NCBI GenBank assembly: GCA_035998445.1 | Contig: DASYHQ010000033.1 | Location: forward strand, 1 to 64,000 | DNA: 64,000 nucleotides | Direction: 5' to 3' | Source: Tepidisphaeraceae bacterium | GTDB taxonomy: Bacteria; Planctomycetota; Phycisphaerae; Tepidisphaerales; Tepidisphaeraceae | Shown: one piece after another, positions 1 through 64,000 of the stretch | How the letters are laid out: every line of letters begins with the position of its first letter | Numbering within the stretch: position 1 is the stretch's first letter | Position numbers and translations under genes: made by a program | Notes under the pieces: generated by a model | Told to the model about the DNA's origin: nothing | Database searches by the model: none | The model's input: only the letters and a program-made list of their open reading frames with translations

Positions 1-1
1 C

Positions 2-199
2 CGCATGCAGGGCGTGGGCAGCACGACGGCGCCGCGCCTGCAGGGGATCGAGAAGGACGGCCGCGTCGCCGTCATCGTCAGCCGCGACGACATCAGCACC
101 GGCCTGCTGGGCCCGGAGATGGACGGCATCATCGGCTACGAGCCCAGCTCGGCCGTCAACGTCCTCTGGGCGACGATGCTGGCCAGCACAGCGAAGTAG
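2..199 (+). CDS. C-terminal end of a DUF4159-like protein (5' partial)
   Basis: The reading frame is open from the left edge and stops at TAG 197-199, so only about 65 C-terminal residues are visible. The segment GIEKDGRVAVIVSRDDIS followed by GIIGYEP resembles the end of DUF4159 domains, which often lie near Gld-type or MoxR/DUF58 loci in planctomycetes; the Gld-like operon further right fits that setting. The true start is outside the window. No function is known for this domain, and the family call rests on a short tail. Confidence 0.5.
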   Translation, partial: RMQGVGSTTAPRLQGIEKDGRVAVIVSRDDISTGLLGPEMDGIIGYEPSSAVNVLWATMLASTAK

Positions 200-220
200 A
201 GGTGGAGTCCCTCTCTCTCT

Positions 221-294
221 CCATATAGCCACGGGTTTGCCCGTGGTTTTCGCGTCGGTCAGAAGAAGACCACGGGCAAGCCCGTGGTAATATG
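221..294. repeat. Palindrome family A (CCATATAGCC ends)
   Basis: Inverted repeat with arms at about 221-247 and 267-294, each containing the core CCACGGGC/GCCCGTGG. It lies between two convergent gene ends and could act as a bidirectional terminator. A variant with the same CCATATAGCC outer end is at 59251-59335, and the same core recurs at 11722-11792 and 24600-24669. Confidence 0.85.
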
Positions 295-317
295 AAATGG
301 CCCCCAACTCCGTCACC

Positions 318-827
318 TCACGCGCGTCGCGCCAGTCGCGTGCCTGCGACTGCGTCGAACAAGGTCTGCCCGATGCGCATGAACAGGATGTAGCACCCCG
401 AGACGTAACAGCAGGCGATCACGAACGACAGGAACAAAATCGTCACGTTCAACGGCGACTGCCGGATGAATAGGCTGCCCACGAAGATCGCCAGCGGCGC
501 CTGCCGGACCAACCCCCGTACCAGTAGCGCCGGCCGTCTGGCGGGCATGCCACCGGGATTGCGCAGCGTCAGTCCGTAGAGCCACTTCCCTGGCGTAATT
601 CCGGTCAGCAATTCGAGGAGGCTAAGCGCCCCCAGCACCGCCGCGGCCGGCTTCCACGCCCAGTGGGGCGTCTCCGTCAGCGGGCCCGCTGTCGCCAACA
701 GCCCTAGGCAGAGCAGCCCGGTGACGAGCACGTCGACCTCCGCAGCGTGCAGCCGCGGCCCGAGGAGCGCGCCCGTGTCGATCGCAAGATCACCGAACTC
801 GGTCACGTCAGGCTCAGGGGTTGCCAT
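318..827 (-). CDS. RDD family membrane protein
   Basis: About 169 residues, integral membrane. RDD-type features are ELLTGITPGKWLYGLTLRN in the middle and QTLFDAVAGTRL near the C-terminus. Three hydrophobic segments are visible: VLVTGLLCLGLLATAG, the stretch around AAVLGALSLLELL, and NVTILFLSFVIACCY. The frame opens 12 codons upstream, but ATG at 825-827 giving MATPEPD is the natural start. RDD proteins are poorly characterised, and some members are implicated in ion transport; nothing here fixes a substrate. Confidence 0.75.
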   Translation of the reverse strand: MATPEPDVTEFGDLAIDTGALLGPRLHAAEVDVLVTGLLCLGLLATAGPLTETPHWAWKPAAAVLGALSLLELLTGITPGKWLYGLTLRNPGGMPARRPALLVRGLVRQAPLAIFVGSLFIRQSPLNVTILFLSFVIACCYVSGCYILFMRIGQTLFDAVAGTRLARRA

Positions 828-948
828 GGTGCATCGATTGTAGTCGATGCACCGAGACTCCATGCGTCAGATGGGTTGAAAAGCACAACGAGGTCCGCGG
901 CTAGTTTGAGGGGTAACCCGGCGCGGCCGCGCGTCCGGACGGTCGCGC

Positions 949-1170
949 CTATCGCAGATCATCCAAACGCGAACGGGCGGCCGCCGGCGCGGCACCGGCA
1001 TTGAAGGATCGGATGGGCTGCAGGGTGTCTTGCTGTTGCCGCGCGGTCGTGTCGTCGTAAACCATGTACTTGGCGTACAGCACGAAGCCACCGAGGATGA
1101 TTCCCACCGCAGCGGTTAGCTTAAACGCGTCGCCCAGGAACTGCCGCATCGCGCGAATGGCCGATCTCAT
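949..1170 (-). CDS. Small single-pass membrane protein, unknown
   Basis: About 73 residues. One transmembrane helix (LTAAVGIILGGFVLYAKYMVY) is followed by a polar, Ala/Arg-rich tail. The start at ATG 1168-1170 (MRSAIRAM) has a GAGGG stretch just upstream, so it is preferred over an ATG 8 codons earlier. It is the first gene downstream of the tRNA on the same strand. No family recognised; the membrane helix and ribosome-binding site favour a real gene, but it could be spurious. Confidence 0.5.
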   Translation of the reverse strand: MRSAIRAMRQFLGDAFKLTAAVGIILGGFVLYAKYMVYDDTTARQQQDTLQPIRSFNAGAAPAAARSRLDDLR

Positions 1171-1306
1171 GTAACCCTCATGGTCACAAAACATCTTTGG
1201 GGGAAAACCCTCAGTCGACTCGAATTATGACATGGCTCTGCGGCGATGCAAGCGAAAGTTTTGGAGATGGCCACCAGCTTTCGCAAGCGCCGGTTGGGAG
1301 GACGAA

Positions 1307-1380
1307 TGGGCGGTAAGGGACTCGAACCCGTAACCCCCTGCGTGTAAAGCAGGTGCTCTAGCCGATTGAGCTAACCGCCC
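1307..1380 (-). tRNA. tRNA-Val (anticodon TAC)
   Basis: Read on the minus strand, the 7-bp acceptor stem GGGCGGT / ACCGCCC closes a full cloverleaf. The D arm starts TAGCTCAATCGGC, the anticodon arm is CCTGC-TTTACAC-GCAGG with anticodon TAC, and the T arm contains GGGTTCGAGTCCC. The discriminator base is A at 1307. CCA is not encoded (ATTC follows), so it must be added by nucleotidyltransferase. Confidence 0.96.
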
Positions 1381-1451
1381 GGCACGCTCCATGATCGTCT
1401 CGCGCCGGCCGCAAATCAACTGCCGTTGTCCTTCGGATCGCGCCGAATAAA

Positions 1452-2498
1452 ATGGCGCGCATGCTGCGATGGATGGGTCTCGTCATTCTGAGCGTTACCG
1501 TGATCGCGTCGGCCCAGCCGACGATGACCTTGGAGGACGATCCGACGGCCCGGTATTCGTCGCGCGTGATGCCGAACCTCACCGCCGACGAGAAGGTCGT
1601 CTGGATCGACGGCGCGTCGCCCGACGACGCGACCGCGCTCTTTCCCGATGATCGCGTCGTCACCGTGCAACAGCCGATCACCGGCATCGGCTGGGAATCG
1701 CCGGATGCCGTCATCTTTGGCCCTGCGCGTGCGACCGATGCGGGTGGCTTGATCGGCCCGCTGCTCGCCAATGGCACGCGCGTCGTGCTGCAAGCAGATG
1801 CCAAACCGACCGGGCCGTGGGCGTGGGAACGATCACCGATGGGTTGGACCACGCAGTACACCGTCGCCGGACCGTCGCGGTTCTTGTCACCAACGGCGTA
1901 CGACGCGATCGAGGTGCGCCCGACCGGGCGACCCGTTGAACTTCGCCGCAGGCTTGTGCTGCTGGTGGGGCTGTTTGCGCTGGCGGCGCTCGCCGCAAGC
2001 CTGCTGCGCCGCTGGGCGATGTGGGGCGTCATTGGCGCCAGCGCACTGGCGACGGTTGGCCTGGTCCTCTGGGGCAATGCCAACGCCACGGTTGTACGGC
2101 AGAGGGTGACGGTCGTGGTGACGACAGGCGACGTGCAGCAGGTCGACCGCTGGACGGTCGACCGCGCGCCGGCCGACATGCGGCTTACCAGCGACCCCGA
2201 CACCGTCGGTTGGCCGGTCCTGCGATCGGTCGAACACGAACGGGCGGCCGAACTTGGCCTTGGCAGGGCGTCGCTGGCGTACTACGTCGGCCCTGAGATC
2301 CCGATGCTGCTCCTGTACCGTGACGTGCAGGCCGCCACCGGTGTGCCAGCGGCGCTGCAGGCGGTCTCACCCCGGTGGCGGCGACTGGCTTGGCTCTACG
2401 TCGGCCCGGGAACGAGCATCGTCGGCATGGAAACGGGCAACGAGACGTCGAAATCACCGACGATCTGGCTGCGACGGGATGAAGGCGCTTCAAAGTGA
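1452..2498 (+). CDS. Conserved envelope protein with signal peptide and two membrane segments, unknown
   Basis: 348 residues. The N-terminus (MARMLRWMGLVILSVTVIAS-AQP) looks like a signal peptide. An extracytoplasmic region of about 140 residues follows, then two adjacent hydrophobic segments at about residues 160-205 (LVLLVGLFALAALAASLL and MWGVIGASALATVGLVLW), then a second soluble domain of about 140 residues. No motif or family was recognised. It is transcribed divergently from the tRNA with a short gap, and the next gene is convergent, so it seems monocistronic. Confidence 0.7.
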   Translation: MARMLRWMGLVILSVTVIASAQPTMTLEDDPTARYSSRVMPNLTADEKVVWIDGASPDDATALFPDDRVVTVQQPITGIGWESPDAVIFGPARATDAGGLIGPLLANGTRVVLQADAKPTGPWAWERSPMGWTTQYTVAGPSRFLSPTAYDAIEVRPTGRPVELRRRLVLLVGLFALAALAASLLRRWAMWGVIGASALATVGLVLWGNANATVVRQRVTVVVTTGDVQQVDRWTVDRAPADMRLTSDPDTVGWPVLRSVEHERAAELGLGRASLAYYVGPEIPMLLLYRDVQAATGVPAALQAVSPRWRRLAWLYVGPGTSIVGMETGNETSKSPTIWLRRDEGASK

Positions 2499-2574
2499 GC
2501 GTCATGCCCTCGGCGACGCACGTCGCACGATCAGGGCAACCGCGAGATGAACGGCCGAGAAGTTCCCGTGCGCT

Positions 2575-3570
2575 TCATGACCCCAGTTCGCTCGCCAACT
2601 GCTCGGCAGCTTGTCCACTCGGGGAGTCGGGATACTTCTTGGCGACCGCGCGGTAACCGGCGGCCATCTCGCTGGCCGCGGGGGGATTGGGCTTGTTCGA
2701 CTGGGCCGCCAGCGCCGCCATCATCTTGCGGGCGGCGAGCTCGGCCGTCATGGCCTTGTCGGTCTTCAGTTTGGCCAAATTCGCGTCAACACCGGCCAAC
2801 AGCTCGGTATCACCCTCGAAGATCGCCTTCAACTTCGTGTAACCGTCAAACGCCACCGCGGGGCTGGCCTCCATCGCGGCGTCGGCGTCGGCCTTCCAGA
2901 CCTGGCCTTCGGCTTTGATCGTGTCGTACAGCTTCTGGGCCGACTCGGCGACGTCGGCCTTCTTGCTCTTGCGGTGTGGCTTCAGCGCCTTCATGCCGAG
3001 GTCGTACCGATTCCACTCGAAGTGCTCGACCGCCTGCGCTAACGCGGGGTGATATCCCTTGTCCTTGAACCGCCATGATGCCTTGGCGATGGCTTTTTCC
3101 ATCCAGTCGTCGTTCGGGCGGTAGCCGGCGATCTTGCCCTCGGGGTCGATCACGCGCCACTGATGAATGTTGTTCAGCGAGATCGTCTGTCCGTAACGCT
3201 TTTCCATGATCGAGAAGGCGTCGACGTAGACGGGCATCTTGATCTGGGTCTGGCCCATGAACTGGCGCACTTCGGCCGCGTTGTCGCCGGCGCCGATCGC
3301 GATGAACTTCACGGGCTTGTCGCGGTACTGATCGACGATCGGATTGAACTCGCGCGTGGTCCTGGCCCGGCAAGTGGGGCAGTCCTTCTCGTACATGAAG
3401 AGCACCACCACCTTGCCGCGCAAGTCGGCCAAGCGGTACTGCTGACCATCACTGAACACGCCAGGCGGGAAGTCGGGCGCCTCCTCGCCGGCCTTGCCAG
3501 CCGAGAACGCGGCGGTGGTGGTGGCGCAGAGAATCAGGAGGCCAAATGACACGTGACGGAACAAACGCAT
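2575..3570 (-). CDS. Secreted thioredoxin-fold (AhpC/TSA, TlpA-like) protein
   Basis: 331 residues with a signal peptide (MRLFRHVSFGLLILCATTTAAFSA). A redoxin domain follows: APDFPPGVFSDGQQYRLADL, then LRGKVVVLFMYEKDCPTCRA with a CPTC active site at about residue 67, and a cis-Pro region around KMPVYVDAF. Thioredoxin-fold extracytoplasmic proteins of this type reduce or rearrange disulfides, for example during cytochrome maturation. The C-terminal ~150 residues are helical and Lys/Ala-rich with no family recognised. AAGGGG lies 9 nt before the ATG. Confidence 0.8.
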   Translation of the reverse strand: MRLFRHVSFGLLILCATTTAAFSAGKAGEEAPDFPPGVFSDGQQYRLADLRGKVVVLFMYEKDCPTCRARTTREFNPIVDQYRDKPVKFIAIGAGDNAAEVRQFMGQTQIKMPVYVDAFSIMEKRYGQTISLNNIHQWRVIDPEGKIAGYRPNDDWMEKAIAKASWRFKDKGYHPALAQAVEHFEWNRYDLGMKALKPHRKSKKADVAESAQKLYDTIKAEGQVWKADADAAMEASPAVAFDGYTKLKAIFEGDTELLAGVDANLAKLKTDKAMTAELAARKMMAALAAQSNKPNPPAASEMAAGYRAVAKKYPDSPSGQAAEQLASELGS

Positions 3571-3699
3571 TTCAATTCCCCTTCAATGTGGTGCGGGGGA
3601 GATGGTACACGTTCTCGTGCGATAATCGAAGCGACGCGGGTGCCGGCTCACCGAAGGTGGGCCCGCCGTCGGATAGGCATGTTCTGATCGTCTGTAGAA

Positions 3700-4185
3700 C
3701 TACGCGGCTTCCAGGAGGGGCGTGGGCATGCGCGGCGCGGGGGGCGTCAGCGGACGCTGGCGACCGGCGGCGACTGGTGGCTCGGCCGGCAGTGGGGCGG
3801 GCATCTGGATGATGGGGTTGCGATAGCTGTTGACGGCGACGTCGCGTTGCGCCAGGGCGAGATCGGCGGTAAGGCGCAGCGTTAAGCCGCGCCGACGGAA
3901 GTTGCCGCACATCACCCAGGCCAGCAGGAACAGGCCGAACCCGACCGCGGTAATCGCGACGACCGCGACGGGGGAGACGTCCGCCGCCCAGCCGTTGCGC
4001 CACCCGACGACCGCCCACGCCGCCCATCCCCACGTCGCCACCGCCACGAGGGCGCCGGCCGTCAGCAGGATGCCAGCGAGACGCTCGCACGACACGGCCT
4101 CCTGCCGGGCCGCCACGGCACCCTTCATAATGCCGGCGTAACTGGGGGCGACCACTGGGGACGATGGTTCGATAGTGTCTGGCAT
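3700..4185 (-). CDS. Two-helix membrane protein, unknown
   Basis: About 161 residues from ATG 4183-4185 (MPDTIEPSS). Two transmembrane helices are clear: LAGILLTAGALVAVATWGWA, and VSPVAVVAITAVGFGLFLLA ending in WVMCGNFRRRG. A Pro-rich C-terminus (MPAPLPAEPP, PLTPPAPRMPTP) follows. The frame is open a further 86 codons upstream, but that extension is translated palindrome DNA (4331-4614), so the inner ATG is chosen. No known family. Confidence 0.55.
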   Translation of the reverse strand: MPDTIEPSSPVVAPSYAGIMKGAVAARQEAVSCERLAGILLTAGALVAVATWGWAAWAVVGWRNGWAADVSPVAVVAITAVGFGLFLLAWVMCGNFRRRGLTLRLTADLALAQRDVAVNSYRNPIIQMPAPLPAEPPVAAGRQRPLTPPAPRMPTPLLEAA

Positions 4186-4330
4186 ATCACCACTGGCATC
4201 GGCCGCTTTCGCAGTGGCGTGAAGGGCGGGTGACGGCGGAGTGACGTAAATGCAGCCGGGCACTGGTGGGGAATTGATACCGCTGGCAGATGCGGTACAG
4301 GTTGCCAGGATCCTGCCGTTGATGAAGACG

Positions 4331-4614
4331 AACCGCGGAGACTCAGAGGACGCGGAGACAGAGGGAGAAGAGGGTGGTTCAGATCCGCCCGGAGCATGGG
4401 CGTCTCGCCCATGGCCCGTCAGCAGGACGAGAACGAGAATCAAGATTGAGTTGCAACCGGCCTAATCGTTGTGACCACCACCACAGCGTCTTCCGCTGCG
4501 GCCAAAATCATGGACAAGACGCCCATGCTCCGGGCGGAGGGGATCAGGCCATGCACCTATCGGTCCGGTCTTTCCTCTCCCTCTATCTCCGCGTCCTCAG
4601 CGCCTCCGCGGTTC
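4331..4614. repeat. Nested palindromes: family D hairpin interrupted by another inverted repeat
   Basis: Outer arms start CCGCGGAGACTCAGAGGACG near 4333 and end CGCCTCCGCGG near 4612; they match the uninterrupted family D hairpin at 16109-16212. Between them is a second inverted repeat whose arms contain CCGCCCGGAGCATGGGCGTC (left about 4386, right about 4540). The structure reads as one palindromic element placed inside another. It fills the 450-bp gap between dapF and the membrane-protein gene, and no gene is seen in it. Confidence 0.75.
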
Positions 4615-4637
4615 ATCTGCTCTTCACGCGGACGAAC

Positions 4638-5537
4638 TCACCCCGGCCATTCACCCGTAAAAACTTCCGTCGCGGGTCCGGTCATGTAGACGTGCTTGTC
4701 GCTCTCGCGCCATTCCAGTTGCAGATCACCGCCCGGCAAATGGGCCAGCAGGGTGCGGTCGGTATTGCCGGTCAGCACACCGGCGACGCAGACGGCGCAG
4801 GCGCCGGTGCCGCAGGCGAGGGTGACGCCGCTGCCGCGTTCCCAGGTGCGCATGATGACCTCGCTGCGCGACACGACCTGCACCCAGTGGACGTTCATGC
4901 GCCGCGGGAAGGCGACGTCGTGCTCGATCCACGGACCGAAGCGTTCGACGTCGATGCCCTTCACGTCGTCGGTGTAGATGACCGCGTGTGGGTTGCCCAT
5001 CGAGACGAACGTCATATCCATCAACCACGGCCGCTGGGCGCGCCCGCGACCACGGTGCATCGCAGGGTCGCCGGCGTTGTTTTGCGAGACACCGACTTGG
5101 TGCGTGTTGGGGCCGCGCTGCTTGCCGACGCGGTCGACCAGAACGGGGATCTGGGCCAGATCCAAAATCGGCTCGCCCATATTCACGGTCGCTGCGGTCG
5201 CCTTCCCGTTGGCGGTTTGTAGGGTGATCGGCAGCACGCCGCGACCGGTTTCGACGGTCAGCGGGTTGTTCTTCGTTAAACCGTGGTCGTACGCGTACTT
5301 GGCGACACAGCGGACGCCGTTGCCGCACATCTCGCTTTCGCTACCGTCGGCGTTGAACATGCGCATGCGCACGTCGGCCTTGTCGCTGGGCAGGACCATG
5401 ATTAGCCCGTCGGCGCCGATGCCGAAGTGCCGGTCGGCGACCTTCGCCGCCACAGACGCGGGGTCGGGGACTTGCTGGTCGAAACCGTTGACGTAGACGT
5501 AGTCGTTGCCGATGCCGTGCATCTTCGTGAATCGCAT
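4638..5537 (-). CDS. dapF: Diaminopimelate epimerase
   Basis: 299 residues, close to the usual ~275. It converts LL- to meso-diaminopimelate for lysine and peptidoglycan synthesis. Family motifs are [12 protein letters not shown] at the N-terminus, [17 protein letters not shown] with the first catalytic Cys at residue 71, and [13 protein letters not shown] with the second catalytic Cys. The gene stands alone, divergent from the large unknown gene at 5596. A DAP-type wall is consistent with planctomycetes that retain peptidoglycan. Confidence 0.96.
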
Positions 5538-5595
5538 AAGGCCCGATCATAGCCAATGTTCATGGGCGGCCCAAGGTTGGCCCGATAATCAGGTT

Positions 5596-7269
5596 ATGAC
5601 GCTGCTGGAACTGCCCCCGATCACCGACGCCGTGCGCCCGGTCTCGTCACCCACCGCGGCCGACGCGCAGGCGGCCGCGAACATGCGGGCGAACCGCGCG
5701 GCGATGGCGGCGACTCGGCCAGACCTTCTGAATCATCTGATCGCACCGCCCGCCGACGCGCGATGGACTTTCGGCCGCGACGGCGCACTTACTGCGATGC
5801 TCGATAGCCACTGGTGGGGCGGCAACTCGCTGCCGGCACGGTCGGCGGCGATGATGCTGAAGGACGTCGACCGTAGCGCCGCGGTCAGCTGCGCCGTCGC
5901 GCCGACCCACGCGGTCCAAATACGCGAACTGCTCGGCCGCATCGATCCACAGCAAGCGGTGATCGTGGTTCAGCCTGATCTGGCCGCTGCGTGTATCGCG
6001 CTGCATTGCGAGGATTTTTCCGACGCGATGACCACCAAGCGGCTTTGGTGGGCGATTGGGCCAAACTGGGCCGATCAACTGCAACGGCTGCTGAGCGATC
6101 ATCCGGGCCTGCCCATCCCCAGCCGGTACATCCGCACGCCCGACGTGGAAGAAGGCGCCGCGGGCGCCGTCATCACTACCGCGGGTCAGATCTTCAACGA
6201 TGCCATAGCCGCCCGGGCCATTCAGATCACCGCGATGCGGAATGCCGGTGTCCGCCAGCGGCACTGCGTGCTGCAGATCGCGGTTGCGGCGCCGTCGCGG
6301 TTCCGCTTGTGGGGTAATGCGGGCAGCGTGCTGGCGGGCGCGCTGTTGAAGACGACGCCGCAGCACGTGGGCGTGGATTGGATGGTTATCGACACGGACA
6401 TCCCAACCACCGCCAGCCCCTTGGCGATCGCGTCGGCAGCGGCCGCGTGCGATGCGATCGTGATGGCCGACGTGGCGCGGGCGGACCACCCCAACCTGCT
6501 GGCGACCGAGTTGCCGTGGATCACGTGGATGACCACACCGCGCGTGCCAAGTTTCACCGCTGTCGGGCCGCACGATCGCCTGCTGGTGACGGAACCTGCT
6601 TGGGAGCGGCTCGCGACGAACGCCGGCTGGCCCACCGATCGCGTCGCGGTAGCCGGCTGGCCGACAGTGGAACGGAACTCGCGTCCTGCGCCCGAGCCGC
6701 GCATCGCGCTGCTGGCCGACGTCAGCGATCTGGCCGTCCCCGCGTTCACCGAGGAATTTTCCAGCCATCGCCTGCTTTGGGAGATGATTCGAAACGAACT
6801 GACGCGCAGCCCGTTCCGTCTGGGCACCGACGTCAACGGCTACCTGGACCGCCAATTGCGCCAGGCCACGATTGACCCCGCGACGATCGACCGGGCCGCC
6901 TTCGTCGAGAAACTGATTTTGCCCGCCTACGCGATCGGCGTCGCGGGGGCGCTATCTACGGCCAACTTGCCCGTTTCCCTGCATGGCAAAGGCTGGGAGA
7001 CGACCGCTTACCGTGACCAGGCGGTTGGCGAGGTACGGTCGCAGGCGGCGTTCGATCAGGCGGTGGACGGGGCCGTGCTCGTGCGACCTTGGCCGATGGA
7101 TTTCGTGCATGAGATTGACGCCCAGAACCGCCCGGTGATCACCGCTGCCAGCACATTGCCACGATTCCTGATCGACGCCCGCAGCGCGATGCAGGGGACC
7201 GCCAGCGCTCGCGATGACGGGCCAATTCTGTCCGCTGACGTGGTGCTGTCAGCGATTGCGCGCGGCTAG
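5596..7269 (+). CDS. Large cytoplasmic protein, unknown (possibly glycosyltransferase-like)
   Basis: 557 residues from ATG 5596 (MTLLELPPITDAV). The frame is open 30 codons further upstream, but that part overlaps the divergent dapF start. No signal peptide or membrane helix. The centre has alternating hydrophobic strands typical of Rossmann-like domains (VGVDWMVIDTDIP, CDAIVMADVARADHP). The C-terminal part (SLHGKGWETTAYRD, GAVLVRPWPMDFVHEI, NRPVITAAS) is loosely reminiscent of CgeB / spore-maturation type glycosyltransferases. That resemblance is weak. Confidence 0.55.
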   Translation: MTLLELPPITDAVRPVSSPTAADAQAAANMRANRAAMAATRPDLLNHLIAPPADARWTFGRDGALTAMLDSHWWGGNSLPARSAAMMLKDVDRSAAVSCAVAPTHAVQIRELLGRIDPQQAVIVVQPDLAAACIALHCEDFSDAMTTKRLWWAIGPNWADQLQRLLSDHPGLPIPSRYIRTPDVEEGAAGAVITTAGQIFNDAIAARAIQITAMRNAGVRQRHCVLQIAVAAPSRFRLWGNAGSVLAGALLKTTPQHVGVDWMVIDTDIPTTASPLAIASAAAACDAIVMADVARADHPNLLATELPWITWMTTPRVPSFTAVGPHDRLLVTEPAWERLATNAGWPTDRVAVAGWPTVERNSRPAPEPRIALLADVSDLAVPAFTEEFSSHRLLWEMIRNELTRSPFRLGTDVNGYLDRQLRQATIDPATIDRAAFVEKLILPAYAIGVAGALSTANLPVSLHGKGWETTAYRDQAVGEVRSQAAFDQAVDGAVLVRPWPMDFVHEIDAQNRPVITAASTLPRFLIDARSAMQGTASARDDGPILSADVVLSAIARG

Positions 7270-7340
7270 GCGAACCGCCCGGCAGCGCCATTCGGCCGGC
7301 GGGTGCCCGACCAATAATCTCCTCCCCAGACCGGCAAGAA

Positions 7341-7369
7341 TTGACACCCTACCCCCGCGCAGCTAGATT
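7341..7369 (+). promoter_or_regulatory. Sigma70-type promoter for the histone H1-like gene
   Basis: A perfect -35 TTGACA (7341-7346) is followed by 17 nt and a -10-like TAGATT (7364-7369). Transcription would start near 7376, giving a ~25-nt leader with GGAGG at 7392-7396 before the ATG at 7402. Assigned by eye from the consensus. Confidence 0.6.
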
Positions 7370-7401
7370 TTTCCCCCACAAACGGTCTTTTGGAGGCACC
7401 T

Positions 7402-7587
7402 ATGCAGGAATACGAATCGTTGAAGCGGCTGGTCATGGAAGCGGAAGAAGACGTCAACAAGGGCGCCGGTGGCAACAAGGCCGCTGGCACGCGCGTCCGC
7501 AAGAAGATGCAGGAGATCAAGGCCGCTGCTCAGGAGGTTCGCAAGAAGATCCTCGAAGGCCGCGAAGCTGAGCCCGACGTCGCCTAA
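7402..7587 (+). CDS. Histone H1-like (chlamydial Hc1-type) nucleoid protein
   Basis: 61 residues, highly charged: MQEYESLKRLVMEAEEDV, then GGNKAAGTRVRKKMQEIKA and AAQEVRKKILEG. The NKAAGTRVRKKMQEIK block is typical of the small Hc1-like proteins of Chlamydiae and Planctomycetes, which are thought to bind DNA and help compact the nucleoid. It has its own promoter, a GGAGG ribosome-binding site 5 nt before the chosen ATG, and a strong intrinsic terminator downstream, so it is a monocistronic, probably abundant transcript. An ATG 4 codons upstream overlaps the ribosome-binding site and was rejected. Confidence 0.8.
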   Translation: MQEYESLKRLVMEAEEDVNKGAGGNKAAGTRVRKKMQEIKAAAQEVRKKILEGREAEPDVA

Positions 7588-7629
7588 GTCGCGACCGGTC
7601 GTAACAGGCTCAACCGTTCAACCCAATCG

Positions 7630-7668
7630 AAAGGTAAAAGGGAAACCCCCTTTTACCTTTCTTTCTTC
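7630..7668 (+). terminator. Intrinsic terminator after the histone H1-like gene
   Basis: Perfect 13-bp stem AAAGGTAAAAGGG / CCCTTTTACCTTT at 7630-7642 and 7648-7660 with a 5-nt loop, followed by a T-rich run to about 7668. It separates the H1-like gene from the dehydratase at 7682. Confidence 0.85.
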
Positions 7669-7681
7669 TGATCAGGCGCAC

Positions 7682-8158
7682 ATGCCCCCTCAATATCTGT
7701 ACGACATCAGTGGGATGGACCTCGACAAGGTCCTGTACGGCAAGGACGTGATCCGCGAGGTGATCCCGCACCGCGGTGAGATCGAGCAGCTCGACGCCAT
7801 CGTCTACGCGGCCGGCGAGCTGGGGCGCATCATCGGGTACAAGGACGTGCGCCACGACGAGTTCTGGGTCGATGGTCACATCCCCGGCCGCCCGCTCTAC
7901 CCCGGCGTGCTGATGATCGAAGCCGCCGCCCAGCTCGCTTCGTTCTACATGAAGTACATCGAGAAGGCCCCCGGCTTCATCGGCTTCGGCGCCGTCGACA
8001 AGGTGCGCTTCCGCCAAGCCGTCACGCCCGGCCAGCGATTGCACATCGTGCTGCAGAAAAACTGGATCCGGCATGGCCGGTTCCACAGCACCGTGCAGGG
8101 CCTGGTGAACGGCACCCTTGTGTTCGAAGGGGACATCATCGGCGTTGCGATGGGGTGA
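7682..8158 (+). CDS. FabZ-like 3-hydroxyacyl-ACP dehydratase (hotdog fold)
   Basis: 158 residues from ATG 7682 (MPPQYLYDISGMD); an upstream in-frame extension overlaps the H1-like gene and was discarded. The signature FWVDGHIPGRPLYPGVLMIE carries the catalytic His66 and Glu80 of the FabZ family, which dehydrates 3-hydroxyacyl-ACP to trans-2-enoyl-ACP. It differs in sequence from the two dehydratases at 49.8-51.2 kb. It may be the housekeeping enzyme, or may act on particular acyl chains; no other fatty-acid gene is adjacent. Confidence 0.85.
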   Translation: MPPQYLYDISGMDLDKVLYGKDVIREVIPHRGEIEQLDAIVYAAGELGRIIGYKDVRHDEFWVDGHIPGRPLYPGVLMIEAAAQLASFYMKYIEKAPGFIGFGAVDKVRFRQAVTPGQRLHIVLQKNWIRHGRFHSTVQGLVNGTLVFEGDIIGVAMG

Positions 8159-8228
8159 TCTCGCGTTGCCTATCGGGCCATGCGAGCCCTAGATCGCGGT
8201 GATCGTTCGACCCATCGACAGAGAGAAA

Positions 8229-8365
8229 TCGCGCCAAGGACGCCAAGGCGCCAAGCACGCCAAAAGAAGTAATCCGGCCCGATGGCCCCGGGGACGCCCC
8301 GCGCGCACCTACCGGCTTGGCTCTTCATCCTTGGCCTCCTTGGACCCTTGGCGTCCTTGGCGCGA
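8229..8365. repeat. Palindrome family H (GCGCCAAGGACGCCAAGG)
   Basis: Left arm near 8229 (GCGCCAAGGACGCCAAGG) and right arm ending near 8365 (TTGGCGTCCTTGGCGCG) are complementary around a ~75-nt spacer. With its flanks it fills the ~300-bp gap between the dehydratase and exonuclease genes. No gene is seen here. Confidence 0.75.
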
Positions 8366-8455
8366 CATTCCTGCCCCACAACGCCTACAATGCCCTAACA
8401 CCTGCGCCAGCTGTTGTGGCGCGGTGCACGGGACGTCGCGAGCGTTGTTAGCCTC

Positions 8456-9337
8456 ATGCCCATCTCCCTGATCCAACCCCTTCACCAGACCCCGGTCGCG
8501 TTCGTCGATGTGGAGACCACCGGCGCCAGCGCCGAACTCGGCGACCGCGTGATCGAGATCGGCATCGTCCGCATGGAGGCCGGCCAGACCGTGGCCGAGA
8601 TGCAGGAGCTGATCGACCCCCAGCGGCGCATTGGCGCGGGCGTGGTCGCGCTGACGGGCATCTCGCAGGACATGGTCACCGGCCGCCCGACCTTCACCGA
8701 CTTCGCCGACCGCATCGCGACCCTGATGGACGGCGCCGCGATCGTGGGCCACAACGTGCGGTTCGATCTCTCGTTCCTGCTGCGCGAGTTTCGGCGATCA
8801 CAAATCGATCTGCCGCAACGCATCGGGCCGACCACACCCGTGTTCGACACCGTCCGCATCGCCCGGCGGCGGTTCGGGCGCGGCGGCAACGGGCTGCAAC
8901 GGCTCGCGGCCCGGCTGGGGCTGGGTCCCGCTGTGGCCCACCGTGCCTTGGCCGATGCGCAAACTACCGCCGGCGTCTTCCAACGATTGATGGAGCCCGT
9001 GGGTGGTTGGACCGCGTGCGTGTGCGACGTAATGCGCGAGCAGGGCGGGCCCATGGGGCTGCTGCCGGTCTCGCCGCGCGAGTCGCTGTTGCCGTACGAA
9101 CTGGAAGAGGCGCTGGATCTCCGCCGGCCGGTGATCATGGAATATTTAGATGCCCGCGGGGCGCGCACGGAACGCGTGATCGAGCCGCTGCAGGTTCGGC
9201 GGTTCAAGGGCGAACTGACGCTGGTCGCATTTTGTCGCATGCGCCAGGCCAACCGCACGTTCAAGCTCGATCGCATCGTCCAGCTGAAGCGGGTTGATGA
9301 GACGACCGATGCCGCCGGCCTCCCCGGTCCCTGCTAA
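8456..9337 (+). CDS. DnaQ-family 3'-5' exonuclease fused to a C-terminal WYL domain
   Basis: 293 residues from ATG 8456 (MPISLIQPLHQT). Residues 14-175 form a DEDD exonuclease: ExoI FVDVETTG (Asp18, Glu20), ExoII VGHNVRFDLSFL, ExoIII HRALADA. Residues ~210-290 read as a WYL domain: RRPVIMEYLDARGARTERVI, EPLQVRRFKGELTLVAF, RTFKLDRI. WYL domains bind nucleic acid or nucleotide ligands and often regulate DNA-damage or defence proteins. The fusion suggests a ligand- or ssDNA-controlled nuclease rather than the replicative epsilon subunit. No ribosome-binding site is obvious. Confidence 0.85.
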   Translation: MPISLIQPLHQTPVAFVDVETTGASAELGDRVIEIGIVRMEAGQTVAEMQELIDPQRRIGAGVVALTGISQDMVTGRPTFTDFADRIATLMDGAAIVGHNVRFDLSFLLREFRRSQIDLPQRIGPTTPVFDTVRIARRRFGRGGNGLQRLAARLGLGPAVAHRALADAQTTAGVFQRLMEPVGGWTACVCDVMREQGGPMGLLPVSPRESLLPYELEEALDLRRPVIMEYLDARGARTERVIEPLQVRRFKGELTLVAFCRMRQANRTFKLDRIVQLKRVDETTDAAGLPGPC

Positions 9338-9370
9338 CCCCGCCCGCCCGCCCATTATGGGTCATTCCAG

Positions 9371-9518
9371 ATGCATCACGGACGACCCATGGCACAGGAT
9401 CCGGCGGCTGAGGATGCATCCGCGGTGACTCAGCATGCATCCTGGGTGACCGATGATGCATCATGGGCGACCCATGATGCACGTTGGGTGACTGATGATG
9501 CATCATGGCTCGCCGATC
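9371..9518. repeat. 21-bp minisatellite (ATGCATC...GGGTGAC units)
   Basis: Five consecutive 21-bp units begin with ATGCA at 9414, 9435, 9456, 9477 and 9498. A degenerate stretch starting ATGCATCACG at 9371, about two units long, precedes them. The consensus is about ATGCATCATGGGTGACCGATG. On the minus strand the 21-bp period keeps one frame open and reads as a His/Met/Ser/Pro heptad, but that frame shows no other sign of being a gene. Confidence 0.85.
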
Positions 9519-9538
9519 TTACTTCCGCCATGACCTCC

Positions 9539-9686
9539 TAGAGCAGAGCGCATCTCGCTGTAGCGTTCGGGTGCCACGGTCTGGTACGCCAGGCCGTGTC
9601 TTCTCTACCCAAGGAAGACACGGCCTGGCGTACCAGACCGTGGCACCCAGAGAGCAAACCGCTACACAATAGGGTCCGTTGCTGAG
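9539..9686. repeat. TAGAGCA-family palindromic element with CCACGGTCTGGTAC core
   Basis: Begins TAGAGCA at 9539, with GTAGCG 15 nt further in, and ends with a degenerate inverted copy near 9680-9686. Inside is a long hairpin with arms GGTGCCACGGTCTGGTACGC and its complement. A closely related element is nested at 21713-21840. The TAGAGCA/GTAGCG ends also bound a different hairpin at 46638-46819. With the minisatellite it accounts for most of the 540-bp gap before the ABC operon. Confidence 0.7.
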
Positions 9687-9879
9687 CGGGCGGGACGCGG
9701 GGTCGGATTCGCCGCGGGCCTGCAACTTCCCGGCCGCAGGCGGGTATACACGGGGGCGAGCGGCGCGTGCGGGGCCGCCGGCCATCTTGACAGCCGGGCC
9801 CGCCGTCTTTACCAATTCTCGCCACGCTTGGGCCAGTTCTTCTTGGCGACGCCCGAGCGCGACAACGAGGACCTAACGC

Positions 9880-10848
9880 GTGATATCAGTCACCGAGTTG
9901 ACCAAGGCCTACGGCCAACACCTGGCCGTCGACCACATCTCCTTCGAAGTGCCCAAAGGGCAGATCGTCGGCTTCCTCGGGCCCAACGGCGCGGGCAAGA
10001 GCACGACGATCCGCATGCTGACCTGTTACATGCCACCCACGAGCGGCGGGGCGAGCGTGAACGGGTTCGACATCTTCAGACAATCGAAACAAGTACGGGA
10101 AAGCATCGGGTATTTGCCCGAGAACGTCCCGCTTTACCTGGAAATGCGCGTTGAGGAGTACCTCGACTTTCGCGGGCGGCTGCGCAAGATGCCGCGGGCC
10201 GAGCGGCGGCAGCGCATCGACTACGTGCTGGATCGCTGCTGGCTGACGGACGTGCGCAAGCGCGTGATCGGCAATCTATCGAAGGGGTACCGCCAGCGCG
10301 TCGGCCTGGCCGATTCGATGCTGCACAACCCGCCGGTGCTGATTCTGGACGAGCCGACGGTGGGCCTGGATCCCACGCAGATCCGCGAGAGCCGCAAGCT
10401 GATCAAGGAACTGGGCGGCCAGCACACGGTGATGCTGTCGACGCACATTCTGCCCGAGGTGGAGGCCGTCTGCGACCGCGCGATCATCATCGCCGGTGGG
10501 AAGATCGTCGCTCAGGGTTCGCCCGACGAACTGCGCGCCAGCCGACGTTTGCAGGCCCGCGTGCTGGTCGAAGCGCGCGGCCCCGCGCGTGACATCGAGA
10601 TCGCGCTGTCGCACCTCAGCGGCGTCGGCCGGGTGGAGACGCTGCCGAACACGAACGGCCACGCGGGGGATGGCTACGTCACGCTCGCCGTCCGCCCGAA
10701 AGAGGCCTACGACGTTCGCGAAGAGGTCGCCCGCACGGTGATCGGCAAGGGCTGGCCGTTGCGCGAGATTCGTCTTGAACACGCAACGCTTGAAGAGTTC
10801 TTTATCAACGTGACGGCGAATCAAGCGGTGGCCAAAAGTGTCGAGTGA
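9880..10848 (+). CDS. ABC transporter ATP-binding protein (GldA-like)
   Basis: 322 residues starting at GTG 9880. Walker A GPNGAGKST (34-42), Q-loop region YLPENVPLYLEMRVEEYL, signature LSKGYRQRVGLA, Walker B VLILDEPTVGLD and an H-loop in STHILPEVE are all present. A C-terminal domain (~230-322) is typical of ABC-2/GldA type ATPases. It should energise the permease at 11000, forming with the GldG-like and DUF4340 proteins the four-gene cassette found in many bacteria; the homologous complex is required for gliding in Bacteroidetes. Its substrate here is unknown. Confidence 0.92.
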   Translation: MISVTELTKAYGQHLAVDHISFEVPKGQIVGFLGPNGAGKSTTIRMLTCYMPPTSGGASVNGFDIFRQSKQVRESIGYLPENVPLYLEMRVEEYLDFRGRLRKMPRAERRQRIDYVLDRCWLTDVRKRVIGNLSKGYRQRVGLADSMLHNPPVLILDEPTVGLDPTQIRESRKLIKELGGQHTVMLSTHILPEVEAVCDRAIIIAGGKIVAQGSPDELRASRRLQARVLVEARGPARDIEIALSHLSGVGRVETLPNTNGHAGDGYVTLAVRPKEAYDVREEVARTVIGKGWPLREIRLEHATLEEFFINVTANQAVAKSVE

Positions 10849-10856
10849 CAACGTCC

Positions 10857-10971
10857 GGTCCCTCTCCCGGTACTCCGGGGGAGGCTAGGTGGGGGTAATT
10901 CGTTCTTTCTGAGTCGTCAGCAGTTCGAATCACCCCCACCCTAACCCTCCCCCGGAGTACCGGAAGAGGGG
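10857..10971. repeat. Palindrome family E (CTCTCCCGGTACTCCGGG)
   Basis: Arms CCCTCTCCCGGTACTCCGGG and CCCCCGGAGTACCGGAAGAG flank inner complementary AGGTGGGGGT / ACCCCCACCCT stretches. It sits within the operon between ATPase and permease genes. Related copies are at 28481-28602 and 42171-42211. Confidence 0.8.
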
Positions 10972-10999
10972 ATCAGAGAAATTCAATGGAAGTGTTCGA

Positions 11000-11716
11000 A
11001 TGACCCGCACCACCGTCATCGCTCGCCGTGAACTGGCGAGCTACTTCTTCTCACCCTTAGCCTACGTCGCGATGGTGCTGTTCCTCCTCGCGGCCGGTTT
11101 TAGCTTCTGGGACGACTTTCAGCCCGGTCAGCCGGCGACGATGCGCTCGATCTTCGAGTACATGGTCTGGCTGCTCGTCTTCATCGTGCCGGTGCTGTCG
11201 ATGGGGCTGCTGTCGCAGGAGTTCGCGACCGGGACCGTCGAGACGATGATGACTGCGCCGGTGAACGACGCCGAAGTGGTGCTGGGAAAATTCCTCGGCT
11301 CGTTCGCGTTCTTCGCCGTGCTGCTGCTGCCGACGCTGCTGTACGTCGTGCTGCTGCGGCTGTACTCCACGCCCGACTACGGCCCGATCTTCAGTGGCTA
11401 CCTCGGCCTGCTGCTGGTGGGGGCGCTGTTCACCAGCATCGGCCTGTTCTGCAGCAGCCTGACGCGCAGCCAGGTCGTCGCGGCCGTCAGCGCGGCGGCG
11501 GTGCTGGTGCTCGTCACCGTCCTCCCCTGGTGGGCCAGCACAAAAGCATCGTTAAGCGGCTTTTGGCGCAACGCGGCCGGACAAGGTGTGATGGCCAAGT
11601 ACAACGACTTTTCGAAGGGCGTGCTGGACCTGGGCAACGTCGTCTTCTTCGTCGCCATCACCGGCGTGTTCCTGTTCCTGACCGTAAAGGTGCTGGAAGC
11701 ACGGCGGTGGAAGTGA
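11000..11716 (+). CDS. ABC-2 type permease (GldF-like)
   Basis: 238 residues with six hydrophobic segments: AYVAMVLFLLAAGFSFW, YMVWLLVFIVPVLSMGLL, GSFAFFAVLLLPTLLYVVLL, GYLGLLLVGALFTSIGLF, VVAAVSAAAVLVLVTVLPWW and VVFFVAITGVFLFLTV. The motif QEFATGTVETMMTAPV is characteristic of GldF-like ABC-2 permeases. It would form the membrane channel partner of the ATPase encoded upstream. Confidence 0.9.
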   Translation: MTRTTVIARRELASYFFSPLAYVAMVLFLLAAGFSFWDDFQPGQPATMRSIFEYMVWLLVFIVPVLSMGLLSQEFATGTVETMMTAPVNDAEVVLGKFLGSFAFFAVLLLPTLLYVVLLRLYSTPDYGPIFSGYLGLLLVGALFTSIGLFCSSLTRSQVVAAVSAAAVLVLVTVLPWWASTKASLSGFWRNAAGQGVMAKYNDFSKGVLDLGNVVFFVAITGVFLFLTVKVLEARRWK

Positions 11717-11721
11717 CCTGG

Positions 11722-11792
11722 CGTACCACGGGCGGCCCGCCCGTGTCTTCGCATTTGCAAGAAAGAATCACGGGCGAGCCGCCCGTGGTACG
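11722..11792. repeat. Palindrome family A between permease and GldG-like genes
   Basis: Arms GTACCACGGGCGGCCCGCCC (from 11723) and GGGCGAGCCGCCCGTGGTAC (to about 11791). The right arm ends directly at the possible GTG start of the next gene, so the hairpin could mask the translation initiation region. Confidence 0.8.
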
Positions 11793-11797
11793 TGAAA

Positions 11798-13987
11798 ATG
11801 CCTGAACCAACGAACCAACCCGAATCGCAAAAACAGCGCTGGCTGAAGTACGGCGGCAACGTCGCGATCGCAAGCGTCGTCGTCATCGCGCTGGCGGTGC
11901 TGCTGATCTACCTCGCGCAGTCGTCGCGCCGTCGCATCGACACTACGCTCGCGGGCCAGTACAGCCTGAAGCCACAGACGAAGCAGATCGTGGCGGACGT
12001 AAAGCAGCCCGTGCGCCTGATCAGCCTTTACAGCGCACCGACTTCGGATGAATACAACGCGCGCAGCGGCACCGAATCCGACGCCGACCGCCGCGTGCGC
12101 GCCGACCGCGCCGCCGACCGACAACTCCGCTACGACGCCGTCCGCGACTTGCTGGCCGAGTACGCCCGCGCCAGTGGCAACATCAAGTCCGAGATGATCG
12201 ACCCCTTGGCCGACCCGGCGAAGGTCGACGCGCTTGTTGCCGACCTGACCGAAAAGTACGGCGGTGAGGTGACGCGCTACCGTGAGTTCATCGACACGTA
12301 CCGCGATAAAACCTTCCCCGAGATCAAGCGGCTCGCCGCCGAGGAGACCGCCGCCGTCTCGCAGGTCGAGCTGCCCGCCGACGCGAACGACCCGCAGCTG
12401 CAGGCGATCGACGCCGCCAAGTTCACCGTCGCGCAGTTCCCGCGGGCGCTGGAGCAGATCAACCAGTTGATCGTCCCCCCGCTCGAGCAAAAGCCGCCCG
12501 ACTACAAGGGCGCCACCGACGCCATTCGCAGCGGCACGGAGCAATTCGACGGCTACCTCGGGCAGATCATCGCCGCGTTCAACGACGCCAAGGCCAGCGA
12601 CAAGCTGCCGGCGAACGTGAAGGCGTACATCGAGCAAAGCCTGCCGCGCTACGAGGCGATTCGGGCCCTTACTACGAGTGTGCTGGATGAGGTGAAAGGC
12701 CTCGGCGAGCTGAAGCTCGACACGCTGCGCCAAAGCCTGCGCGCTCGCGATTCGATTCTGGTGCTTGGCGACGAGGACATGCGCGTGCTGGCGGCCGAGC
12801 AGGTCTGGCAGGCGCCCAACGACCGCCGGTCGATCAGCGCCACCGAGATCACCCGTCCGCAGTTCGCCGGTGAACAGCAGGTGACGACGGCGATCCTCTC
12901 GCTGACGCAGACGCCGCGCAAGATCGCGTTCGTGCGTGCCGGTGGCCCACCGGTCGCCGAGCCCGGCATCCCGATGTACAGCCGTGGCGGGCCGTTCAGC
13001 GCGATCGCCGACCGGTTGCGCAGCTACAACTTCGAGGTAATCGAGAAGGACCTGTCCGGCCAATACGCCATGCAGGCCCAGATGCAGGGCATGCCCGCTG
13101 CGCCCGAGCCAACGGATGAAGAACTCGCCGATGCCATCTGGATCGTGCTGAACACGCCCACAGGCCAAGGCCCGATGGGCATGCCATCACCGACGATCTC
13201 GCCGAAGGTGATGGAACACCTGAACCGAGGTGGATCGGCGCTCGTGCTGAACACCCTGCAGGCCGACGCGATGACCGAGGCATTGGCCGAGTGGGGCGTA
13301 TCGATCAACCCGCAGCAGATCATCGTTCACGAGCCGGTGCCCGGCGGGCAAGGTCAGGCGTCTGACCCAATCGAGGAAGCCAAGAAGGTGCCGCCCGTCT
13401 TCGTGTTGAACGAGTACGGCGACCACCTGCTCACCGAACCGCTGCGCTCGCTGGACAGCGTGATGGTGCCACTGCTGCCCGTGCGCATCGAACCCAAGGA
13501 CGGCGTGACGGCGACGCCGATCCTGCCAATTCCCAACGCGCCGCCCGCTTGGGCCGAAAGCGACGTGCAGTCGCTGATGACCGGCGAGTCGGCCGTGCCG
13601 ACCTTCGACGCTGCCAGTGGTGATGTGGGCCAACCGCTGTTTGCCGGTGCCGTGCTGGATCGGCAGGACAAGGGTCGGCTGGTCGTGCTGGGTGGCCTGC
13701 AGTTTGCGCGTAACGAGTACCTGAACTTGCTCGATGACGACATGGCCCGCCGCGGCATCATCGCGGCACGGTTCCCAGGCAATGCGGAGCTGGTCACCAA
13801 TAGCATCTTCTGGCTGGCGAAGATGGAGCCGATGATCGCGATCAGCCCGGCCGCGATGGAGGTGAGCCGGATCGGTCCGATTTCACCGGCGACGCTGTCG
13901 TTCTGGCGCGTCGGCGTGCTGCTGATCGGCTTGCCGTTGATCATCGTGCTGGCCGGTGTCACCGTCTACATCACGCGCCGCGATTAG
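11798..13987 (+). CDS. GldG-like ABC-associated extracytoplasmic protein
   Basis: About 729 residues from ATG 11798; a GTG two codons upstream is an alternative, and neither has a clear Shine-Dalgarno. An N-terminal membrane anchor (VAIASVVVIALAVLLIYLA) is followed by a long extracytoplasmic region with a GldG-type first domain (TKQIVADVKQPVRLISLYSA), a coiled-coil-like middle, and an ABC-type uncharacterised-transport domain near RSLDSVMVPLLPVRIEP. A C-terminal helix (VGVLLIGLPLIIVLAGVTVY) completes the usual two-anchor topology. The family partners the ATPase and permease encoded just upstream. Confidence 0.85.
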   Translation: MPEPTNQPESQKQRWLKYGGNVAIASVVVIALAVLLIYLAQSSRRRIDTTLAGQYSLKPQTKQIVADVKQPVRLISLYSAPTSDEYNARSGTESDADRRVRADRAADRQLRYDAVRDLLAEYARASGNIKSEMIDPLADPAKVDALVADLTEKYGGEVTRYREFIDTYRDKTFPEIKRLAAEETAAVSQVELPADANDPQLQAIDAAKFTVAQFPRALEQINQLIVPPLEQKPPDYKGATDAIRSGTEQFDGYLGQIIAAFNDAKASDKLPANVKAYIEQSLPRYEAIRALTTSVLDEVKGLGELKLDTLRQSLRARDSILVLGDEDMRVLAAEQVWQAPNDRRSISATEITRPQFAGEQQVTTAILSLTQTPRKIAFVRAGGPPVAEPGIPMYSRGGPFSAIADRLRSYNFEVIEKDLSGQYAMQAQMQGMPAAPEPTDEELADAIWIVLNTPTGQGPMGMPSPTISPKVMEHLNRGGSALVLNTLQADAMTEALAEWGVSINPQQIIVHEPVPGGQGQASDPIEEAKKVPPVFVLNEYGDHLLTEPLRSLDSVMVPLLPVRIEPKDGVTATPILPIPNAPPAWAESDVQSLMTGESAVPTFDAASGDVGQPLFAGAVLDRQDKGRLVVLGGLQFARNEYLNLLDDDMARRGIIAARFPGNAELVTNSIFWLAKMEPMIAISPAAMEVSRIGPISPATLSFWRVGVLLIGLPLIIVLAGVTVYITRRD

Positions 13988-14038
13988 TCCTACTCCGTTC
14001 TCCTCGCCCGACTGGCGAAGGAGAGACCCGTAACAGCC

Positions 14039-15490
14039 ATGAACTTCAAATCGACCCTACTGCTTCTGGTTGCCCTCGTTGTCGTTGGCATCATCGTCAT
14101 GTTCCGCGGTTCGCCTGAAGACCAGCCCGCGGCGACGATGGCGAATCGGCCGCTGCTGACTGTTGACTCATCCGACGTGACCGCGATCACCGTAACGCCC
14201 TCTGCGGGCCAGGCGGTCGCGCTAACGAAATCCACTGATAGCAACTGGCAGTTGACTCAGCCCGTGGCCGCGCCGGCGGAAAAGTTTGAGGCGGACGACC
14301 TAGTGCGCGACATCACCGCGCTAGAAAGCCGCGGGCAGGTCGATGCGTCTCCGGCGACCGGCCTCGACTCGCCACGCTACGTGGTGAAGCTGGAGGCGAA
14401 CGGCCAGTCGCACGAGGTGCGCGTCGGGCAGGCCTCCAGCGTCGGTGAGAATCTTTACGTGAAGGTGGACGACAACGCGCGCGCCGACATGGTAAATGCA
14501 TCGCTCATCGATCGCCTGAAGAAGCCCGCCAGCGCCTATCGGCAGGCCCGGCTGGTTCAGGTGGCTAGCGATGCGATTCAACAGCTGTCGATCAAGCGAG
14601 GAGATCAAACGATCGAACTGGCCAGGTCGGGTGGCAAGTGGAACATCGTTGCGCCCACCACCATGCCCGCCGACGCCGCGACCGTCGGTGGCCTGCTGAC
14701 GAGCCTGACCGGCCTGCGGGCGCAGGAGTTCATCGCTGAGGGCGCCGACATCGCACTGCTCGGCCAACCGCGATTGACGATCGCGTACGCGACCGAGCCA
14801 CCCTCATCCCAACCCGCCACCACCCAGCCGGCGATGAAGACGATCACGATGGGTCGTTACAGCGACATCTCGCGCAGCGGCGTGCTGGCGGTCGCATCGG
14901 GCATCGATGCGGTCGTGAAGCTGCCCGCTAGCACAGCCGAGGCGTTCGAGAAGAAGCCGATCGAGTTGCGCGACCGCCAGGTGTTGATGCTCGAGCCGGC
15001 CAACGTCGGCACGGTCGAATTGGCGATCAACACGCCCGCCACCACGCGACCGACGACCGCGCCGGCAGCGAATCAAACGATCGCGCTGACCCGCCGCACG
15101 GCCGACGCGCCGGCACCGGCCGGTCCACCCGCGCCGACCCCTGGTCCCGCAACCGCGCCGGCGGCAATTCAGCCCGCTGAGCCGCAGTCGAAGTGGGTCG
15201 CTGGGGACCGTCCCGCCGACGACGCCGCGGTCGAGGCGCTGCTGGCGGCGCTGAGCCCGCTGCGCGCCGAAAAGTTCATCGAGACGCCGCCGTTGGTTGC
15301 CCAACCCGCCGCGACGTATTCGCTCGCGATCACCGTGCCACCGGTCGGCCCCTCGCCCGGCGAGCGGTACGAGTTGCGCGTCATCGACAGCGGAAATGAC
15401 GCCGCCCCGATCGTCACCTACAATGGCCTGACCTTCGAGGCCCCGCAGGCGTTGCTGACGACGCTGCAGGCGAAGATGGTGAACGAGTAG
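14039..15490 (+). CDS. DUF4340 domain protein of the Gld-like operon
   Basis: 483 residues. An N-terminal membrane anchor (LLLLVALVVVGIIVMF) is followed by repeated DUF4340-type blocks: LLTVDSSDVTAITV, SNWQLTQPVAAPAEKFEADD, SPRYVVKLEANGQSHEVRVG, then a second half with IELARSGGKWNIVAP. A Pro/Ala/Thr-rich linker lies at about 340-385. DUF4340 proteins regularly end Gld-type ABC operons; their role is unknown, probably as a periplasmic partner. It lies 51 nt after the GldG-like gene and is the last gene of the operon. Confidence 0.85.
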   Translation: MNFKSTLLLLVALVVVGIIVMFRGSPEDQPAATMANRPLLTVDSSDVTAITVTPSAGQAVALTKSTDSNWQLTQPVAAPAEKFEADDLVRDITALESRGQVDASPATGLDSPRYVVKLEANGQSHEVRVGQASSVGENLYVKVDDNARADMVNASLIDRLKKPASAYRQARLVQVASDAIQQLSIKRGDQTIELARSGGKWNIVAPTTMPADAATVGGLLTSLTGLRAQEFIAEGADIALLGQPRLTIAYATEPPSSQPATTQPAMKTITMGRYSDISRSGVLAVASGIDAVVKLPASTAEAFEKKPIELRDRQVLMLEPANVGTVELAINTPATTRPTTAPAANQTIALTRRTADAPAPAGPPAPTPGPATAPAAIQPAEPQSKWVAGDRPADDAAVEALLAALSPLRAEKFIETPPLVAQPAATYSLAITVPPVGPSPGERYELRVIDSGNDAAPIVTYNGLTFEAPQALLTTLQAKMVNE

Positions 15491-15530
15491 CTAATTCTGT
15501 GTACGGCGAGCGCGCTTTACCGAAAAATTC

Positions 15531-15612
15531 GTCATCCTGAGGTATTCCAGAGGGTCTCTTTCTTCCCGCGGCGAGTACGGGGGGAGTTCCTTCCGAGTAC
15601 CTCAGGATGACG
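15531..15612. repeat. Palindrome family B (GTCATCCTGAGGTA)
   Basis: Arms GTCATCCTGAGGTATTCC and the complementary GAGTACCTCAGGATGAC enclose a C/T-rich loop. This uninterrupted copy shows the form of the hairpin that is split by MITE-like insertions at 18285 and 52012. Another copy is at 54514-54600. Confidence 0.85.
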
Positions 15613-15664
15613 GTTTGGGTCGATGGCGCGTCTCGCCCTTTTGAGAAAAGTCGAAGCCGCAAAC

Positions 15665-16087
15665 ATGCCTAAACCGCTCACTCAACTTGGCGCCAAATCG
15701 ATCCTGACCCCTGAGCAGATCGACCATCCGCGCACGATCCTGGAAGCCTTCCCCAGCCCGCGGCCAGGTCGGCCGTACGAGGTCGAGTTCGACTTCCCCG
15801 AGTTCACCAGCATGTGCCCGGTCACCGGCCAGCCGGACTTCGCGACGATCACGCTGACCTACGTGCCCGACAAGCTCTGCGTCGAGATGAAGAGCCTGAA
15901 GCTCTACTACCTCGCCTATCGCAACAAGGGCATCTTCTACGAGGGCGTGGTGAACACGATCCTCGACGACCTCGTCGCGACCCTGAAGCCCCAGCGCATG
16001 CGCGTCGTCGGCGAGTTCGCCGTACGCGGTGGCACCGGTGGAAAAGTGACGGCCACCTACGAATCGCCGCGCGGGCGGAAGAAGTAA
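15665..16087 (+). CDS. queF: NADPH-dependent 7-cyano-7-deazaguanine reductase (QueF, type I)
   Basis: 140 residues from ATG 15665 (MPKPLTQLGAK); an upstream in-frame start lies in palindrome sequence. QueF reduces preQ0 to preQ1 in queuosine synthesis. FTSMCPVTGQPDFATI holds catalytic Cys51 and Asp58, EMKSLKLYYLAYRNKG is the substrate/NADPH region, and FYEGVVN corresponds to the conserved F-x-E site. The short unimodular form matches B. subtilis/cyanobacterial types. No other queuosine gene is in the window. Confidence 0.93.
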   Translation: MPKPLTQLGAKSILTPEQIDHPRTILEAFPSPRPGRPYEVEFDFPEFTSMCPVTGQPDFATITLTYVPDKLCVEMKSLKLYYLAYRNKGIFYEGVVNTILDDLVATLKPQRMRVVGEFAVRGGTGGKVTATYESPRGRKK

Positions 16088-16108
16088 CGGCGGGGCAGAG
16101 CGATCATT

Positions 16109-16212
16109 AACCGCGGAGACGCAGAGGACGCGGAGACAGAGGGAGAAGAGAAAAAAACTTCTTCTTTTCTCCCTCTATCTCCGCGCTCTCCGCGTCTCCG
16201 CGGTTTCTTTTT
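16109..16212. terminator. Palindrome family D; probable bidirectional terminator
   Basis: Arms CCGCGGAGACGCAGAGGACG and GCTCTCCGCGTCTCCGCGG, with inner GAGGGAGAAGAG / CTTTTCTCCCTC pairing, form a near-perfect ~95-nt hairpin. A T-rich run follows on the + side. It lies between convergent queF and the phosphatase gene, so termination in both directions is plausible. The interrupted copy is at 4331-4614. Confidence 0.7.
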
Positions 16213-16299
16213 TTTCTTCGCCTGGTACGCCCTAGCAACGCCAACGGGCGCGGCGCAGAAGATTCGTGCAGCGGGGCGGCGGGGGCGGCGGGCGGGTTA

Positions 16300-17229
16300 T
16301 CAGCGGACTTCGAGCGCGATGATCGTCAGGTCGTCCTTGGGCTGAATGCTGCCGGTCTCGGTGTCCATCTGCATCGCGAACTCGTGCAGCATGGTTTCCG
16401 TCGGCAGTTCCCGGCGCTCGGTCAGCTCGTGGCGCCAGCGGTGGGTGTCCATCGATTCACCGACGCCGAACGCGACCTCGACGCCGTCGCTGTAGAAGAT
16501 CAACCGGTCACCGGGCGTGAGGTGGACGGTGCGGGTTTCGTAGACCTCGCCACCGAAGATGCCGAGCAGGCCACCGTCGGCGTCGAGCATGTCGATCTCG
16601 CCGAAGCGCTTCATCAGCATGGGCAGCGGGTGCCCGGCGCGGGCGTAGCGGACGGTCAGCGTGCGCACGTTCACCACGCCGTAGACGGCCGTCGCGAAGG
16701 TGGCCTGCGAGAGGTTCTGTTCGACCATCGCCTCGTTCAGGCGGCTCAACGTTTCGCCGGGCGTTAGCAATCGATACCCGGTCGCGCTGATCTCCTTCGT
16801 CACGAACGCGTTCTTGATGAACATCGTCAGCAGCGCCGCGGGCATGCCGTGGCCGACGGCGTCGGTCATCCAGAAGCCGACGTGCTGCTCGTCCAGCCGG
16901 CAGACGTCGTACAAATCGCCGCTCACGTAGCCGGCGGGGCGGTAGAGCGTGTGAAAGTGCACGTTGCCGATCTGCGGCATCGTGCGCGGCAGGAAGTCCT
17001 GCTGTAGCTTGGCGGCGAGGCGCAGTTCCTCGTCGATCCGGTGCATGCAGTAGTTCAGCGTCTCGTCGCGCCGGCGCAGCAGGTGCAGTTCCGACTTCAA
17101 CTGTTCCATCTCAAGCTGCATCGCCTCCACCTGCGCGTGCAACGGCAAGACGGCGTCGCCCTTGGCTGGATCGGCCTCGGGGGTTGCATCGTCACTGACG
17201 AGTCGCAGCAAAGCTGAGCGGGACGCCAT
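16300..17229 (-). CDS. SpoIIE/RsbU-type PP2C serine phosphatase
   Basis: 309 residues from ATG 17227-17229 (MASRSALLRLVSDD), preceded by GGAAAGG; the frame is open further upstream but lacks a good start. Residues ~35-85 form a coiled coil (VEAMQLEMEQLKSELHLLRR). The PP2C-like domain follows: AAKLQQDFLPRTMP, PAGYVSGDLYDV (metal Asp), MTDAVGHGMPAALLTMF (metal Asp), RLIFYSDGVEVA (metal Asp) and PKDDLTIIALEV. Such enzymes dephosphorylate anti-sigma-factor antagonists; the STAS protein at 42235 could be a substrate, although it is not adjacent. Confidence 0.9.
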   Translation of the reverse strand: MASRSALLRLVSDDATPEADPAKGDAVLPLHAQVEAMQLEMEQLKSELHLLRRRDETLNYCMHRIDEELRLAAKLQQDFLPRTMPQIGNVHFHTLYRPAGYVSGDLYDVCRLDEQHVGFWMTDAVGHGMPAALLTMFIKNAFVTKEISATGYRLLTPGETLSRLNEAMVEQNLSQATFATAVYGVVNVRTLTVRYARAGHPLPMLMKRFGEIDMLDADGGLLGIFGGEVYETRTVHLTPGDRLIFYSDGVEVAFGVGESMDTHRWRHELTERRELPTETMLHEFAMQMDTETGSIQPKDDLTIIALEVR

Positions 17230-17382
17230 GGAAACCTTTCCGCATCGGCGGGGCGAAGGGGTTGAAACGAGTAGACCGGCTAGTTCCTTCGTCGGCATCT
17301 GCAGCTTGCTGCTTAATGTGTTCCGCGCAGTTCGTGAAGAAAGCGCATCAGCCGCGGGCGGCGGTCGCGGTATGATGGCCTT

Positions 17383-18237
17383 ATGGCATTGAAGACGTTG
17401 ACGGAGCCCCCGCGCTTGCCGAAACGCCCGCGCGAGGGGCACAAGGGGTCGTTCGGGCGCGTGCTGGTGGTGGGCGGGAACGACGCGATGATCGGCGCGC
17501 CGGCGCTGGCGGGTTTATCGGCCCTGCGCATGGGGGCGGGGCTGGTGCAGGTCGCGACGCCGCGCGCGTCGCTGCTGGCAGTGTTATCGGTCGTGCCGGA
17601 ACTGGTGGGGCTGCCACTGGGCGAGCGCGACGATAAGCGGCGCTTGCGCGACGCCGCCGACGCCGCCGACGCATTGGTGATCGGGCCGGGCATGGGTCAG
17701 CTGGCGGACGCGAAGGGGCACGTCCTGGCGCTGCTTCGTCACGACAAGCCGGCCGTGCTGGATGCGGATGCGCTGAACATCCTAGCGGCCGGTAAGGCGT
17801 GGCCGCGCGATGTGAAGGTGCGCGCGGTGCTGACGCCGCACCCCGGCGAGATGAAGCGCCTCGGCCGGCTGATCGACGTCACCGACGTGCCCACCGACGA
17901 TGCCGCCCGCGCCGCCATCGCCAGCAAAGCGGCGACCGCGTTCGGGCAGGTCGTGCTGCTGAAGGGGCATCGCACGGTCATCAGCGATGGTCGGCGCGTG
18001 TACGTCAACCGCACGGGCAACAGCGCGCTGTCGAAGGCGGGCACCGGTGACGTGCTCAGCGGGCTGATCGGCGCGCTGCTGGCGATCGGCACCGATCCGT
18101 TCGACGCTGCGTGCTTAGGGGCGCACCTGCATGGGCTGGCGGGGGAGATTGCGGGAAAGAAGCTCGGGCTGCGCAGCGTGCTGGCGCGCGATGTGGTGGA
18201 TTGTCTTTCGCAAGCGATCGCTCGTATGGGAAAGTGA
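17383..18237 (+). CDS. nnrD: ADP-dependent (S)-NAD(P)H-hydrate dehydratase
   Basis: 284 residues. It repairs hydrated NAD(P)H. Typical features are GHKGSFGRVLVVGGNDAMIG near the N-terminus, ALVIGPGMGQ, AVLDADALNILA, AVLTPHPGEMKRL and NSALSKAGTGDVLSGLIGAL (nucleotide-binding glycine-rich loop with catalytic Asp). The N-terminal epimerase domain (NnrE) seen in some bacteria is absent, so this is the dehydratase alone. It is divergent from the phosphatase gene. Confidence 0.92.
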   Translation: MALKTLTEPPRLPKRPREGHKGSFGRVLVVGGNDAMIGAPALAGLSALRMGAGLVQVATPRASLLAVLSVVPELVGLPLGERDDKRRLRDAADAADALVIGPGMGQLADAKGHVLALLRHDKPAVLDADALNILAAGKAWPRDVKVRAVLTPHPGEMKRLGRLIDVTDVPTDDAARAAIASKAATAFGQVVLLKGHRTVISDGRRVYVNRTGNSALSKAGTGDVLSGLIGALLAIGTDPFDAACLGAHLHGLAGEIAGKKLGLRSVLARDVVDCLSQAIARMGK

Positions 18238-18274
18238 ACATTTCTCACGGCGCGTATGCATTCTGCGCACCACC

Positions 18275-18530
18275 GTCATCCTGAGAGGGTGTTAAAGAAC
18301 GACGCCGCGTCCGCTCCGACCGTGGCATGGGCGTCTCGCCCATGCGTGTGGTGAGGCCGCAAGGCAAAATTGGTTGCAGCGGCTTGGTCGGCACAGCGGC
18401 CAACAAAAAAAGCTTCTCATTCCAGTCCACACGCATGGGCGAGACGCCCATGCCACGGCCAAGGCAGCCGCGACCGTGTTCTTTGACACCCTCTGAGGTA
18501 GATCCTTCGGAGTACCTCAGGCTGACGAGC
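18275..18530. repeat. Family B hairpin split by a MITE-like insertion
   Basis: GTCATCCTGA (18275-18284) on the left and TGAGGTAGATCCTTCGGAGT continuing to CAGGCTGACGAGC (18494-18530) on the right are the two sides of a family B palindrome. They are separated by the element at 18285-18493. The TGA at 18282-18284 is duplicated at 18494-18496. Confidence 0.75.
18285..18493. mobile_element. MITE-like element copy 1 (209 bp, GAGGGTGT ends, TGA target duplication)
   Basis: Terminal inverted repeats begin GAGGGTGTTAAAGAAC (left) and GAGGGTGTCAAAGAAC (right, read inward). They lead into inner arms with CCGTGGCATGGGCGTCTCGC on both sides. No coding capacity. Directly repeated TGA flanks suggest a 3-bp target duplication. 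A second copy (52012-52219) shares ends, inner arms and the central GGTTGCAGCsGCTTGGTCGG region. The TNA duplication and GAG ends recall non-autonomous derivatives of IS5-family (IS1031 group) elements; that link is inferred. No transposase is in the window. Confidence 0.8.
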
Positions 18531-18706
18531 TTGAACAGTGTTACGCTCAGTACAGATTTCCGTTCCTCACTGTCCACTTCCTTCCCAGATCGCGTTGGTC
18601 CACTTGAGATTGCTTCGGCCGTTCATTCGTCACCCGGCATCGGCTACCGTAACATTAGCGCCGCCCGTGGGTGGTATAGGGACGGGCCTCTTGCTGGAGA
18701 ATCGAT

Positions 18707-21538
18707 ATGCGTCGAACTGTCTGCGTGTTGTTGCTGATCGTTGGATTCATCGGTCGCCTGGCGGTCGCGGCCGAGGGGCCGGCGAGTATCGAGTTCCAGA
18801 CGGAGACCCTCGACAACGGGCTGCGCGTCATCTACGCGCCGCTGAAGACGGCCCCCGTGGTTCACGTGCGCGTGCTGTACCACGTCGGCAGTCGCGACGA
18901 ACGGCCCGACCGCCAGGGCTTTGCCCACATGTTCGAACACATGATGTTCCGCGGCAGCGCGCACGTGAAGCCCGAGGAACACATGCAGCTCGTCGGTGGC
19001 GTCGGGGGCACGTCCAACGCCTACACGAGTTTCGACCAGACCGTGTACTACCAGACGCTGCCCAGCAGCCACCTGAACACCGCGCTTTACCTGGAGGCCG
19101 ACCGCATGGCGAGCTTCAAGGTGTCGGAGGAGATCTACCAGACCGAGCGCAAGGTGGTGGCCGAGGAATGGCGCATGCGGCAGAACCGCCCGTACGGCAC
19201 GGTGTACGAGGACCTGCTGAAGAACGTCTTCACGACCCACAGCTACCGCTGGACGCCGATCGGCAACATGGACCACCTGCGGGCGGCGCCGGTGAACGAA
19301 CTGCAGGAGTTCTTCAACACCTACTACGTGCCCAACAATGCCATCCTCGTCATCTCCGGCGACTTCGAGGTGCCGGCGGCGAAGGAGATGGTGCAGAAGT
19401 ACTTCGCCTGGATCCCGCGCGGGCCCGAGGTGAAGCGCGCGATCCCCGAAGAGCCCGAGCAGGACGCCGCCCGGCGGGTGATCAGCCCGCAGCGCGTGCC
19501 ATTGCCACAGGTGACGCGCGCGTTCCGCCTGCCGCCGTACACGCACCCGGACACCGATGCGATCAGCCTGCTCGCGAGCATTCTCGGCAGTGGCAGCAGC
19601 AGCCGGCTGGACCGCAAGCTGGTGAACAGCGAGCAACCCGTCGCGGTCGACAGCTACGCCAGCCCACTGACTTTGCAGGACGGGGGCATCCTCGGCATTG
19701 GCGCAACGGTGCTGCAGGGGGCCGACCCCGCCGCTGTGGAGACGGCGATCGAGGAAGTGCTCGCCGAGGTGCGCGAGAACGGCGTGACCAAAGAGGAACT
19801 GGAAAAGGCCAAGACGCAGGTGCGCGTCGCCGTCGTTCGCGGGCGCGAGACGAGCGAGGACATCGCATCGCAGCTCGGTGGTGAAGCGCTGCTGGCGGGG
19901 GACCCGTCGCGCGTGAACACGGAACTGGACCGGTTGGAGAAGATCACCGTGGCCGACGTGAACCGCGTGGCCAAGGAATATCTTAAGCCCAGCGCCAGCA
20001 CGACGCTGGTCGTGCAGCCCGACCCTACCGGCGCCGCCGCCCGCACCGCCGCCACCCAGGTGGCCGCCATCGCCGAGGCGCCTGTGGTGGCCGCCACGGC
20101 GCCGGTGGCAGCACGCGTGGTCGAGTTCCCGGCCGATTATCCCACCGCGCCCCCGCTGGCCGATTTGCCGATGGGCAAGGCGTTCGAGAAGGGCACCGAG
20201 ATCGACGTGAACGGCGTGCGCGTCATCGTCATGCCCGACCATCGCCTGTCGCTCGTCAACTGGGGCCTGACCATGCGGCAGGGCGGCCATTCGGTGCCGG
20301 ACGACCAGCTTGGCGTCGGCGGCCTGACGGCCCAGCTGCTGCAGCGCGGCACGAAGGATCAGACGTTCGACGAGTTCGCGAAGGACCTCGAATCGCGCGG
20401 CATCTCCCTGTCGGCCGACGATTGGGGCGACGTGACGGTGATCAACGGTTCATCCACCACTGATCAATTCGAACACGGCCTGTCGCAGACGCGCGCGATG
20501 CTGACCCAGCCACGGCTGGACGCCGACGAGTTTGCCAAGCTGAAGGCGCAGACGCTTAGCGGCCTTCAGGTGGAAATGGAAAGCCCCAGCGGCGTCGCCA
20601 GTCGCGATTTGATGCAGGCGATTTACGGTCCCACCCCGCTCGGCCGCTCCGCGTCGCCCGCGACGGTGTCGGGGATCGAACTGGATGACGTGAAGCAGTA
20701 TTGGCAGCAGGCGTATCGGCCGGACGACGCCATCCTGGTGTTCTCGGGCGACGTGACGGTGGAATCGGCTCGTGCGCAGGCCGAGAAGCTGCTTGAAGGT
20801 TGGGCGCCGGGCAAGCCGGTGAACGATCGTGATGTCGATTACACGCCTAAGCCGCCCGCGAGCCCGCGCATCCTTCTGGTCGATCGGCCGGAAGGTAAGC
20901 AGGCGACCGTGCGCATGGGCACGCTCGCGTACGACATTCATACGGACGACAAGTTCGCCGGCGCCGTGGCGAACCGCATTTTGTCGGGCGGCATTGATGG
21001 CCGGATGATGAAGTACGTGCGGGCGGAGAAGGGCCTGGTCTACACGGCCGTCGGCATCTTCCAGCCGAAGCGCAACGGCGGCGAGTTCATCGCCAACGCC
21101 GACACCGCCGTCGAGACGACCGCCGAGGCGATCGAAGCGATGAACACGGTGATCGAGCGCATGCGGAAGGAGAACGTGACTGACGCGGAACTGAAGGACG
21201 CCAAGACGCGCGTCGCCGGCAGCATGCTGATGCAGCTGGACACGATCAAGCAGCAGGCGCAGTTCCGTGTCGACGGGATCTTGAACGGTTACCCGATCGA
21301 CTATTACGACAACTACCCCAAGCGCATCGCCGAGGTCACCGCCGACGCCGTGCGCGAGGTGATGACGAAGTACGCCGACCCGAAGGATCTGAAGATCGTC
21401 GTCGTCGCCCCCGCGGCCGCGACCGAGGGACAGTTAAAGGAACTGGGTGAGGTGGAAGTGCGCCCCATGCCCGCCCAGCGTGGCCAGCCCGCGACGCAAC
21501 CGGCACCCTCGCCTGAAATGCTGAAGCCAGCGGCGTGA
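18707..21538 (+). CDS. Secreted tandem M16 zinc metallopeptidase (pitrilysin family)
   Basis: 943 residues. A signal peptide (MRRTVCVLLLIVGFIGRLAVAA) is followed by two M16 units. The first has the inverted zinc motif HMFEH (residues 74-78) and a downstream Glu in QTERKVVAEEWRMR, with SNAYTSFDQTVYYQTLP nearby; it should be catalytic. The second (~residue 480 on; INGSSTTDQFEHGLSQ, YRPDDAILVFSGDV) lacks HxxEH and would be the non-catalytic half, as in single-chain and two-subunit M16 peptidases. A Pro/Gln-rich tail ends the protein. Probably a periplasmic oligopeptidase. Confidence 0.92.
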   Translation: MRRTVCVLLLIVGFIGRLAVAAEGPASIEFQTETLDNGLRVIYAPLKTAPVVHVRVLYHVGSRDERPDRQGFAHMFEHMMFRGSAHVKPEEHMQLVGGVGGTSNAYTSFDQTVYYQTLPSSHLNTALYLEADRMASFKVSEEIYQTERKVVAEEWRMRQNRPYGTVYEDLLKNVFTTHSYRWTPIGNMDHLRAAPVNELQEFFNTYYVPNNAILVISGDFEVPAAKEMVQKYFAWIPRGPEVKRAIPEEPEQDAARRVISPQRVPLPQVTRAFRLPPYTHPDTDAISLLASILGSGSSSRLDRKLVNSEQPVAVDSYASPLTLQDGGILGIGATVLQGADPAAVETAIEEVLAEVRENGVTKEELEKAKTQVRVAVVRGRETSEDIASQLGGEALLAGDPSRVNTELDRLEKITVADVNRVAKEYLKPSASTTLVVQPDPTGAAARTAATQVAAIAEAPVVAATAPVAARVVEFPADYPTAPPLADLPMGKAFEKGTEIDVNGVRVIVMPDHRLSLVNWGLTMRQGGHSVPDDQLGVGGLTAQLLQRGTKDQTFDEFAKDLESRGISLSADDWGDVTVINGSSTTDQFEHGLSQTRAMLTQPRLDADEFAKLKAQTLSGLQVEMESPSGVASRDLMQAIYGPTPLGRSASPATVSGIELDDVKQYWQQAYRPDDAILVFSGDVTVESARAQAEKLLEGWAPGKPVNDRDVDYTPKPPASPRILLVDRPEGKQATVRMGTLAYDIHTDDKFAGAVANRILSGGIDGRMMKYVRAEKGLVYTAVGIFQPKRNGGEFIANADTAVETTAEAIEAMNTVIERMRKENVTDAELKDAKTRVAGSMLMQLDTIKQQAQFRVDGILNGYPIDYYDNYPKRIAEVTADAVREVMTKYADPKDLKIVVVAPAAATEGQLKELGEVEVRPMPAQRGQPATQPAPSPEMLKPAA

Positions 21539-21601
21539 ACAACGCGAAGTCGTGCGGTGCCTCGACCCCATCGCGGCACCGCACGCCTCGCCCTGTCTTC
21601 T

Positions 21602-21969
21602 TCTGTAGGACAGGCATTCCTGCCTGTCTCTCCCCCCGCTCTCCCCCGTATTCTCTCTGCCTCTCTTCAGTGGCACAGGCATTCTTGCCTGTGTCTCTTC
21701 TGTCTTCTGTCCTAGAGCAGGGCGCACCTTGCCGCAGCGTTTGGGTGCCACGGTTTGGTACTCCAAGCCGTGCTGTGGGTCACCCAGCCGACACGGCTTG
21801 GAGTACCAAACCGTGGCACCCAGACCCCAAGCCGCTACAGGAATAGTCCGCCCCACCAAAAGAGAATACCGGAGAGACGCAGGCAAGAATGCCTGTGCTA
21901 CAGAAGGCCGAATACGGGGGGAGAGGCAGACGGGGGGAGAGACAGGCAGGAATGCCTGTCCTACAGAAG
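21602..21969. repeat. Nested palindromes: family F (GACAGGCATTCCTGCCTGTC) interrupted by a TAGAGCA-type element
   Basis: Outer arms start TGTAGGACAGGCATTCCTGC near 21604 and end GCAGGAATGCCTGTCCTACA near 21965, with further internal CACAGGCATTCTTGCCTGTG copies. Inserted between them is a TAGAGCA element from 21713 to about 21840 with arms GGTGCCACGGTTTGGTACTC and its complement, related to 9539-9686. It fills the whole 440-bp gap between the convergent M16 and purC genes. No gene is seen here. Confidence 0.8.
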
Positions 21970-21977
21970 AGAGACCT

Positions 21978-22865
21978 TTACCACGTCTTGCCGGTTAGTC
22001 GTTCGTAGGCTTCGACATAGCGGGCGCGTGTACCGGCCACCACGTCGTCGGGCAGGCGTGGGGCGGGCGGCTGCTTGTCCCATGGTTGCGTTTCCAGCCA
22101 ATTGCGGACGAACTGCTTGTCGTAGCTCGGCTGGTCGTGGCCGGGCTCGTACGTGTCGGCGGGCCAGAAACGGCTGCTGTCGGGGGTGAGGACCTCGTCG
22201 ATGACGATCAGCGAGCCGTCGGGCAGTTGGCCGAACTCGAACTTCGTGTCGGCGATGATCACACCGCGGCTGCGGGCGTGGTCGGCGGCGCGGCCGTAGA
22301 GGCGTAAGGTGCGGTCTCGCAGTTGCGATGCCAATTCATTGCCGATCAGGCGTGCCGTCTCGTCGAACGAGACGTTGATGTCGTGGCCGCTTTCTTCCTT
22401 CGTCGCGGGGGTGAAGATCGGCGTCGGCAGCTTGTCGCACTGCTTCAAGCCGGGCGGCAGCGCTACGCCGCACACGGTTTGGGATTGCTGGTATTCCTTC
22501 CAGCCGCTGCCGGCCAGGTAGCCGCGGGCGACGCACTCGATCGGCACGACGCTGGCCTTCTTCACCCACATCGATCGGCCGCGCAACACGTCGGTGAACG
22601 GCTGCACCTGGCTGGGATAGTCGGCGACGTCGGCGGAGATCAGGTGGTGCGCGAACTCGTCCTTTACCAGGTCGAACCAGAACATACTGAGCTGCGTGAG
22701 GATCTTGCCCTTGTCCGGGATGCCGTTGGGCATGATGCAGTCGAACGCGCTGATGCGGTCGGTCGCGACGATGATCAGCGAGTCGCCGATGTCGTAGACG
22801 TCGCGTACCTTGCCGGTGCGCTTGGGGAAGGGCAGGTTCGTTTCGAGCAGCGCGTCGTGGAGCAT
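21978..22865 (-). CDS. purC: Phosphoribosylaminoimidazole-succinocarboxamide synthase (SAICAR synthetase)
   Basis: About 295 residues from ATG 22863-22865 ([14 protein letters not shown]); an upstream TTG adds 12 residues but has no ribosome-binding site and is less like family N-termini. Catalyses ATP-dependent condensation of CAIR and aspartate in purine synthesis. Conserved elements are [52 protein letters not shown] and [15 protein letters not shown]. It is a eukaryote-like long form. No other purine gene is adjacent. Confidence 0.95.
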
Positions 22866-22906
22866 TCCGGGCAGATTAAGGGAAGAGGGATGAACCGCCA
22901 AGGAGA

Positions 22907-22985
22907 GGTGGGGTCAGGAGTAACGGGTTCGAGGGTAGCAAGATCGCTTCTCGCTTGACCGCTAACCCCTTGCTCCTGTTCCCTT
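22907..22985. repeat. Imperfect inverted repeat upstream of purC
   Basis: GGGTCAGGAGTAACGGGTTC (left) and CGCTAACCCCTTGCTCCTGT (right) are largely complementary around a short spacer. It lies in the divergent region between purC and the GH10-like gene. It could be a degraded member of the interspersed palindromes or a leader structure. Confidence 0.5.
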
Positions 22986-23085
22986 CTTCCCCCACACACT
23001 GGCGAGCGACCGCGGCAAAGTCTAAGATGCCAGTTGCCGAACTTCGCGGCGATGTGACGAGACCGCAGGCAGAGCGTAACCCCCT

Positions 23086-24594
23086 ATGTCGATCAAGTTT
23101 GAGATCTATCGCGATGGCGCCCGTGTGATGGCGTTCGAACCCGTGGCCGCCACCGCGGTGGGGCCCGAGAGCGTGCCCATTCCGGGCGACGTGACGTTCA
23201 ACGATGGCCTGCTGGTCGTCAGTCGGATCGACGAGGGCGCCGCCGGCGTTTCGCTATTGTGGGACGTGGGGGCGGCCGGGCAGTTTATCCTGGAGACCAC
23301 CCGCCTTCAGCGGCGCGAGGCGCCGTACGTGCTGAACGTCGAGCTGGTGCGCTTCCGGTTGATGAAGATCATCCAGAAGCAGGAAGACTGGAACCTCTTC
23401 GACTTCGCCAAGGCCGAGAAGTACACGGCCAAGCTGAAGGAAGCGCAGATCCTGTTCGCGACCGCGCTCGGCAAGCTCGATGAGCCGGCCGAGGCGGCCA
23501 AGCTCGCCGACGAGGCGCTGGCGGTGGCGATCGAATTGTCGGAGCAGCTGGCGCTGTTCCACGCCGAGCTGCTCATCAACCGCCGGCGGGCCAGTGGCGC
23601 GTTCGTGAAGCACATCTTCGGCTGCCGCGCCGATGCCACCGTGCGCGGCGAGAAGTACCGCGACGCGCTCGCCACGCAGTTCGACTACGCCATCCTGCCG
23701 ATGACGTGGAAGCAGATGCAGCCGCAGGAGCAGACCTTCGTCACCGAGGCGGTCGACGGGTGGATCGAGCACCTGACGCGCAAGCGCATCCCGATCATCG
23801 GCGGCCCACTGGTCTGCCTCGATGAGACCCACGTGCCCGACTGGGCCTTCATCTTCGAGAACGACTTCGACACGCTGCGCGAGATGGCGTACGAGTACGT
23901 GCACAAGGTCGCGCATCGCTACCGCAAGGCCGTGGCCATGTGGAACGTGTGTGCGGGCCTGCACAAGCGCGGCTCGTTCGGCTTAACGTTCGAGCAGACG
24001 ATTGAGTTGACGCGCCTGCTGGTGTCGCAGGTGAAGACCATCATCCCCGGCGCGCGCACGCTGATCACCATCACTCACGCGTTCGGCGAGTACAACGCCA
24101 AGAGCCCCCACAGCGTGCCCCCCATGCTGTACGCGGAAATGGTCACGCAGGCGGGCATCACGTTCGAGGCGTTCGGCCTGGAACTGGAAATGGGCGTGCC
24201 GGCGGCGGGGCACTTCACGCGCGATTTGTTCCAGCTGAGTTGCCTGCTGGACAAGTTCAGCACGCTCGGTCGGCCGGTGTTCTTGACGGGCATCTGCTCG
24301 CCGGGTCGGGCGGGAACCGACCCCAGCGATACGAGCGACGGCCGGCTCGACCCCTCGCGTGGCGGGCGCTGGCGCCGGCCGTGGGACCCGAAGCTGCAGG
24401 CGGAGTGGATGGAGGCGGTCTATCACCTGGCGCTCTCCAAGCCGTACGTCGAGAGCATCGCCTGGGGCAACCTGGCCGACCTGCACCCCACGCTGCCCAG
24501 TGGCGGGCTGCTGGACGACGCGCTGCAGCCCAAGCCGTCCTTCACGAAACTGCAGGAGATGCGCGAGAAGTTCAAGCAGTACAGCAAGCGGTGA
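23086..24594 (+). CDS. Glycoside hydrolase family 10-like protein with altered active site
   Basis: 502 residues, no signal peptide. An N-terminal ~170 residues (beta-rich, then helical) precede a barrel resembling GH10 xylanases: FDYAILPMTWKQMQPQEQTF matches the strand usually reading N-E-x-K, followed by RIPIIGGPLVCLD, then KAVAMWNVCAGLH where xylanases have the acid/base W-D-V-V-N-E. Here the Glu position is Gly. FEAFGLELEMG may hold the nucleophile Glu. The C-terminal strand SIAWGNLADLHP matches the W of GH10. Either a pseudo-enzyme, or a protein using another residue or substrate. Confidence 0.6.
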   Translation: MSIKFEIYRDGARVMAFEPVAATAVGPESVPIPGDVTFNDGLLVVSRIDEGAAGVSLLWDVGAAGQFILETTRLQRREAPYVLNVELVRFRLMKIIQKQEDWNLFDFAKAEKYTAKLKEAQILFATALGKLDEPAEAAKLADEALAVAIELSEQLALFHAELLINRRRASGAFVKHIFGCRADATVRGEKYRDALATQFDYAILPMTWKQMQPQEQTFVTEAVDGWIEHLTRKRIPIIGGPLVCLDETHVPDWAFIFENDFDTLREMAYEYVHKVAHRYRKAVAMWNVCAGLHKRGSFGLTFEQTIELTRLLVSQVKTIIPGARTLITITHAFGEYNAKSPHSVPPMLYAEMVTQAGITFEAFGLELEMGVPAAGHFTRDLFQLSCLLDKFSTLGRPVFLTGICSPGRAGTDPSDTSDGRLDPSRGGRWRRPWDPKLQAEWMEAVYHLALSKPYVESIAWGNLADLHPTLPSGGLLDDALQPKPSFTKLQEMREKFKQYSKR

Positions 24595-24599
24595 TCGCC

Positions 24600-24669
24600 G
24601 TACCACGGGCGGCCCGCCGGTGTGTTTGCTTGAGCCAACGGGGAACACGGGCGAGACGCCCGTGGTACG
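24600..24669. repeat. Palindrome family A between GH10-like and ComEA-like genes
   Basis: Arms GTACCACGGGCGGCCCGCCG and GGGCGAGACGCCCGTGGTAC. It ends 6 nt before the ATG of the next gene, so that gene has no ordinary Shine-Dalgarno and translation may depend on the hairpin context. Confidence 0.8.
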
Positions 24670-24675
24670 CAAGGC

Positions 24676-25086
24676 ATGCCCGAACCCGACGATCACTCGC
24701 TCCCGTTCACGCTCCGCCAACGGCGGGCGGTGCTGGGCATCTTCTCGCTGGTCTCGATCTACCTGATCTTCCTCAGCATACGCGACCGCCGATACGTGCC
24801 CGACCCCTTGCCGGCCGAGTCGTCGCTGGCCTCGCAGCTGGCTGATCGAATCGACCCGAACACCGCCGACATCGCGACGTTGTCCGCGCTGCCGGGACTA
24901 GGCGAGAAGCGGGCGGCCGTGATCATCGCGTTTCGTGAGAAGGTTCAGCAACGTGAACCGGGCACAACCGTCTTCAATTCGCCGTACGATCTGCTGAAGG
25001 TCCGCGGCATCGGCATCGCGATGCTGGCCAACCTTCAGCCCTACCTGATTTTCCCAGAACCGCCCGCGACGCAGCCGTCGCGTTAG
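24676..25086 (+). CDS. ComEA-like helix-hairpin-helix protein with membrane anchor
   Basis: 136 residues. One N-terminal transmembrane helix (AVLGIFSLVSIYLIFLSI) precedes a linker and a tandem helix-hairpin-helix domain: IDPNTADIATLSALPGLGEK, RAAVIIAFRE, then SPYDLLKVRGIGIAMLANLQ. Such domains bind duplex DNA without sequence specificity. ComEA acts in DNA uptake through type IV pili, which fits the pilus locus 5 kb away, but no ComEC is present. The TAG stop uses the first base of the repeat element beginning at 25086. Confidence 0.8.
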   Translation: MPEPDDHSLPFTLRQRRAVLGIFSLVSIYLIFLSIRDRRYVPDPLPAESSLASQLADRIDPNTADIATLSALPGLGEKRAAVIIAFREKVQQREPGTTVFNSPYDLLKVRGIGIAMLANLQPYLIFPEPPATQPSR

Positions 25087-25345
25087 AGGGTGTCAGTAAC
25101 GCGGCGGCGTCCGCTCTTCACGTAGCATGGGCATCTTGCCCATGGCGTCGGTCCGCCGACGCGTCGGATGGTACGCCATCCGAATCAGCAATCGCGCCAG
25201 CGAAACATCGTCTGGAATCATCGAACGAGCAGATCGCTTGCGCTCTTTAGCTCGGGCCGAGAACGGCCCGACACCGCGGGGTACCGCGGCTCCACGGGCA
25301 AGATGCCCGTGCTACGTGAAGAGCGGACGCGGCCGTTTAGCATCT
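25086..25345. mobile_element. Divergent third member of the GAGGGTGT element family
   Basis: The left end GAGGGTGTCAGTAACGCGG, then GCGTCCGCTCTTCACGTAGC, matches the layout of the elements at 18285 and 52012. The right arm GCTACGTGAAGAGCGGACGC is complementary to the left, but the right terminus (to about 25345) has lost the GAGGGTGT motif. The middle differs from copies 1 and 2. It fills most of the 343-bp gap before uvrB, where no gene is seen. Confidence 0.55.
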
Positions 25346-25429
25346 AACAGTCGCGCATTCGCCTCGCTAATTGTTCATGCATCCGCCACTGCACCGTCCT
25401 ATAATCCCTGACCTCAGGGAGCGCCATCT

Positions 25430-27511
25430 ATGCCCGATTTCCAAGTTGTCAGCCCGTTTCAACCCGCCGGTGATCAGCCGCAGGCGATCGACAAGCTCGT
25501 CAGTGGTATCCAGTCTGGTGAGGAGTTCCAGACGCTCATGGGCGTCACCGGGTCGGGCAAGACGTTCACGATGGCGCACACCATCCAGCGCATGAACCGC
25601 CCGACGCTCATCATCAGCCACAACAAGACGCTGGCGGCCCAGTTGTACGAGGAGATGAAGGGCCTGTTCCCGCACAACGCCGTCGGATACTTCGTCAGCT
25701 ATTACGACTACTACCAGCCCGAGGCGTACATCCCCCAGCGGGACATTTACATCGAGAAGGACGCCAGCCGCAACGACGACCTCGACCGCCTGCGCCTGGC
25801 CGCCACCAGCAACCTCGTCAGCCGCAACGACGTGCTGCTGGTCGCCAGCGTGTCGTGCATCTTCGGTTTGGGTTCACCGAAGGAATACCGCAACAGCGTC
25901 GTGCCGATTCGCAAAGACGAGCCGACCGACCGCGACGACATGCTGCGCCGCCTGCTCGACCTTCAATACGCGCGCAACGACATCGACTTCAAGCGCGGCA
26001 CGTTCCGCGTGCGCGGCGACGTGGTCGAACTGCACCCCAGTTATGAAGAATTCGCCTACCGCATCGAATTCTTCGGCGACGACATTCAAAACATCGACGC
26101 GATCAACCCGTTAACCGGTGAGATCCTCTCCAGTCACGAGAGCATCTTCATCTACCCGGCCGTCCACTACGTGATGCCGGAGGACCGTTTGGAAGGCGCC
26201 GTCGCAAACATCAAGGCTGAACTCGACCAGCAGGTGATGCACCTGCGCGGCGAAGGCAAGCTGCTCGAAGCGCAACGCCTGCTGGCCCGCACGAAGTACG
26301 ATTTGGAACTGATTCAGGAGGTCGGCTTCTGCAGCGGCATCGAAAACTACAGCCGACACTTGGACGGCCGAAAGCCCGGCGAGAAGCCGTACACGCTGAT
26401 CGACTACTTCCCGAAAGATTTCCTCTGCATTATTGATGAATCGCACGTCACGCTGCCGCAGATCAAGGCGATGTACAACGGGGACCGTCAACGCAAGGAA
26501 GTGCTGGTGGGCCATGGCTTCCGCCTGCCCAGCGCGATGGACAATCGCCCGCTGAAATATGAAGAATTTGAACAGATGATCAACCAGGTCGTCTTCGTCA
26601 GCGCCACGCCCGGCAAGCTGGAGATGGAGTACACGCAAGGCGAAGTGGTCGAGCAAGTCATTCGTCCGACCGGCCTCATCGATCCCGAGATCGAGGTTCA
26701 TCCCGCCCAGGGTCAGGTGCCGCATTTGCTCACGCAGATCAAGGAACGCGTGGCCGCCGGTGGCCGTGTTCTGGTGACGGCGCTGACAAAGCGACTTGCG
26801 GAAGATCTGTCAGCCTACATTCAGGAGGCCGGCATTCGCGGGCGCTACCTGCATAGCGAGATTCAGACGCTGGAGCGCGTCGAGATCCTTAGCGATCTGC
26901 GCAAGGGCGACTTCGACGTGCTGATCGGCATCAACCTGTTGCGCGAAGGGTTGGACTTGCCGGAAGTTTCGATGGTGGCAATCCTGGATGCCGACAAGGC
27001 CGGCTTCCTGCGCAGTGAAACGTCGCTCATTCAGACGATCGGCCGTGCCGCGCGTAACAGCGGCAGCAAGGTCTTCCTGTACGCCGACACGATCACGCCC
27101 GCCATGCAGATGGCGATGGACGAGACGGCTCGCCGGCGCGAGATTCAGCGGAAGTACAACGCCGAGAATGGCATCACGCCGACGACGGTAAAGCGCGCGA
27201 TCCGCACGAGCATGGAGGCGGAAATCAAAGCCCGGCGAACGACGCAGGAGGCGATCAAGGCCAACGAGCAGCAGTTCGACCAGACCGAGATCATCCGCCT
27301 GCTTGAAGAGGAAATGCTGGAGGCCGCCCGCAACCTGGAGTTCGAACGGGCCACCCAACTGCGCGACAAGCTCAACGAGATGAAGGGTGCCCCGGCCATC
27401 AAGAGCGGCAAGGACCTGATCTTCGGCGACGACGAAGCCGATGCCCCCGAACGAAAGATCTGGCAACCCAAGAGCAAGGGCCGCGGCGGCAAACGCAAGA
27501 CTGCCAAGTGA
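25430..27511 (+). CDS. uvrB: UvrABC system protein B
   Basis: 693 residues, the usual length. The nucleotide-excision-repair helicase-like subunit loads onto DNA with UvrA and recruits Uvr[19 protein letters not shown] opens the protein. Walker A GVTGSGKT (~38-45), the beta-hairpin region [12 protein letters not shown], the helicase motif [33 protein letters not shown] and QTIGRAARN are all present. The C-terminal UVR domain ([20 protein letters not shown]) binds UvrC. No sign of damage. nadC follows 50 nt later. Confidence 0.98.
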
Positions 27512-27560
27512 CGCCGCGGCGCTGCCGTGGACGCACGTTGGCGGTTAGAATGAGCGGATC

Positions 27561-28466
27561 ATGCATGCATTCCCAAGCTCTGACCTGCTGAAGCCCCTGA
27601 TCGCGCTCGCCAAGGCCGAAGACCTCGGCCAGCAGAACGACGACGTCACCAGCCGGCTCACCATCCCAGCGGATGCGGTCGGCGTGGCGACGCTATTGCA
27701 GAAGGAGGTCGGCGTCGCCTGTGGGTTGCCGATCGTCGAGATGGTTTGCGCCGCATACGACGAGCGCCTGCGCGTCGAGCAGATTCCGGGATTTCACTTC
27801 GAGATCATCGAGGGGCACTACAGCGACCAACGCCGTTTTCCGCTGGTGCGCATAAGGGGGCCCGTGCGGTCGCTGCTGTCGGCCGAGCGCGTGGTGCTGA
27901 ACTTTCTGCAGCACCTGTCGGGGGTGGCCACGCATACGCAGCGGTTCGTGCGGCGCGTCGCGGGGACGAGCGCGAAGATCCTCGACACGCGCAAGACGCT
28001 GCCCGGCTACCGCGCGCTCGAAAAGTACGCCGTCGTGTGCGGCGGGGGACACAACCACCGCATCGGCCTCTATGATGGCCTGCTGATCAAGGACAACCAC
28101 CTCGCCGAGTACCCGCTGCGTGAGCTGGCGGCCAGGCTATCGAAGATTGCCGCTCAGAGCCGCAGCGAAGATGCATCGCGCCTGGTGGAGGTGGAGGTCG
28201 ACACGCTCGAACAGATGCGCGAAGTGCTGAAGGTCGACGGCGTGCAGGTCATCCTGCTCGACAACATGGACTGCCCCCAGATGGAACAGGCCGTCTCCCT
28301 TCGCGATGCCGCGGGCAAACGCGGCACGATCGAACTGGAAGCGAGCGGCGGGGTGACGCTGGAGACGGTTCGGTCGATCGCGCTGACGGGGGTGGAACGC
28401 ATTAGCGTTGGCGCGATCACCCATTCGGCGCCGGCGCTGGATATTGGGATGGACATCGAGGTGTAA
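27561..28466 (+). CDS. nadC: Nicotinate-nucleotide pyrophosphorylase (carboxylating)
   Basis: 301 residues. Quinolinate phosphoribosyltransferase, making nicotinate mononucleotide in de novo NAD synthesis. Motifs: AEDLGQQNDDVTSRL, ERVVLNFLQHLSGVATHTQRF, KILDTRKTLPGYRALEKYAV, CGGGHNHRIGLYDGLLIKDN (substrate site), VEVEVDTLEQM, VILLDNMD, ELEASGGVTLE and ISVGAITHSAPALDIGMDI. No nadA or nadB nearby. It may be co-transcribed with uvrB; a family E palindrome follows. Confidence 0.96.
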   Translation: MHAFPSSDLLKPLIALAKAEDLGQQNDDVTSRLTIPADAVGVATLLQKEVGVACGLPIVEMVCAAYDERLRVEQIPGFHFEIIEGHYSDQRRFPLVRIRGPVRSLLSAERVVLNFLQHLSGVATHTQRFVRRVAGTSAKILDTRKTLPGYRALEKYAVVCGGGHNHRIGLYDGLLIKDNHLAEYPLRELAARLSKIAAQSRSEDASRLVEVEVDTLEQMREVLKVDGVQVILLDNMDCPQMEQAVSLRDAAGKRGTIELEASGGVTLETVRSIALTGVERISVGAITHSAPALDIGMDIEV

Positions 28467-28480
28467 GGACATGCCGCTCC

Positions 28481-28602
28481 CGTCCCTCTCCCGGTACTCC
28501 GGGAGAGGCTAGGTGAGGGTGAATTCAAACTGCTGACGGTTCTCGTTATTCGAAATCACCCTCACCCTAACCCTCTCCCGGAGTACCGGGAGAGGGGACC
28601 GG
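28481..28602. repeat. Palindrome family E after nadC
   Basis: Arms CCCTCTCCCGGTACTCCGGG and CCCGGAGTACCGGGAGAGGG, with inner GGTGAGGGTGA / TCACCCTCACC pairing, form a nearly perfect long hairpin. Same family as 10857-10971. Likely to act as a transcription terminator for uvrB-nadC. Confidence 0.8.
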
Positions 28603-28710
28603 ATGGTTTTGGACTTACCTGCCAACACTTTAGGTGTCCGTCCGATAACTCCGCCTCCCAAAATTCCTCTTGCCCCGTTTGCCTCATCCGAATCCAAATC
28701 GTAAATCTCC

Positions 28711-28960
28711 CTTGTCGCCCGCCTGTGTGGGCTGGGTGACAAGAGAGGATCCCCGAAAAGGGCTAAGCCGCTGCGAGGCGGCGCCGGGTCTGTGATGACC
28801 TGGCTCGTGGATGGAAACATCCGCGATGCGCAAAGCGCCCGGTCTGGTGGGTCGCCAGGGCCATAAGCCTTGGCGACGAAATCAGATCGAGGGCGTTGCC
28901 GAAAGGATCGCTGACGTAAGTTCACGTCACGAACTTTCCTTCCCGGACGATTCTCCTCTT
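28711..28960 (+). ncRNA. Candidate structured RNA / leader upstream of the pilin genes
   Basis: This segment folds by eye into a chain of hairpins on the + strand. They are CTTGTCGCCC / GGGTGACAAG (28711-28743), CCC-CGAAAA-GGG, GCCGC-TGCGAG-GCGGC, CCGGGTC / GACCTGG, GTGGATG-GAAA-CATCCGC (GNRA tetraloop) followed at once by GATGCGCAAAGCGCC, and later AAGTTC..GAACTT. CGCAAAGC after a GAAA-capped stem recalls class I c-di-GMP riboswitches, but the GCAAACC half of that core is not seen. Type unknown. It ends ~500 nt before the first pilin. Confidence 0.4.
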
Positions 28961-29477
28961 ATCGATCCCGTTCGTCGCGCCACGGCCCGCAGTTATAGGG
29001 CGGTGGCGGTGCGGCATCGCGGTTTGGCGATTAAGTCGGCGCCAAACGGGTCCGATGACGAACGTGAACGACGCGGTGCGCACGCCACTTCCTGGCGAGC
29101 GACCCGCGGCCTTGACCAGTGGCCGATGGACTCGATCGCGTTCGCCGCACAAACGGTTTGACGATCGATCGGTTCAACGGGCCACGGGCATCGCGATCGC
29201 GGCAGGGCAGGGCTTCACCCGTCCCGCCCCGCAACGGTCGCGATGTCTGACGCCGACGCGAAAGGAGTGGATCGCGACGCATCAACTGACGCACGTCGGT
29301 CGGAAGGCATGCCAGCCGTAAGAGGCCGCCTTCCAGATGCGCTCAGGCCGAATCGGTTCCTTCCGAGCGGCGACGAACCGCACGCAACGGGTGACGGGTT
29401 AGCACGATAGCCGCGGCCAATGTGGCCGAGGCATCACAGATTGCAGAGAGACAACGTTTCTTAAGAGGAGAAACACA
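28961..29477. other. Gene-free stretch before the first pilin
   Basis: No convincing coding frame, palindrome family or promoter was found here. The only open frame on the + strand (28811-29161) has no ribosome-binding site, no recognisable domain and overlaps the structured segment. The final 20 nt hold AAGAGGAG, the ribosome-binding site of the pilin gene. The stretch may be an unusually long 5' leader. Confidence 0.5.
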
Positions 29478-29996
29478 ATGACCGCGATTCGCAAACAAGT
29501 TCGCCGTGGGTTTACGCTCGTCGAAATTCTGATCGTCGTGATCATCCTTGGCATCTTGGCCGCCATCGTGATCCCGCAGTTCACGAACGCGTCGCAGGAC
29601 GCCCGCAAGAGCAACATGGCCAGCCAGCTACAGACGCTGCGCAGCCAGATCGAGCTCTTCAAGCTCCAGCACCGCGACAGCCCGCCGCCATTGGCGAGCT
29701 CGGATGAGTTCTGGAGCTTCATGACGCAGTACAGCACCGACGACATCACCGACGCGCCCGACAACGTCGCCGGCACGGCTGCGGCGCCGAAGTTCGGCCC
29801 CTACATGCAGCAGCCCGCGGTTAACCCGCTGACCAATTCGTCGACCGTTGCCAATCAGTCCGCTGCCACGGCAACCGATGGTTGGGCCTATAACCCCGCC
29901 ACGGGCGAACTCCATGGCGTCGCGAAGAACGATGAGGGCGTCGCCTTCATCACCGACGACGGCAACACTGTTGCAGCGCCCGCCTGGGCTGAGTAA
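29478..29996 (+). CDS. Type IV prepilin / major pseudopilin (GspG-like)
   Basis: 172 residues. Prepilin signal RKQVRRG-FTLVE with Gly at -1 and Glu at +5, then the helix ILIVVIILGILAAIVIPQF. The C-terminal domain has GPYMQQPAVNPLTNSS and DGWAYNPATGELHG, resembling GspG-type pseudopilins of planctomycetes. It should be processed by a prepilin peptidase (not in the window) and polymerise in the pilus or pseudopilus. AAGAGGAG lies 8 nt before ATG. First gene of the pilus locus. Confidence 0.9.
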   Translation: MTAIRKQVRRGFTLVEILIVVIILGILAAIVIPQFTNASQDARKSNMASQLQTLRSQIELFKLQHRDSPPPLASSDEFWSFMTQYSTDDITDAPDNVAGTAAAPKFGPYMQQPAVNPLTNSSTVANQSAATATDGWAYNPATGELHGVAKNDEGVAFITDDGNTVAAPAWAE

Positions 29997-30018
29997 TCGG
30001 GTTGATTCGCAAAATACC

Positions 30019-30045
30019 TGCCGGTGGGAGAATACCCCACCGGCG
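30019..30045 (+). terminator. Hairpin between the two pilin genes
   Basis: GCCGGTGGG / CCCCACCGGC stem with a short loop just after the first pilin gene, without a T-run. It may protect the first pilin mRNA 3' end or attenuate read-through into the second pilin gene. Confidence 0.5.
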
Positions 30046-30135
30046 GGCTTCGCCAGACACGAATGATGGGCAGGGTATTGGCCGTCGCGCAAGCGCGTTC
30101 CACAGAGCGTCGACCTATCTGAAGAGGGCACCGCC

Positions 30136-30606
30136 ATGACACCCGCGCACCGATCGTTCGCTCGTATTCGCAGGTCCCGCGCCTTCACGCTCGTCGAGAT
30201 CCTGATCGTCGTGATCATCCTGGGCATCCTAGCGGCCATCGTAGTGCCGCAGTTCACGAACGCCGCGACCGATGCCCGCAAGGTGACGATGGCCAACCAG
30301 CTGAAGGACCTCCGCACGATCATCGAACTGTACCGCCTGCAGCACGATGACCAGCTGCCCGACCTGCTCGAGCCGGACGGCTGGCAACTGCTGACCACCA
30401 AGACGACCAAGGCCGGCGAGACCGACCCCGCCGGTGAGTATGGCCCGTACATGCAGACCGAGATCGTCAATCCACTGACGCAGAGCAGCGTCGTCGTCGA
30501 GATCGGCAGCTCGCCGGCGCAGAAGCCAGGTTGGTACTTCAACCCGCTGACCGGCGCGGTACACGGCGCCAACGCCGACGGCACTCAGTCCGACGACGGC
30601 GTATAA
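30136..30606 (+). CDS. Second type IV prepilin / pseudopilin (GspG-like)
   Basis: 156 residues and a clear paralogue of the preceding gene: IRRSRA-FTLVEIL, then IVVIILGILAAIVVPQFTNA, and shared C-terminal blocks GPYMQTEIVNPLTQSSV and WYFNPLTGAVHG. It has Ala, not Gly, at -1 of the prepilin cleavage site; Ala is tolerated by some prepilin peptidases but is unusual for a major pilin. GAAGAGGG precedes the ATG. A strong terminator follows, so the two pilins form a transcription unit. Confidence 0.9.
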   Translation: MTPAHRSFARIRRSRAFTLVEILIVVIILGILAAIVVPQFTNAATDARKVTMANQLKDLRTIIELYRLQHDDQLPDLLEPDGWQLLTTKTTKAGETDPAGEYGPYMQTEIVNPLTQSSVVVEIGSSPAQKPGWYFNPLTGAVHGANADGTQSDDGV

Positions 30607-30626
30607 CGACTCGCCGATCGAACCAC

Positions 30627-30666
30627 GTGGGCAGTGGGCCACCGCCCGCTGCCCACTTTCTTTGTT
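30627..30666 (+). terminator. Intrinsic terminator after the second pilin gene
   Basis: GTGGGCAGTGGGC / GCCCGCTGCCCAC stem (30627-30656) followed by TTTCTTTGTT. It should separate pilin expression from the downstream GspH/PilM operon. Confidence 0.8.
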
Positions 30667-30823
30667 ATTGGACATTTCACGCCTTCAGGTCCACCCATCT
30701 TTGCCCGATGAGAACACTGGCGCTGGCAGACCTTGCCACTTAACGGGTCTGTCCACCGCACGCGCGCCGGCCAGGCGCCGGAAGGGTATCGAGCCGTACG
30801 CACGTGTCGCGAGAGGTTTGAAG

Positions 30824-31381
30824 ATGAATCGCCATTCCCTGCGCCCGGCCTTCACGCTCATCGAGATCCTCGTGGTCATCGTTATCCTGGGAATCACGGC
30901 CGGTCTGATCATCCCGCAACTGTCCAACGCCAACGACGTCACCGCCGCCGCGGCGGGGCGGGTGGTGCTCGCGGACCTGACCTACGCCCAGAACGCCGCC
31001 ATCACCACGCAACGCACGCACTACATTGCCTTCGCGAAGGGCACCGATGCCGACACGTACGTTTTGGTGGACCGGGTCTCGCCATCGCAGCGCGTGTTGA
31101 TGCATCCGGTGACGCAGATGCCGTTCAAGCAGACCTTCGGCAAGGGTGGCAACGGTTCCCTGAACCGCGTTCGCCTTGGCACGCTGACGCTCGGCGCCGA
31201 TACCGCCACGAGCACGATCGCGTTCGACGCGCTCGGCTCGCCGTACGCCTACACGACGGCCGCCGGTCTGGTGCCGCTGACTGCATCCGGCATGGTCGAC
31301 TTGGTCTGTAACGAGTTCACGCTGCGCGTAAGCGTCGCGCCCTTCACCGGCGAGATGAGCGTCGCGCCGGTATCGCCTTAA
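30824..31381 (+). CDS. GspH-like minor pseudopilin
   Basis: 185 residues from ATG 30824 (MNRHSLRPA); the longer in-frame start runs back into the terminator region and was rejected. The prepilin motif RPA-FTLIEILVVIVILGITA has Ala at -1 and Glu at +5. The downstream GspH-like domain (GRVVLADLTYAQNAAITTQR, then YIAFAKGTDADTYVLVD, ending LRVSVAPFTGEMSVAPV) fits minor pseudopilins at the filament tip. pilM starts 44 nt later. Confidence 0.85.
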   Translation: MNRHSLRPAFTLIEILVVIVILGITAGLIIPQLSNANDVTAAAAGRVVLADLTYAQNAAITTQRTHYIAFAKGTDADTYVLVDRVSPSQRVLMHPVTQMPFKQTFGKGGNGSLNRVRLGTLTLGADTATSTIAFDALGSPYAYTTAAGLVPLTASGMVDLVCNEFTLRVSVAPFTGEMSVAPVSP

Positions 31382-31425
31382 GCAATGCGCGGTGGCGCGC
31401 GTCGTGTGCCACCGCGAACCGAATT

Positions 31426-32694
31426 ATGTTTCGTCTGACTCGCGCACAAGTTCAACCGGTCGGCGTCGACCTCGGCACGGACAGCATCAAGATGCTGCAG
31501 CTGGAGATCGTCGACGGCAGCCTCTCGGTCGTCGCCGCCGCACGCGCGCCGATGCCGGACGAGGTGCGCGCCGCGCCGCTCGAGGATCGCATGTCCGTGG
31601 CAGCGGGGCTCGTAAAGGGCCTGTTGCGCCAGAACCCGTTCGTCGGGCGCAACGTCGTGCTTGCGCTGCCGCGCGAGATGGTCCACGTGAAGAATCTCCG
31701 CATGGCCCCGTTGCCCGACACTGAACTGCCCGCGGCCATCCGCGCCGAAGCGACGAACCTGTTTCCCATCGACATCGACATCGACTCAGCCCAGGTGCGC
31801 CACCTGCTGGCTGGTGAAGTGCGGCAGGGGGGCGAGGCCCGGCAGGAAGTGATCGTGCTGGCCGCCCGCAACGACGACGTCGACGGCTTCGTCGAGCGCT
31901 TCCACAGCAGTGGCGCGGTCATCCAGTCGCTGGATGTCGAGCCATGCGCCGCTTACCGCAGCGTCGAGCGATTCATCCGCCGGCAGGACGACGAGCAGGA
32001 CGTGAACGTGCTGATCGATATCGGCGCTCGGCAGACGCTCGTCGTCATCGGTCGCGGCCGGTCGGTGAGCTTCGTGAAGTCGATCGACATCGGTGGCGAT
32101 CACCTGAACGACGTGGTCGCCAAGAAGCTTGGCCTGGACCCCGCTGAATCGCGCACGCTGCGCCGCCGGCTCGGTGATACGGGTGGCGCGACCGGCGCGC
32201 AGGACCCGGTGCGCCAGGCCGTGCACGACGTGGAGCGCAGCGTGATCGAGGACCTGATCCGCGAGGTCGGTCTCTGCCTTCGGTACTACTCCGTCACGTT
32301 CCGTGGTTCGCGGCCGACGCGCGTGCGCCTCACCGGTGGCGAGGCCGCCGACCCGAGCGTGCAGGCACTGATGAACGCCGCGTTGCCGATGCCCGTGGAG
32401 GCGGCAAGGCCACTGCACAGCGTGAACATCAGCCGGATGAAGGCCAGCGACCGCCGTGGTTCGCTGGCGGAATGGTCGGTGGCGCTCGGGCTGTCGCTGA
32501 AGGCGACGACGCGGCACTTCGGCCCACGCGATGGCAAGCCGCGCACCGTGCCCGCGCCGATGGCGGCACTCTCGCCGTCGGCCGCGCCTGCCAATGCCGC
32601 GTCGCAGGCTGCGTTGGCCACGGTGGAACAAGCCATGGCGGCCGCGCCCACCATCACCGCGACACCGCTGACGCGCGGGGTGACCCATGCGTGA
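31426..32694 (+). CDS. pilM: PilM-like pilus assembly ATPase-fold protein
   Basis: 422 residues. Actin-like fold of PilM: PVGVDLGTDSIKMLQLE (phosphate-1), VVLALPREMVHVKNLRMAPL, DVNVLIDIGARQTLVVIG (phosphate-2) and SFVKSIDIGGDHLNDVVA. PilM is cytoplasmic and binds the N-terminal tail of PilN, linking the inner-membrane platform to the motor. The last ~60 residues are Ala/Pro-rich. It overlaps pilN by 8 nt, implying translational coupling. Confidence 0.92.
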   Translation: MFRLTRAQVQPVGVDLGTDSIKMLQLEIVDGSLSVVAAARAPMPDEVRAAPLEDRMSVAAGLVKGLLRQNPFVGRNVVLALPREMVHVKNLRMAPLPDTELPAAIRAEATNLFPIDIDIDSAQVRHLLAGEVRQGGEARQEVIVLAARNDDVDGFVERFHSSGAVIQSLDVEPCAAYRSVERFIRRQDDEQDVNVLIDIGARQTLVVIGRGRSVSFVKSIDIGGDHLNDVVAKKLGLDPAESRTLRRRLGDTGGATGAQDPVRQAVHDVERSVIEDLIREVGLCLRYYSVTFRGSRPTRVRLTGGEAADPSVQALMNAALPMPVEAARPLHSVNISRMKASDRRGSLAEWSVALGLSLKATTRHFGPRDGKPRTVPAPMAALSPSAAPANAASQAALATVEQAMAAAPTITATPLTRGVTHA

Positions 32695-33325
32695 ACTGGA
32701 CTTCCTGCCCGCGTGGTACCCGCGCCTGCGCCGCAAGCGCATGCTGGCCGTCGCCCAAGCGTGGGCCGCCACCGCGCTGCTGGTCGCCGCTGCGTCGTGG
32801 GTGTTTGCCGAACACCGGCTGGCCCGGGCCAGCGAGGCACGGCTGGTCGAGCTGGCCGCTGCGCTGGATCGTACGCAGGTCGACCTGCACAAGCTCGACG
32901 ACCTGCTCGCACTCGAGGGCCGCTGGCGCCACCGTGACCGCGTGATGATCAAGCTCGGCCTGCACGTCGAGGCGACCCGGTTGATCGAGAAGCTGAACGA
33001 GGTCATGCCGCCCGAGATGGCCGTCCTCGCGCTCGAACTGGAGACCGCTGACGCCAAGGCGGACGCCGCTCGGGCGATAGATTCGAACGATGACGCTGTG
33101 GCCTCGCTCGATATGCCACCCGATCGGCAGTTGAACGTGCGCCTGCACGGCGTGGCACCGACGGACGTCGATCTCGCGAGTTTCATGATGCGACTCAGCG
33201 GCGTTCGGTTCTTCGAGAACGTCAACATGTCCTACGCCAAGGACCGCAGCGAGGGCGGCCATCTTATGCGGGAATACCAGATCACCTTCTCGCTCAACCT
33301 GAAGGCACCGGCGGTGAACAAGTGA
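32687..33325 (+). CDS. pilN: PilN-like inner-membrane pilus assembly protein
   Basis: 212 residues. A short cytoplasmic N-terminus (MRELDFLPAWYPRLRRKR) contains the conserved LPxWY-type PilM-binding motif. One transmembrane helix (AWAATALLVAAASWVFA), a coiled coil and a ferredoxin-like periplasmic domain follow. The order PilM-N-O-P, overlapping genes and topology support the call more than sequence identity. Confidence 0.85.
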   Translation: MRELDFLPAWYPRLRRKRMLAVAQAWAATALLVAAASWVFAEHRLARASEARLVELAAALDRTQVDLHKLDDLLALEGRWRHRDRVMIKLGLHVEATRLIEKLNEVMPPEMAVLALELETADAKADAARAIDSNDDAVASLDMPPDRQLNVRLHGVAPTDVDLASFMMRLSGVRFFENVNMSYAKDRSEGGHLMREYQITFSLNLKAPAVNK

Positions 33326-33921
33326 TGGAGACCCCGACCCCTACGCTCGCGCCTCGGCCGCTCCGCTCGCAAGTGAAGCGTTACCGCCGCACGCATTGGG
33401 TGATCGGCGGCACGTTCGTGATGCTGTTCGCGGGCCTGTACCTGTTTGGCCATCGTCCCGCGGCGGCCCGAGCCGCGGCATTGGCAAGCGAGGTCGCACA
33501 GCGCCAAGCTGAGCTGGCCGCGGCCGAAACGCGAGCGCGCGACCTGGCGGTGGTCGAGACGGAAGTGGAACGGCTCAGCGCTCGCCTTGAACGCTTCGAC
33601 AAACGCCTGCCGAGCCAGCGCAACTTCGTACGCGAGCTGAACGCGTTCACGAACGACATCACACAGCTGGCCCAGCAGAGCGCTATCAAGAAGATCAACT
33701 GGGTGCCCGGCGTCATCCGTCGCAGCGAGCTGTTCTCGGAACAGCCGATCATGCTCAGCTTCGAAGGCGACTTCCTCAGCGTCTTCACGTTCCTGCAACA
33801 GGTCGAGTCGATGCCGCGCCTCGCACGGGTGCGCAAGCTGGCGCTGACCTCGAAGGACTCGAAGGTGGGGCAGGTCGAGGTGCAGGCGTCGATCAACCTC
33901 TACTTCGCGGACACGCCATGA
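33325..33921 (+). CDS. pilO: PilO-like inner-membrane pilus assembly protein
   Basis: 198 residues starting at ATG 33325 within the TGATG junction with pilN (a GTG one codon earlier is possible). Topology: short cytoplasmic tail, one helix (HWVIGGTFVMLFAGLYLFG), coiled coil (SEVAQRQAELAAAETRARDL), then the PilO fold with RNFVRELNAFTNDITQLA and LSFEGDFLSVFTFLQQVES. PilO pairs with PilN in the alignment complex. Confidence 0.85.
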   Translation: METPTPTLAPRPLRSQVKRYRRTHWVIGGTFVMLFAGLYLFGHRPAAARAAALASEVAQRQAELAAAETRARDLAVVETEVERLSARLERFDKRLPSQRNFVRELNAFTNDITQLAQQSAIKKINWVPGVIRRSELFSEQPIMLSFEGDFLSVFTFLQQVESMPRLARVRKLALTSKDSKVGQVEVQASINLYFADTP

Positions 33922-34607
33922 CCGAAACCCCAACGCCCAAACCCCAGGCCGGGCCGTCCAAGGCCACCGTTACCGCGACCCATGTCCTGTCGCGATGGAC
34001 GCGAAGTACAAGAGATTTCACGCGCGCCCATCCCCGTACGATGTCCGTCGGCGGTGCCGTCGCGGTTGCGTTAGTGGTTGGAATGGGCCGCTTCGCGTTC
34101 ACCGGTTCGGCCGCGCCCGCGGCCGCCACCGCGTCATTGTCGCGGCCGATGACGGTGCTCGAACCGCAGGCCACCCGCATGTTGGCCCGCCGGCCGTTAT
34201 CGGACCAGGCATCACCGGCGGTGCAGGAGTGGGTGCGCACGCCCATTGCCCCCGTCGGCCGCAATTTGTTTGCGATCAAGCTCGATTATTTCCCCCAGGA
34301 CGGCACAAAAGTCGATCAGACGCTGCGCGCGCCACAGGGGAACGGATTTTGGGACAAGTTAGCAAAGTCGATGGCCTCGCGTGCCGATCAACGGAGGGAG
34401 AGGCAGATTCTGGTCGAGAACCTGCAACTCCAGGCGATGCAACTTCGGTTGCAAAGCACCGTGATGGGGCCCTCGCCAGGGGCGCTCGTCAACGGCAGTC
34501 TGGTTCGGGAGGGAGACGTCGTCGCGTCGTTCCGCGTCCTCAAGATTGAGGCGCGGCGCATCGTGGTCGAGCGAGAGGGCATCAAGCTCGAGATACCGAT
34601 GCAGTAG
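33918..34607 (+). CDS. pilP: PilP/GspC-like periplasmic linker protein
   Basis: 229 residues; its ATG overlaps the pilO stop (ATGA). One transmembrane helix lies at about 43-60 (VGGAVAVALVVGMGRFAF). The C-terminal segment (LQSTVMGPSPGALVNGSLVR, then EGDVVASFRVLKIEARRIVV, EREGIKLEIPM) is the beta-rich HR/PilP domain that contacts the secretin N0 region. It has no lipobox, so it is anchored by a helix as in GspC rather than lipidated as in classical PilP. Confidence 0.75.
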   Translation: MTETPTPKPQAGPSKATVTATHVLSRWTRSTRDFTRAHPRTMSVGGAVAVALVVGMGRFAFTGSAAPAAATASLSRPMTVLEPQATRMLARRPLSDQASPAVQEWVRTPIAPVGRNLFAIKLDYFPQDGTKVDQTLRAPQGNGFWDKLAKSMASRADQRRERQILVENLQLQAMQLRLQSTVMGPSPGALVNGSLVREGDVVASFRVLKIEARRIVVEREGIKLEIPMQ

Positions 34608-34743
34608 CGACGGTGCCCGAGTACGCGATTGCGGAGCGCGAATCTCGTATTGCGGAACGAACGTGCGACGTCCATGCACGCTCGTCTTCCCAATCCGACA
34701 TCCGCGGTCTGCACTTTCGCAAAGCAAAAGAAGGATTTCTCCC

Positions 34744-36987
34744 ATGGCAAGCATCTCACGCACTTCGGCGGTTATTTTTTTGGCCGCAGCGTCCGTTTAT
34801 CCGGGTCACGTAAACACGGCAAACGGGCAAACCCAGGCATCTGTGGCAAAGCAGGGTGACACCGGTGTCCGCCTGCTGGAAGACGTGTCCGACCCGTTCG
34901 GCGCTGATCCTGCGACAACGGCACCCGCCTCTCAGCCCGCCACCAGCGCATCCGACGAGATGAAGGTCGGGTTGACCGGCACCTCCATCAATTTCCAGGA
35001 CACGAATCTCGTTCAGGCACTGAACATGCTTGCGGTGCAGAACGGCCGCAACCTGGTGGCCAGCCGCGAGGTGAAGGGCACGGTCACGCTGAGCTTGGCC
35101 GACGTGACGCTCGACGAGGCGCTCGCCGCCATCTGCAAGCAGAACGATCTGGTGAAGGTCGAGGACGGCCCGGTCATCTACGTCTACACGCGCAAGGAAT
35201 ACCAGGACGTGCAGAAGGCCAACCGCCGCACGGCCACGCAGGTGTTCACCATGCACTACGTGCCGCTGACCGATGCGGAAAAGATGGTGAAGAACCTGCT
35301 GTCGCCCGAGGGCAAGACGGTGATCACCGCTGCCGCAAAGGGTGGCGTGGGCTTCGACGGCGCGTCGGCCGGTGGCGATGATAGCGCCGGCGCCAGCCTC
35401 CTGGTCGTCACCGACTACGAAGAAAACCTCGCGAACGTCGCGCGGCTCGTGCAGGAGATCGACGTGCGCCCGCAACAGGTTCTGGTCGAGGCCACGATCC
35501 TGCGCGCCAGCCTCACCGAAGACAATGCGCTTGGCGTCGACTTCACGGTGCTGGGCGGCGTCGACTTCTCGACGATCAACACCACCAACGGACAGTTCAA
35601 CGGTGCTGGCGTCGCAGACGGCGCGCCACTCTCCAACCGCAACAGCAGCGTTGGCACCGGCAACAACTTCACGAACAGCATCAACAACGGCGTGAAGGTC
35701 GGCTTCGTCAGCAGCAACGTCGCGGTCTTCCTCTCAGCTTTAGAAGAGACGACCGACACCGCCGTGTTGGCCAACCCCAAGGTGCTTGTCCTGAATAAGC
35801 AGAAGGGCGAAGTGAAGGTCATCCGAAAGGATCCGTATCGCGGCAAGATCGTCACGAGCGAGGACGGCATCACGCAGGAAGTGGAAACGCAGGAAACGGG
35901 TACCAAGCTCGTCTTCCGGCCGTACATCGGCAACGACGGATACATCCGCCTGGAAGTTCACCCCGAGGACAGCACCGCCCTGGCCGCCCGCGCCGCCGAC
36001 CTGCCGCCGAGCAGCCTGAGCACCGAGGCCACGACCAACGTGCTCGTGAAGGACGGCCGTACGATCGTCATCGGTGGTCTGTTCCGCGAGAGCACCAGCA
36101 CCACGCGGTCGCAGATCCCGGTACTGGGCAACATCCCGGTGCTTGGCAACCTGTTCCGCAAGAAGGCCGACAACACGGTGCGCGAGGAAATCATCATCCT
36201 GCTGACGCCGCACATCGTGAAGGATGACGAGGCGTACGCTAAGCAGAGCAAGCAGGAAGCGGAAGACGCCGAGCGCATCCGCGTGGGCGTTCGCAAGGGC
36301 ATGATGCCCTGGGGCCGCGAGCGGTTGGCCGAGAGCGCGTACGACAACGCGCAGAAGGAACTAGCCAAGCCGAACCCCAGCAAGCGCAAGGCGCTGTGGC
36401 ACCTGAACTGCGCCACCAACCTGAATCCGAAGTTTCTGGAAGCGATCGAGCTGAAGGAACGCGTGAGCGGCAAGGTCGTGACGACCGTCGACAACAGCAG
36501 CATTCGCACGTTCGTCCGCGAGGCGATCCTTGCCGACAGCATGGTCGCCACCGCTAACGGCATGCCCACGACCAGCCCAGTCGCCAAGGCGCCGCTCAGG
36601 ATCATATCGAGCAACCGTGGTGAAGCGGTCGCAGCGGCGGAAGTGCCGGCGACGCAACCGGTGGCTGAGGCCGCCGGGGTTGATGCGACCGACGTGCTCG
36701 CCAGTGAACCGATGACCGAACCGTCGCCTGTCGCCGCCGACCCGCTGCCCGAGAGCGCGTTCGAGACGGCCACGTTGCCGACCGTCCCGTCGTCCACCGA
36801 AACCGAATCGTTGCCCACCGCCACCGTGACGGTGCTGGAAATGGCCGACGATCAAGCCACCACCGAGGTGGAGCCGGTGACGGAGGTGACGGTGAACAAC
36901 CCCGTCGTCACCACGCGGCCCGCGGTCGTTCCGTCGTCGTCGGACGCGCCGTTGTTCCACATCACGGAACTGCCGTCGAACGAGTAG
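34744..36987 (+). CDS. pilQ: Outer-membrane secretin (PilQ/GspD family)
   Basis: 747 residues from ATG 34744 with AAGGA upstream; a longer frame overlaps pilP. A signal peptide-like start (MASISRTSAVIFLAAASVYP) leads to STN/N0 (GTSINFQDTNLVQALNMLAV), an N1-type domain (VFTMHYVPLTDAEKMVKNLL), and the secretin core ending in the hallmark QIPVLGNIPVLGNLFRKK at ~457 and EEIIILLTPHIV. After the core comes a ~250-residue tail: a helical part (KALWHLNCATNLNPKFLEAI) resembling one TPR, then a Thr/Pro/Ala/Glu-rich region, which is unusual for secretins. Confidence 0.93.
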   Translation: MASISRTSAVIFLAAASVYPGHVNTANGQTQASVAKQGDTGVRLLEDVSDPFGADPATTAPASQPATSASDEMKVGLTGTSINFQDTNLVQALNMLAVQNGRNLVASREVKGTVTLSLADVTLDEALAAICKQNDLVKVEDGPVIYVYTRKEYQDVQKANRRTATQVFTMHYVPLTDAEKMVKNLLSPEGKTVITAAAKGGVGFDGASAGGDDSAGASLLVVTDYEENLANVARLVQEIDVRPQQVLVEATILRASLTEDNALGVDFTVLGGVDFSTINTTNGQFNGAGVADGAPLSNRNSSVGTGNNFTNSINNGVKVGFVSSNVAVFLSALEETTDTAVLANPKVLVLNKQKGEVKVIRKDPYRGKIVTSEDGITQEVETQETGTKLVFRPYIGNDGYIRLEVHPEDSTALAARAADLPPSSLSTEATTNVLVKDGRTIVIGGLFRESTSTTRSQIPVLGNIPVLGNLFRKKADNTVREEIIILLTPHIVKDDEAYAKQSKQEAEDAERIRVGVRKGMMPWGRERLAESAYDNAQKELAKPNPSKRKALWHLNCATNLNPKFLEAIELKERVSGKVVTTVDNSSIRTFVREAILADSMVATANGMPTTSPVAKAPLRIISSNRGEAVAAAEVPATQPVAEAAGVDATDVLASEPMTEPSPVAADPLPESAFETATLPTVPSSTETESLPTATVTVLEMADDQATTEVEPVTEVTVNNPVVTTRPAVVPSSSDAPLFHITELPSNE

Positions 36988-37026
36988 TTCCCGGTTCTTA
37001 ACCGGATGAGACACGGGAGCAACACC

Positions 37027-38220
37027 ATGAGCCACAGAATGCGCAACACGCTGATCACCCTCACCCTCGCCGCCACCCTGGCGGCCGCCGGGTGCGGTAA
37101 CAACAAGTCGAGCAAGAGCGCCGCCAAGGAACAGTGGAACGCCGCCCGCGCCAACGTGCTGGCCTCGCTCGCGCGGGACCAGTACAACGCCGGCAACTTC
37201 GACAACTGTGCCAGGACGTTGAAGGACGCGATGGCAATGCAGCCGAAAAGCGCATCGCTTCGCATACTGTCATCCCGGCTGGCGATCGAGCGCGGCCAGC
37301 TTGAACTGGCCGACGCCGAGCTGAAGCTGGCGCGGGAGTTCGAGCCCCGGAACCCCGAGGCCGACTACCTCAGTGGCGTGGTCCAGCAACGCTGGGCCAA
37401 CCCCGAGGGAGCGTTGGTGTTCTACGACGCGGCGCTGGCGAAGAATTCCGGCGAGATCTCGTACTTGCTCGCCAAGGCGGAAACGCTGGTGGCCCTGGGC
37501 CGCGAGGACGAGGCGCTGACGGCGCTGAAGGACCGCGTGGTCTTCTACGAACACAGCGCCGCGATACGCGACGCGATCGGCCAACTGCTGATGCAGCGAG
37601 GCGAAACCGCCGCTGCCATCGACATGTTGCGCCAGGCGTCGATCCTCGCGACCGATGATAAGGTCATCCGCGAGCACCTGGCGCTGGCTCTGTTCCAGGG
37701 CAACCGCCCGCGCGAGGCGGGCGACATGCTCGCCAAGCTCGTGAAGGACGACCCCTACGCCACCCGCGGCGACCTCTGGACCGCGCTGGGCGAGTGCCGC
37801 CTGCAGGAAGGCGACCTCCGCGCCGCCCGCGAGTCGTTCGAGACCGCCGCCCGGTTGCAACCGGCATCGGCCGGGGTCTTCCTCTGCATCGGCAAGGTCG
37901 CGCTAAAGACCGCCGACTACAAGCGTGCCGAGCTGGCGTTGCGCAAAAGCATCTCGCTGGACGGATCGTCCGCCGAGGCAAACTTGCTGCTGGGTTACCT
38001 TCGCTTGAAGCAGGACCGGTTCGAGGAAGCGCTGCACGCCTTCCAGCGGGCGACCCTGCTCGACGGTGGCGACAGCGTCAGCCAGTGCATGGTTGGCTTT
38101 GCCATGATGAAGCTCGGCCGGCACGACGAAGCCGTGCAATACTATGGGAAGGTGCTGCAACAGCATCCCAATGACCCGCTTGCAGCGCGCCTGATGGCGA
38201 CCATCGACATCGGCGAGTAA
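37027..38220 (+). CDS. TPR lipoprotein, PilF/PilW-like
   Basis: 397 residues from ATG 37027 (MSHRMRNTLITLTLAATL) with GGGAG upstream. The lipobox LAAAGC marks a lipoprotein. About ten tetratricopeptide units follow, for example YNAGNFDNCARTLKDAMAMQ, NPEADYLSGVVQQRW, LFQGNRPREAGDMLAKLVKD and YLRLKQDRFEEALHAFQRAT. TPR lipoproteins such as PilF/PilW act as pilotins for secretin assembly; position directly after the secretin gene supports that role here. Confidence 0.8.
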   Translation: MSHRMRNTLITLTLAATLAAAGCGNNKSSKSAAKEQWNAARANVLASLARDQYNAGNFDNCARTLKDAMAMQPKSASLRILSSRLAIERGQLELADAELKLAREFEPRNPEADYLSGVVQQRWANPEGALVFYDAALAKNSGEISYLLAKAETLVALGREDEALTALKDRVVFYEHSAAIRDAIGQLLMQRGETAAAIDMLRQASILATDDKVIREHLALALFQGNRPREAGDMLAKLVKDDPYATRGDLWTALGECRLQEGDLRAARESFETAARLQPASAGVFLCIGKVALKTADYKRAELALRKSISLDGSSAEANLLLGYLRLKQDRFEEALHAFQRATLLDGGDSVSQCMVGFAMMKLGRHDEAVQYYGKVLQQHPNDPLAARLMATIDIGE

Positions 38221-38239
38221 GTCCAAGATCGATCCACGG

Positions 38240-38278
38240 TGTGTCACGGGCGGCCGGTCCGCCCGTGTCGCCGTTGGT
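38240..38278. repeat. Short family A-type palindrome
   Basis: CACGGGCGGCC / GGTCCGCCCGTG inverted repeat 20-58 nt after the TPR gene; a single compact hairpin compared with the paired copies elsewhere. Could terminate the secretin/TPR transcript. Confidence 0.55.
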
Positions 38279-38454
38279 AGACGGCAGCGCGACGCGCATC
38301 GCCCACATACGCCGCAGATCCCGTCAGTTTTGCGCTTAACCGCACATCCGCGCGCACCGACATAGATAGAAGTAGAGGCACGACGCGTCGCGTGACCCGT
38401 GAAGGGCCGCGCCCGAGTTGGGCCTGCCAAGCAACGTTTACAGGACCGACGTCC

Positions 38455-39906
38455 ATGCGATTGAACGGCGCTGCACTGCGACAGCTGCGAAACCTCCAGT
38501 ACCTGGCGATCGGTCTGCTGATCGCCGGGCTCGGATGCTTCGTGCCCGCCGCCGGCATCGTCCGCACGGGTAGCGCGTCCACCGGTTGGCTGTGGTGGGG
38601 GGCTTGGCTGCTGGCGGCATCGGGTGGGGTGGGTGTGGCGGCGGCATGGTCAACGCGCTGCGACATCCGCCGAATGGCCCGCTCGCTGCGCGCCGAGGCC
38701 GGCAGTGAATGGCTGGAACCGATCGATCCTGGCAGCACGTCGCTGTTCAAGCTTGCAGAAGCGATCAACGAGGTGATCTCGATCGCCCAGCGCACGGTTG
38801 CCGACGCGCAGGTGCAGGTGAAGAGCTACGCGATCCAGTTGAAGGTCGCGACCGCAGAACGGCAGCATGCCGAGGCGATCATCAAGAGCATCTCCGATGC
38901 CGTGCTGGTCACCAGCCGGTTCGACGAACTCGTGCTCGCCAACGACTCGGCCGCCAAGGCGTTCGACTTCGACCTGAAGACCGCGCACCGCACGCCGGTC
39001 GACCGCCTGCTGCACGACCCGCGGCTGGTGGAGATGATCCGCGATATGCGGCAGAGCCGCAGCGTCAACGGACGGCGGGTGATCGAGCACGACATGGACA
39101 TGCCCGGTGGCGAACGAACCTATATGGTCACGCTCTCCGGCGTCGCCGACAGCGCCGGTGAGCCCGGTGGCGTGGTGGCGGTGCTGCACGACATGACGCG
39201 CGAAAAGGAGGTCGCGCAGATGAAGAACGACTTCGTCTCCAACGTCTCCCACGAACTGCGCACGCCGCTCGCGAGCATCAAGGCGTACGTCGAGATGCTG
39301 ATCGACGGCGAGGCCGACGACGAGCACACCAAGGCCGAGTTCTACGAGATCATCCACGGCGAATCGAACCGCCTGGGCCGGTTGATCGACAACATTCTGA
39401 ACATCAGCCGGATCGAAAGCGGCCTGGTGAAGATCAACAAGCAGCCGCAGAGCCTGTCGGTGATCGCCAAGGAAGCGGTCGACGTGATCGGCCCGCAGGC
39501 GAAGCTGAAGCGCATCTCGATCGTCGAGCAGCTCTGCCCGGTCTTTTATCAAACGCCTGCCGACAAGGACATGCTGTACCAGGCCGTGCTGAACATCCTC
39601 AGCAACAGCGTGAAGTACACGCCCGACGGTGGGCAGATCACCGTGCAGACCACGGTCGACGAGGCCGGCAAAAAGCTCTTCCTTCGAATAATCGATACGG
39701 GCGTCGGCATTCCACCAAAGGACCTGCCCCACGTGTTCGATAAGTTCTACAGGGTCGAGGCGAACAACAAGATGGCCAAGGGCACCGGCCTGGGCCTGTC
39801 GCTCGTGAAGCACATCGTGGAGACGGTGCACGGCGGCGAAGCGATCGTGACCAGCGAAGTGGGTAAGGGCACGACGTTCACGTTCGAACTCGATCTGCAT
39901 GAGTAG
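38455..39906 (+). CDS. Membrane PAS-type sensor histidine kinase (PhoR-like)
   Basis: 483 residues from ATG 38455 (MRLNGAALRQLRN). Two N-terminal helices (YLAIGLLIAGLGCFVPAA; GWLWWGAWLLAASGGVGVAA), a HAMP-like/coiled linker, and a PAS domain (IIKSISDAVLVTSRFDELVL, ending VAVLHDMTREKEVAQMKNDF) precede the H-box NVSHELRTPLASIKA (His266), the N-box LNILSNSVKYTPDGG, DTGVGIPPKDLPHVFDKFYR and GTGLGLSLVKHIVE. It probably phosphorylates the regulator encoded next. The pair lies between secretin and motor genes, suggesting control of pilus activity. Confidence 0.93.
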   Translation: MRLNGAALRQLRNLQYLAIGLLIAGLGCFVPAAGIVRTGSASTGWLWWGAWLLAASGGVGVAAAWSTRCDIRRMARSLRAEAGSEWLEPIDPGSTSLFKLAEAINEVISIAQRTVADAQVQVKSYAIQLKVATAERQHAEAIIKSISDAVLVTSRFDELVLANDSAAKAFDFDLKTAHRTPVDRLLHDPRLVEMIRDMRQSRSVNGRRVIEHDMDMPGGERTYMVTLSGVADSAGEPGGVVAVLHDMTREKEVAQMKNDFVSNVSHELRTPLASIKAYVEMLIDGEADDEHTKAEFYEIIHGESNRLGRLIDNILNISRIESGLVKINKQPQSLSVIAKEAVDVIGPQAKLKRISIVEQLCPVFYQTPADKDMLYQAVLNILSNSVKYTPDGGQITVQTTVDEAGKKLFLRIIDTGVGIPPKDLPHVFDKFYRVEANNKMAKGTGLGLSLVKHIVETVHGGEAIVTSEVGKGTTFTFELDLHE

Positions 39907-39907
39907 T

Positions 39908-40000
39908 GGGTGGTCCGTCGTCAGTGGTCCGCTGTCCGTTGTCGAAGACTGCGAAACTGCAGGTTGTCACGACTGAACATGGACCACGGACAACTGACCA
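39908..40000. repeat. Palindrome family I (GGTCCGCTGTCCGTTGTC)
   Basis: TGGTCCGTCGTCAGTGGTCC and CCGCTGTCCGTTGTC (left) pair with GGACCACGGACAACTGACCA (right). It separates the kinase and response regulator genes. A related copy is at 49669-49772. Confidence 0.7.
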
Positions 40001-40025
40001 AGAGTAGTACACAGGAGAGAAGAAA

Positions 40026-40421
40026 ATGGACGCGAAGAAGATTCTGGTGGCCGATGACGAGTCACACATCCTGCACGTGGTGTCGCTGAAGCTGCGCAAT
40101 GCCGGGTACAAGGTGGTTACGGCCCGCGACGGGCAGGAAGCGTACGACCTGGCGGGGCAGGAGCGCCCCGACCTGATCATCACCGACTATCACATGCCGC
40201 AACTGTCAGGCATCGAGATGTGCCGCAAGCTGAAGCAGGACCCCGCGACGGCGAGCATTCCCGCGATCATGCTGACGGCGCGCGGGTATCACCTGGAGCC
40301 ACACGACACGCGCGACAGCGGCATCCTGCGGATGCTGAGCAAGCCGTTCAGCCCGCGCCAGTTGCTGCAGACCGTGAACGAAGTGCTGGAGCACACCACC
40401 GCGATGCGCGGTGCCGCGTAG
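40026..40421 (+). CDS. CheY-like single-domain response regulator
   Basis: 131 residues, receiver domain only. The acidic pocket is in LVADDESHI, the phospho-acceptor Asp in DLIITDYHMPQLSG (~residue 58), Thr in IMLTARG and the conserved Lys in MLSKPFSP. It has no output domain, so it should act by protein contact, possibly with the HD-GYP protein or PilB. AGGAG precedes the ATG by about 8 nt. It starts 120 nt after the kinase and ends 28 nt before the HD-GYP gene. Confidence 0.92.
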   Translation: MDAKKILVADDESHILHVVSLKLRNAGYKVVTARDGQEAYDLAGQERPDLIITDYHMPQLSGIEMCRKLKQDPATASIPAIMLTARGYHLEPHDTRDSGILRMLSKPFSPRQLLQTVNEVLEHTTAMRGAA

Positions 40422-40449
40422 TTTGTTTAGCCCGCGAAAGGGGCCCGCG

Positions 40450-42138
40450 ATGTCACAGGTGCAAGTCGTTCCGACCCATGCCACTGCGTCCAACGCCGCT
40501 CAACCGGGCGGCGCGCCGCAGGTCCCGCACGCCGTGCTGGAGAACCTCGCGGCCCGCTTCCGACCCGCGGGCTTGTTCCTGCTGATGCTGCGCCCCGACG
40601 GCTCCGTCGCCTACCACGATGGCTCGGCCGGCACGTTCTTCACGCGTTACGTGCTGCCGATGCTGCAGTACCCCGAACGCGCCGATACCGGTCTGCGCGG
40701 TCAGGCACAGCAACTGAACGCCAGCAGCACCGTGGGGATCTGGGACGCGTTGCCCGGCGTGCTGCTGGCGGCGTTCCCGTACGTCGAGAAGCGCCAGCTC
40801 GGTGGCATCCTGGTCCTGGGTGCGAAGAACGCGTCGTTCCGACTGAACGAAGACGTGATCCGCGTCTGCGGCCGGTTGGGAGTGGACGGCGTGTGGCTCA
40901 GCCAGCAGGCCGACCAGCTGCCCGCTTACGCCGACGAGGCCATCCAGCGACAGGCGCGAATGCTGCTGGCGATGGTGCGCGACCAGGTTCGTTTGACTGG
41001 TATGGAGACGGAGATCGAGTCGCTCTCCGGCCAACTCGCCGACACGTACGAGGAACTGTCGCTGATCTACCAGATCAGCGGTGGCATGCGCGTGAACCGC
41101 CGGGCGGGTGACTTCTTCAAGCAGGCCTGTCTTGACGTGCTGGACGTGATGAACATCCGCGGCATGGGCGTCTCGCTGCGCGGCGCCGAATCGATGAAGC
41201 ACGACCCCGTGATCTACGGCCAGGTCGCGCTGCCGCCGGGGCAGATCTTCCGCTTATCCGACAACCTGATGGCGATCATGCAGGAGCGCAAGGCGCCGCT
41301 GCTGATCAACGAGCTTGCCAAGGACCCGATGCTCGGCTGGATGAGCGAGCACGCGCGCAGCCTACTCGTGGTGCCGTTGCAGCGCCAGGACAAGGTGCTG
41401 GGCTGCCTCTTCGCGATCGACAAACACGACGGTGAGTTCAACAGCGTCGATAGCAAGCTGCTGGCCAGCATCAGCAACGAGTCAGCGATCTACCTCGAGA
41501 ACGCGATCCTGTTCGAGGACGTGCACCGGCTGATGATGGGCATCATCCGCAGCCTCACCAGTGCGATCGACGCGAAGGACGCTTATACCTGCGGTCACAG
41601 CGAACGTGTTGCGCTCATCAGCCGCACGCTGGCCAAGGAAGCGGGCCTGCCCGAGGCGGACGTCGATCGCATCTACATGGGTGGCCTGCTGCACGACGTG
41701 GGCAAGATCGGCGTGCCCGAAGTGGTGCTGCAGAAGGCGGGGCGGCTAACGCCCGAAGAGTTTGAGCAGATGAAGAAGCACCCGCAGATCGGCGCCCACA
41801 TCCTGGCCGACCTGAAGCAGGTCGCCGACATCGTGCCGGGCGTGCTGCACCACCACGAGCGGTTCGACGGCAAGGGCTACCCGTACGGGCTATCGGGCGA
41901 GCAGATCCCAATCATGGGCCGCATCATCTGCCTGGCCGACTGCTTCGACGCGATGACGAGCAACCGCACGTACCGCAAGGCGCTACCGTTGGAAGTCGCG
42001 CTCGCCGAGATCCGCCGGTGCGGCGGTACGCAGTTCGATCCACGGTTGACCGAGTTCTTCCTGAACATCGGCATCGATCGGCTGCGGTGCATTCTGCGCG
42101 ATCATCAATCGACCGCTGAAAGCGCTAAAGCCGCGTAG
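40450..42138 (+). CDS. GAF + HD-GYP domain protein (probable c-di-GMP phosphodiesterase)
   Basis: 562 residues from ATG 40450 with GAAAGGGG upstream. The N-terminal part is uncharacterised. A GAF domain covers ~220-370 (LIYQISGGMRVNRRAGDFFK, RSLLVVPLQRQDKVLGCLFA). The HD-GYP domain has CGHSERV (His383), GLLHDVGKIGVP (His415-Asp416), HHHERFDGKGYPYGL and CLADCFDAMTSNRTYRKAL. The GYP motif and metal residues are intact, predicting c-di-GMP hydrolysis. c-di-GMP often controls type IV pilus motors, and the gene lies between a response regulator and pilB-linked genes. Confidence 0.92.
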   Translation: MSQVQVVPTHATASNAAQPGGAPQVPHAVLENLAARFRPAGLFLLMLRPDGSVAYHDGSAGTFFTRYVLPMLQYPERADTGLRGQAQQLNASSTVGIWDALPGVLLAAFPYVEKRQLGGILVLGAKNASFRLNEDVIRVCGRLGVDGVWLSQQADQLPAYADEAIQRQARMLLAMVRDQVRLTGMETEIESLSGQLADTYEELSLIYQISGGMRVNRRAGDFFKQACLDVLDVMNIRGMGVSLRGAESMKHDPVIYGQVALPPGQIFRLSDNLMAIMQERKAPLLINELAKDPMLGWMSEHARSLLVVPLQRQDKVLGCLFAIDKHDGEFNSVDSKLLASISNESAIYLENAILFEDVHRLMMGIIRSLTSAIDAKDAYTCGHSERVALISRTLAKEAGLPEADVDRIYMGGLLHDVGKIGVPEVVLQKAGRLTPEEFEQMKKHPQIGAHILADLKQVADIVPGVLHHHERFDGKGYPYGLSGEQIPIMGRIICLADCFDAMTSNRTYRKALPLEVALAEIRRCGGTQFDPRLTEFFLNIGIDRLRCILRDHQSTAESAKAA

Positions 42139-42170
42139 CGGATGGCCGATAACGATTGAGTGACGCATCG

Positions 42171-42211
42171 TCCGGTCCCCTCTTCCGGTACTCCGGGAGA
42201 GGGGACCGGAA
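42171..42211. repeat. Palindrome family E, compact copy
   Basis: TCCGGTCCCCTCTTCCGG / CCGGGAGAGGGGACCGGA, a near-perfect hairpin with a short TACT loop, between the HD-GYP and STAS genes. It is the short form of the family at 10857 and 28481. Confidence 0.8.
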
Positions 42212-42234
42212 GCTCCGACCCACACGTGACCCCT

Positions 42235-42573
42235 ATGCCCGTGAAATGTGACGAGTACGGCCAGGTCTGCGTGCTGACGATCGACGGCGACTTCGTCGGT
42301 GACGACGTCGCGACGCTGCGCAACGCGGTCGACAAGGAGATCGACCGCCACCAGATCGTCGACTTCGTCGTCGATCTGGAGAAGTGCAACTTCATCGACT
42401 CCGACGGCCTCGAAGCGCTCGTCTGGGTGCGCCAGCGCACCGACGACCTCTTCGGCCAAGTAAAGCTCGCCAACCTCGACGCCAATATTCGAACCATTCT
42501 AGAGATGACGCGCCTCACCCAACGCTTCGAGTGCCACGAGGAACTGGCCGGGGCGCTAAAGACGATGAGATAG
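42235..42573 (+). CDS. STAS domain protein (anti-sigma-factor antagonist-like)
   Basis: 112 residues from ATG 42235 (MPVKCDEYGQV); upstream in-frame codons are palindrome sequence. The STAS fold is shown by VCVLTIDGDFVGDD, IVDFVVDLEKCNFIDSDGLE with Ser in the phospho-acceptor position (FIDSDGLEALVW), and VKLANLDANIRTILEMTRL. Related proteins are switched by serine phosphorylation; the SpoIIE-type phosphatase at 16300 is one possible partner. Confidence 0.88.
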   Translation: MPVKCDEYGQVCVLTIDGDFVGDDVATLRNAVDKEIDRHQIVDFVVDLEKCNFIDSDGLEALVWVRQRTDDLFGQVKLANLDANIRTILEMTRLTQRFECHEELAGALKTMR

Positions 42574-42582
42574 TGGAATTGT

Positions 42583-42648
42583 CGAGTGCCGAATGGAAGC
42601 CAGCCGGTCCCGCTGGTCGACTTCATTCGGCAATCGGCATTCGGCAAT
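42583..42648. repeat. Palindrome family J (ATTCGGCAATCGGCATTCGGCA)
   Basis: GAGTGCCGAATGGAAG (left) pairs with CTTCATTCGGCAATCGGCAT (right). It lies just before the pilB start and creates a false N-terminal extension in the pilB frame. A longer copy is at 50271-50340. Confidence 0.75.
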
Positions 42649-42654
42649 GCAAAC

Positions 42655-44361
42655 ATGATCGCCTCGCTCGAACGAAAACCTCTGGGGCAAGTGCTGCTGG
42701 GCAAAGGATTGATCCAGCAGGAGCAGTTGGACCGCGCGCTGGATGAGCAGCGGCGGTCGAACCACCAGAAGCTGCTGGGCGAAATCCTCGTCGAGATGCG
42801 CTACTGCACCGAGGATCAGATCATCGAAGCGCTCGCCCAAGCCTACGGCGTGCCGTACGCGCGCATCAGCCCGCGCATCGCCGATCCGAAGGTCATCGCG
42901 ACGCTGCCGAAGGAATTCCTCGAAAAGCATGGCGTCCTCCCGATCTTCCTGGTCGAAGGCACGCTAACCGTGGCGGTCCCCGAGCCGGCAAACGTGTTCC
43001 TGATCGAGGAGATCGAGCGCCTCAGCGGGAAGAACGTGCAGGTGGTGGCGGCGACGGTGCGCGACATTCGCGCCACGCTGCAGGCCTACCTGCCGAACGA
43101 CAAGGTCTTCGTCATCGACGACGTGATCGACGAGGTGCAGCCTGGCGAGTTCACGCTCGTGCAGCAGAAGGCCGTGCAGGACGTGGCCAACCTCGAGGCC
43201 GCCGCCGGCGATTCACCGGTGGTGAAGCTCGTCAACTACTGCATCTACAACGCCGTGAAGGAAGGCGCCAGCGACGTCCACATTGAACCGGGCGACAACG
43301 TGCTTCGAGTGCGCTTCCGCATCGATGGCCGCCTCGCCGAGCGGCTGTGCCCACCCGCCCAGATGCACGCCGCCGTCACCAGTCGGGTGAAGATCATGGC
43401 GGGTTTAGACATCGCCGAGCGCCGGCTGCCGCAGGACGGTGGCATCCACGTGATGCTCGACAAGCGCCCGATCGATCTGCGCGTCAGCACGATGCCCGGC
43501 CGGTACGGCGAGAAGGTCGTCATCCGCGTCATCGACAACGAACGCGCGAGCATGAACCTCGAGAAGCTCGGCTTTGCCTATGAGACGCTGAAGGCCTGGC
43601 GCAAGCTGATCGCGGTGCCGAACGGCGTGGTGCTCGTGACCGGGCCGGCCGGTAGTGGTAAGAGCACGACGCTCTACTCGTCGCTCGCGGAGCTGAACAA
43701 GGCCGACGTCAACATCTGCACGATCGAAGATCCAGTTGAATACAACCTGCCCGGAGTGAACCAGTTTCAGGTAAACGACAAGGCCGGCCTGACCTACCCC
43801 GGCGCCATTCGCTCGCTGCTGCGGCAGGACCCCGACTTGCTCATGATCGGCGAGATCGATGGCGCCGAGACGGCTCGCCTGGCCACGCAGGCGGCGCTCA
43901 CGGGTCACCTGGTCCTGAGCACGTTGCACACGAACGACGCGCCCGCGGCCGTCACGCGGCTGTTCAACCTGGGCATTGAACCATACCTCGTCGGCGCGAC
44001 CGTCGGTGGCGTGCTGGCGCAGCGCCTCGTGCGCAAGCTCTGTCAGCATTGCAAGGAAGCGTACGTGCCGAGCATCAACGAGAAGCGCTCGCTCGAGCGG
44101 TCCGCCGGCGGCAGTGAGATGTTGTTCCGCCCGAAAGGCTGCCCCCGGTGCCGCAACCTGGGCTACAGCGGGCGCATCGGCATCTATGAACTGCTGGTGA
44201 TCGACGGTGACGTTCAGGACCGCATCAGCAACGGCGCGCCGCTAAACGAACTGCGCGATCTGGCCAAGACGGCCGGCATGCGCACGCTGCGGTCGGATGG
44301 AATGGACAAGGTGAAGGCCGGCATCACCACGCTGGACGAGGTCTATCGCGTGACGGCTTGA
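42655..44361 (+). CDS. pilB: PilB/GspE-type secretion ATPase
   Basis: 568 residues from ATG 42655 (MIASLERKPLGQVLLGKG); 23 further in-frame codons upstream are palindrome DNA. An MshEN/GspE N-terminal domain (LLGEILVEMRYCTEDQIIEA) is present. The ATPase core has Walker A GPAGSGKST (~330), Asp box TIEDPVEY, Walker B LLMIGEIDGAETA, His box TGHLVLSTLHTND, and zinc cysteines CQHC and CPRC. This hexameric motor powers pilus extension or secretion. GspE N-terminal domains of this type can bind c-di-GMP, fitting the HD-GYP neighbour. The platform protein PilC, retraction ATPase PilT and prepilin peptidase are not in the window. Confidence 0.95.
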   Translation: MIASLERKPLGQVLLGKGLIQQEQLDRALDEQRRSNHQKLLGEILVEMRYCTEDQIIEALAQAYGVPYARISPRIADPKVIATLPKEFLEKHGVLPIFLVEGTLTVAVPEPANVFLIEEIERLSGKNVQVVAATVRDIRATLQAYLPNDKVFVIDDVIDEVQPGEFTLVQQKAVQDVANLEAAAGDSPVVKLVNYCIYNAVKEGASDVHIEPGDNVLRVRFRIDGRLAERLCPPAQMHAAVTSRVKIMAGLDIAERRLPQDGGIHVMLDKRPIDLRVSTMPGRYGEKVVIRVIDNERASMNLEKLGFAYETLKAWRKLIAVPNGVVLVTGPAGSGKSTTLYSSLAELNKADVNICTIEDPVEYNLPGVNQFQVNDKAGLTYPGAIRSLLRQDPDLLMIGEIDGAETARLATQAALTGHLVLSTLHTNDAPAAVTRLFNLGIEPYLVGATVGGVLAQRLVRKLCQHCKEAYVPSINEKRSLERSAGGSEMLFRPKGCPRCRNLGYSGRIGIYELLVIDGDVQDRISNGAPLNELRDLAKTAGMRTLRSDGMDKVKAGITTLDEVYRVTA

Positions 44362-44373
44362 AGCTCGCGTGCG

Positions 44374-45437
44374 TCACGCGCCGCGTGCTTCTGCAGCCAT
44401 TTCGGGCGGCATGGGATCGCGCGGCCGATCTGCGGGCCGACCGAGGAACACCCTCGCCAGTAGTGGAAACCGGTTCGCCGCCACGCCAAGTTCCAGGAAG
44501 CCGAACGAGAAGACCACCGCTGCGATTGGCGCGATTACCAACGAAAACCAAAGGCTTCCATTGAGCGCGTGCGTGCCGTCCCATGCGGCCCCCTGCAGGG
44601 TGAAGATGTAGATCTGCAGGATGTAGACGTACAGGCTGCCCTGCCCAAGCCGCACAAGGTCGCGTTGGGGCGTCACCTTGTACAGCAGGAACATTAGGGC
44701 CAGCGCCGTCAGGCTGGAGATCGCGCCCGCCAGGTATCGGAACAGCACCACCGGGCCGTTGCCGTCGGTCAGCGCCATCTTCGAAAGGTAGACGTACGTG
44801 CGCTCGGTCCACATCGCGTAGCAGACGCCCGACGCCACCAGTCCTACCGAGGCGATCAGCACCGGTCGGTACAGGAACCGCAACCGACCTTCGTACCTGG
44901 CGAAGAAGTACCCAATGATGAAGTAGGGCAACACGTACTTGAACAGCGTCGGTGCCGGCACGCCCAGCGCAAGCACCGCCACGGCAATTCCATAGATCGG
45001 CTTGTCGAGGCGGAAATGTCGCATAATCGCGAATCCGATCGCGGTGCCGAACAGTGCCCACAGGAACCACAGGTCGCGGGTGAGGCCGAAGACGAAGGTC
45101 TTCAGCAGGCCGCTTGCCCCCGGCGGCGCATCGCGGGTGATCATCCACATCAAAATGTGAAACGGTATCGCCCAGGCGAAGATCGGCACGATCAGCCCGT
45201 TGAAGCGCTTGGCGAAGGTCGTCGTCATGCTATCGCGGTTGATGGGCCGGTACGCCACGTAGCCGCTGATGGCCATGAACAGCGGCATGTGGAACATGTA
45301 GATAAGCTTGAATACCGGGTCGCCCCAGTACCCATTTCCCAAATGCCCAGCCCACTGGATGATGTGTCCCCACGTCACCAGGATGATGAGGATGCCTTGG
45401 CGTAATCCAAGAACGAGTTGCGATTAACCGTAGTCAT
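44374..45437 (-). pseudogene. Acyltransferase-3 family membrane protein with a 1-bp frameshift near its start
   Basis: The main frame (to 44374) encodes an OafA/fucose-acetylase-like acyltransferase with about ten membrane helices: VTWGHIIQWAGHLGNGYWGD with the catalytic-type His in WGH, FHMPLFMAISGYVAY, YFIIGYFFARYEGRLRFLYR. It opens mid-domain. The missing start, MTTVNRNSFLDYAK from ATG 45435-45437 with GGGGA upstream, lies in another frame. A single base missing near 45394-45398 (AAGGC where AAGGGC would restore LDYAKGILIILVTWGH) would rejoin them. It may be a true mutation or an assembly error. Confidence 0.8.
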
Positions 45438-45595
45438 GGCTTCCCCAAGCATCTTGCGGCATAACTGAACGTCGAACGAGAGTAGCAGTCGTGACGTGTG
45501 GCGGGAAGGTTAACAAGGGTGCCTCGAACGAAAGAATGGTACGACGGCCGCGTGGCCACTTGCCTGCGTGTCGCGATGTGCGGATCATTTGATCT

Positions 45596-46453
45596 ATGCG
45601 CATCACTGACCAACACGCCGCCCAACTGCATCGCCACGGATACGCGATCGTGCCCAACTTTCTCACGCCCCACGAACTGGCCGCGGGGCGGGCGGGGATG
45701 TTGCGGTACTTTCCGTCGGTGGATGAGCTGGAGGCGACGCCGGAGCGGTACGCATCGATCTTCGAGGATCCAGAGCATTTGCAGGTGGAGTTTCCGTTCG
45801 CGGTCGATGTGCTGAACGACGTCAGCACGCACCCGGAGATCGTGTCGTTCGTCGAGCGGCTGCTGGGTACGCCGCGCGTGCTGCTCAGTCAGGCGGCGAT
45901 CTGGGCGAAGTACGCGGGGACGGGGGACTTTGAGCAGGGGCTGCACCTGGACTATCAGGGGAACACGCTCGTGGTGCCGCGGGATGACGAGTCGTACCGG
46001 CAGGTGAACATGATCCTGTACTACACCGACGTGGACGCCGAGCTTGGGCCGACGCACGTCGTATCGCAGGAGAAGACGCGCGAGTTGCCGCTGTGGCCGA
46101 CGCATCGCACGCGTAAGAAGGACACGGCGTTGTACAAGCTGGAAAAGCCCGTGCTGGCGGCGGCGGGGGATTTGTTCATCTTCTCGATGCGCACCTGGCA
46201 CCGCGCCAGCGACCTCGTGGCCGACCGCGGTGTGCGGTTCAGCCACCACCTCGTCTACCGGGCGGCGGACCACGGGTTCCAAGGCTATCACCAGTATTCG
46301 CAGATGGGCGAGAAGCCTGAGTTGCAGTCGTTCATCACCAAGGCCACGGCGCGACAGCGCGAGGTGCTGGGATTTCCGCGGATGGATGATGCCTACTGGA
46401 CCGAAGAGACGCGGGCCGCGGTGAAGATGCGGTACCCGGGGATCAAGTTGTAG
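45596..46453 (+). CDS. Phytanoyl-CoA dioxygenase (PhyH) family oxygenase
   Basis: 285 residues. A non-haem Fe(II)/2-oxoglutarate oxygenase fold: HxD motif GLHLDYQGN (His117, Asp119), distal His202 in SMRTWHRASD and the 2-oxoglutarate-binding Arg near RGVRFSHH. N-terminal HGYAIVPNFLTPHEL is typical of PhyH. Substrates of bacterial members are diverse (small-molecule hydroxylation), and none can be assigned. It is separated by palindromes from the convergent lipid operon and divergent from the acyltransferase. Confidence 0.88.
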   Translation: MRITDQHAAQLHRHGYAIVPNFLTPHELAAGRAGMLRYFPSVDELEATPERYASIFEDPEHLQVEFPFAVDVLNDVSTHPEIVSFVERLLGTPRVLLSQAAIWAKYAGTGDFEQGLHLDYQGNTLVVPRDDESYRQVNMILYYTDVDAELGPTHVVSQEKTRELPLWPTHRTRKKDTALYKLEKPVLAAAGDLFIFSMRTWHRASDLVADRGVRFSHHLVYRAADHGFQGYHQYSQMGEKPELQSFITKATARQREVLGFPRMDDAYWTEETRAAVKMRYPGIKL

Positions 46454-46494
46454 ATGAGAATGACCAACAAGAGGTACCGGACCTCTCCTGCGCT

Positions 46495-46597
46495 GTCATC
46501 CCGATGGGAGGCTTGCCGACCTGAGGGATCTCGAATCTCGAACGGTTGTCGGCTTGGGAGATCCCTCAGGTCGCCTTAGGCTTCCATCGGGATGACA
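46495..46597. repeat. Palindrome family C (GTCATCCCGATGGGAG)
   Basis: GTCATCCCGATGGGAGGCTT and GACCTGAGGGATCTCGA on the left pair with GATCCCTCAGGTCGCC and CTTCCATCGGGATGAC on the right. Other family C copies are at 46680-46781, 61051-61154 and 61966-62067. Confidence 0.85.
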
Positions 46598-46637
46598 TGC
46601 GCAACGAGGCGCGTCGTTCCTTTTGAGATTTGGCGCT

Positions 46638-46819
46638 TAGAGCATATTCATTTCATCTGTAGCGGGCGCAGGACACGTTGTCATCCCGAAGGGAGCCTTG
46701 GCGACCTGAGGGATCTCGACGGGACGAACGCCCATCCCTATACCCGATCCCTCAGGTCGCTATCGCTCCCTTCGGGATGACAGTGCCTTGACCGCTACGA
46801 GTGAAGTGAGAGTGCTCTA
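46638..46819. repeat. TAGAGCA-ended element carrying a family C palindrome
   Basis: Left end TAGAGCATATTCATTTCAT followed by GTAGCG; right end CGCTAC and AGTGCTCTA are its inverted copy over about 28 bp. The interior (46680-46781) is a complete family C hairpin. The same TAGAGCA...GTAGCG end bounds a different interior at 9539 and 21713. Together with 46495-46597 this fills the 400-bp gap between convergent genes. No gene is seen here. Confidence 0.75.
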
Positions 46820-46855
46820 GTCATTAGTTCGGCGCTGGGGCTTGGGATTTCTTCT

Positions 46856-48148
46856 TCAGCCCACGTATCGCTTCACGATAATCGTGTCGTTCTGCCCACC
46901 AAATCCGAAGCTGTTGCTCATCGCGACGTCGACCTTTGCCTTGCGAGCGGCGTTGGGGATGTAGTCCAAATCGCACTCGGGGTCCGGGTTGGTCAGGTTC
47001 ATCGTGGGCGGCAGGGCGTTGTCCCTGATCGCCAGTACGCAGGTGATTAGTTCCACCGCGCCGGCGGCGGCGATCAGGTGGCCCATCATGCTCTTGATGC
47101 TGCTGAACGGCACGTTCTTGGCGCCGTCACCGAACACCGTCTTGACCGCGGCCGTCTCGTTGCTGTCGTTTTCCTTGGTGCCGGTGCCGTGCGCGTTGAT
47201 GTAGTGGATGTCGCTCGGCTCCAGCTTCGCGCACTTCAACGCCGCCCGCATCGCCACGACCGCGCCGGCACCATCGGGGGCTTGGTCAGTGATGCGATAG
47301 GCGTCGGCGGTCGAACCATAACCGACGATCTCGGCCAGGATGGTCGCGCCGCGGGCCTTGGCGTGGTCCAGCGTCTCCAGGATGACCATGCCAGCCCCTT
47401 CGCCGAGGACGAACCCACCGCGGTTGCCATCGAACGGCCGACTGGCGGCGGGGGGATTTTCATTCGCGGTGGAAAGGGCGGTCAGGCGGTTGAAGCCGGT
47501 GACGCCGAACGGGTGAATCATCGAGTGCGCGCCACCACCGATCATCACGTCCGCATCGCCGCGCCGCAGGATCTCCGATGCTTCACCGATCGCCTGCGTG
47601 CTGGCGGCGCACGCGGTCAGGCAGTTGAGCGCCGGGCCCTGCGCACCGGTCAGCAGCGCCAGGTGCGACAGCGGCATGTTGGGTTCCTGTTCCAACTCGC
47701 GCGTGACGTTCATGCGTTCCAACGCCAACTGGGCGAACTTCACGGTGTCGACCGAGTTCGCCTCTTCCTGCCACGCCGCCAGATTGGCGGCCGTGAAGGC
47801 ATCGAAGTCGAGCGAGCCCTCGCCGCTACCGAGGTAGATACCCACGCGGTCGCGATCAAGCTTGGCGTTGTCCAGGCCGGCGTGTTTCCAAGCCTGTGCG
47901 CACGCCCCGAGCGCAAACTGCGTGTTGCGCCCCGCGCCATTGTGCAGCGCAGCGATGGCGTCGCCGATGTGCGCAGCGACGTCGTAGTCTTTGACTTCGG
48001 CGCTGATCTGCGTGGGAAAGGTGGACGCGTCGAACAGCGTCGTGCGCGCAATGCCCGACTCGCCCGCCAGCAGCCGCTGCCAGACGGTCTCAATGGAATG
48101 CCCCATCGGCGTGACCCAACCAATTCCGGTGATGACGACTCGGTTCAT
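46856..48148 (-). CDS. Beta-ketoacyl-ACP synthase (KAS II/FabF-like), catalytically intact
   Basis: 430 residues. The thiolase-fold condensing enzyme joins malonyl-ACP to a growing acyl chain. The Cys-His-His triad is present: Cys180 in LNCLTACAASTQAIGEA, His320 in INAHGTGTKENDSNE, His357 in IKSMMGHLIAAAGAVE. The C-terminal NSFGFGGQNDTIIVKRY is typical of FabF. It is the last gene of a six-gene minus-strand operon and pairs with the degenerate paralogue at 48359, suggesting a KS/chain-length-factor heterodimer. A plain FabF role is the alternative. Confidence 0.93.
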   Translation of the reverse strand: MNRVVITGIGWVTPMGHSIETVWQRLLAGESGIARTTLFDASTFPTQISAEVKDYDVAAHIGDAIAALHNGAGRNTQFALGACAQAWKHAGLDNAKLDRDRVGIYLGSGEGSLDFDAFTAANLAAWQEEANSVDTVKFAQLALERMNVTRELEQEPNMPLSHLALLTGAQGPALNCLTACAASTQAIGEASEILRRGDADVMIGGGAHSMIHPFGVTGFNRLTALSTANENPPAASRPFDGNRGGFVLGEGAGMVILETLDHAKARGATILAEIVGYGSTADAYRITDQAPDGAGAVVAMRAALKCAKLEPSDIHYINAHGTGTKENDSNETAAVKTVFGDGAKNVPFSSIKSMMGHLIAAAGAVELITCVLAIRDNALPPTMNLTNPDPECDLDYIPNAARKAKVDVAMSNSFGFGGQNDTIIVKRYVG

Positions 48149-48168
48149 ATGTGATCCATTGGTGACGG

Positions 48169-48339
48169 CTAAAATTTGTACCCGTCGTCCTTCTTAATCA
48201 TCATGATGCCAACGCAAAGGAGGACCACGCCGACGCCCCATGCCCACGGCCAAATGTAGCCACTGTAGTACGCCGCTGTAGCGGCGCCGAGCAGGGCCAG
48301 TCCCGGTAATGGCTTGAGCCAGTTTGGCAGTTCGTCCAT
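48169..48339 (-). CDS. 56-residue membrane protein inside the ketosynthase operon
   Basis: A short frame from ATG 48337-48339 to TAG 48169-48171, with 19-20 nt to each neighbour, fitting an operon gene. It begins MDELPNWLKPLPGLALLGAA and contains two hydrophobic stretches, PGLALLGAATAAYYSGYIW and AWGVGVVLLCVGIMMI, before the charged end KKDDGYKF. It looks like a two-helix hairpin in the membrane with both ends cytoplasmic. GGACGG lies upstream. No family recognised; it might tether the soluble synthase complex to the membrane. Confidence 0.65.
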   Translation of the reverse strand: MDELPNWLKPLPGLALLGAATAAYYSGYIWPWAWGVGVVLLCVGIMMIKKDDGYKF

Positions 48340-48358
48340 TGGCCGTCCCCGCCCTTGG

Positions 48359-49666
48359 TTACACCCGCTTAAACACCAGTGCCGCGTTCTGGCCGCCCAG
48401 GCTATACACGCTGCTGACGGACACCTTCACATCCGCATCGCGCGTGGTCGGCGAGACGTTGAGCGATTGGCCGTCGACCACGTTCACCGTGTTCTTCGCG
48501 GGCGGGATCTTGCCGTGAAACAGGCCCAGCACCGCGGCGGCGGCGTCGACGCCACTGCCGGCGGCGAGGTTGCCGGTTTGGGCCTTAATGGGGGCCATGG
48601 CCACGCGGTCGAGGCCGTTGCCGAAGACGTTGCGCAGGCCGGCAAGCTCCGCCCGGTCGTGCGTGGGAATGCCCAGGCCGCAGGGAACCAGCAGGTCGAC
48701 CGCATTCGGCGGCAGATTCGCCTCGGCTAAGGCCTTGCTGATCGCCTTCCCGTAGCTGTGACCGCTCGGGTCGGGCGTGGTCACGCTGTACGTGTCCTGG
48801 CTGGCCGCGAAGCCGACGACCTCGGCGTAGATCTTGGCACCGCGCGCCACCGCGTGCTCGTACTCTTCCAGGATGAACAGCCCACCCCCCTCGGCGACCG
48901 TGGTGCCGTCGGCATCGGCATCGAACGGGCGGACGGCCGACTCGGGGCTGTCGTTGTGCGTGTTGGTCAGGCGCTTCAGCAGCGTCTGCCGTACGACCGC
49001 CATCGGGACGACCTTCGTCTCGGCGCCACCGCAGATGGCCTGGTCGGCGTCGCCGCGCTGGATCGTGCGGAAGGCTTCGCCGATCGCCAGGTGCGACGAG
49101 GCATCCGCACAGGTGATGGTGTTCGACGGGCCTTTGAGCTCGTGGATGATCGTCACGTGGCACGCCAGCATGTTCGGCAGGTACTTCAGCAGCCAGAGCG
49201 GCGTCAGCTGGCTCATGCCGTCGCGGCCCCACTTCTGGATGTCCAGCTGGTTGCTGTCGCCCACGCGGGCCGTGCTGAGCGCGCTCGACAGTTCGGTGAG
49301 GTCGGTGCTGATCAAACCCGCGCCGATGTTGCAGCCAAAGCGGAAGCCGTTCAGCTCCGGCTTATCGGTATAGGCTTTAGACTTAATGCCCGCGTCCTTG
49401 AATGCATCGTCCGCCGCCACGACGGCCAGTTCGATGTCGCGGGCCATCACCTTGGTGGCCTTGCGGTAGTGCTTGGGGACGTAGTCCCCGATCTTGAAGG
49501 GTGGCACCTCGCCGGCGATTTGGCACGGAAAGCCAGCCGGGTCGTACGACTTGATGCGTTGCACGCCGCTCTGGCCACTGATCAGGTTTTGCCAGAACGT
49601 AGCCGCCCCGATGCCGATGGGGGAGACAACGCCGATGCCGGTGATGACGACTCTTCGATTGGTCAT
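48359..49666 (-). CDS. Degenerate ketosynthase paralogue (chain-length-factor-like)
   Basis: 435 residues with full ketosynthase architecture (RRVVITGIGVVSPIGIG, AEGGGLFILEEYEHA, YSLGGQNAALVFKRV). Ungapped alignment with the intact enzyme next door shows all three catalytic residues replaced: GPSNTITCADASSHLAIGEA puts Asp188 where the Cys should be, VPCGLGIPTHD has Cys329 for the first His, and APIKAQTGNLAAG has Asn366 for the second. Such KS-beta/chain-length factors pair with an active KS in type II polyketide and aryl-polyene systems and set chain length; that role is inferred. Confidence 0.85.
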   Translation of the reverse strand: MTNRRVVITGIGVVSPIGIGAATFWQNLISGQSGVQRIKSYDPAGFPCQIAGEVPPFKIGDYVPKHYRKATKVMARDIELAVVAADDAFKDAGIKSKAYTDKPELNGFRFGCNIGAGLISTDLTELSSALSTARVGDSNQLDIQKWGRDGMSQLTPLWLLKYLPNMLACHVTIIHELKGPSNTITCADASSHLAIGEAFRTIQRGDADQAICGGAETKVVPMAVVRQTLLKRLTNTHNDSPESAVRPFDADADGTTVAEGGGLFILEEYEHAVARGAKIYAEVVGFAASQDTYSVTTPDPSGHSYGKAISKALAEANLPPNAVDLLVPCGLGIPTHDRAELAGLRNVFGNGLDRVAMAPIKAQTGNLAAGSGVDAAAAVLGLFHGKIPPAKNTVNVVDGQSLNVSPTTRDADVKVSVSSVYSLGGQNAALVFKRV

Positions 49667-49668
49667 GG

Positions 49669-49772
49669 GTCAGTGGTCCGTTGTCCGTTGTCAGGAGTCG
49701 TGGCGACCGCCCATCTGGATGCAGCGCTGGATCTGCAGCAACAATGGACGACGGACCACGGACAACGGACCC
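49669..49772. repeat. Palindrome family I within the lipid operon
   Basis: GGTCAGTGGTCCGTTGTCC (left, just upstream of the chain-length-factor-like start) pairs with GGACGACGGACCACGGACAA (right). Same family as 39908-40000. Confidence 0.7.
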
Positions 49773-49774
49773 GT

Positions 49775-50257
49775 CTAAATCGTGACGCTCGCCTGCTCGC
49801 GGTACGTCTTGAGCAACGCGGTGAACTGTTCGGTGAAGACGAAGTTGTGCTCGGGGAACTTCATGCCCTTCATGTTCTGGTCGACGTGGCTGAACATCAG
49901 TTCGATGTCGGCCACGGGCTCGCCGGCCACGGTAACCTTACCGCTGATCGAGGCGCCTTGTTCGTTCAACTGTTCGATGGTGGCGGCGAAGGTGATCGTC
50001 TCGGCGGGGCGGACCAGGCGATGGAAGCTGGCGCGGGTGATCTTGGCCAGCACGACCTTTTCCTCGAAGTTCCGCGCCTCACCCACCAAAATGCCGGCTG
50101 TCTGGGCCATGCCCTCGACGATCAGGCTGTTGGGGACGATCGGGAACGCCGGGTAAAGGTCGTGCAGGTGCTCCTCCGCCAGCGACACGTTCTTGACGGC
50201 CGTCGCGCTCGTGCGGGGGGTGAACTCGGTGAACTTGTCGATCCAGATCCAACGCAT
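49775..50257 (-). CDS. FabZ-like hotdog protein lacking the catalytic His
   Basis: 160 residues, clearly paralogous to the dehydratase at 50756. Where the active copy reads SLAEEYLGDHFPTFPVLPGV, this one reads SLAEEHLHDLYPAFPIVPNS: the catalytic His is Leu34, while the acidic partner Glu48 (LIVEGMAQ) remains. C-terminal blocks (MKGMKFPEHNFVFTEQF) differ. A non-catalytic half of a DH heterodimer is the likely role, similar to paired DH subunits in aryl-polyene pathways. A specialised activity is possible. Confidence 0.8.
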   Translation of the reverse strand: MRWIWIDKFTEFTPRTSATAVKNVSLAEEHLHDLYPAFPIVPNSLIVEGMAQTAGILVGEARNFEEKVVLAKITRASFHRLVRPAETITFAATIEQLNEQGASISGKVTVAGEPVADIELMFSHVDQNMKGMKFPEHNFVFTEQFTALLKTYREQASVTI

Positions 50258-50270
50258 GGGGAGGGAGTGT

Positions 50271-50340
50271 CAAATGCCGATTGCCAAGTGCCGAGTGATA
50301 AATGCCTTCCATTCGGCATTTGGCAATCGGCATTCGGCAT
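50271..50340. repeat. Palindrome family J within the lipid operon
   Basis: AAATGCCGATTGCCAAGTGC and TCGGCATTTGGCAATCGGCA are complementary arms. It sits between the acyl carrier protein gene and the His-less dehydratase gene. Related to 42583-42648. Confidence 0.8.
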
Positions 50341-50344
50341 TGAA

Positions 50345-50728
50345 CTAAGCTGCCGTCTTCTTCTCCAGATACGCGACGATGTCCTGCACGCTGAACAGAT
50401 CGGCGATCAGGGCGACGTCGCGGGTTTGTTCCAGTTCGCTCAGATCAGCGTTGGGCATCCGGCGGCGCACCTCGGCCATGCCGGCGTCGTTAAGCTTGTT
50501 GTCCTGCACGAACGCGGGGTCGAGCTGTTCGGGGAACAGTTCACCGCGCGGAATCTTGATGTTGAAGGCCTTTTCCAGGCGGAAGACGATGTCGAGGAAG
50601 TCGATGCTCTCGGCACCAAGGTCGCCGCGCAGGGTGGCGGTGGGGGTTACGTCCTCGTCGTCCACGCCCAGCGCGTCGACCAGCACGTCCTGAACCTTCT
50701 CGAAAATTTCGTCGTGCGAAAGAGCCAT
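50345..50728 (-). CDS. Acyl carrier protein, long form
   Basis: 127 residues from ATG 50726-50728 with AGGAGA upstream; 9 further upstream codons overlap the previous gene's end. DEIFEKVQDVLVDALGVDDE and TLRGDLGAESIDFLDIVFRL give a standard ACP with phosphopantetheine site Ser41 (ESID instead of the usual DSL). Between helix II and helix IV there is an extra ~40 residues (PEQLDPAFVQDNKLNDAGMA onward), so it is about 50% longer than FabC-type ACPs. It should carry the acyl chain for the adjacent KS and DH proteins. Confidence 0.9.
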   Translation of the reverse strand: MALSHDEIFEKVQDVLVDALGVDDEDVTPTATLRGDLGAESIDFLDIVFRLEKAFNIKIPRGELFPEQLDPAFVQDNKLNDAGMAEVRRRMPNADLSELEQTRDVALIADLFSVQDIVAYLEKKTAA

Positions 50729-50755
50729 CGTCGTATCTCCTGTTTCTTCCAGCAA

Positions 50756-51235
50756 TTACTGGGAGATGCCCGTTGCGGTCAGCATCTGCCAGCGATGTTT
50801 GTTGTGTTCGGTGATCTTCGCGTCCAACTCGGCTAGGCCGGCGTTCTTGTCGGCCAGGTTGAAGTAGCTCAGTTCGATCTTGGCCACGAAGGCCTGTTCG
50901 GGCCCGACGGTGCCGGTGGCCTTGAAGATGGCGCCGGCGTCGGTTGGCTTCGACAGCTCGACGTCGAGCCGTAGAAAATTGCCCGGGGCCACGAAGTGGC
51001 CGTACTTCACGTTGCGGGCTTCCTTCAAGACCGCTACCGCCTTACCGAAGTTAGTCCGCTGGTGCAGCAGCCAACCGGCGGCCTGCGTGGCGGCTTCCAG
51101 CATGAGGACGCCCGGCAGCACCGGAAACGTGGGGAAGTGGTCGCCGAGGTATTCCTCGGCCAAGCTCACGTACTTGACCGCAACGATCCGCTCGTCGCTG
51201 AGTTCCTCGACCTTGTCCAACAAATTGAATCGCAA
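50756..51235 (-). CDS. FabZ-like 3-hydroxyacyl-ACP dehydratase, catalytically intact
   Basis: 159 residues from TTG 51233-51235 (MRFNLLDKVEEL), with GTCAGGGAACTGC upstream giving an AGGGA ribosome-binding site. The 68 codons upstream in frame are palindrome sequence (51300-51388). Active-site residues His33 in GDHFPTFPVLPG and Glu47 in LMLEAATQ are present. First gene of the minus-strand operon DH, ACP, DH-like, KS-like, small membrane protein, KS; divergent from rplU. The DH and DH-like products share extended similarity, suggesting duplication followed by heterodimer specialisation. Confidence 0.88.
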   Translation of the reverse strand: MRFNLLDKVEELSDERIVAVKYVSLAEEYLGDHFPTFPVLPGVLMLEAATQAAGWLLHQRTNFGKAVAVLKEARNVKYGHFVAPGNFLRLDVELSKPTDAGAIFKATGTVGPEQAFVAKIELSYFNLADKNAGLAELDAKITEHNKHRWQMLTATGISQ

Positions 51236-51299
51236 GCAGTTCCCTGACCCTTCCCGAAGGGGCAGTTTGTATCGGTGATAACGGCCGATTGCAAGGCGA

Positions 51300-51388
51300 T
51301 CAGTGGACCGTGGGCAGTGAAGCGTGGGCAGGAAGGAGAACGGCGGTCCATCTTCGCTGCCCACCGTCCACGATTCAGTGCCCACTTC
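51300..51388. repeat. Palindrome between the lipid operon and rplU
   Basis: AGTGGACCGTGGGCAGTGAA and GCGTGGGCAG (left) pair with CTGCCCACCGTCCACG and TTCAGTGCCCACTT (right). It lies in the divergent promoter region and gives a false N-terminal extension to the dehydratase frame. Confidence 0.7.
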
Positions 51389-51396
51389 TCCAGCCC

Positions 51397-51425
51397 TTGA
51401 CAACCGGGCCGGAATTGGCAAAATA
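51397..51425 (+). promoter_or_regulatory. Sigma70-type promoter for rplU
   Basis: A perfect -35 TTGACA at 51397-51402 is followed by 17 nt and AAAATA at 51420-51425, 45 nt before the rplU ATG. The -10 match is weak (3 of 6), but the spacing and position fit. Confidence 0.5.
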
Positions 51426-51469
51426 CCTGACTTTTCCACGCTAGCTCAGAAACTGTAAAGGTAACGACA

Positions 51470-51778
51470 ATGTACGCGATCATCGAAGAAGGCAGCCGGC
51501 AGTTCAAGGTCACCAGTGGCGACACGATCCTCATCGATCGCGAGTTGGGCGACGCGGAAACCGTTACCTTTGACCGCGTCCTGCTCGTCGGTGGTGAAGG
51601 CACCCCGAAGGTTGGCGCCCCGCTGGTTGCCGGCGCTTCTGTAGCCGCCGAGGTGATCGGTGAAGAGAAGGGCAAGAAGGTCGAGAGCGTCAAGTACAAG
51701 CGCCGCAAGGGCTTCCACAAGACCGTCGGCCACCGCCAGCAGTACACCCGCGTCCGCATCACCGGCATCAACGTCTAA
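51470..51778 (+). CDS. rplU: Large ribosomal subunit protein bL21
   Basis: 102 residues, the standard length. MYAIIEEGSRQFKVTSGDTI, LVGGEGTPKVGAPLVAGASV, VIGEEKGKKVESVKYKRRKG and VGHRQQYTRVRITGI are family hallmarks. AAAGG precedes the ATG. The usual partner rpmA (bL27) is not downstream: an intrinsic terminator follows 37 nt after the stop and then repeats, so the rplU-rpmA pair is split in this genome. Confidence 0.97.
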   Translation: MYAIIEEGSRQFKVTSGDTILIDRELGDAETVTFDRVLLVGGEGTPKVGAPLVAGASVAAEVIGEEKGKKVESVKYKRRKGFHKTVGHRQQYTRVRITGINV

Positions 51779-51814
51779 CGTTGGTTCGGCTGCGGCGATC
51801 AAAGCAAATTTGAG

Positions 51815-51850
51815 ACGGGCGACCCATTCGTGGGTCGCCCGTTTTCGTTT
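51815..51850 (+). terminator. Intrinsic terminator after rplU
   Basis: Perfect 12-bp stem ACGGGCGACCCA / TGGGTCGCCCGT with a TTCG tetraloop, followed by TTTCGTTT. Confidence 0.9.
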
Positions 51851-51855
51851 GACCC

Positions 51856-51881
51856 GTACCACGGGCGGCCCGCCCGTGTCT
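51856..51881. repeat. Short family A-type palindrome
   Basis: CGTACCACGGGCGGCCCGCC, then CGTG; only one side of the paired family A layout is present here, directly after the rplU terminator. Confidence 0.5.
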
Positions 51882-51933
51882 CTGGTTCGCCAAACTAAGT
51901 TTCCCCTGCAGGCTCATCTGTTAGGCTGCAGAT

Positions 51934-52230
51934 TCGTCATCCTGACGTACTCGGAAGGACCTCTTCCTTCCCGAAGTAAAGGCGGAGTGGGAGATCCTTC
52001 GGAGTACATCAGAGGGTGTTAAGGAATAGTGCCGCGTCCGCTCCGACCGTGGCATGGGCGTCTCGCCCATGCGTGTGTTGTGACCAGAAAACAGTATTGG
52101 TTGCAGCCGCTTGGTCGGCGCAGCGGCCAACAAATGAAGCTTCTCATTCCAGTCCACAGGCATGGGCGAGACGCCCATGCCACGGCAAGGCAGCCGCGGC
52201 ACTGTTCTTTAACACCCTCTCAGGTTGACG
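51934..52230. repeat. Family B hairpin split by a MITE-like insertion
   Basis: TCGTCATCCTGACGTACTCG at the left and GATCCTTCGGAGTACATCA just before 52012 belong to one family B palindrome. Its last part, TCAGGTTGACGA, continues after the element at 52220. TCA at 52009-52011 is repeated at 52220-52222. This and the elements around it occupy the 570-bp gap between rplU and rhaB. Confidence 0.75.
52012..52219. mobile_element. MITE-like element copy 2 (208 bp, GAGGGTGT ends, TCA target duplication)
   Basis: Ends GAGGGTGTTAAGGAA (left) and GAGGGTGTTAAAGAAC (right, read inward), inner arms with CCGTGGCATGGGCGTCTCGC, and a central GGTTGCAGCCGCTTGGTCGG stretch like copy 1 at 18285. Flanked by directly repeated TCA. 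Both copies are inserted at the CTGAGG/CCTCAG site of a family B hairpin; TCA here is the complement of the TGA in copy 1. No coding capacity. Confidence 0.8.
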
Positions 52231-52308
52231 ATGTTGCGCGAACACTGCATGCGAACTGGAAACACGGGTATCGCCCATGGTACGGCAGACTCGAAACCCA
52301 CCCGGCAC

Positions 52309-52340
52309 TTCGTTATGATCGACTTCGATCATATAACGAA
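52309..52340. promoter_or_regulatory. Operator-like dyad upstream of the rhamnulokinase gene
   Basis: TTCGTTAT-GATCGA-CT-TCGATC-AT-ATAACGAA: 14 of 15 left-arm positions mirror the right arm around 52324, apart from a 2-nt AT insert. It ends 11 nt before the ATG, overlapping the ribosome-binding site region (AAAGGGC). It differs from the interspersed palindromes and looks like a binding site for a sugar-responsive repressor. No regulator gene is adjacent. Confidence 0.5.
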
Positions 52341-52351
52341 AGGGCAGTTCG

Positions 52352-53839
52352 ATGGCCGATCAGGACTTTCTCGCGTTCGACTTTGGGGCTGAGAGTGGGC
52401 GGGCCGTGCTGGGCCATCTGGCCGCCGGGAAGCTGTCGCTCGACGTTACCCATCGATTTGCCAATCCCAATGGTCTCATGAACGGCCGGTTGCAGTGGAA
52501 CCTGCTGGCTCAGTGGGAAGAGATCAAAGTCGGCCTACGCAAGACCGCCGGCAGCAACGCGGCCAAGCCGGTGAAACTGGCGGGCATCGGGGTCGACACC
52601 TGGGGCGTCGACTTTGGATTGATCGGGCCCGGCGGCGATGTGCTGGGCAACCCCACGATGTACCGCGACGGTCGGCACGCGCCCATGATGGATCAGATCT
52701 TCACCCGCGTGCCGCGCGGCAAGGTCTTCGACGCGACCGGCGTGCAGTTCATGGTCTTCAACACGCTGTACCAGTTGGAGGCCATGCGCCAGTTCACGCC
52801 GCGCCTGTTCGAGATGGCCGAGTCACTGCTGTTCATGCCCGATCTATTCCATTACCTGCTGAGCGGCCGACAGGCGATTGAATTCTCCATCGCCAGCACC
52901 AGCCAGATGCTCGACCCGCGCACCGGCCAGTGGGCGACCGACCTGCTGAAGTCCCTCGACCTCCCCGTTCACCTGCTCGGTGAGATCGTGCCCAGCGGTA
53001 CGGTGCTGGCGAACCTGAAGTCCGACGTCGCCACCGAGTGCGGCTTAACCGACACGCCACCCATCATCGCGCCCGCCTCGCACGACACCGCCAGCGCGAT
53101 CGTCGCGGTGCCGGCCGAGGGTGGGTCGTGGTGCTACATCAGTTCGGGCACGTGGTCGCTGATGGGCGTCGAGCTGGACGCGCCGATCATCAACGCGCAG
53201 TCGCTCGCGCTGAACTACACGAATGAAGGTGGCTATGGCGGCACCACCCGGTTCCTGAAGAACATCATGGGCCTGTGGCTGGTGCAGGAGTGCCGCCGGC
53301 AGTGGGTGCGCGACGGCCAGGACCACACTTACGCCGAGCTGACGCAGATGGCCACCGACGCGCCGGCCCATGGGCCGTTGATCGACCCGGACGATGCGCC
53401 ACTCCTGTCGCCCGGCAACATGCCCGCGAAGATCGAGGCCTTCTGCCAGCGCACGAAGCAGTCGCCACCCGCGTCGAAGGGCCAGTTCGTCCGCTGTTGT
53501 CTGGAAAGCCTTGCGCACACGTATCGCAAGACGCTGGAAGGTCTGGAACACGTGCTCGGCCAGCGGATCGACGTCATCCACATCGTCGGTGGCGGCACGC
53601 AGAACGAGCTGCTGAACCAGATGACCGCCGACGCCTGCAACCGTTCGGTGATCGCCGGTCCCGTCGAAGCGACGGCCGCGGGGAACATCCTCACGCAGGC
53701 GATGGCGATCGGATCGGTAAAGAGCCTTGCCGATGCGCGCGCGATCGTGCGCAACAGCTTCGACGTGAAGCGCTACGAACCGACGGACGTGGCCGCGTGG
53801 CAAAGCGCGTACGACAAGTTCCGGTCGATCACGGGGTGA
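52352..53839 (+). CDS. rhaB: Rhamnulokinase (FGGY carbohydrate kinase)
   Basis: 495 residues. FGGY fold: LAFDFGAESGRAVLG (N-terminal phosphate loop), GIGVDTWGVDFGLIG (catalytic-side motif typical of RhaB), PASHDTASAIVAVPAEG, YISSGTWSLMGVELDAP and HIVGGGTQNELLNQMTADAC (C-terminal nucleotide motif). RhaB phosphorylates L-rhamnulose. RhaA and RhaD are not in the window, so a different deoxy-ketose such as fuculose cannot be excluded. Confidence 0.88.
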   Translation: MADQDFLAFDFGAESGRAVLGHLAAGKLSLDVTHRFANPNGLMNGRLQWNLLAQWEEIKVGLRKTAGSNAAKPVKLAGIGVDTWGVDFGLIGPGGDVLGNPTMYRDGRHAPMMDQIFTRVPRGKVFDATGVQFMVFNTLYQLEAMRQFTPRLFEMAESLLFMPDLFHYLLSGRQAIEFSIASTSQMLDPRTGQWATDLLKSLDLPVHLLGEIVPSGTVLANLKSDVATECGLTDTPPIIAPASHDTASAIVAVPAEGGSWCYISSGTWSLMGVELDAPIINAQSLALNYTNEGGYGGTTRFLKNIMGLWLVQECRRQWVRDGQDHTYAELTQMATDAPAHGPLIDPDDAPLLSPGNMPAKIEAFCQRTKQSPPASKGQFVRCCLESLAHTYRKTLEGLEHVLGQRIDVIHIVGGGTQNELLNQMTADACNRSVIAGPVEATAAGNILTQAMAIGSVKSLADARAIVRNSFDVKRYEPTDVAAWQSAYDKFRSITG

Positions 53840-53949
53840 TTTGTCGCGGGCGAATGCTTTTCAGGGGGAAGTGTTGCAAGGGACGAGCCTCTCAGAGGCG
53901 GCTTCTAGACCGTCCGGTCCTGTCGCAGTCCCTCGGTTCTCTCAAACCC

Positions 53950-54045
53950 GTAGTGGCGACGCATGCGTCGCGGTCGGGGCGCAGCCCCGAACTTCGCGCC
54001 GACTCGACGCTTCGCGTCGATCGCGTCGCAGCCGTCGCCACTACA
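53950..54045. repeat. Palindrome family M (GTAGTGGCGACGC)
   Basis: GTAGTGGCGACGCATGCGTC and GCGTCGCAGCCGTCGCCACTAC arms, with inner GGGGCGCAGCCCCG and CGACGCTTCGCGTCG hairpins. It lies between convergent rhaB and EVE genes. A single copy in this window. Confidence 0.7.
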
Positions 54046-54088
54046 GGTGACGATTGAGCGGAAGGTCAAGTCAGGGAAGAACGGGCTT

Positions 54089-54496
54089 TCACGCCGTGGC
54101 AAGTTCCAGGACCCGCTCCCACATCGCCGGCGGCACCGGCATCGCGCTCAGGCGGCTGTTGCTGATGAGCGCCCAGCCCGCGAAGGCCTTGTCGGCCTTT
54201 ACCGTCGCCAGCCTGACCGGCTTGGCCAGTCGTTTCACCGGCTTCAGATCGATTACCGTCAGCTTCTCGTCATCCGCCTTGGGGTCGGGATACGGTGCGC
54301 CCGTCACCTTGGCGATGCCGACGACGGCCTTCTCGTCGCCGGTGTGGTAGATGAAGACCTCGTCCCCTTTTTTCATTTCGCGCATGTGCTTCAGGGCGAG
54401 CGCGTTGGCCACGCCGTCCCATGTCGCGGATTTGGCCGCCGATAGGTCGTCGAAGCTGTACACGCTGGGTTCGGTCTTCAGCAGCCAACGGTTCAT
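54089..54496 (-). CDS. EVE domain protein
   Basis: 135 residues from ATG 54494-54496 (MNRWLLKTEPSVYSFDDL). EVE/PUA-like fold hallmarks: WLLKTEPSVYSFDDL, WDGVANALALKHMREMKKGD, VFIYHTGDEKAVVGIAKVT, PYPDP and WALISNSRLSAMPV. EVE domains bind modified bases in DNA or RNA and are found alone in many bacteria and eukaryotic thymocyte nuclear protein 1. Whether this one senses modified host or phage DNA cannot be told. A family B palindrome lies just upstream. Confidence 0.9.
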   Translation of the reverse strand: MNRWLLKTEPSVYSFDDLSAAKSATWDGVANALALKHMREMKKGDEVFIYHTGDEKAVVGIAKVTGAPYPDPKADDEKLTVIDLKPVKRLAKPVRLATVKADKAFAGWALISNSRLSAMPVPPAMWERVLELATA

Positions 54497-54513
54497 GTGG
54501 GAATCTCGAGAAT

Positions 54514-54600
54514 TCGTCATCCTGGGGCACACCGAAGGATCTCTTTCGTCCCACGTACAAATACGGGGGGAGATCCTTCGGAGTACCTCAGGATGACGAG
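54514..54600. repeat. Palindrome family B (uninterrupted copy)
   Basis: TCGTCATCCTGGGGCACACC and GGAGTACCTCAGGATGACGA arms, with inner GAAGGATCT / AGATCCTTC. It separates the EVE and YlbF-like genes and shows an intact CCTCAGG site of the kind hit by the MITE-like elements. Confidence 0.85.
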
Positions 54601-54615
54601 TTGTGGGACTGAGTC

Positions 54616-55011
54616 CTACTGCATGATGCGCGGGCCCGCGGCCGCTGCGCCCGGCGCGCCGCCCGCGGGGGCGTCGACCAGTTGCCGTTGGTAGGTCTGG
54701 CTGACCTTGCGCAGCAGGTCGACGAACTCCACCTGCGCCAGATTGAGCGCCTTGATCTTGATGTGCGAGATGATCTGGCTCTGTAGCGTCTGCAACTGCA
54801 TCTGCTGTGCTTCGGTGACGGGCATGCCCGACTGTTCCTGCCGGCCGAGGTTTTCGATCTGGCGGTCGAACTCGCGCAGGAGGCGCGAGGCGTCGGTGTC
54901 CTCGGCGACGGTCTTCTGGGCGGCCTTGTACCGCACGATGGCGGGGTGGTCTTTGAGCATGTCGCCCAGTTTCTCGGCGGCGTCGAGGATCGATTGCGTG
55001 TCGGTGGCCAT
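54616..55011 (-). CDS. YlbF/YmcA-family (Com_YlbF) protein
   Basis: 131 residues from ATG 55009-55011 (MATDTQSILDAAEKLGDMLK) with AAGGA upstream. All-helical: HPAIVRYKAAQKTVAEDTDA, LLREFDRQIENLGRQEQSGM, then TLQSQIISHIKIKALNLAQV and FVDLLRKVSQTYQRQLV, the pattern of YlbF/YmcA, which in Bacillus join RNase Y regulation, competence and biofilm control. An Ala/Gly/Pro-rich tail ends the protein. Divergent from the E1-like gene. Confidence 0.8.
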   Translation of the reverse strand: MATDTQSILDAAEKLGDMLKDHPAIVRYKAAQKTVAEDTDASRLLREFDRQIENLGRQEQSGMPVTEAQQMQLQTLQSQIISHIKIKALNLAQVEFVDLLRKVSQTYQRQLVDAPAGGAPGAAAAGPRIMQ

Positions 55012-55065
55012 GTCAGTCCTTGCTAAAACGGCTACTATAGTCGGTCCGGCAAAGGCGTCCAACCG

Positions 55066-56109
55066 ATGAATGTCGACCGTTATCACCGCCAGTCCCTGCT
55101 GCCCCAGATCGGCCTCACCGGTCAACAGCGCATCGCGGCGTCGCGCGTGCTGCTGGTGGGGTGCGGGGCGCTCGGCACCGTGGTGGCCGACTATCTGGCC
55201 CGCGCGGGCGTGGGGCACCTGACGATCGTCGATCGCGACGTCGTCGAATCGACCAATCTTCAACGGCAGACGCTGTTCGACGAAGCCGACGTTGCCGCCG
55301 GCACCCCCAAGGCGGTGGCGGCGGTGGAGCGGTTACGGCGGGTGAATAGCGCGGTGTCGCTCGAACCGGTTGTCGCCGACGTGCATCAGGACAACATCGA
55401 GTCGCTTGCGGGCGTTGCGTGCGACGGCCAGCGGGTCGACCTGATCGTCGACGGCACCGACAACGCCGAGACCCGCTACCTCGTGAACGACGTCGCGGTG
55501 AAGCACGGCCTGCCCTGGGTGTACGGCGCCGCGGTAGGGGTGGAAGGGCGGGTGATGGCGATCGAGCCGCAGCGCACGGCGTGCCTGCGATGCGTCTTCC
55601 CGGAAGCGCCGGGACCCGGTGAGTTGCAGACGTGCGATACTGCGGGCGTGTTGGGCCCCGTAGCGGGGGTGGTCGCATCGCTGCAAGCCGCGACGGCGTT
55701 GCGAATGCTGGTGGGGGGTGGCGCTACGAATGAACTGGTGACGATCGACGCGTGGTCGCTGCGATTGCGTAGCGTATCGACGGTTGACGCCAAGCGACCG
55801 GAATGCCCCGCGTGTGGTCAGCGTCACTTTGAGTTTCTAGATGCCACGTCGCCCGCGACCACCGTGCTGTGTGGCCGCGACTCGGTGCAGCTTCGCCCGC
55901 GGGCCGCGGTGAAGGTGGACTTGGCCGCCGTCGCCGCACAATGGCGGTCGCTGGGCGTCGTCAGTCAGACACCGTTCCTGCTCCGCTTCTCACCCCGGGG
56001 GCTGGAACCGGATCAACTGACCCTGTTTAATGACGGCCGGGTGATCGTCCACGGCACCAGTGACCCGGGCCGGGCAAGAACCCTTGTAGCACGGTTTTTC
56101 GGTGGTTGA
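55066..56109 (+). CDS. E1-like adenylyltransferase (MoeB/ThiF/HesA family)
   Basis: 347 residues. Activates the C-terminal glycine of ubiquitin-like sulfur carriers. YHRQSLLPQIGLTGQQRI, nucleotide loop VGCGALG (32-37), VDRDVVESTNLQRQTLF, DGTDNAETRYLVND, zinc cysteines in CLRC and CPAC, and ELQTCDTAGVLGPVAGVVAS with the thiolating Cys are present. No rhodanese domain; instead an ~80-residue C-terminal extension ending ARFFGG. Followed by cysM-like and JAMM genes, the arrangement of carrier-dependent cysteine synthesis in actinobacteria. No carrier gene is seen. Confidence 0.88.
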   Translation: MNVDRYHRQSLLPQIGLTGQQRIAASRVLLVGCGALGTVVADYLARAGVGHLTIVDRDVVESTNLQRQTLFDEADVAAGTPKAVAAVERLRRVNSAVSLEPVVADVHQDNIESLAGVACDGQRVDLIVDGTDNAETRYLVNDVAVKHGLPWVYGAAVGVEGRVMAIEPQRTACLRCVFPEAPGPGELQTCDTAGVLGPVAGVVASLQAATALRMLVGGGATNELVTIDAWSLRLRSVSTVDAKRPECPACGQRHFEFLDATSPATTVLCGRDSVQLRPRAAVKVDLAAVAAQWRSLGVVSQTPFLLRFSPRGLEPDQLTLFNDGRVIVHGTSDPGRARTLVARFFGG

Positions 56110-56128
56110 GGCTGCTGTTTGGCACCGT

Positions 56129-56158
56129 TTGACGGGATCGTCTACATTTCCCTATGAT
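56129..56158 (+). promoter_or_regulatory. Sigma70-type promoter before the cysM-like gene
   Basis: TTGACG (56129-56134), 18-nt spacer, TATGAT (56153-56158, 5 of 6 consensus). The predicted start near 56165 is only about 6 nt before the GTG start at 56171, so the mRNA would be leaderless or nearly so. Confidence 0.55.
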
Positions 56159-56170
56159 TAGTAGGAATTC

Positions 56171-57121
56171 GTGCCAGAACGCTCTTTGACAAGTTCGCAG
56201 CCTCGGTCGATCCTCGATCTGGTCGGGAATACGCCGTTGCTGTCGTTTCGGCGGATGAAGCCATCGCGGCCGGGGGTTCAGCTCTTCGCCAAGGCCGAAT
56301 GGTACAACCCCGGTGGCAGCGTAAAGGATCGGGCCGCGCTTCACATGATTCTGGACGGTGAACGGCGTGGCCTGCTGCACAAGGGCAAGACGCTGATCGA
56401 CGCCACCAGTGGCAACACCGGCATCGCCTACGCCATGATCGGCGCCGAACGCGGCTACAAGGTGAAGCTGGCTTTGCCCAAGAACGCCAGCATCGAACGC
56501 AAGCAAAGTTTGACCGCCTACGGTGCCGAACTGGTCCTGACCGACCCCACCGAAGGCACCGACGGCGCCCAGCGGTACGTGAAGAAGGTTGTCGCGGCTG
56601 ACCCCGATCTGTACTACTACCCCGACCAGTACAACAACGACGCCAACTGGCGGTCGCACTACGATACCACCGCGATGGAAATTTGGCGGCAGACGGAAGG
56701 GCGGGTGACGCACTTCGTCACCGGCCTAGGCACCAGCGGCACGTTCATGGGTGTCACCCGGCGGTTAAAGGAACTGAACCCGAAGATCCAGTGCATCATG
56801 ATGCAGCCCGACAGCCCGCTGCACGGGTTGGAAGGGATGAAGCACATGGCCACCGCGCTCGTCCCCGGCATCTTCAAGCCCGAGATTGCCGACCGCGAGG
56901 TCGAGGTGTCGACCGAGGATGCCCACCGCACGGTGCTACGGCTAGCGCGCGAGGAAGGGTTGCTGGTCGGCGTTTCCAGTGGCGCTAACCTGTACGCCGC
57001 AATGAACGTTGCCGCCGAACTGAAGGAAGGCGTGGTCGTCACCATCTTCTGTGATTCGGCCGCCAAGTACCTGTCCGAAAGCTTCTGGCAGGAAACGAGC
57101 GAAGCGGAAAACTGGCCGTAA
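56171..57121 (+). CDS. Cysteine synthase, CysM-like (PLP-dependent)
   Basis: 316 residues from GTG 56171. Fold-type II PLP enzyme: SILDLVGNTPLLSFRRM, PLP Lys52 in NPGGSVKDRAA, SGNTGIAY loop (80-87), GTSGTFMGV (phosphate loop) and QPDSPLHGLEGMKHM. The Gly-rich NPGGSVKDR and HGLEG motifs are closer to CysM/O-phosphoserine-type synthases than to the CysK at 57674. With the E1-like and JAMM genes it suggests a thiocarboxylate-carrier route to cysteine; the acceptor substrate cannot be read from sequence. Confidence 0.85.
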   Translation: MPERSLTSSQPRSILDLVGNTPLLSFRRMKPSRPGVQLFAKAEWYNPGGSVKDRAALHMILDGERRGLLHKGKTLIDATSGNTGIAYAMIGAERGYKVKLALPKNASIERKQSLTAYGAELVLTDPTEGTDGAQRYVKKVVAADPDLYYYPDQYNNDANWRSHYDTTAMEIWRQTEGRVTHFVTGLGTSGTFMGVTRRLKELNPKIQCIMMQPDSPLHGLEGMKHMATALVPGIFKPEIADREVEVSTEDAHRTVLRLAREEGLLVGVSSGANLYAAMNVAAELKEGVVVTIFCDSAAKYLSESFWQETSEAENWP

Positions 57122-57134
57122 CGACGGATGAAGC

Positions 57135-57575
57135 ATGAACACGATCGTTCTGACCCAAGCATTTTCCAACCAAATCGACGCCGAAGGCGCCGCGGCGTAC
57201 CCCAACGAATGCTGCGGCATCATTTACGGTCGCGATGTGACCGCGAATGGCGCTACGCGCAGGGTCGTCGAGAGGTTGGAGGCGGTGGCGAACGAGTTTG
57301 AGGCCGACGAGCAGTACCATCGGTTCTCCATCACCGCCAAGACGCTGATGGCCGCAGAAAAAAGCGCCGGCGACGCGGGGCAGATGGTGCTCGGCTTTTA
57401 TCACAGCCATCCCGACCATCCGGCGCGTCCCAGCGAATACGACCGCGAACACGCGTGGCCGTTCTACAGCTACATCATTGTGTCAATCGCCAAGCGCGAA
57501 CCGGTCGACATGACCTGCTGGGTATTGAACGAGCAGACGGAAGCGTTCGAGAAACAGGAGATCGTGGGGGTTTAA
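57135..57575 (+). CDS. JAMM/MPN metalloprotease (Mec-like)
   Basis: 146 residues. The JAB1/MPN zinc motif is complete: Glu25 in YPNECCGIIYG, YHSHPDHPARPSEYD with His90, His92 and Asp103. Small bacterial JAMM proteases such as Mec of Mycobacterium release cysteine from the CysO carrier after CysM adds it. It starts 13 nt after the cysM-like gene, fitting that pathway. Confidence 0.9.
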   Translation: MNTIVLTQAFSNQIDAEGAAAYPNECCGIIYGRDVTANGATRRVVERLEAVANEFEADEQYHRFSITAKTLMAAEKSAGDAGQMVLGFYHSHPDHPARPSEYDREHAWPFYSYIIVSIAKREPVDMTCWVLNEQTEAFEKQEIVGV

Positions 57576-57673
57576 GATCGCACAACGCCGTTCCGCCCTT
57601 GGCGTCCTAACGCTGGTCCCACTACGATGCTCGCCATTGCCGAACGCGCGCGAGGTCTAACGAAAGGTCGAGT

Positions 57674-58639
57674 ATGCCCCTGAAACCCCAAGGCCGTATC
57701 TTCAACGACATCACCGAAACGATCGGCGGCACGCCGCTGGTGCGCATCAACCGGTTGATCCCGAAAGACCACGCGACCGTGCTGGCCAAGTGCGAGTTTT
57801 TCAACCCGTTGGCGAGCGTGAAGGACCGCATCGGCCTGGCGATGATCAGTGCCGCCGAGCGCGACGGAAAAATCGACCACGACAGCACGATCATCGAGCC
57901 GACCAGCGGCAACACCGGCATTGCGCTCGCCTTCGTGTGCGCAGCCAAGGGGTACAAGCTGGTGCTGACGATGCCCGAGAGCATGTCGATCGAACGCCGG
58001 CGGCTGCTGAAGGCGCTGGGGGCGCAGGTCGTGCTAACGCCCGCCGCCGACGGCATGCGCGGGGCGATCGCCAAGGCCGAGGAACTGGCCAGCCAGAACC
58101 CCAAGGCGTTCATCCCGCAGCAGTTCATGAACCCGGCCAACCCGGAAATTCACCGGCAGACGACCGCCGAGGAGATCTGGCAGGACACGAACGGCACGGT
58201 CGACATCATGGTGTCGGGCGTGGGCACGGGTGGGTCGATCACCGGTGTGTCGGAGGTCATCAAGAAGCGGAAGCCCGAGTTTAAGGCGATCGCCGTCGAG
58301 CCAGTGGCGTCGCCGGTCATCACGCAGACGATGTCGGGCCAGCCGTTGAAGCCGGGCAAGCACAAGGTGCAGGGCATCGGTGCGGGGTTCGTTCCGAAGA
58401 ACCTGAACACTGGCATTGTGGATGAAGTGGTGCAGATCACCGACGAGGAAGCCTTCGAATGGGCCCGCCGGCTTGCGAAGGAAGAGGGCATCTTCGGTGG
58501 CATCAGCAGCGGCGGCAACATGGCCGCCGCCGCCAAGGTTGCGGCGCGACCGGAGAACAAGGGCAAGGTCATCGTCACGATCATGTGCAGCTTCGGCGAG
58601 CGCTACCTCAGCACGCCGCTGTTCGAGGACGCCGAGTGA
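57674..58639 (+). CDS. cysK: Cysteine synthase A (O-acetylserine sulfhydrylase)
   Basis: 321 residues. [23 protein letters not shown] Lys50 in [59 protein letters not shown] and [12 protein letters not shown] are typical CysK. Makes cysteine from O-acetylserine and sulfide. AAAGG precedes the ATG. Its stop overlaps the start of the APS kinase gene, so the two are translated together. The genome keeps two cysteine synthases side by side. Confidence 0.94.
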
Positions 58640-59247
58640 GCGCCGACCGCGTCGCCACCAACATCACGTGGCACGGCGGGGCCGTCACGCGCGACGACCG
58701 CCATCGCCTGCTCGGTCAGCAGGGCGTCACGCTCTGGCTGACGGGTTTGTCCGCCGCGGGCAAGTCGACGATCGCGGTGCTGCTCGAGCAGATGCTGATC
58801 GCGCGTGGCCGGCTGGCGTACCGGCTGGATGGCGACAACATCCGCCATGGGTTGAACAAGAACCTCGGTTTTTCCGCCGACGATCGAACCGAGAACATCC
58901 GCCGAATTGGCGAGGTGGCCAAGCTGTTTGCCGATGCGGGCGTGATCACGATCGCCAGCTTCATCAGCCCGTATCGTGTTGATCGCGCCGCGGTGCGGGC
59001 GTTGCATGGTGAGGGCGACTTCCTCGAGATCTACATCAAGGTCTCCGTGGCCGCGGCCGAGCGGCGCGACCCGAAGGGGCTGTACAAGAAGGCCCGAGCT
59101 GGCGAGATCAAAGGGTTCACGGGAATCGATGATCCGTACGAGGAGCCGGTTGAGTCGGAGTTGGTGATCGATACGGAATCGTCAACGCCCGAGCAATCCG
59201 CGGCGCGGATTATGACGATGCTGGTGGAACGCAACTACGTTACTTGA
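58636..59247 (+). CDS. cysC: Adenylylsulfate (APS) kinase
   Basis: 203 residues from GTG 58636, overlapping the cysK stop by 4 nt (GTGA). [21 protein letters not shown]-loop [86 protein letters not shown] and DDPYEEP are all standard. Phosphorylates APS to PAPS. With CysH it forms part of sulfate reduction; ATP sulfurylase (cysD/N or sat) and sulfite reductase are not in the window. Confidence 0.95.
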
Positions 59248-59250
59248 AGC

Positions 59251-59335
59251 CCATATAGCCGCCGGCTTGCCGGTGGTCCTTCTGACTTGCCTTCAGTCGG
59301 AGAGAAAATCACCGGCAAGCCGGCGGCTATATGGG
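59251..59335. repeat. Palindrome family A variant (CCATATAGCC ends)
   Basis: CCATATAGCCGCCGGCTTGC and GCAAGCCGGCGGCTATATGG arms. The outer ends match 221-294; the core is CCGGCTTGCCGG instead of CCACGGG. It follows the cysC stop by 3 nt and overlaps a false N-terminal extension of the PHP gene. Confidence 0.85.
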
Positions 59336-59373
59336 GAGCGTCACGACGCACTCGATCGTCCTACAATCCTTCA

Positions 59374-60240
59374 ATGGAAGCATCCTTCGTCGATCTTCAT
59401 TGCCACTCCACCGCGTCGGACGGGACGATGCCGCCGCGCGAGGTGGTGCGGGCTGCGCACACCGCGGGGCTGACCGGTCTTTCGCTGACCGATCATGACA
59501 CGATCGCCGGCTGCGCCGACGCGGCCGACGAGGCTGCCAAGCTCGGCATCGATTTTATTCCGGGCATCGAGATCTCCTGTGAGTATCCGAGGCCCGGCAC
59601 CATGCATTTGCTGGGGTACGGCATCGATCCGCAGTCGCCCATCCTGCACGACCTGACGCGCCGGTTGATCGACGGCCGCAGCCAGCGCAACGTGAAGATC
59701 ATCGAATCGCTGCGCGCGCAGAACGTCGCGATCACACTCGACGAAGTGCTGGAACAGGCCAAGGGTGGCACGGTTGGCCGGCCGCACTTTGCGGCCATCC
59801 TGGTGCGCAAGGGGTACGTGCGGACGGTCCAAGACGCGTTCAACAAGTACCTCGGCCAGAGCGGCAGCACTTACGTCGACAAGGAGACCGTCAGTCCCAA
59901 GCGAGCGATCGAGATGATCCGCGAGTCTGGCGGCCTGCCCGTGCTGGCCCACCCGGTGCAGCTAAAGAGGGAGAACTTCGCCCAACTGGAAAACACGGTC
60001 AAGGAGCTAGCCGACTACGGCTTGGCGGGCGTCGAGACGATCCACAGCGACCACCGCGAGATTCTGATCGAAGAACTGTTCGACCTCGCGCGGCGGTACA
60101 ATCTCATCCCGACCGGTGGCAGCGATTTTCACGGCTCCAGCAAGCCGCACATTCGTCTGGGCCAGGCTGGGCCGCGCAAGGTGCCGCGCGAGCTGTTCGA
60201 CCGGTTGCAGGCGTCGATCGAAACGTTGCAGGCACAATAA
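59374..60240 (+). CDS. PHP-domain phosphoesterase (TrpH/RNase AM-like)
   Basis: 288 residues from ATG 59374 (MEASFVDLHCHSTASDG); earlier in-frame codons are palindrome DNA. Metal motifs: DLHCHSTASDG, SLTDHDTIAG, GIEISCEY, GGTVGRPHFA, LAHPVQL, IHSDH and GGSDFHG. TrpH-type enzymes hydrolyse 3',5'-nucleoside bisphosphates such as pAp or trim 5' RNA ends. pAp is the by-product of PAPS use, so the position between cysC and cysH suggests pAp recycling. It lies 25 nt before cysH. Confidence 0.9.
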   Translation: MEASFVDLHCHSTASDGTMPPREVVRAAHTAGLTGLSLTDHDTIAGCADAADEAAKLGIDFIPGIEISCEYPRPGTMHLLGYGIDPQSPILHDLTRRLIDGRSQRNVKIIESLRAQNVAITLDEVLEQAKGGTVGRPHFAAILVRKGYVRTVQDAFNKYLGQSGSTYVDKETVSPKRAIEMIRESGGLPVLAHPVQLKRENFAQLENTVKELADYGLAGVETIHSDHREILIEELFDLARRYNLIPTGGSDFHGSSKPHIRLGQAGPRKVPRELFDRLQASIETLQAQ

Positions 60241-60265
60241 CACCGACCGCGAAGCGAATTAATCC

Positions 60266-61006
60266 ATGTCTACCGTTCAAGAACAACTCGACCTCGACGC
60301 GCTCAACACGATGTTCGAGTCGGCCGACCACGTGAAGATCGTCGAATGGTCGGCGGCGCAGTTCGGCGACGAGCTGGTGATGTCTTCGTCGTTCGGGGCC
60401 GAGTCGGCGATGCTCATCCACATGGCGATACAGCATCGGCCGAGCATCCGCATCATCTTCACGGACACCGGCTATCTGTTCCCGCAGACGTTCGCGCATC
60501 TGGAAGCGCTGCGCAAGCGGTTCAATTTGAACGTCTGGACCTACCGCACGCACAACGATCCGATCGCCTACCTGCAGGCCGCCGGCGAGACGGACTTCAC
60601 CTGGCGCAAGGACATCGACGCCTGCTGCGCCGTCAATAAGAACGAACCGTTCGACCGGGCGATGAAGGAACTGGCCCCGAAGGCGTGGCTGCGCGGCATT
60701 CGGCGGAACCAGGCCGACACGCGCAAGGCCCGGCAGTTCATCGAATGGAGCCCGCGCTACAACTGCCACGCGATCAGCCCGCTGTTGAACTGGTCGACGA
60801 GGGACATCTACGGCTATATGAAGCGGCACGACCTGCCGTACCACCCACTGTACGAAGAAGGGTACCTGTCGATCGGCTGCAACCCGCTCAGCTGCACGCG
60901 ACCCGTGATGGCCGGTGACGACCCGCGGTCGGGCCGCTGGGCCGGTTCGGGCAAGGTCGAGTGCGGTCTGAACGTCGACGTGACGCCACCGGCGGCGCGG
61001 CCGTGA
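60266..61006 (+). CDS. cysH: Phosphoadenylyl/adenylyl-sulfate reductase (CysH)
   Basis: 246 residues. SSSFGAESAMLIHMA is the nucleotide P-loop, FTDTGYLFPQT the substrate loop, and ECGLN (Cys233) the catalytic motif. Cys120-Cys121 and Cys205...Cys210 look like the four [4Fe-4S] ligands of APS reductases, but the second pair reads SIGCNPLSCTRP (C-x4-C) instead of the usual C-x2-C. Cluster-bearing enzymes usually prefer APS, yet cysC is adjacent, so use of PAPS or both is open. Confidence 0.92.
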   Translation: MSTVQEQLDLDALNTMFESADHVKIVEWSAAQFGDELVMSSSFGAESAMLIHMAIQHRPSIRIIFTDTGYLFPQTFAHLEALRKRFNLNVWTYRTHNDPIAYLQAAGETDFTWRKDIDACCAVNKNEPFDRAMKELAPKAWLRGIRRNQADTRKARQFIEWSPRYNCHAISPLLNWSTRDIYGYMKRHDLPYHPLYEEGYLSIGCNPLSCTRPVMAGDDPRSGRWAGSGKVECGLNVDVTPPAARP

Positions 61007-61050
61007 GGGGGCTGGTCCCTCTCCAGTGTACCCGTGGTATCCTAGACCGT

Positions 61051-61154
61051 GTCATCCCGATGGGAGCCTCGACGACCTGGGGGATCTCGAATGGCCGAGA
61101 GTCGCCAGGACGGTCGAGATCCCTCCCGTCGCCTTGGGCTCTGCTCGGGATGAC
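61051..61154. repeat. Palindrome family C
   Basis: GTCATCCCGATGGGAGCC and GGGGGATCTCGA on the left pair with TCGAGATCCCTCCC and GGGCTCTGCTCGGGATGAC on the right. Confidence 0.85.
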
Positions 61155-61199
61155 AACCGTGGGTGCATGGGCACTTGTTCTGGATCGTTCCAAGTTCCG

Positions 61200-61307
61200 T
61201 CTGAAAGCCCGCGCGTAGGGGCCGGCCTCCGTGCCTGCCCTCTTTGTTGCGTGGAAATGCGGAAGAGGGCAGGCACGGAGGCCTGCCCCTACGTGGCCTT
61301 TTCAGAC
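61200..61307. repeat. Palindrome family L (TAGGGGCCGGCCTCCGTGCC)
   Basis: TCTGAAA, then GCGTAGGGGCCGGCCTCCGT and GCCTGCCCTCTT on the left, pair with AAGAGGGCAGGC, ACGGAGGCCTGCCCCTACGT and TTTCAGA on the right. With the preceding family C copy it fills most of the 415-bp gap between cysH and ndk. No gene is seen here. Confidence 0.85.
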
Positions 61308-61361
61308 AGGACCTAGCCCTTCCCGGCATACCGGGGTGGGTCGGTTATCCTCCCGCGCAAT

Positions 61362-61390
61362 TTGTGCCCGCGCGCACGTGCGGGTATAAC
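61362..61390 (+). promoter_or_regulatory. Sigma70-type promoter for ndk
   Basis: TTGTGC (61362-61367), 17-nt spacer, TATAAC (61385-61390). Predicted start near 61397, with GGAGAGGA as ribosome-binding site before the ATG at 61422. Confidence 0.55.
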
Positions 61391-61421
61391 CCCACGCCCT
61401 GAATTGGAGAGGAACAACAAT

Positions 61422-61892
61422 ATGGAACGCACGCTCATCATCCTGAAGCCCGACGCCGTCCAACGTGGTTTGATCGGCGAGATCATCACACGGTTCGAGA
61501 AGAAGGGCCTCGTCGTCGTCGGCCTGAAGTTCACGAAGATCCCGCAACAGCTGGCCGAGACGCACTACGAGGCCCACAAGGCTCGCCCGTTCTACGCGGG
61601 CCTGGTGGCGTTCATGACGAGCTCGCCGGTGGTTATCGTGGCGCTGGAAGGCAAGGACGCGATCACGATCTCCCGCAAGATGATGGGCGCCACGTTCGGC
61701 TCCAAGGCTGAGCCCGGTACGATCCGCGGGGATTACGGCGTGTCGAACGCCTTCAACCTCATCCACGGTTCCGACTCGCCAGAAGCCGCCCAGCGCGAAC
61801 TGGGCCTGTTCTTCAACACCGGCGAACTTGTGGATTGGACGCCGGACGGGCTGAAGTGGGTGTACGACTACGCGAAAGGGTCGCCGGAATAG
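61422..61892 (+). CDS. ndk: Nucleoside diphosphate kinase
   Basis: 156 residues from ATG 61422. ERTLIILKPDAVQRGLIGEI, RFEKKGLVVVGLKF, AHKARPFYAGLVAFMTSSPV, TFGSKAEPGTIRGDYGVSNA and the active-site His in NLIHGSDSPEAAQREL are standard. Balances nucleoside triphosphate pools. A slightly extended C-terminus (GLKWVYDYAKGSPE). Preceded and followed by palindromes, so probably monocistronic. Confidence 0.97.
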   Translation: MERTLIILKPDAVQRGLIGEIITRFEKKGLVVVGLKFTKIPQQLAETHYEAHKARPFYAGLVAFMTSSPVVIVALEGKDAITISRKMMGATFGSKAEPGTIRGDYGVSNAFNLIHGSDSPEAAQRELGLFFNTGELVDWTPDGLKWVYDYAKGSPE

Positions 61893-61965
61893 GCTCCGGT
61901 TTCCCGGTTCCAAGACTCCAAGAACTGGCATGTCTCTTCCAAGCGAGCGTGCCAGAACTCCTCGT

Positions 61966-62067
61966 GTCATCCCGAGGGGAGCGGTAGCGACCCGAGGGAT
62001 CTCGACTTACGGACATCGCTCGGCAGTGGTAGATCCCTCAGGTCGCTACCGCTCCCATTCGGGATGA
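61966..62067. repeat. Palindrome family C after ndk
   Basis: GTCATCCCGAGGGGAGCGGT and CCGAGGGATCTCGA on the left pair with GATCCCTCAGGTCGCTACCG and CATTCGGGATGA on the right. Nothing else was seen in the 61893-62206 gap apart from the upstream region of the next gene. Confidence 0.85.
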
Positions 62068-62206
62068 AACCCGCTTCGTCGCGCTCTCTTCTATTCCCTC
62101 CCACCACGCCTGCTTTCATAATCTGTGAAGCGCTCACGATTCACTGTTAATCGCGGGGGCGTGCCGTACAATTCGTCGTCTCTTTCCAGAGGACGAACCC
62201 CGGGCC

Positions 62207-64000
62207 ATGCAGATTCTGAAAACGCTTTTCAATAAGACGATCAACAACGTGATCTTCGGCATCACGCTGATGGTGTTGGTGGCCGGTTACATCGCGATCG
62301 GTTCGGGGATTCCCGAGGTGCGCGAGCACTTCGAGATGAACGAGCTGCAGTTCTTCGCGGCGTGGCCGATCAAGGTGCTGATGGTGCTGCTGGTGATCAA
62401 CCTGCTGACCGTCACCTGGACGCGCATCCCGCTCACGCCGCCGCGCTACGGCGTGTGGTGCATCCATCTCGGCATCATCACGTTGATCTTCGGTTTGGCC
62501 GGCTACTACGCCAACAAGATCGAAGGCCAGGTCCGCATTCCGCTGGGCGCGAAGGTCGATCACTTTTACGACAACTTCGAGCGTGCGCTCTACGTGAAGC
62601 TGAACGGCGAGTGGAGCGACACCTTGCCACTGCACAACCTGCCGCGCTTCAACGAGTATGGCGAGGAACACCGCAACGTCGCGTCGCTGAACAAGTCCGG
62701 CCTGCGCGACATCGTGCTTGGATCCATGATGCGCGACGGTGACACCGGTGAAGTGAAGCGCGTGCCGTTCCACGAGGCGTACGGGTGGAAGAACGAGCTG
62801 AAGGTCGACATCGTCGGCTATTGGCCGTACGCCAGCGTCGCGACGTCGTTTGCGACCGATCCGGAGTCGAAGGACGTCGGCCTGCGACTGGCCATGGTCG
62901 AGCCGCACAGCAACCAGCCGCAGGAAACGTGGCTCATGGGCTCCGACGCCCGCCACCGCCAGCGCACGCTGGGCGACGGGGCGGTCGAGGTGGAGCATCG
63001 CCACCAGGAAGACGAGAACATCGTCGAGGGGCTGAAGAACGCCGCCAGTCAGGTGCTGCAGGTCACCTTCAACGTTGGCGACAAGAAGGGGGACACGTTC
63101 GTCGAGGTGGGCAAGACCTACCCGCTGGGCGACACGGGCTACGCCGTTCAGGTGGAAAGCTACAACCCGTCGTGGCCGATGTTCGGCACGAACGAGATGG
63201 TGCGGGCGATGACGTTCATGGTGATGTCGCCGACTGCCAAGTACCGCCGTATGGTGCTGGAGGGCAAGCCGGTTCAGACCGACTTCAAGCTCGACGAGCC
63301 CGGCGGCGGCCCGATGGGCAAGCGACAGACGGAACCGCTCGATAAGGCGCTCACGCTGGGCTTCGCCGTCACCGATCCGTTCCGCCTGATGCCGCGCGAG
63401 GCGACGAAGAAGCACACGTTCATCACCACCGGAGACGGCAAGATGTTCGACGTCGCCGTCGCGGCCGATGGACCGTCCAAGATCACCGAGATCCCCGGCG
63501 GCCGAGGCACGGTCGACGTCACGATCGACCACAGCGGTCGCGGGCCGTTCCAACCGCCACCGGAACCGGGCACTTCTGATAGCGGCCACATGCACACGCT
63601 GCCGCTGAGCGTGGCGCGGGTCGACCAGATCGTCAAGGATGACATGATCATCCCGGTGCCGAGCGCCCAGCGCCAGCGCGACCTCGGCGCCGCCGGCCTC
63701 GTGCAGGTGGTGCGGGCGAAGCTGTCGATGGGGCAGTGGTCGAAGACCGTGCTCGTCCCGTTCATGCCCGACGCCGGCGAGAACATGGACTGGAACGCGC
63801 CGATCATCAACCTGCCCGAAGGCGGCGCCACCGTGCAGCTGACGCTGTGCAACAGCCGCCTGCGCCTGCCGGCCGAGCTGACGCTGGAACACTTTGAACT
63901 GGTCCCCTATCCCGGTGGCGATGCGAACGCACCCAACGCGCTCATCCGCGACTTCCGCTCGACGCTGATCGTGAACGACCCGAACACGAAGGTGACGACG
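62207..64000 (+). CDS. ResB-like cytochrome c biogenesis membrane protein (3' partial)
   Basis: An open frame from ATG 62207 (MQILKTLFNKTINNVIFGIT) continues to the window edge without a stop, at least 598 residues. Three helices lie near the N-terminus: INNVIFGITLMVLVAGYIAI, WPIKVLMVLLVINLLTVTW and YGVWCIHLGIITLIFGLAGY. A large periplasmic domain follows, with YPLGDTGYAVQVESYNPSWP and a terminal RDFRSTLIVNDPNT. The layout resembles ResB/CcsB of system II cytochrome c maturation; in some bacteria ResB is fused to CcsA, which would lie beyond the edge. FRSTLIVND is a common ResB-like ending. Confidence 0.75.
   Translation, partial: MQILKTLFNKTINNVIFGITLMVLVAGYIAIGSGIPEVREHFEMNELQFFAAWPIKVLMVLLVINLLTVTWTRIPLTPPRYGVWCIHLGIITLIFGLAGYYANKIEGQVRIPLGAKVDHFYDNFERALYVKLNGEWSDTLPLHNLPRFNEYGEEHRNVASLNKSGLRDIVLGSMMRDGDTGEVKRVPFHEAYGWKNELKVDIVGYWPYASVATSFATDPESKDVGLRLAMVEPHSNQPQETWLMGSDARHRQRTLGDGAVEVEHRHQEDENIVEGLKNAASQVLQVTFNVGDKKGDTFVEVGKTYPLGDTGYAVQVESYNPSWPMFGTNEMVRAMTFMVMSPTAKYRRMVLEGKPVQTDFKLDEPGGGPMGKRQTEPLDKALTLGFAVTDPFRLMPREATKKHTFITTGDGKMFDVAVAADGPSKITEIPGGRGTVDVTIDHSGRGPFQPPPEPGTSDSGHMHTLPLSVARVDQIVKDDMIIPVPSAQRQRDLGAAGLVQVVRAKLSMGQWSKTVLVPFMPDAGENMDWNAPIINLPEGGATVQLTLCNSRLRLPAELTLEHFELVPYPGGDANAPNALIRDFRSTLIVNDPNTKVTT

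Follow-up and report, generated by a model that had tools for sequence, protein, structure and literature searches.

Short inverted-repeat elements occupy a fixed point in a dispersed hairpin repeat of a Tepidisphaeraceae bacterium

The genome of the Tepidisphaeraceae bacterium analysed here contains a family of MITEs whose insertions are nearly confined to a single point, GTCATCCTGA^G, of a dispersed repeat (repeat B). The family was very probably placed at this point of the arm sequence of B by an IS1031-group transposase acting in trans, although the genome as assembled shows no partner IS. The elements are MITEs in that they are short, contain no transposase, have terminal inverted repeats and a target duplication, and are present in many copies. 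The analysis started from the window, a stretch of 64,000 nucleotides (positions 1 to 64,000 of contig DASYHQ010000033.1, assembly GCA_035998445.1; contig C33 in our numbering), and was extended to the whole genome (5.84 Mb in 64 contigs, 95.5% complete).

Results

A first-pass annotation of the window had described two elements of 209 and 208 bp with common ends and inner arms, and their positions proved exact (copy 1, 18285-18493; copy 2, 52012-52219; neither they nor their duplications are assigned a strand). Both copies start with GAGGGTGTTA and end with ACACCCTC, giving perfect GAGGGTGT terminal inverted repeats, both contain two inverted hairpins of the CATGGGCGTCTCGCCCATG type, and they are 89% identical to each other. 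The ends of copy 1 are GAGGGTGTTAAAGAAC and GTTCTTTGACACCCTC, and its inner hairpins, which belong to a dispersed repeat (repeat A), lie at 18326-18344 (plus strand) and, inverted, at 18434-18452 (minus strand). The insertion points in B are CCTGA^GG for copy 1 and CCTCA^GG for copy 2, and the TGA..TGA and TCA..TCA flanks that the annotation had placed at CCTGAGG/CCTCAGG of a B hairpin were confirmed in both cases. Copy 1 has the flanks CATCCTGA..TGAGGTA; the outer left arm of its host hairpin, GTCATCCTGA (18275-18284, plus strand), ends with the left TGA (18282-18284), and the remainder of this short hairpin, TGAGGTAGATCCTTCGGAGTACCTCAGGCTGAC (18494-18526, plus strand), begins with the right TGA (18494-18496). 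Copy 2 has the flanks TACATCA..TCAGGTTGAC; its host hairpin runs on the plus strand up to the insertion point (51936-52011), with the left TCA at 52009-52011, and continues in the outer right arm TCAGGTTGAC (52220-52229, plus strand), with the right TCA at 52220-52222.

When each element was removed together with one copy of its 3-bp duplication, the joined flanks folded into a hairpin (z = -6.2 for copy 1 and -5.9 for copy 2, compared with -13.2 for an intact B copy). Uninterrupted B hairpins, i.e. in-genome empty sites, lie in the window at 15531-15611 and 54516-54597 (both plus strand). Both copies are intergenic by eye, and our own crude gene caller assigned 38 coding bases to the region around copy 1 (18200-18600) and none to that around copy 2 (51880-52300). 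The predicted neighbours are NAD(P)HX-dehydratase-like and M16-peptidase-like genes for copy 1, and a dehydratase-like fatty-acid gene and a rhamnulokinase-like gene for copy 2. The window also contains a third, decayed relative of a 267-bp type (25086-25344, no strand assigned), in which the left end GAGGGTGTCA is intact after TTA, the right end is degraded and the site is not B.

A genome-wide search for the 16-base end with at most two mismatches gave 60 matches, compared with 2 for the reversed control, and perfect 8-base end pairs 178-208 bases apart were found at eight loci, compared with none for the control. Flanks were examined in 2.39 Mb of sequence, made up of 2.0 Mb in six whole or nearly whole contigs and 0.38 Mb around further ends. 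Within this sequence a perfect 3-bp duplication flanks 21 two-ended copies and is TGA or TCA in every case, so that the 3-bp TNA duplication proposed from the two window copies is supported genome-wide. The CTA..TAG flanks of the IS5-family CTAG target with its TA duplication were not found at these copies, the flanks being TGA/TCA. At B sites a 3-bp TNA duplication with GAGGGTGT ends is indistinguishable from a 5-bp CTNAG duplication with AGGGTGT ends; a single non-B copy, at C18:545144, favours TNA (CTCAG versus CTCAC).

B arms host 20 of the 21 duplication-bearing copies, leaving one outside B, and a duplication occurs at just one of the 31 end pairs that lack B flanks (C18:545144-545410, TCA). 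In the six contigs of the 2.0 Mb, 12 of 13 duplication-bearing copies are in B, a preference with P = 1e-5 relative to intergenic CCTSAGG sites and 3e-11 relative to intergenic CTNAG sites; both values are approximate because the gene mask behind them comes from our own crude hexamer caller, and they allow only in part for purifying selection against insertions in genes. The intergenic bias of the copies may be partly due to selection. There are 39 B arm pairs in the 2.0 Mb, most of them without interruption, and as B is intact and mostly uninterrupted it is older than the insertions.

The annotation had also proposed that palindromes are targeted. The fixed point in B bears this out, but the hairpin proved needless. 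An inverted partner arm lies 33-76 bp away in 16 of the 20 duplication-bearing B insertions of this genome, which would fit a transposase that reads B by its folded shape (cruciform or hairpin) and not by its sequence. We consider such structure recognition unlikely, because the other four insertions have no partner arm, and neither have any of the five ends in Taibaiella soli (described below) whose flank would contain one. In addition, the insertion point lies within the arm, off the palindrome axis, and the other hairpin families of the genome were not seen to host GAGGGTGT ends regularly. The four single-arm cases in this genome may have lost their partner through decay after insertion. 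As four of 20 insertions here and all five testable ends in Taibaiella lack the partner, the arm sequence is sufficient, and the results support the correction that the target is the repeat-arm sequence, with no requirement for a hairpin or cruciform.

Roughly eight copies have the symmetric form GTCATCCTGA..TCAGGATGAC, with TGA on the left and TCA on the right, a combination that is not producible by a single insertion. Such copies would be natural if the element and its B arms were one compound palindromic repeat, i.e. an extended form of B, comparable to a REP/REPIN doublet, that is copied whole and whose inner part never transposed; the presence of B arms on nearly every copy with ends and the abundance of REP-like hairpins in the genome also fit this. 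However, in most copies one B arm is split in a hairpin that is complete apart from this, and 3 bp are duplicated in comparison with intact B. Different bodies have the ends and the site in common, one TCA-duplicated copy is outside B, and an autonomous IS with the same ends and target exists in Taibaiella. The compound repeat is therefore largely refuted, and we regard it as very improbable. As to the symmetric copies, we suggest that two insertions, one on either arm of a single hairpin, underwent homologous recombination, which would yield TGA..TCA with both trinucleotides kept exactly. The locus C18:489288-489829 resembles a decayed double insertion in one hairpin. The segment C52:230065-231483, considered as a single 1.4-kb element, was rejected, since each of two B hairpins there holds a MITE of its own.

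At least two unrelated bodies, E1 and E2, have these ends and this insertion site in common. E1, the main type, is 209 or 267-270 bp long with hairpins CATGGGCG, and E2 is 170-172 bp long with ends GAGGGTGTTTATTAAG and hairpins CCCTCTCCC..GGGAGAGGG. The core hairpins of E1 also stand free elsewhere in the genome as repeat A: a profile search for the element core found 128 non-overlapping loci in 2.0 Mb, only a few dozen of which have GAGGGTGT ends, the rest consisting of nothing but the two inner hairpins and breaking off sharply at CCGTGGCATGGGCG and CGCCCATGCCACGG. Since unrelated bodies lie behind the same ends and the E1 core also occurs alone, the mobile unit is defined by its ends and target and the middle is replaceable, i.e. 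the body is interchangeable hairpin-repeat cargo.

Bodies made of hairpins, in a genome encoding eight Y1_Tnp matches, could also have been mobilised by a RAYT (Y1/HUH, TnpA-REP), as in REPINs. This seems extremely improbable to us, as B arms are found at no Y1 locus, and a GAGGGTGT end with a core-like hairpin occurs within 1.5 kb of only one. HUH single-strand transposition is not known to make a target duplication, whereas the 21 copies described above have one. The elements thus show neither hallmark of REPIN/RAYT systems, namely a repeat-flanked Y1 gene and the lack of a target duplication.

Repeat A (CCGTGGCATGGGCG..CGCCCATGCCACGG) was also seen at the centre of other inverted repeats, of types CACAGAGG and CCAAGGACG, on six contigs (e.g. 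C17:128255 and C26:179957), as if hairpin repeats nested generally. B arms enclosing a GAGGGTGT element also form part of a larger inverted-repeat unit, the arms of which are ATACGRATCGTGATTAA and which is present at C41:127087; near-identical units with these arms lie at the ends of contigs C26, C35, C58 and C64 (L123, L183, L186 and L190), where they probably broke the assembly.

No transposase gene with GAGGGTGT ends was found among the PF13340, PF01609 and NF033580 loci examined in this genome (assembly 95.5% complete) or among the fetched loci of the window's family, and a plasmid blastn search with the element as query gave no match. The DUF4096, DDE_Tnp_1 and Y1 loci of the genome were rejected as donors on their mismatched ends, as was a multicopy IS split over C13 and C23, the ends of which are ACGGACATTCATYC.

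A contig scan for TCATCCTGAGAGGGTGTTWA gave two matches, both in Taibaiella soli (Bacteroidota). The genome of this organism has nine exact GAGGGTGTTTAAAAAG ends, one pair of which bounds a complete 869-bp IS with a TGA/TGA duplication and a transposase of ~260 aa (PF13340 + PF01609; NCBIfam NF033580, IS5). The IS with matching ends that the annotation had suggested looking for was therefore found, but in Taibaiella soli and not in the bacterium's own genome as assembled. The first nine bases, GAGGGTGTT, are identical between the window elements and the ends of the Taibaiella IS. All nine Taibaiella ends adjoin CTGA or CTCA of GTCAYNCTGAGCGNAGNCGAAG-type repeats, and a search of the Taibaiella soli genome for CTGAGCGNAGNCGAAG with at most one mismatch gave 218 matches, compared with 2 for the control. 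Sequence comparison of the Taibaiella target repeat with B revealed GTCATCCTGAG and CGAAGG in common, and the position within the repeat is fixed in Taibaiella too, where the target repeat is a single arm. The suggestion that the window elements are non-autonomous relatives of IS1031-type (IS5-family) elements is thus supported by the GAGGGTGTT ends, TGA duplication and homologous target of this IS.

Relatives were also found elsewhere. Another genus of the window's family (genome G035) has 144-151 bp elements with ends GAGGGTGTTAAGGAAC and yet another hairpin body, flanked by TGA/TGA or TCA/TCA and hosted by B-like hairpins, and GAG ends together with TCA or TAA duplications are seen in relatives that carry ISRl2 and ISRm4-1 annotations. 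The planctomycete-side transposases most like that of Taibaiella were rejected as donors. One of them, L235 (G165:C72), from the same phylum, is 42% identical to the Taibaiella transposase and has GAGGGTGTCTG inverted repeats, but its flanks, TAA and TGA, mismatch; the others have GAGCCTG or GAGCGTGTTATG ends.

Discussion

We propose that an IS1031-group (IS5-family) DDE transposase, which would cut TNA and recognise the sequence of the repeat arm without need of a cruciform, mobilised the copies in trans. B would serve as a harmless intergenic landing site, the partner IS may have been lost from the genome or may lie in its unassembled part, and the MITE family would now be decaying. Because the search of the own genome gave no transposase with these ends, we infer the donor across phyla, from the Taibaiella soli sequence.

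IS1031-group elements generate 3-bp TNA repeats (PMC12016507), and the duplications of the ISRl2- and ISRm4-1-type elements observed here agree with this rule. The window elements resemble this group (IS1031; ISLrh in PMC12016507; ISRl2 and ISRm4-1) in their GA(G/A)-type ends and TNA duplication, and the same-ended Taibaiella element has an IS5-type DDE transposase; they differ in lacking a transposase, in being confined to one dispersed repeat and in their end sequence (GAGGGTGTT, compared with GAACCTGTC in ISLrh and GAGCCTGAC in ISRl2). Several IS are known to insert into REPs, i.e. IS621, IS1397, ISPa11, ISPpu9/10 and ISRm22 (Tobes and Pareja 2006, PMC1525189). Such targeting is documented for IS3, IS110, IS4 and IS256 elements, but for IS5 there is association only, the IS5-family ISNm1106 lying near REPs and not inside them (PMC1525189). 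The MITEs described here resemble REP-targeting IS in entering a dispersed extragenic palindrome at a set position and are a variant of this known behaviour, but they are non-autonomous, come from another phylum and have a 3-bp TNA duplication, and their target is a hairpin of ~80 bp or a single arm as opposed to a REP of 20-40 bp. Like other bacterial MITEs (Correia elements, QMITE2 and Chunjie; PMC10969869) they are short and mostly intergenic, with terminal inverted repeats, a target duplication and decayed copies, but here one set of ends encloses several unrelated dispersed hairpins, and the target of insertion is a repeat too. We found no report of MITEs fixed to one point of a REP-like repeat in the literature searched, which lay largely outside subscription journals, and the papers listed for the B repeat sequence were all unrelated.

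A broader proposal, plausible although we lean slightly towards doubt, is that a branch of the IS1031 type in at least two phyla has specialised, via sequence recognition, on GTCATCCTGAG-N7-CGAAGGATCT as a safe landing site, and that its MITEs swap in dispersed hairpin repeats as cargo, which would make repeats of different origin nest and spread together. The GTCATCCTGAG..CGAAGGATCT repeat is a little-studied intergenic repeat, here seen in two phyla and tied to one transposon group that would use it as a landing site. This provides a concrete sequence-specific target for IS5-family transposition, and a natural way in which palindromic repeats with no relation to each other could become nested, i.e. 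a MITE enters one and carries another.

A second MITE family, of 158-160 bp, was also observed. It has ends GAGCGTGTTATGCACTTT, mostly CTA..TAG flanks and a body consisting of an inverted GGCTTGGAGTACCAAACCGTGGCACCCA repeat, and its loci in genome G000 are C18:600272-600431, C35:57411-57569, C41:3897-4056, 44457-44614, 60782-60940 and 207230-207387, C61:180864-181022 and C64:49686-49844. Nearly the same ends are present on IS5-type transposase loci of other genomes (L267, L241 and L247).
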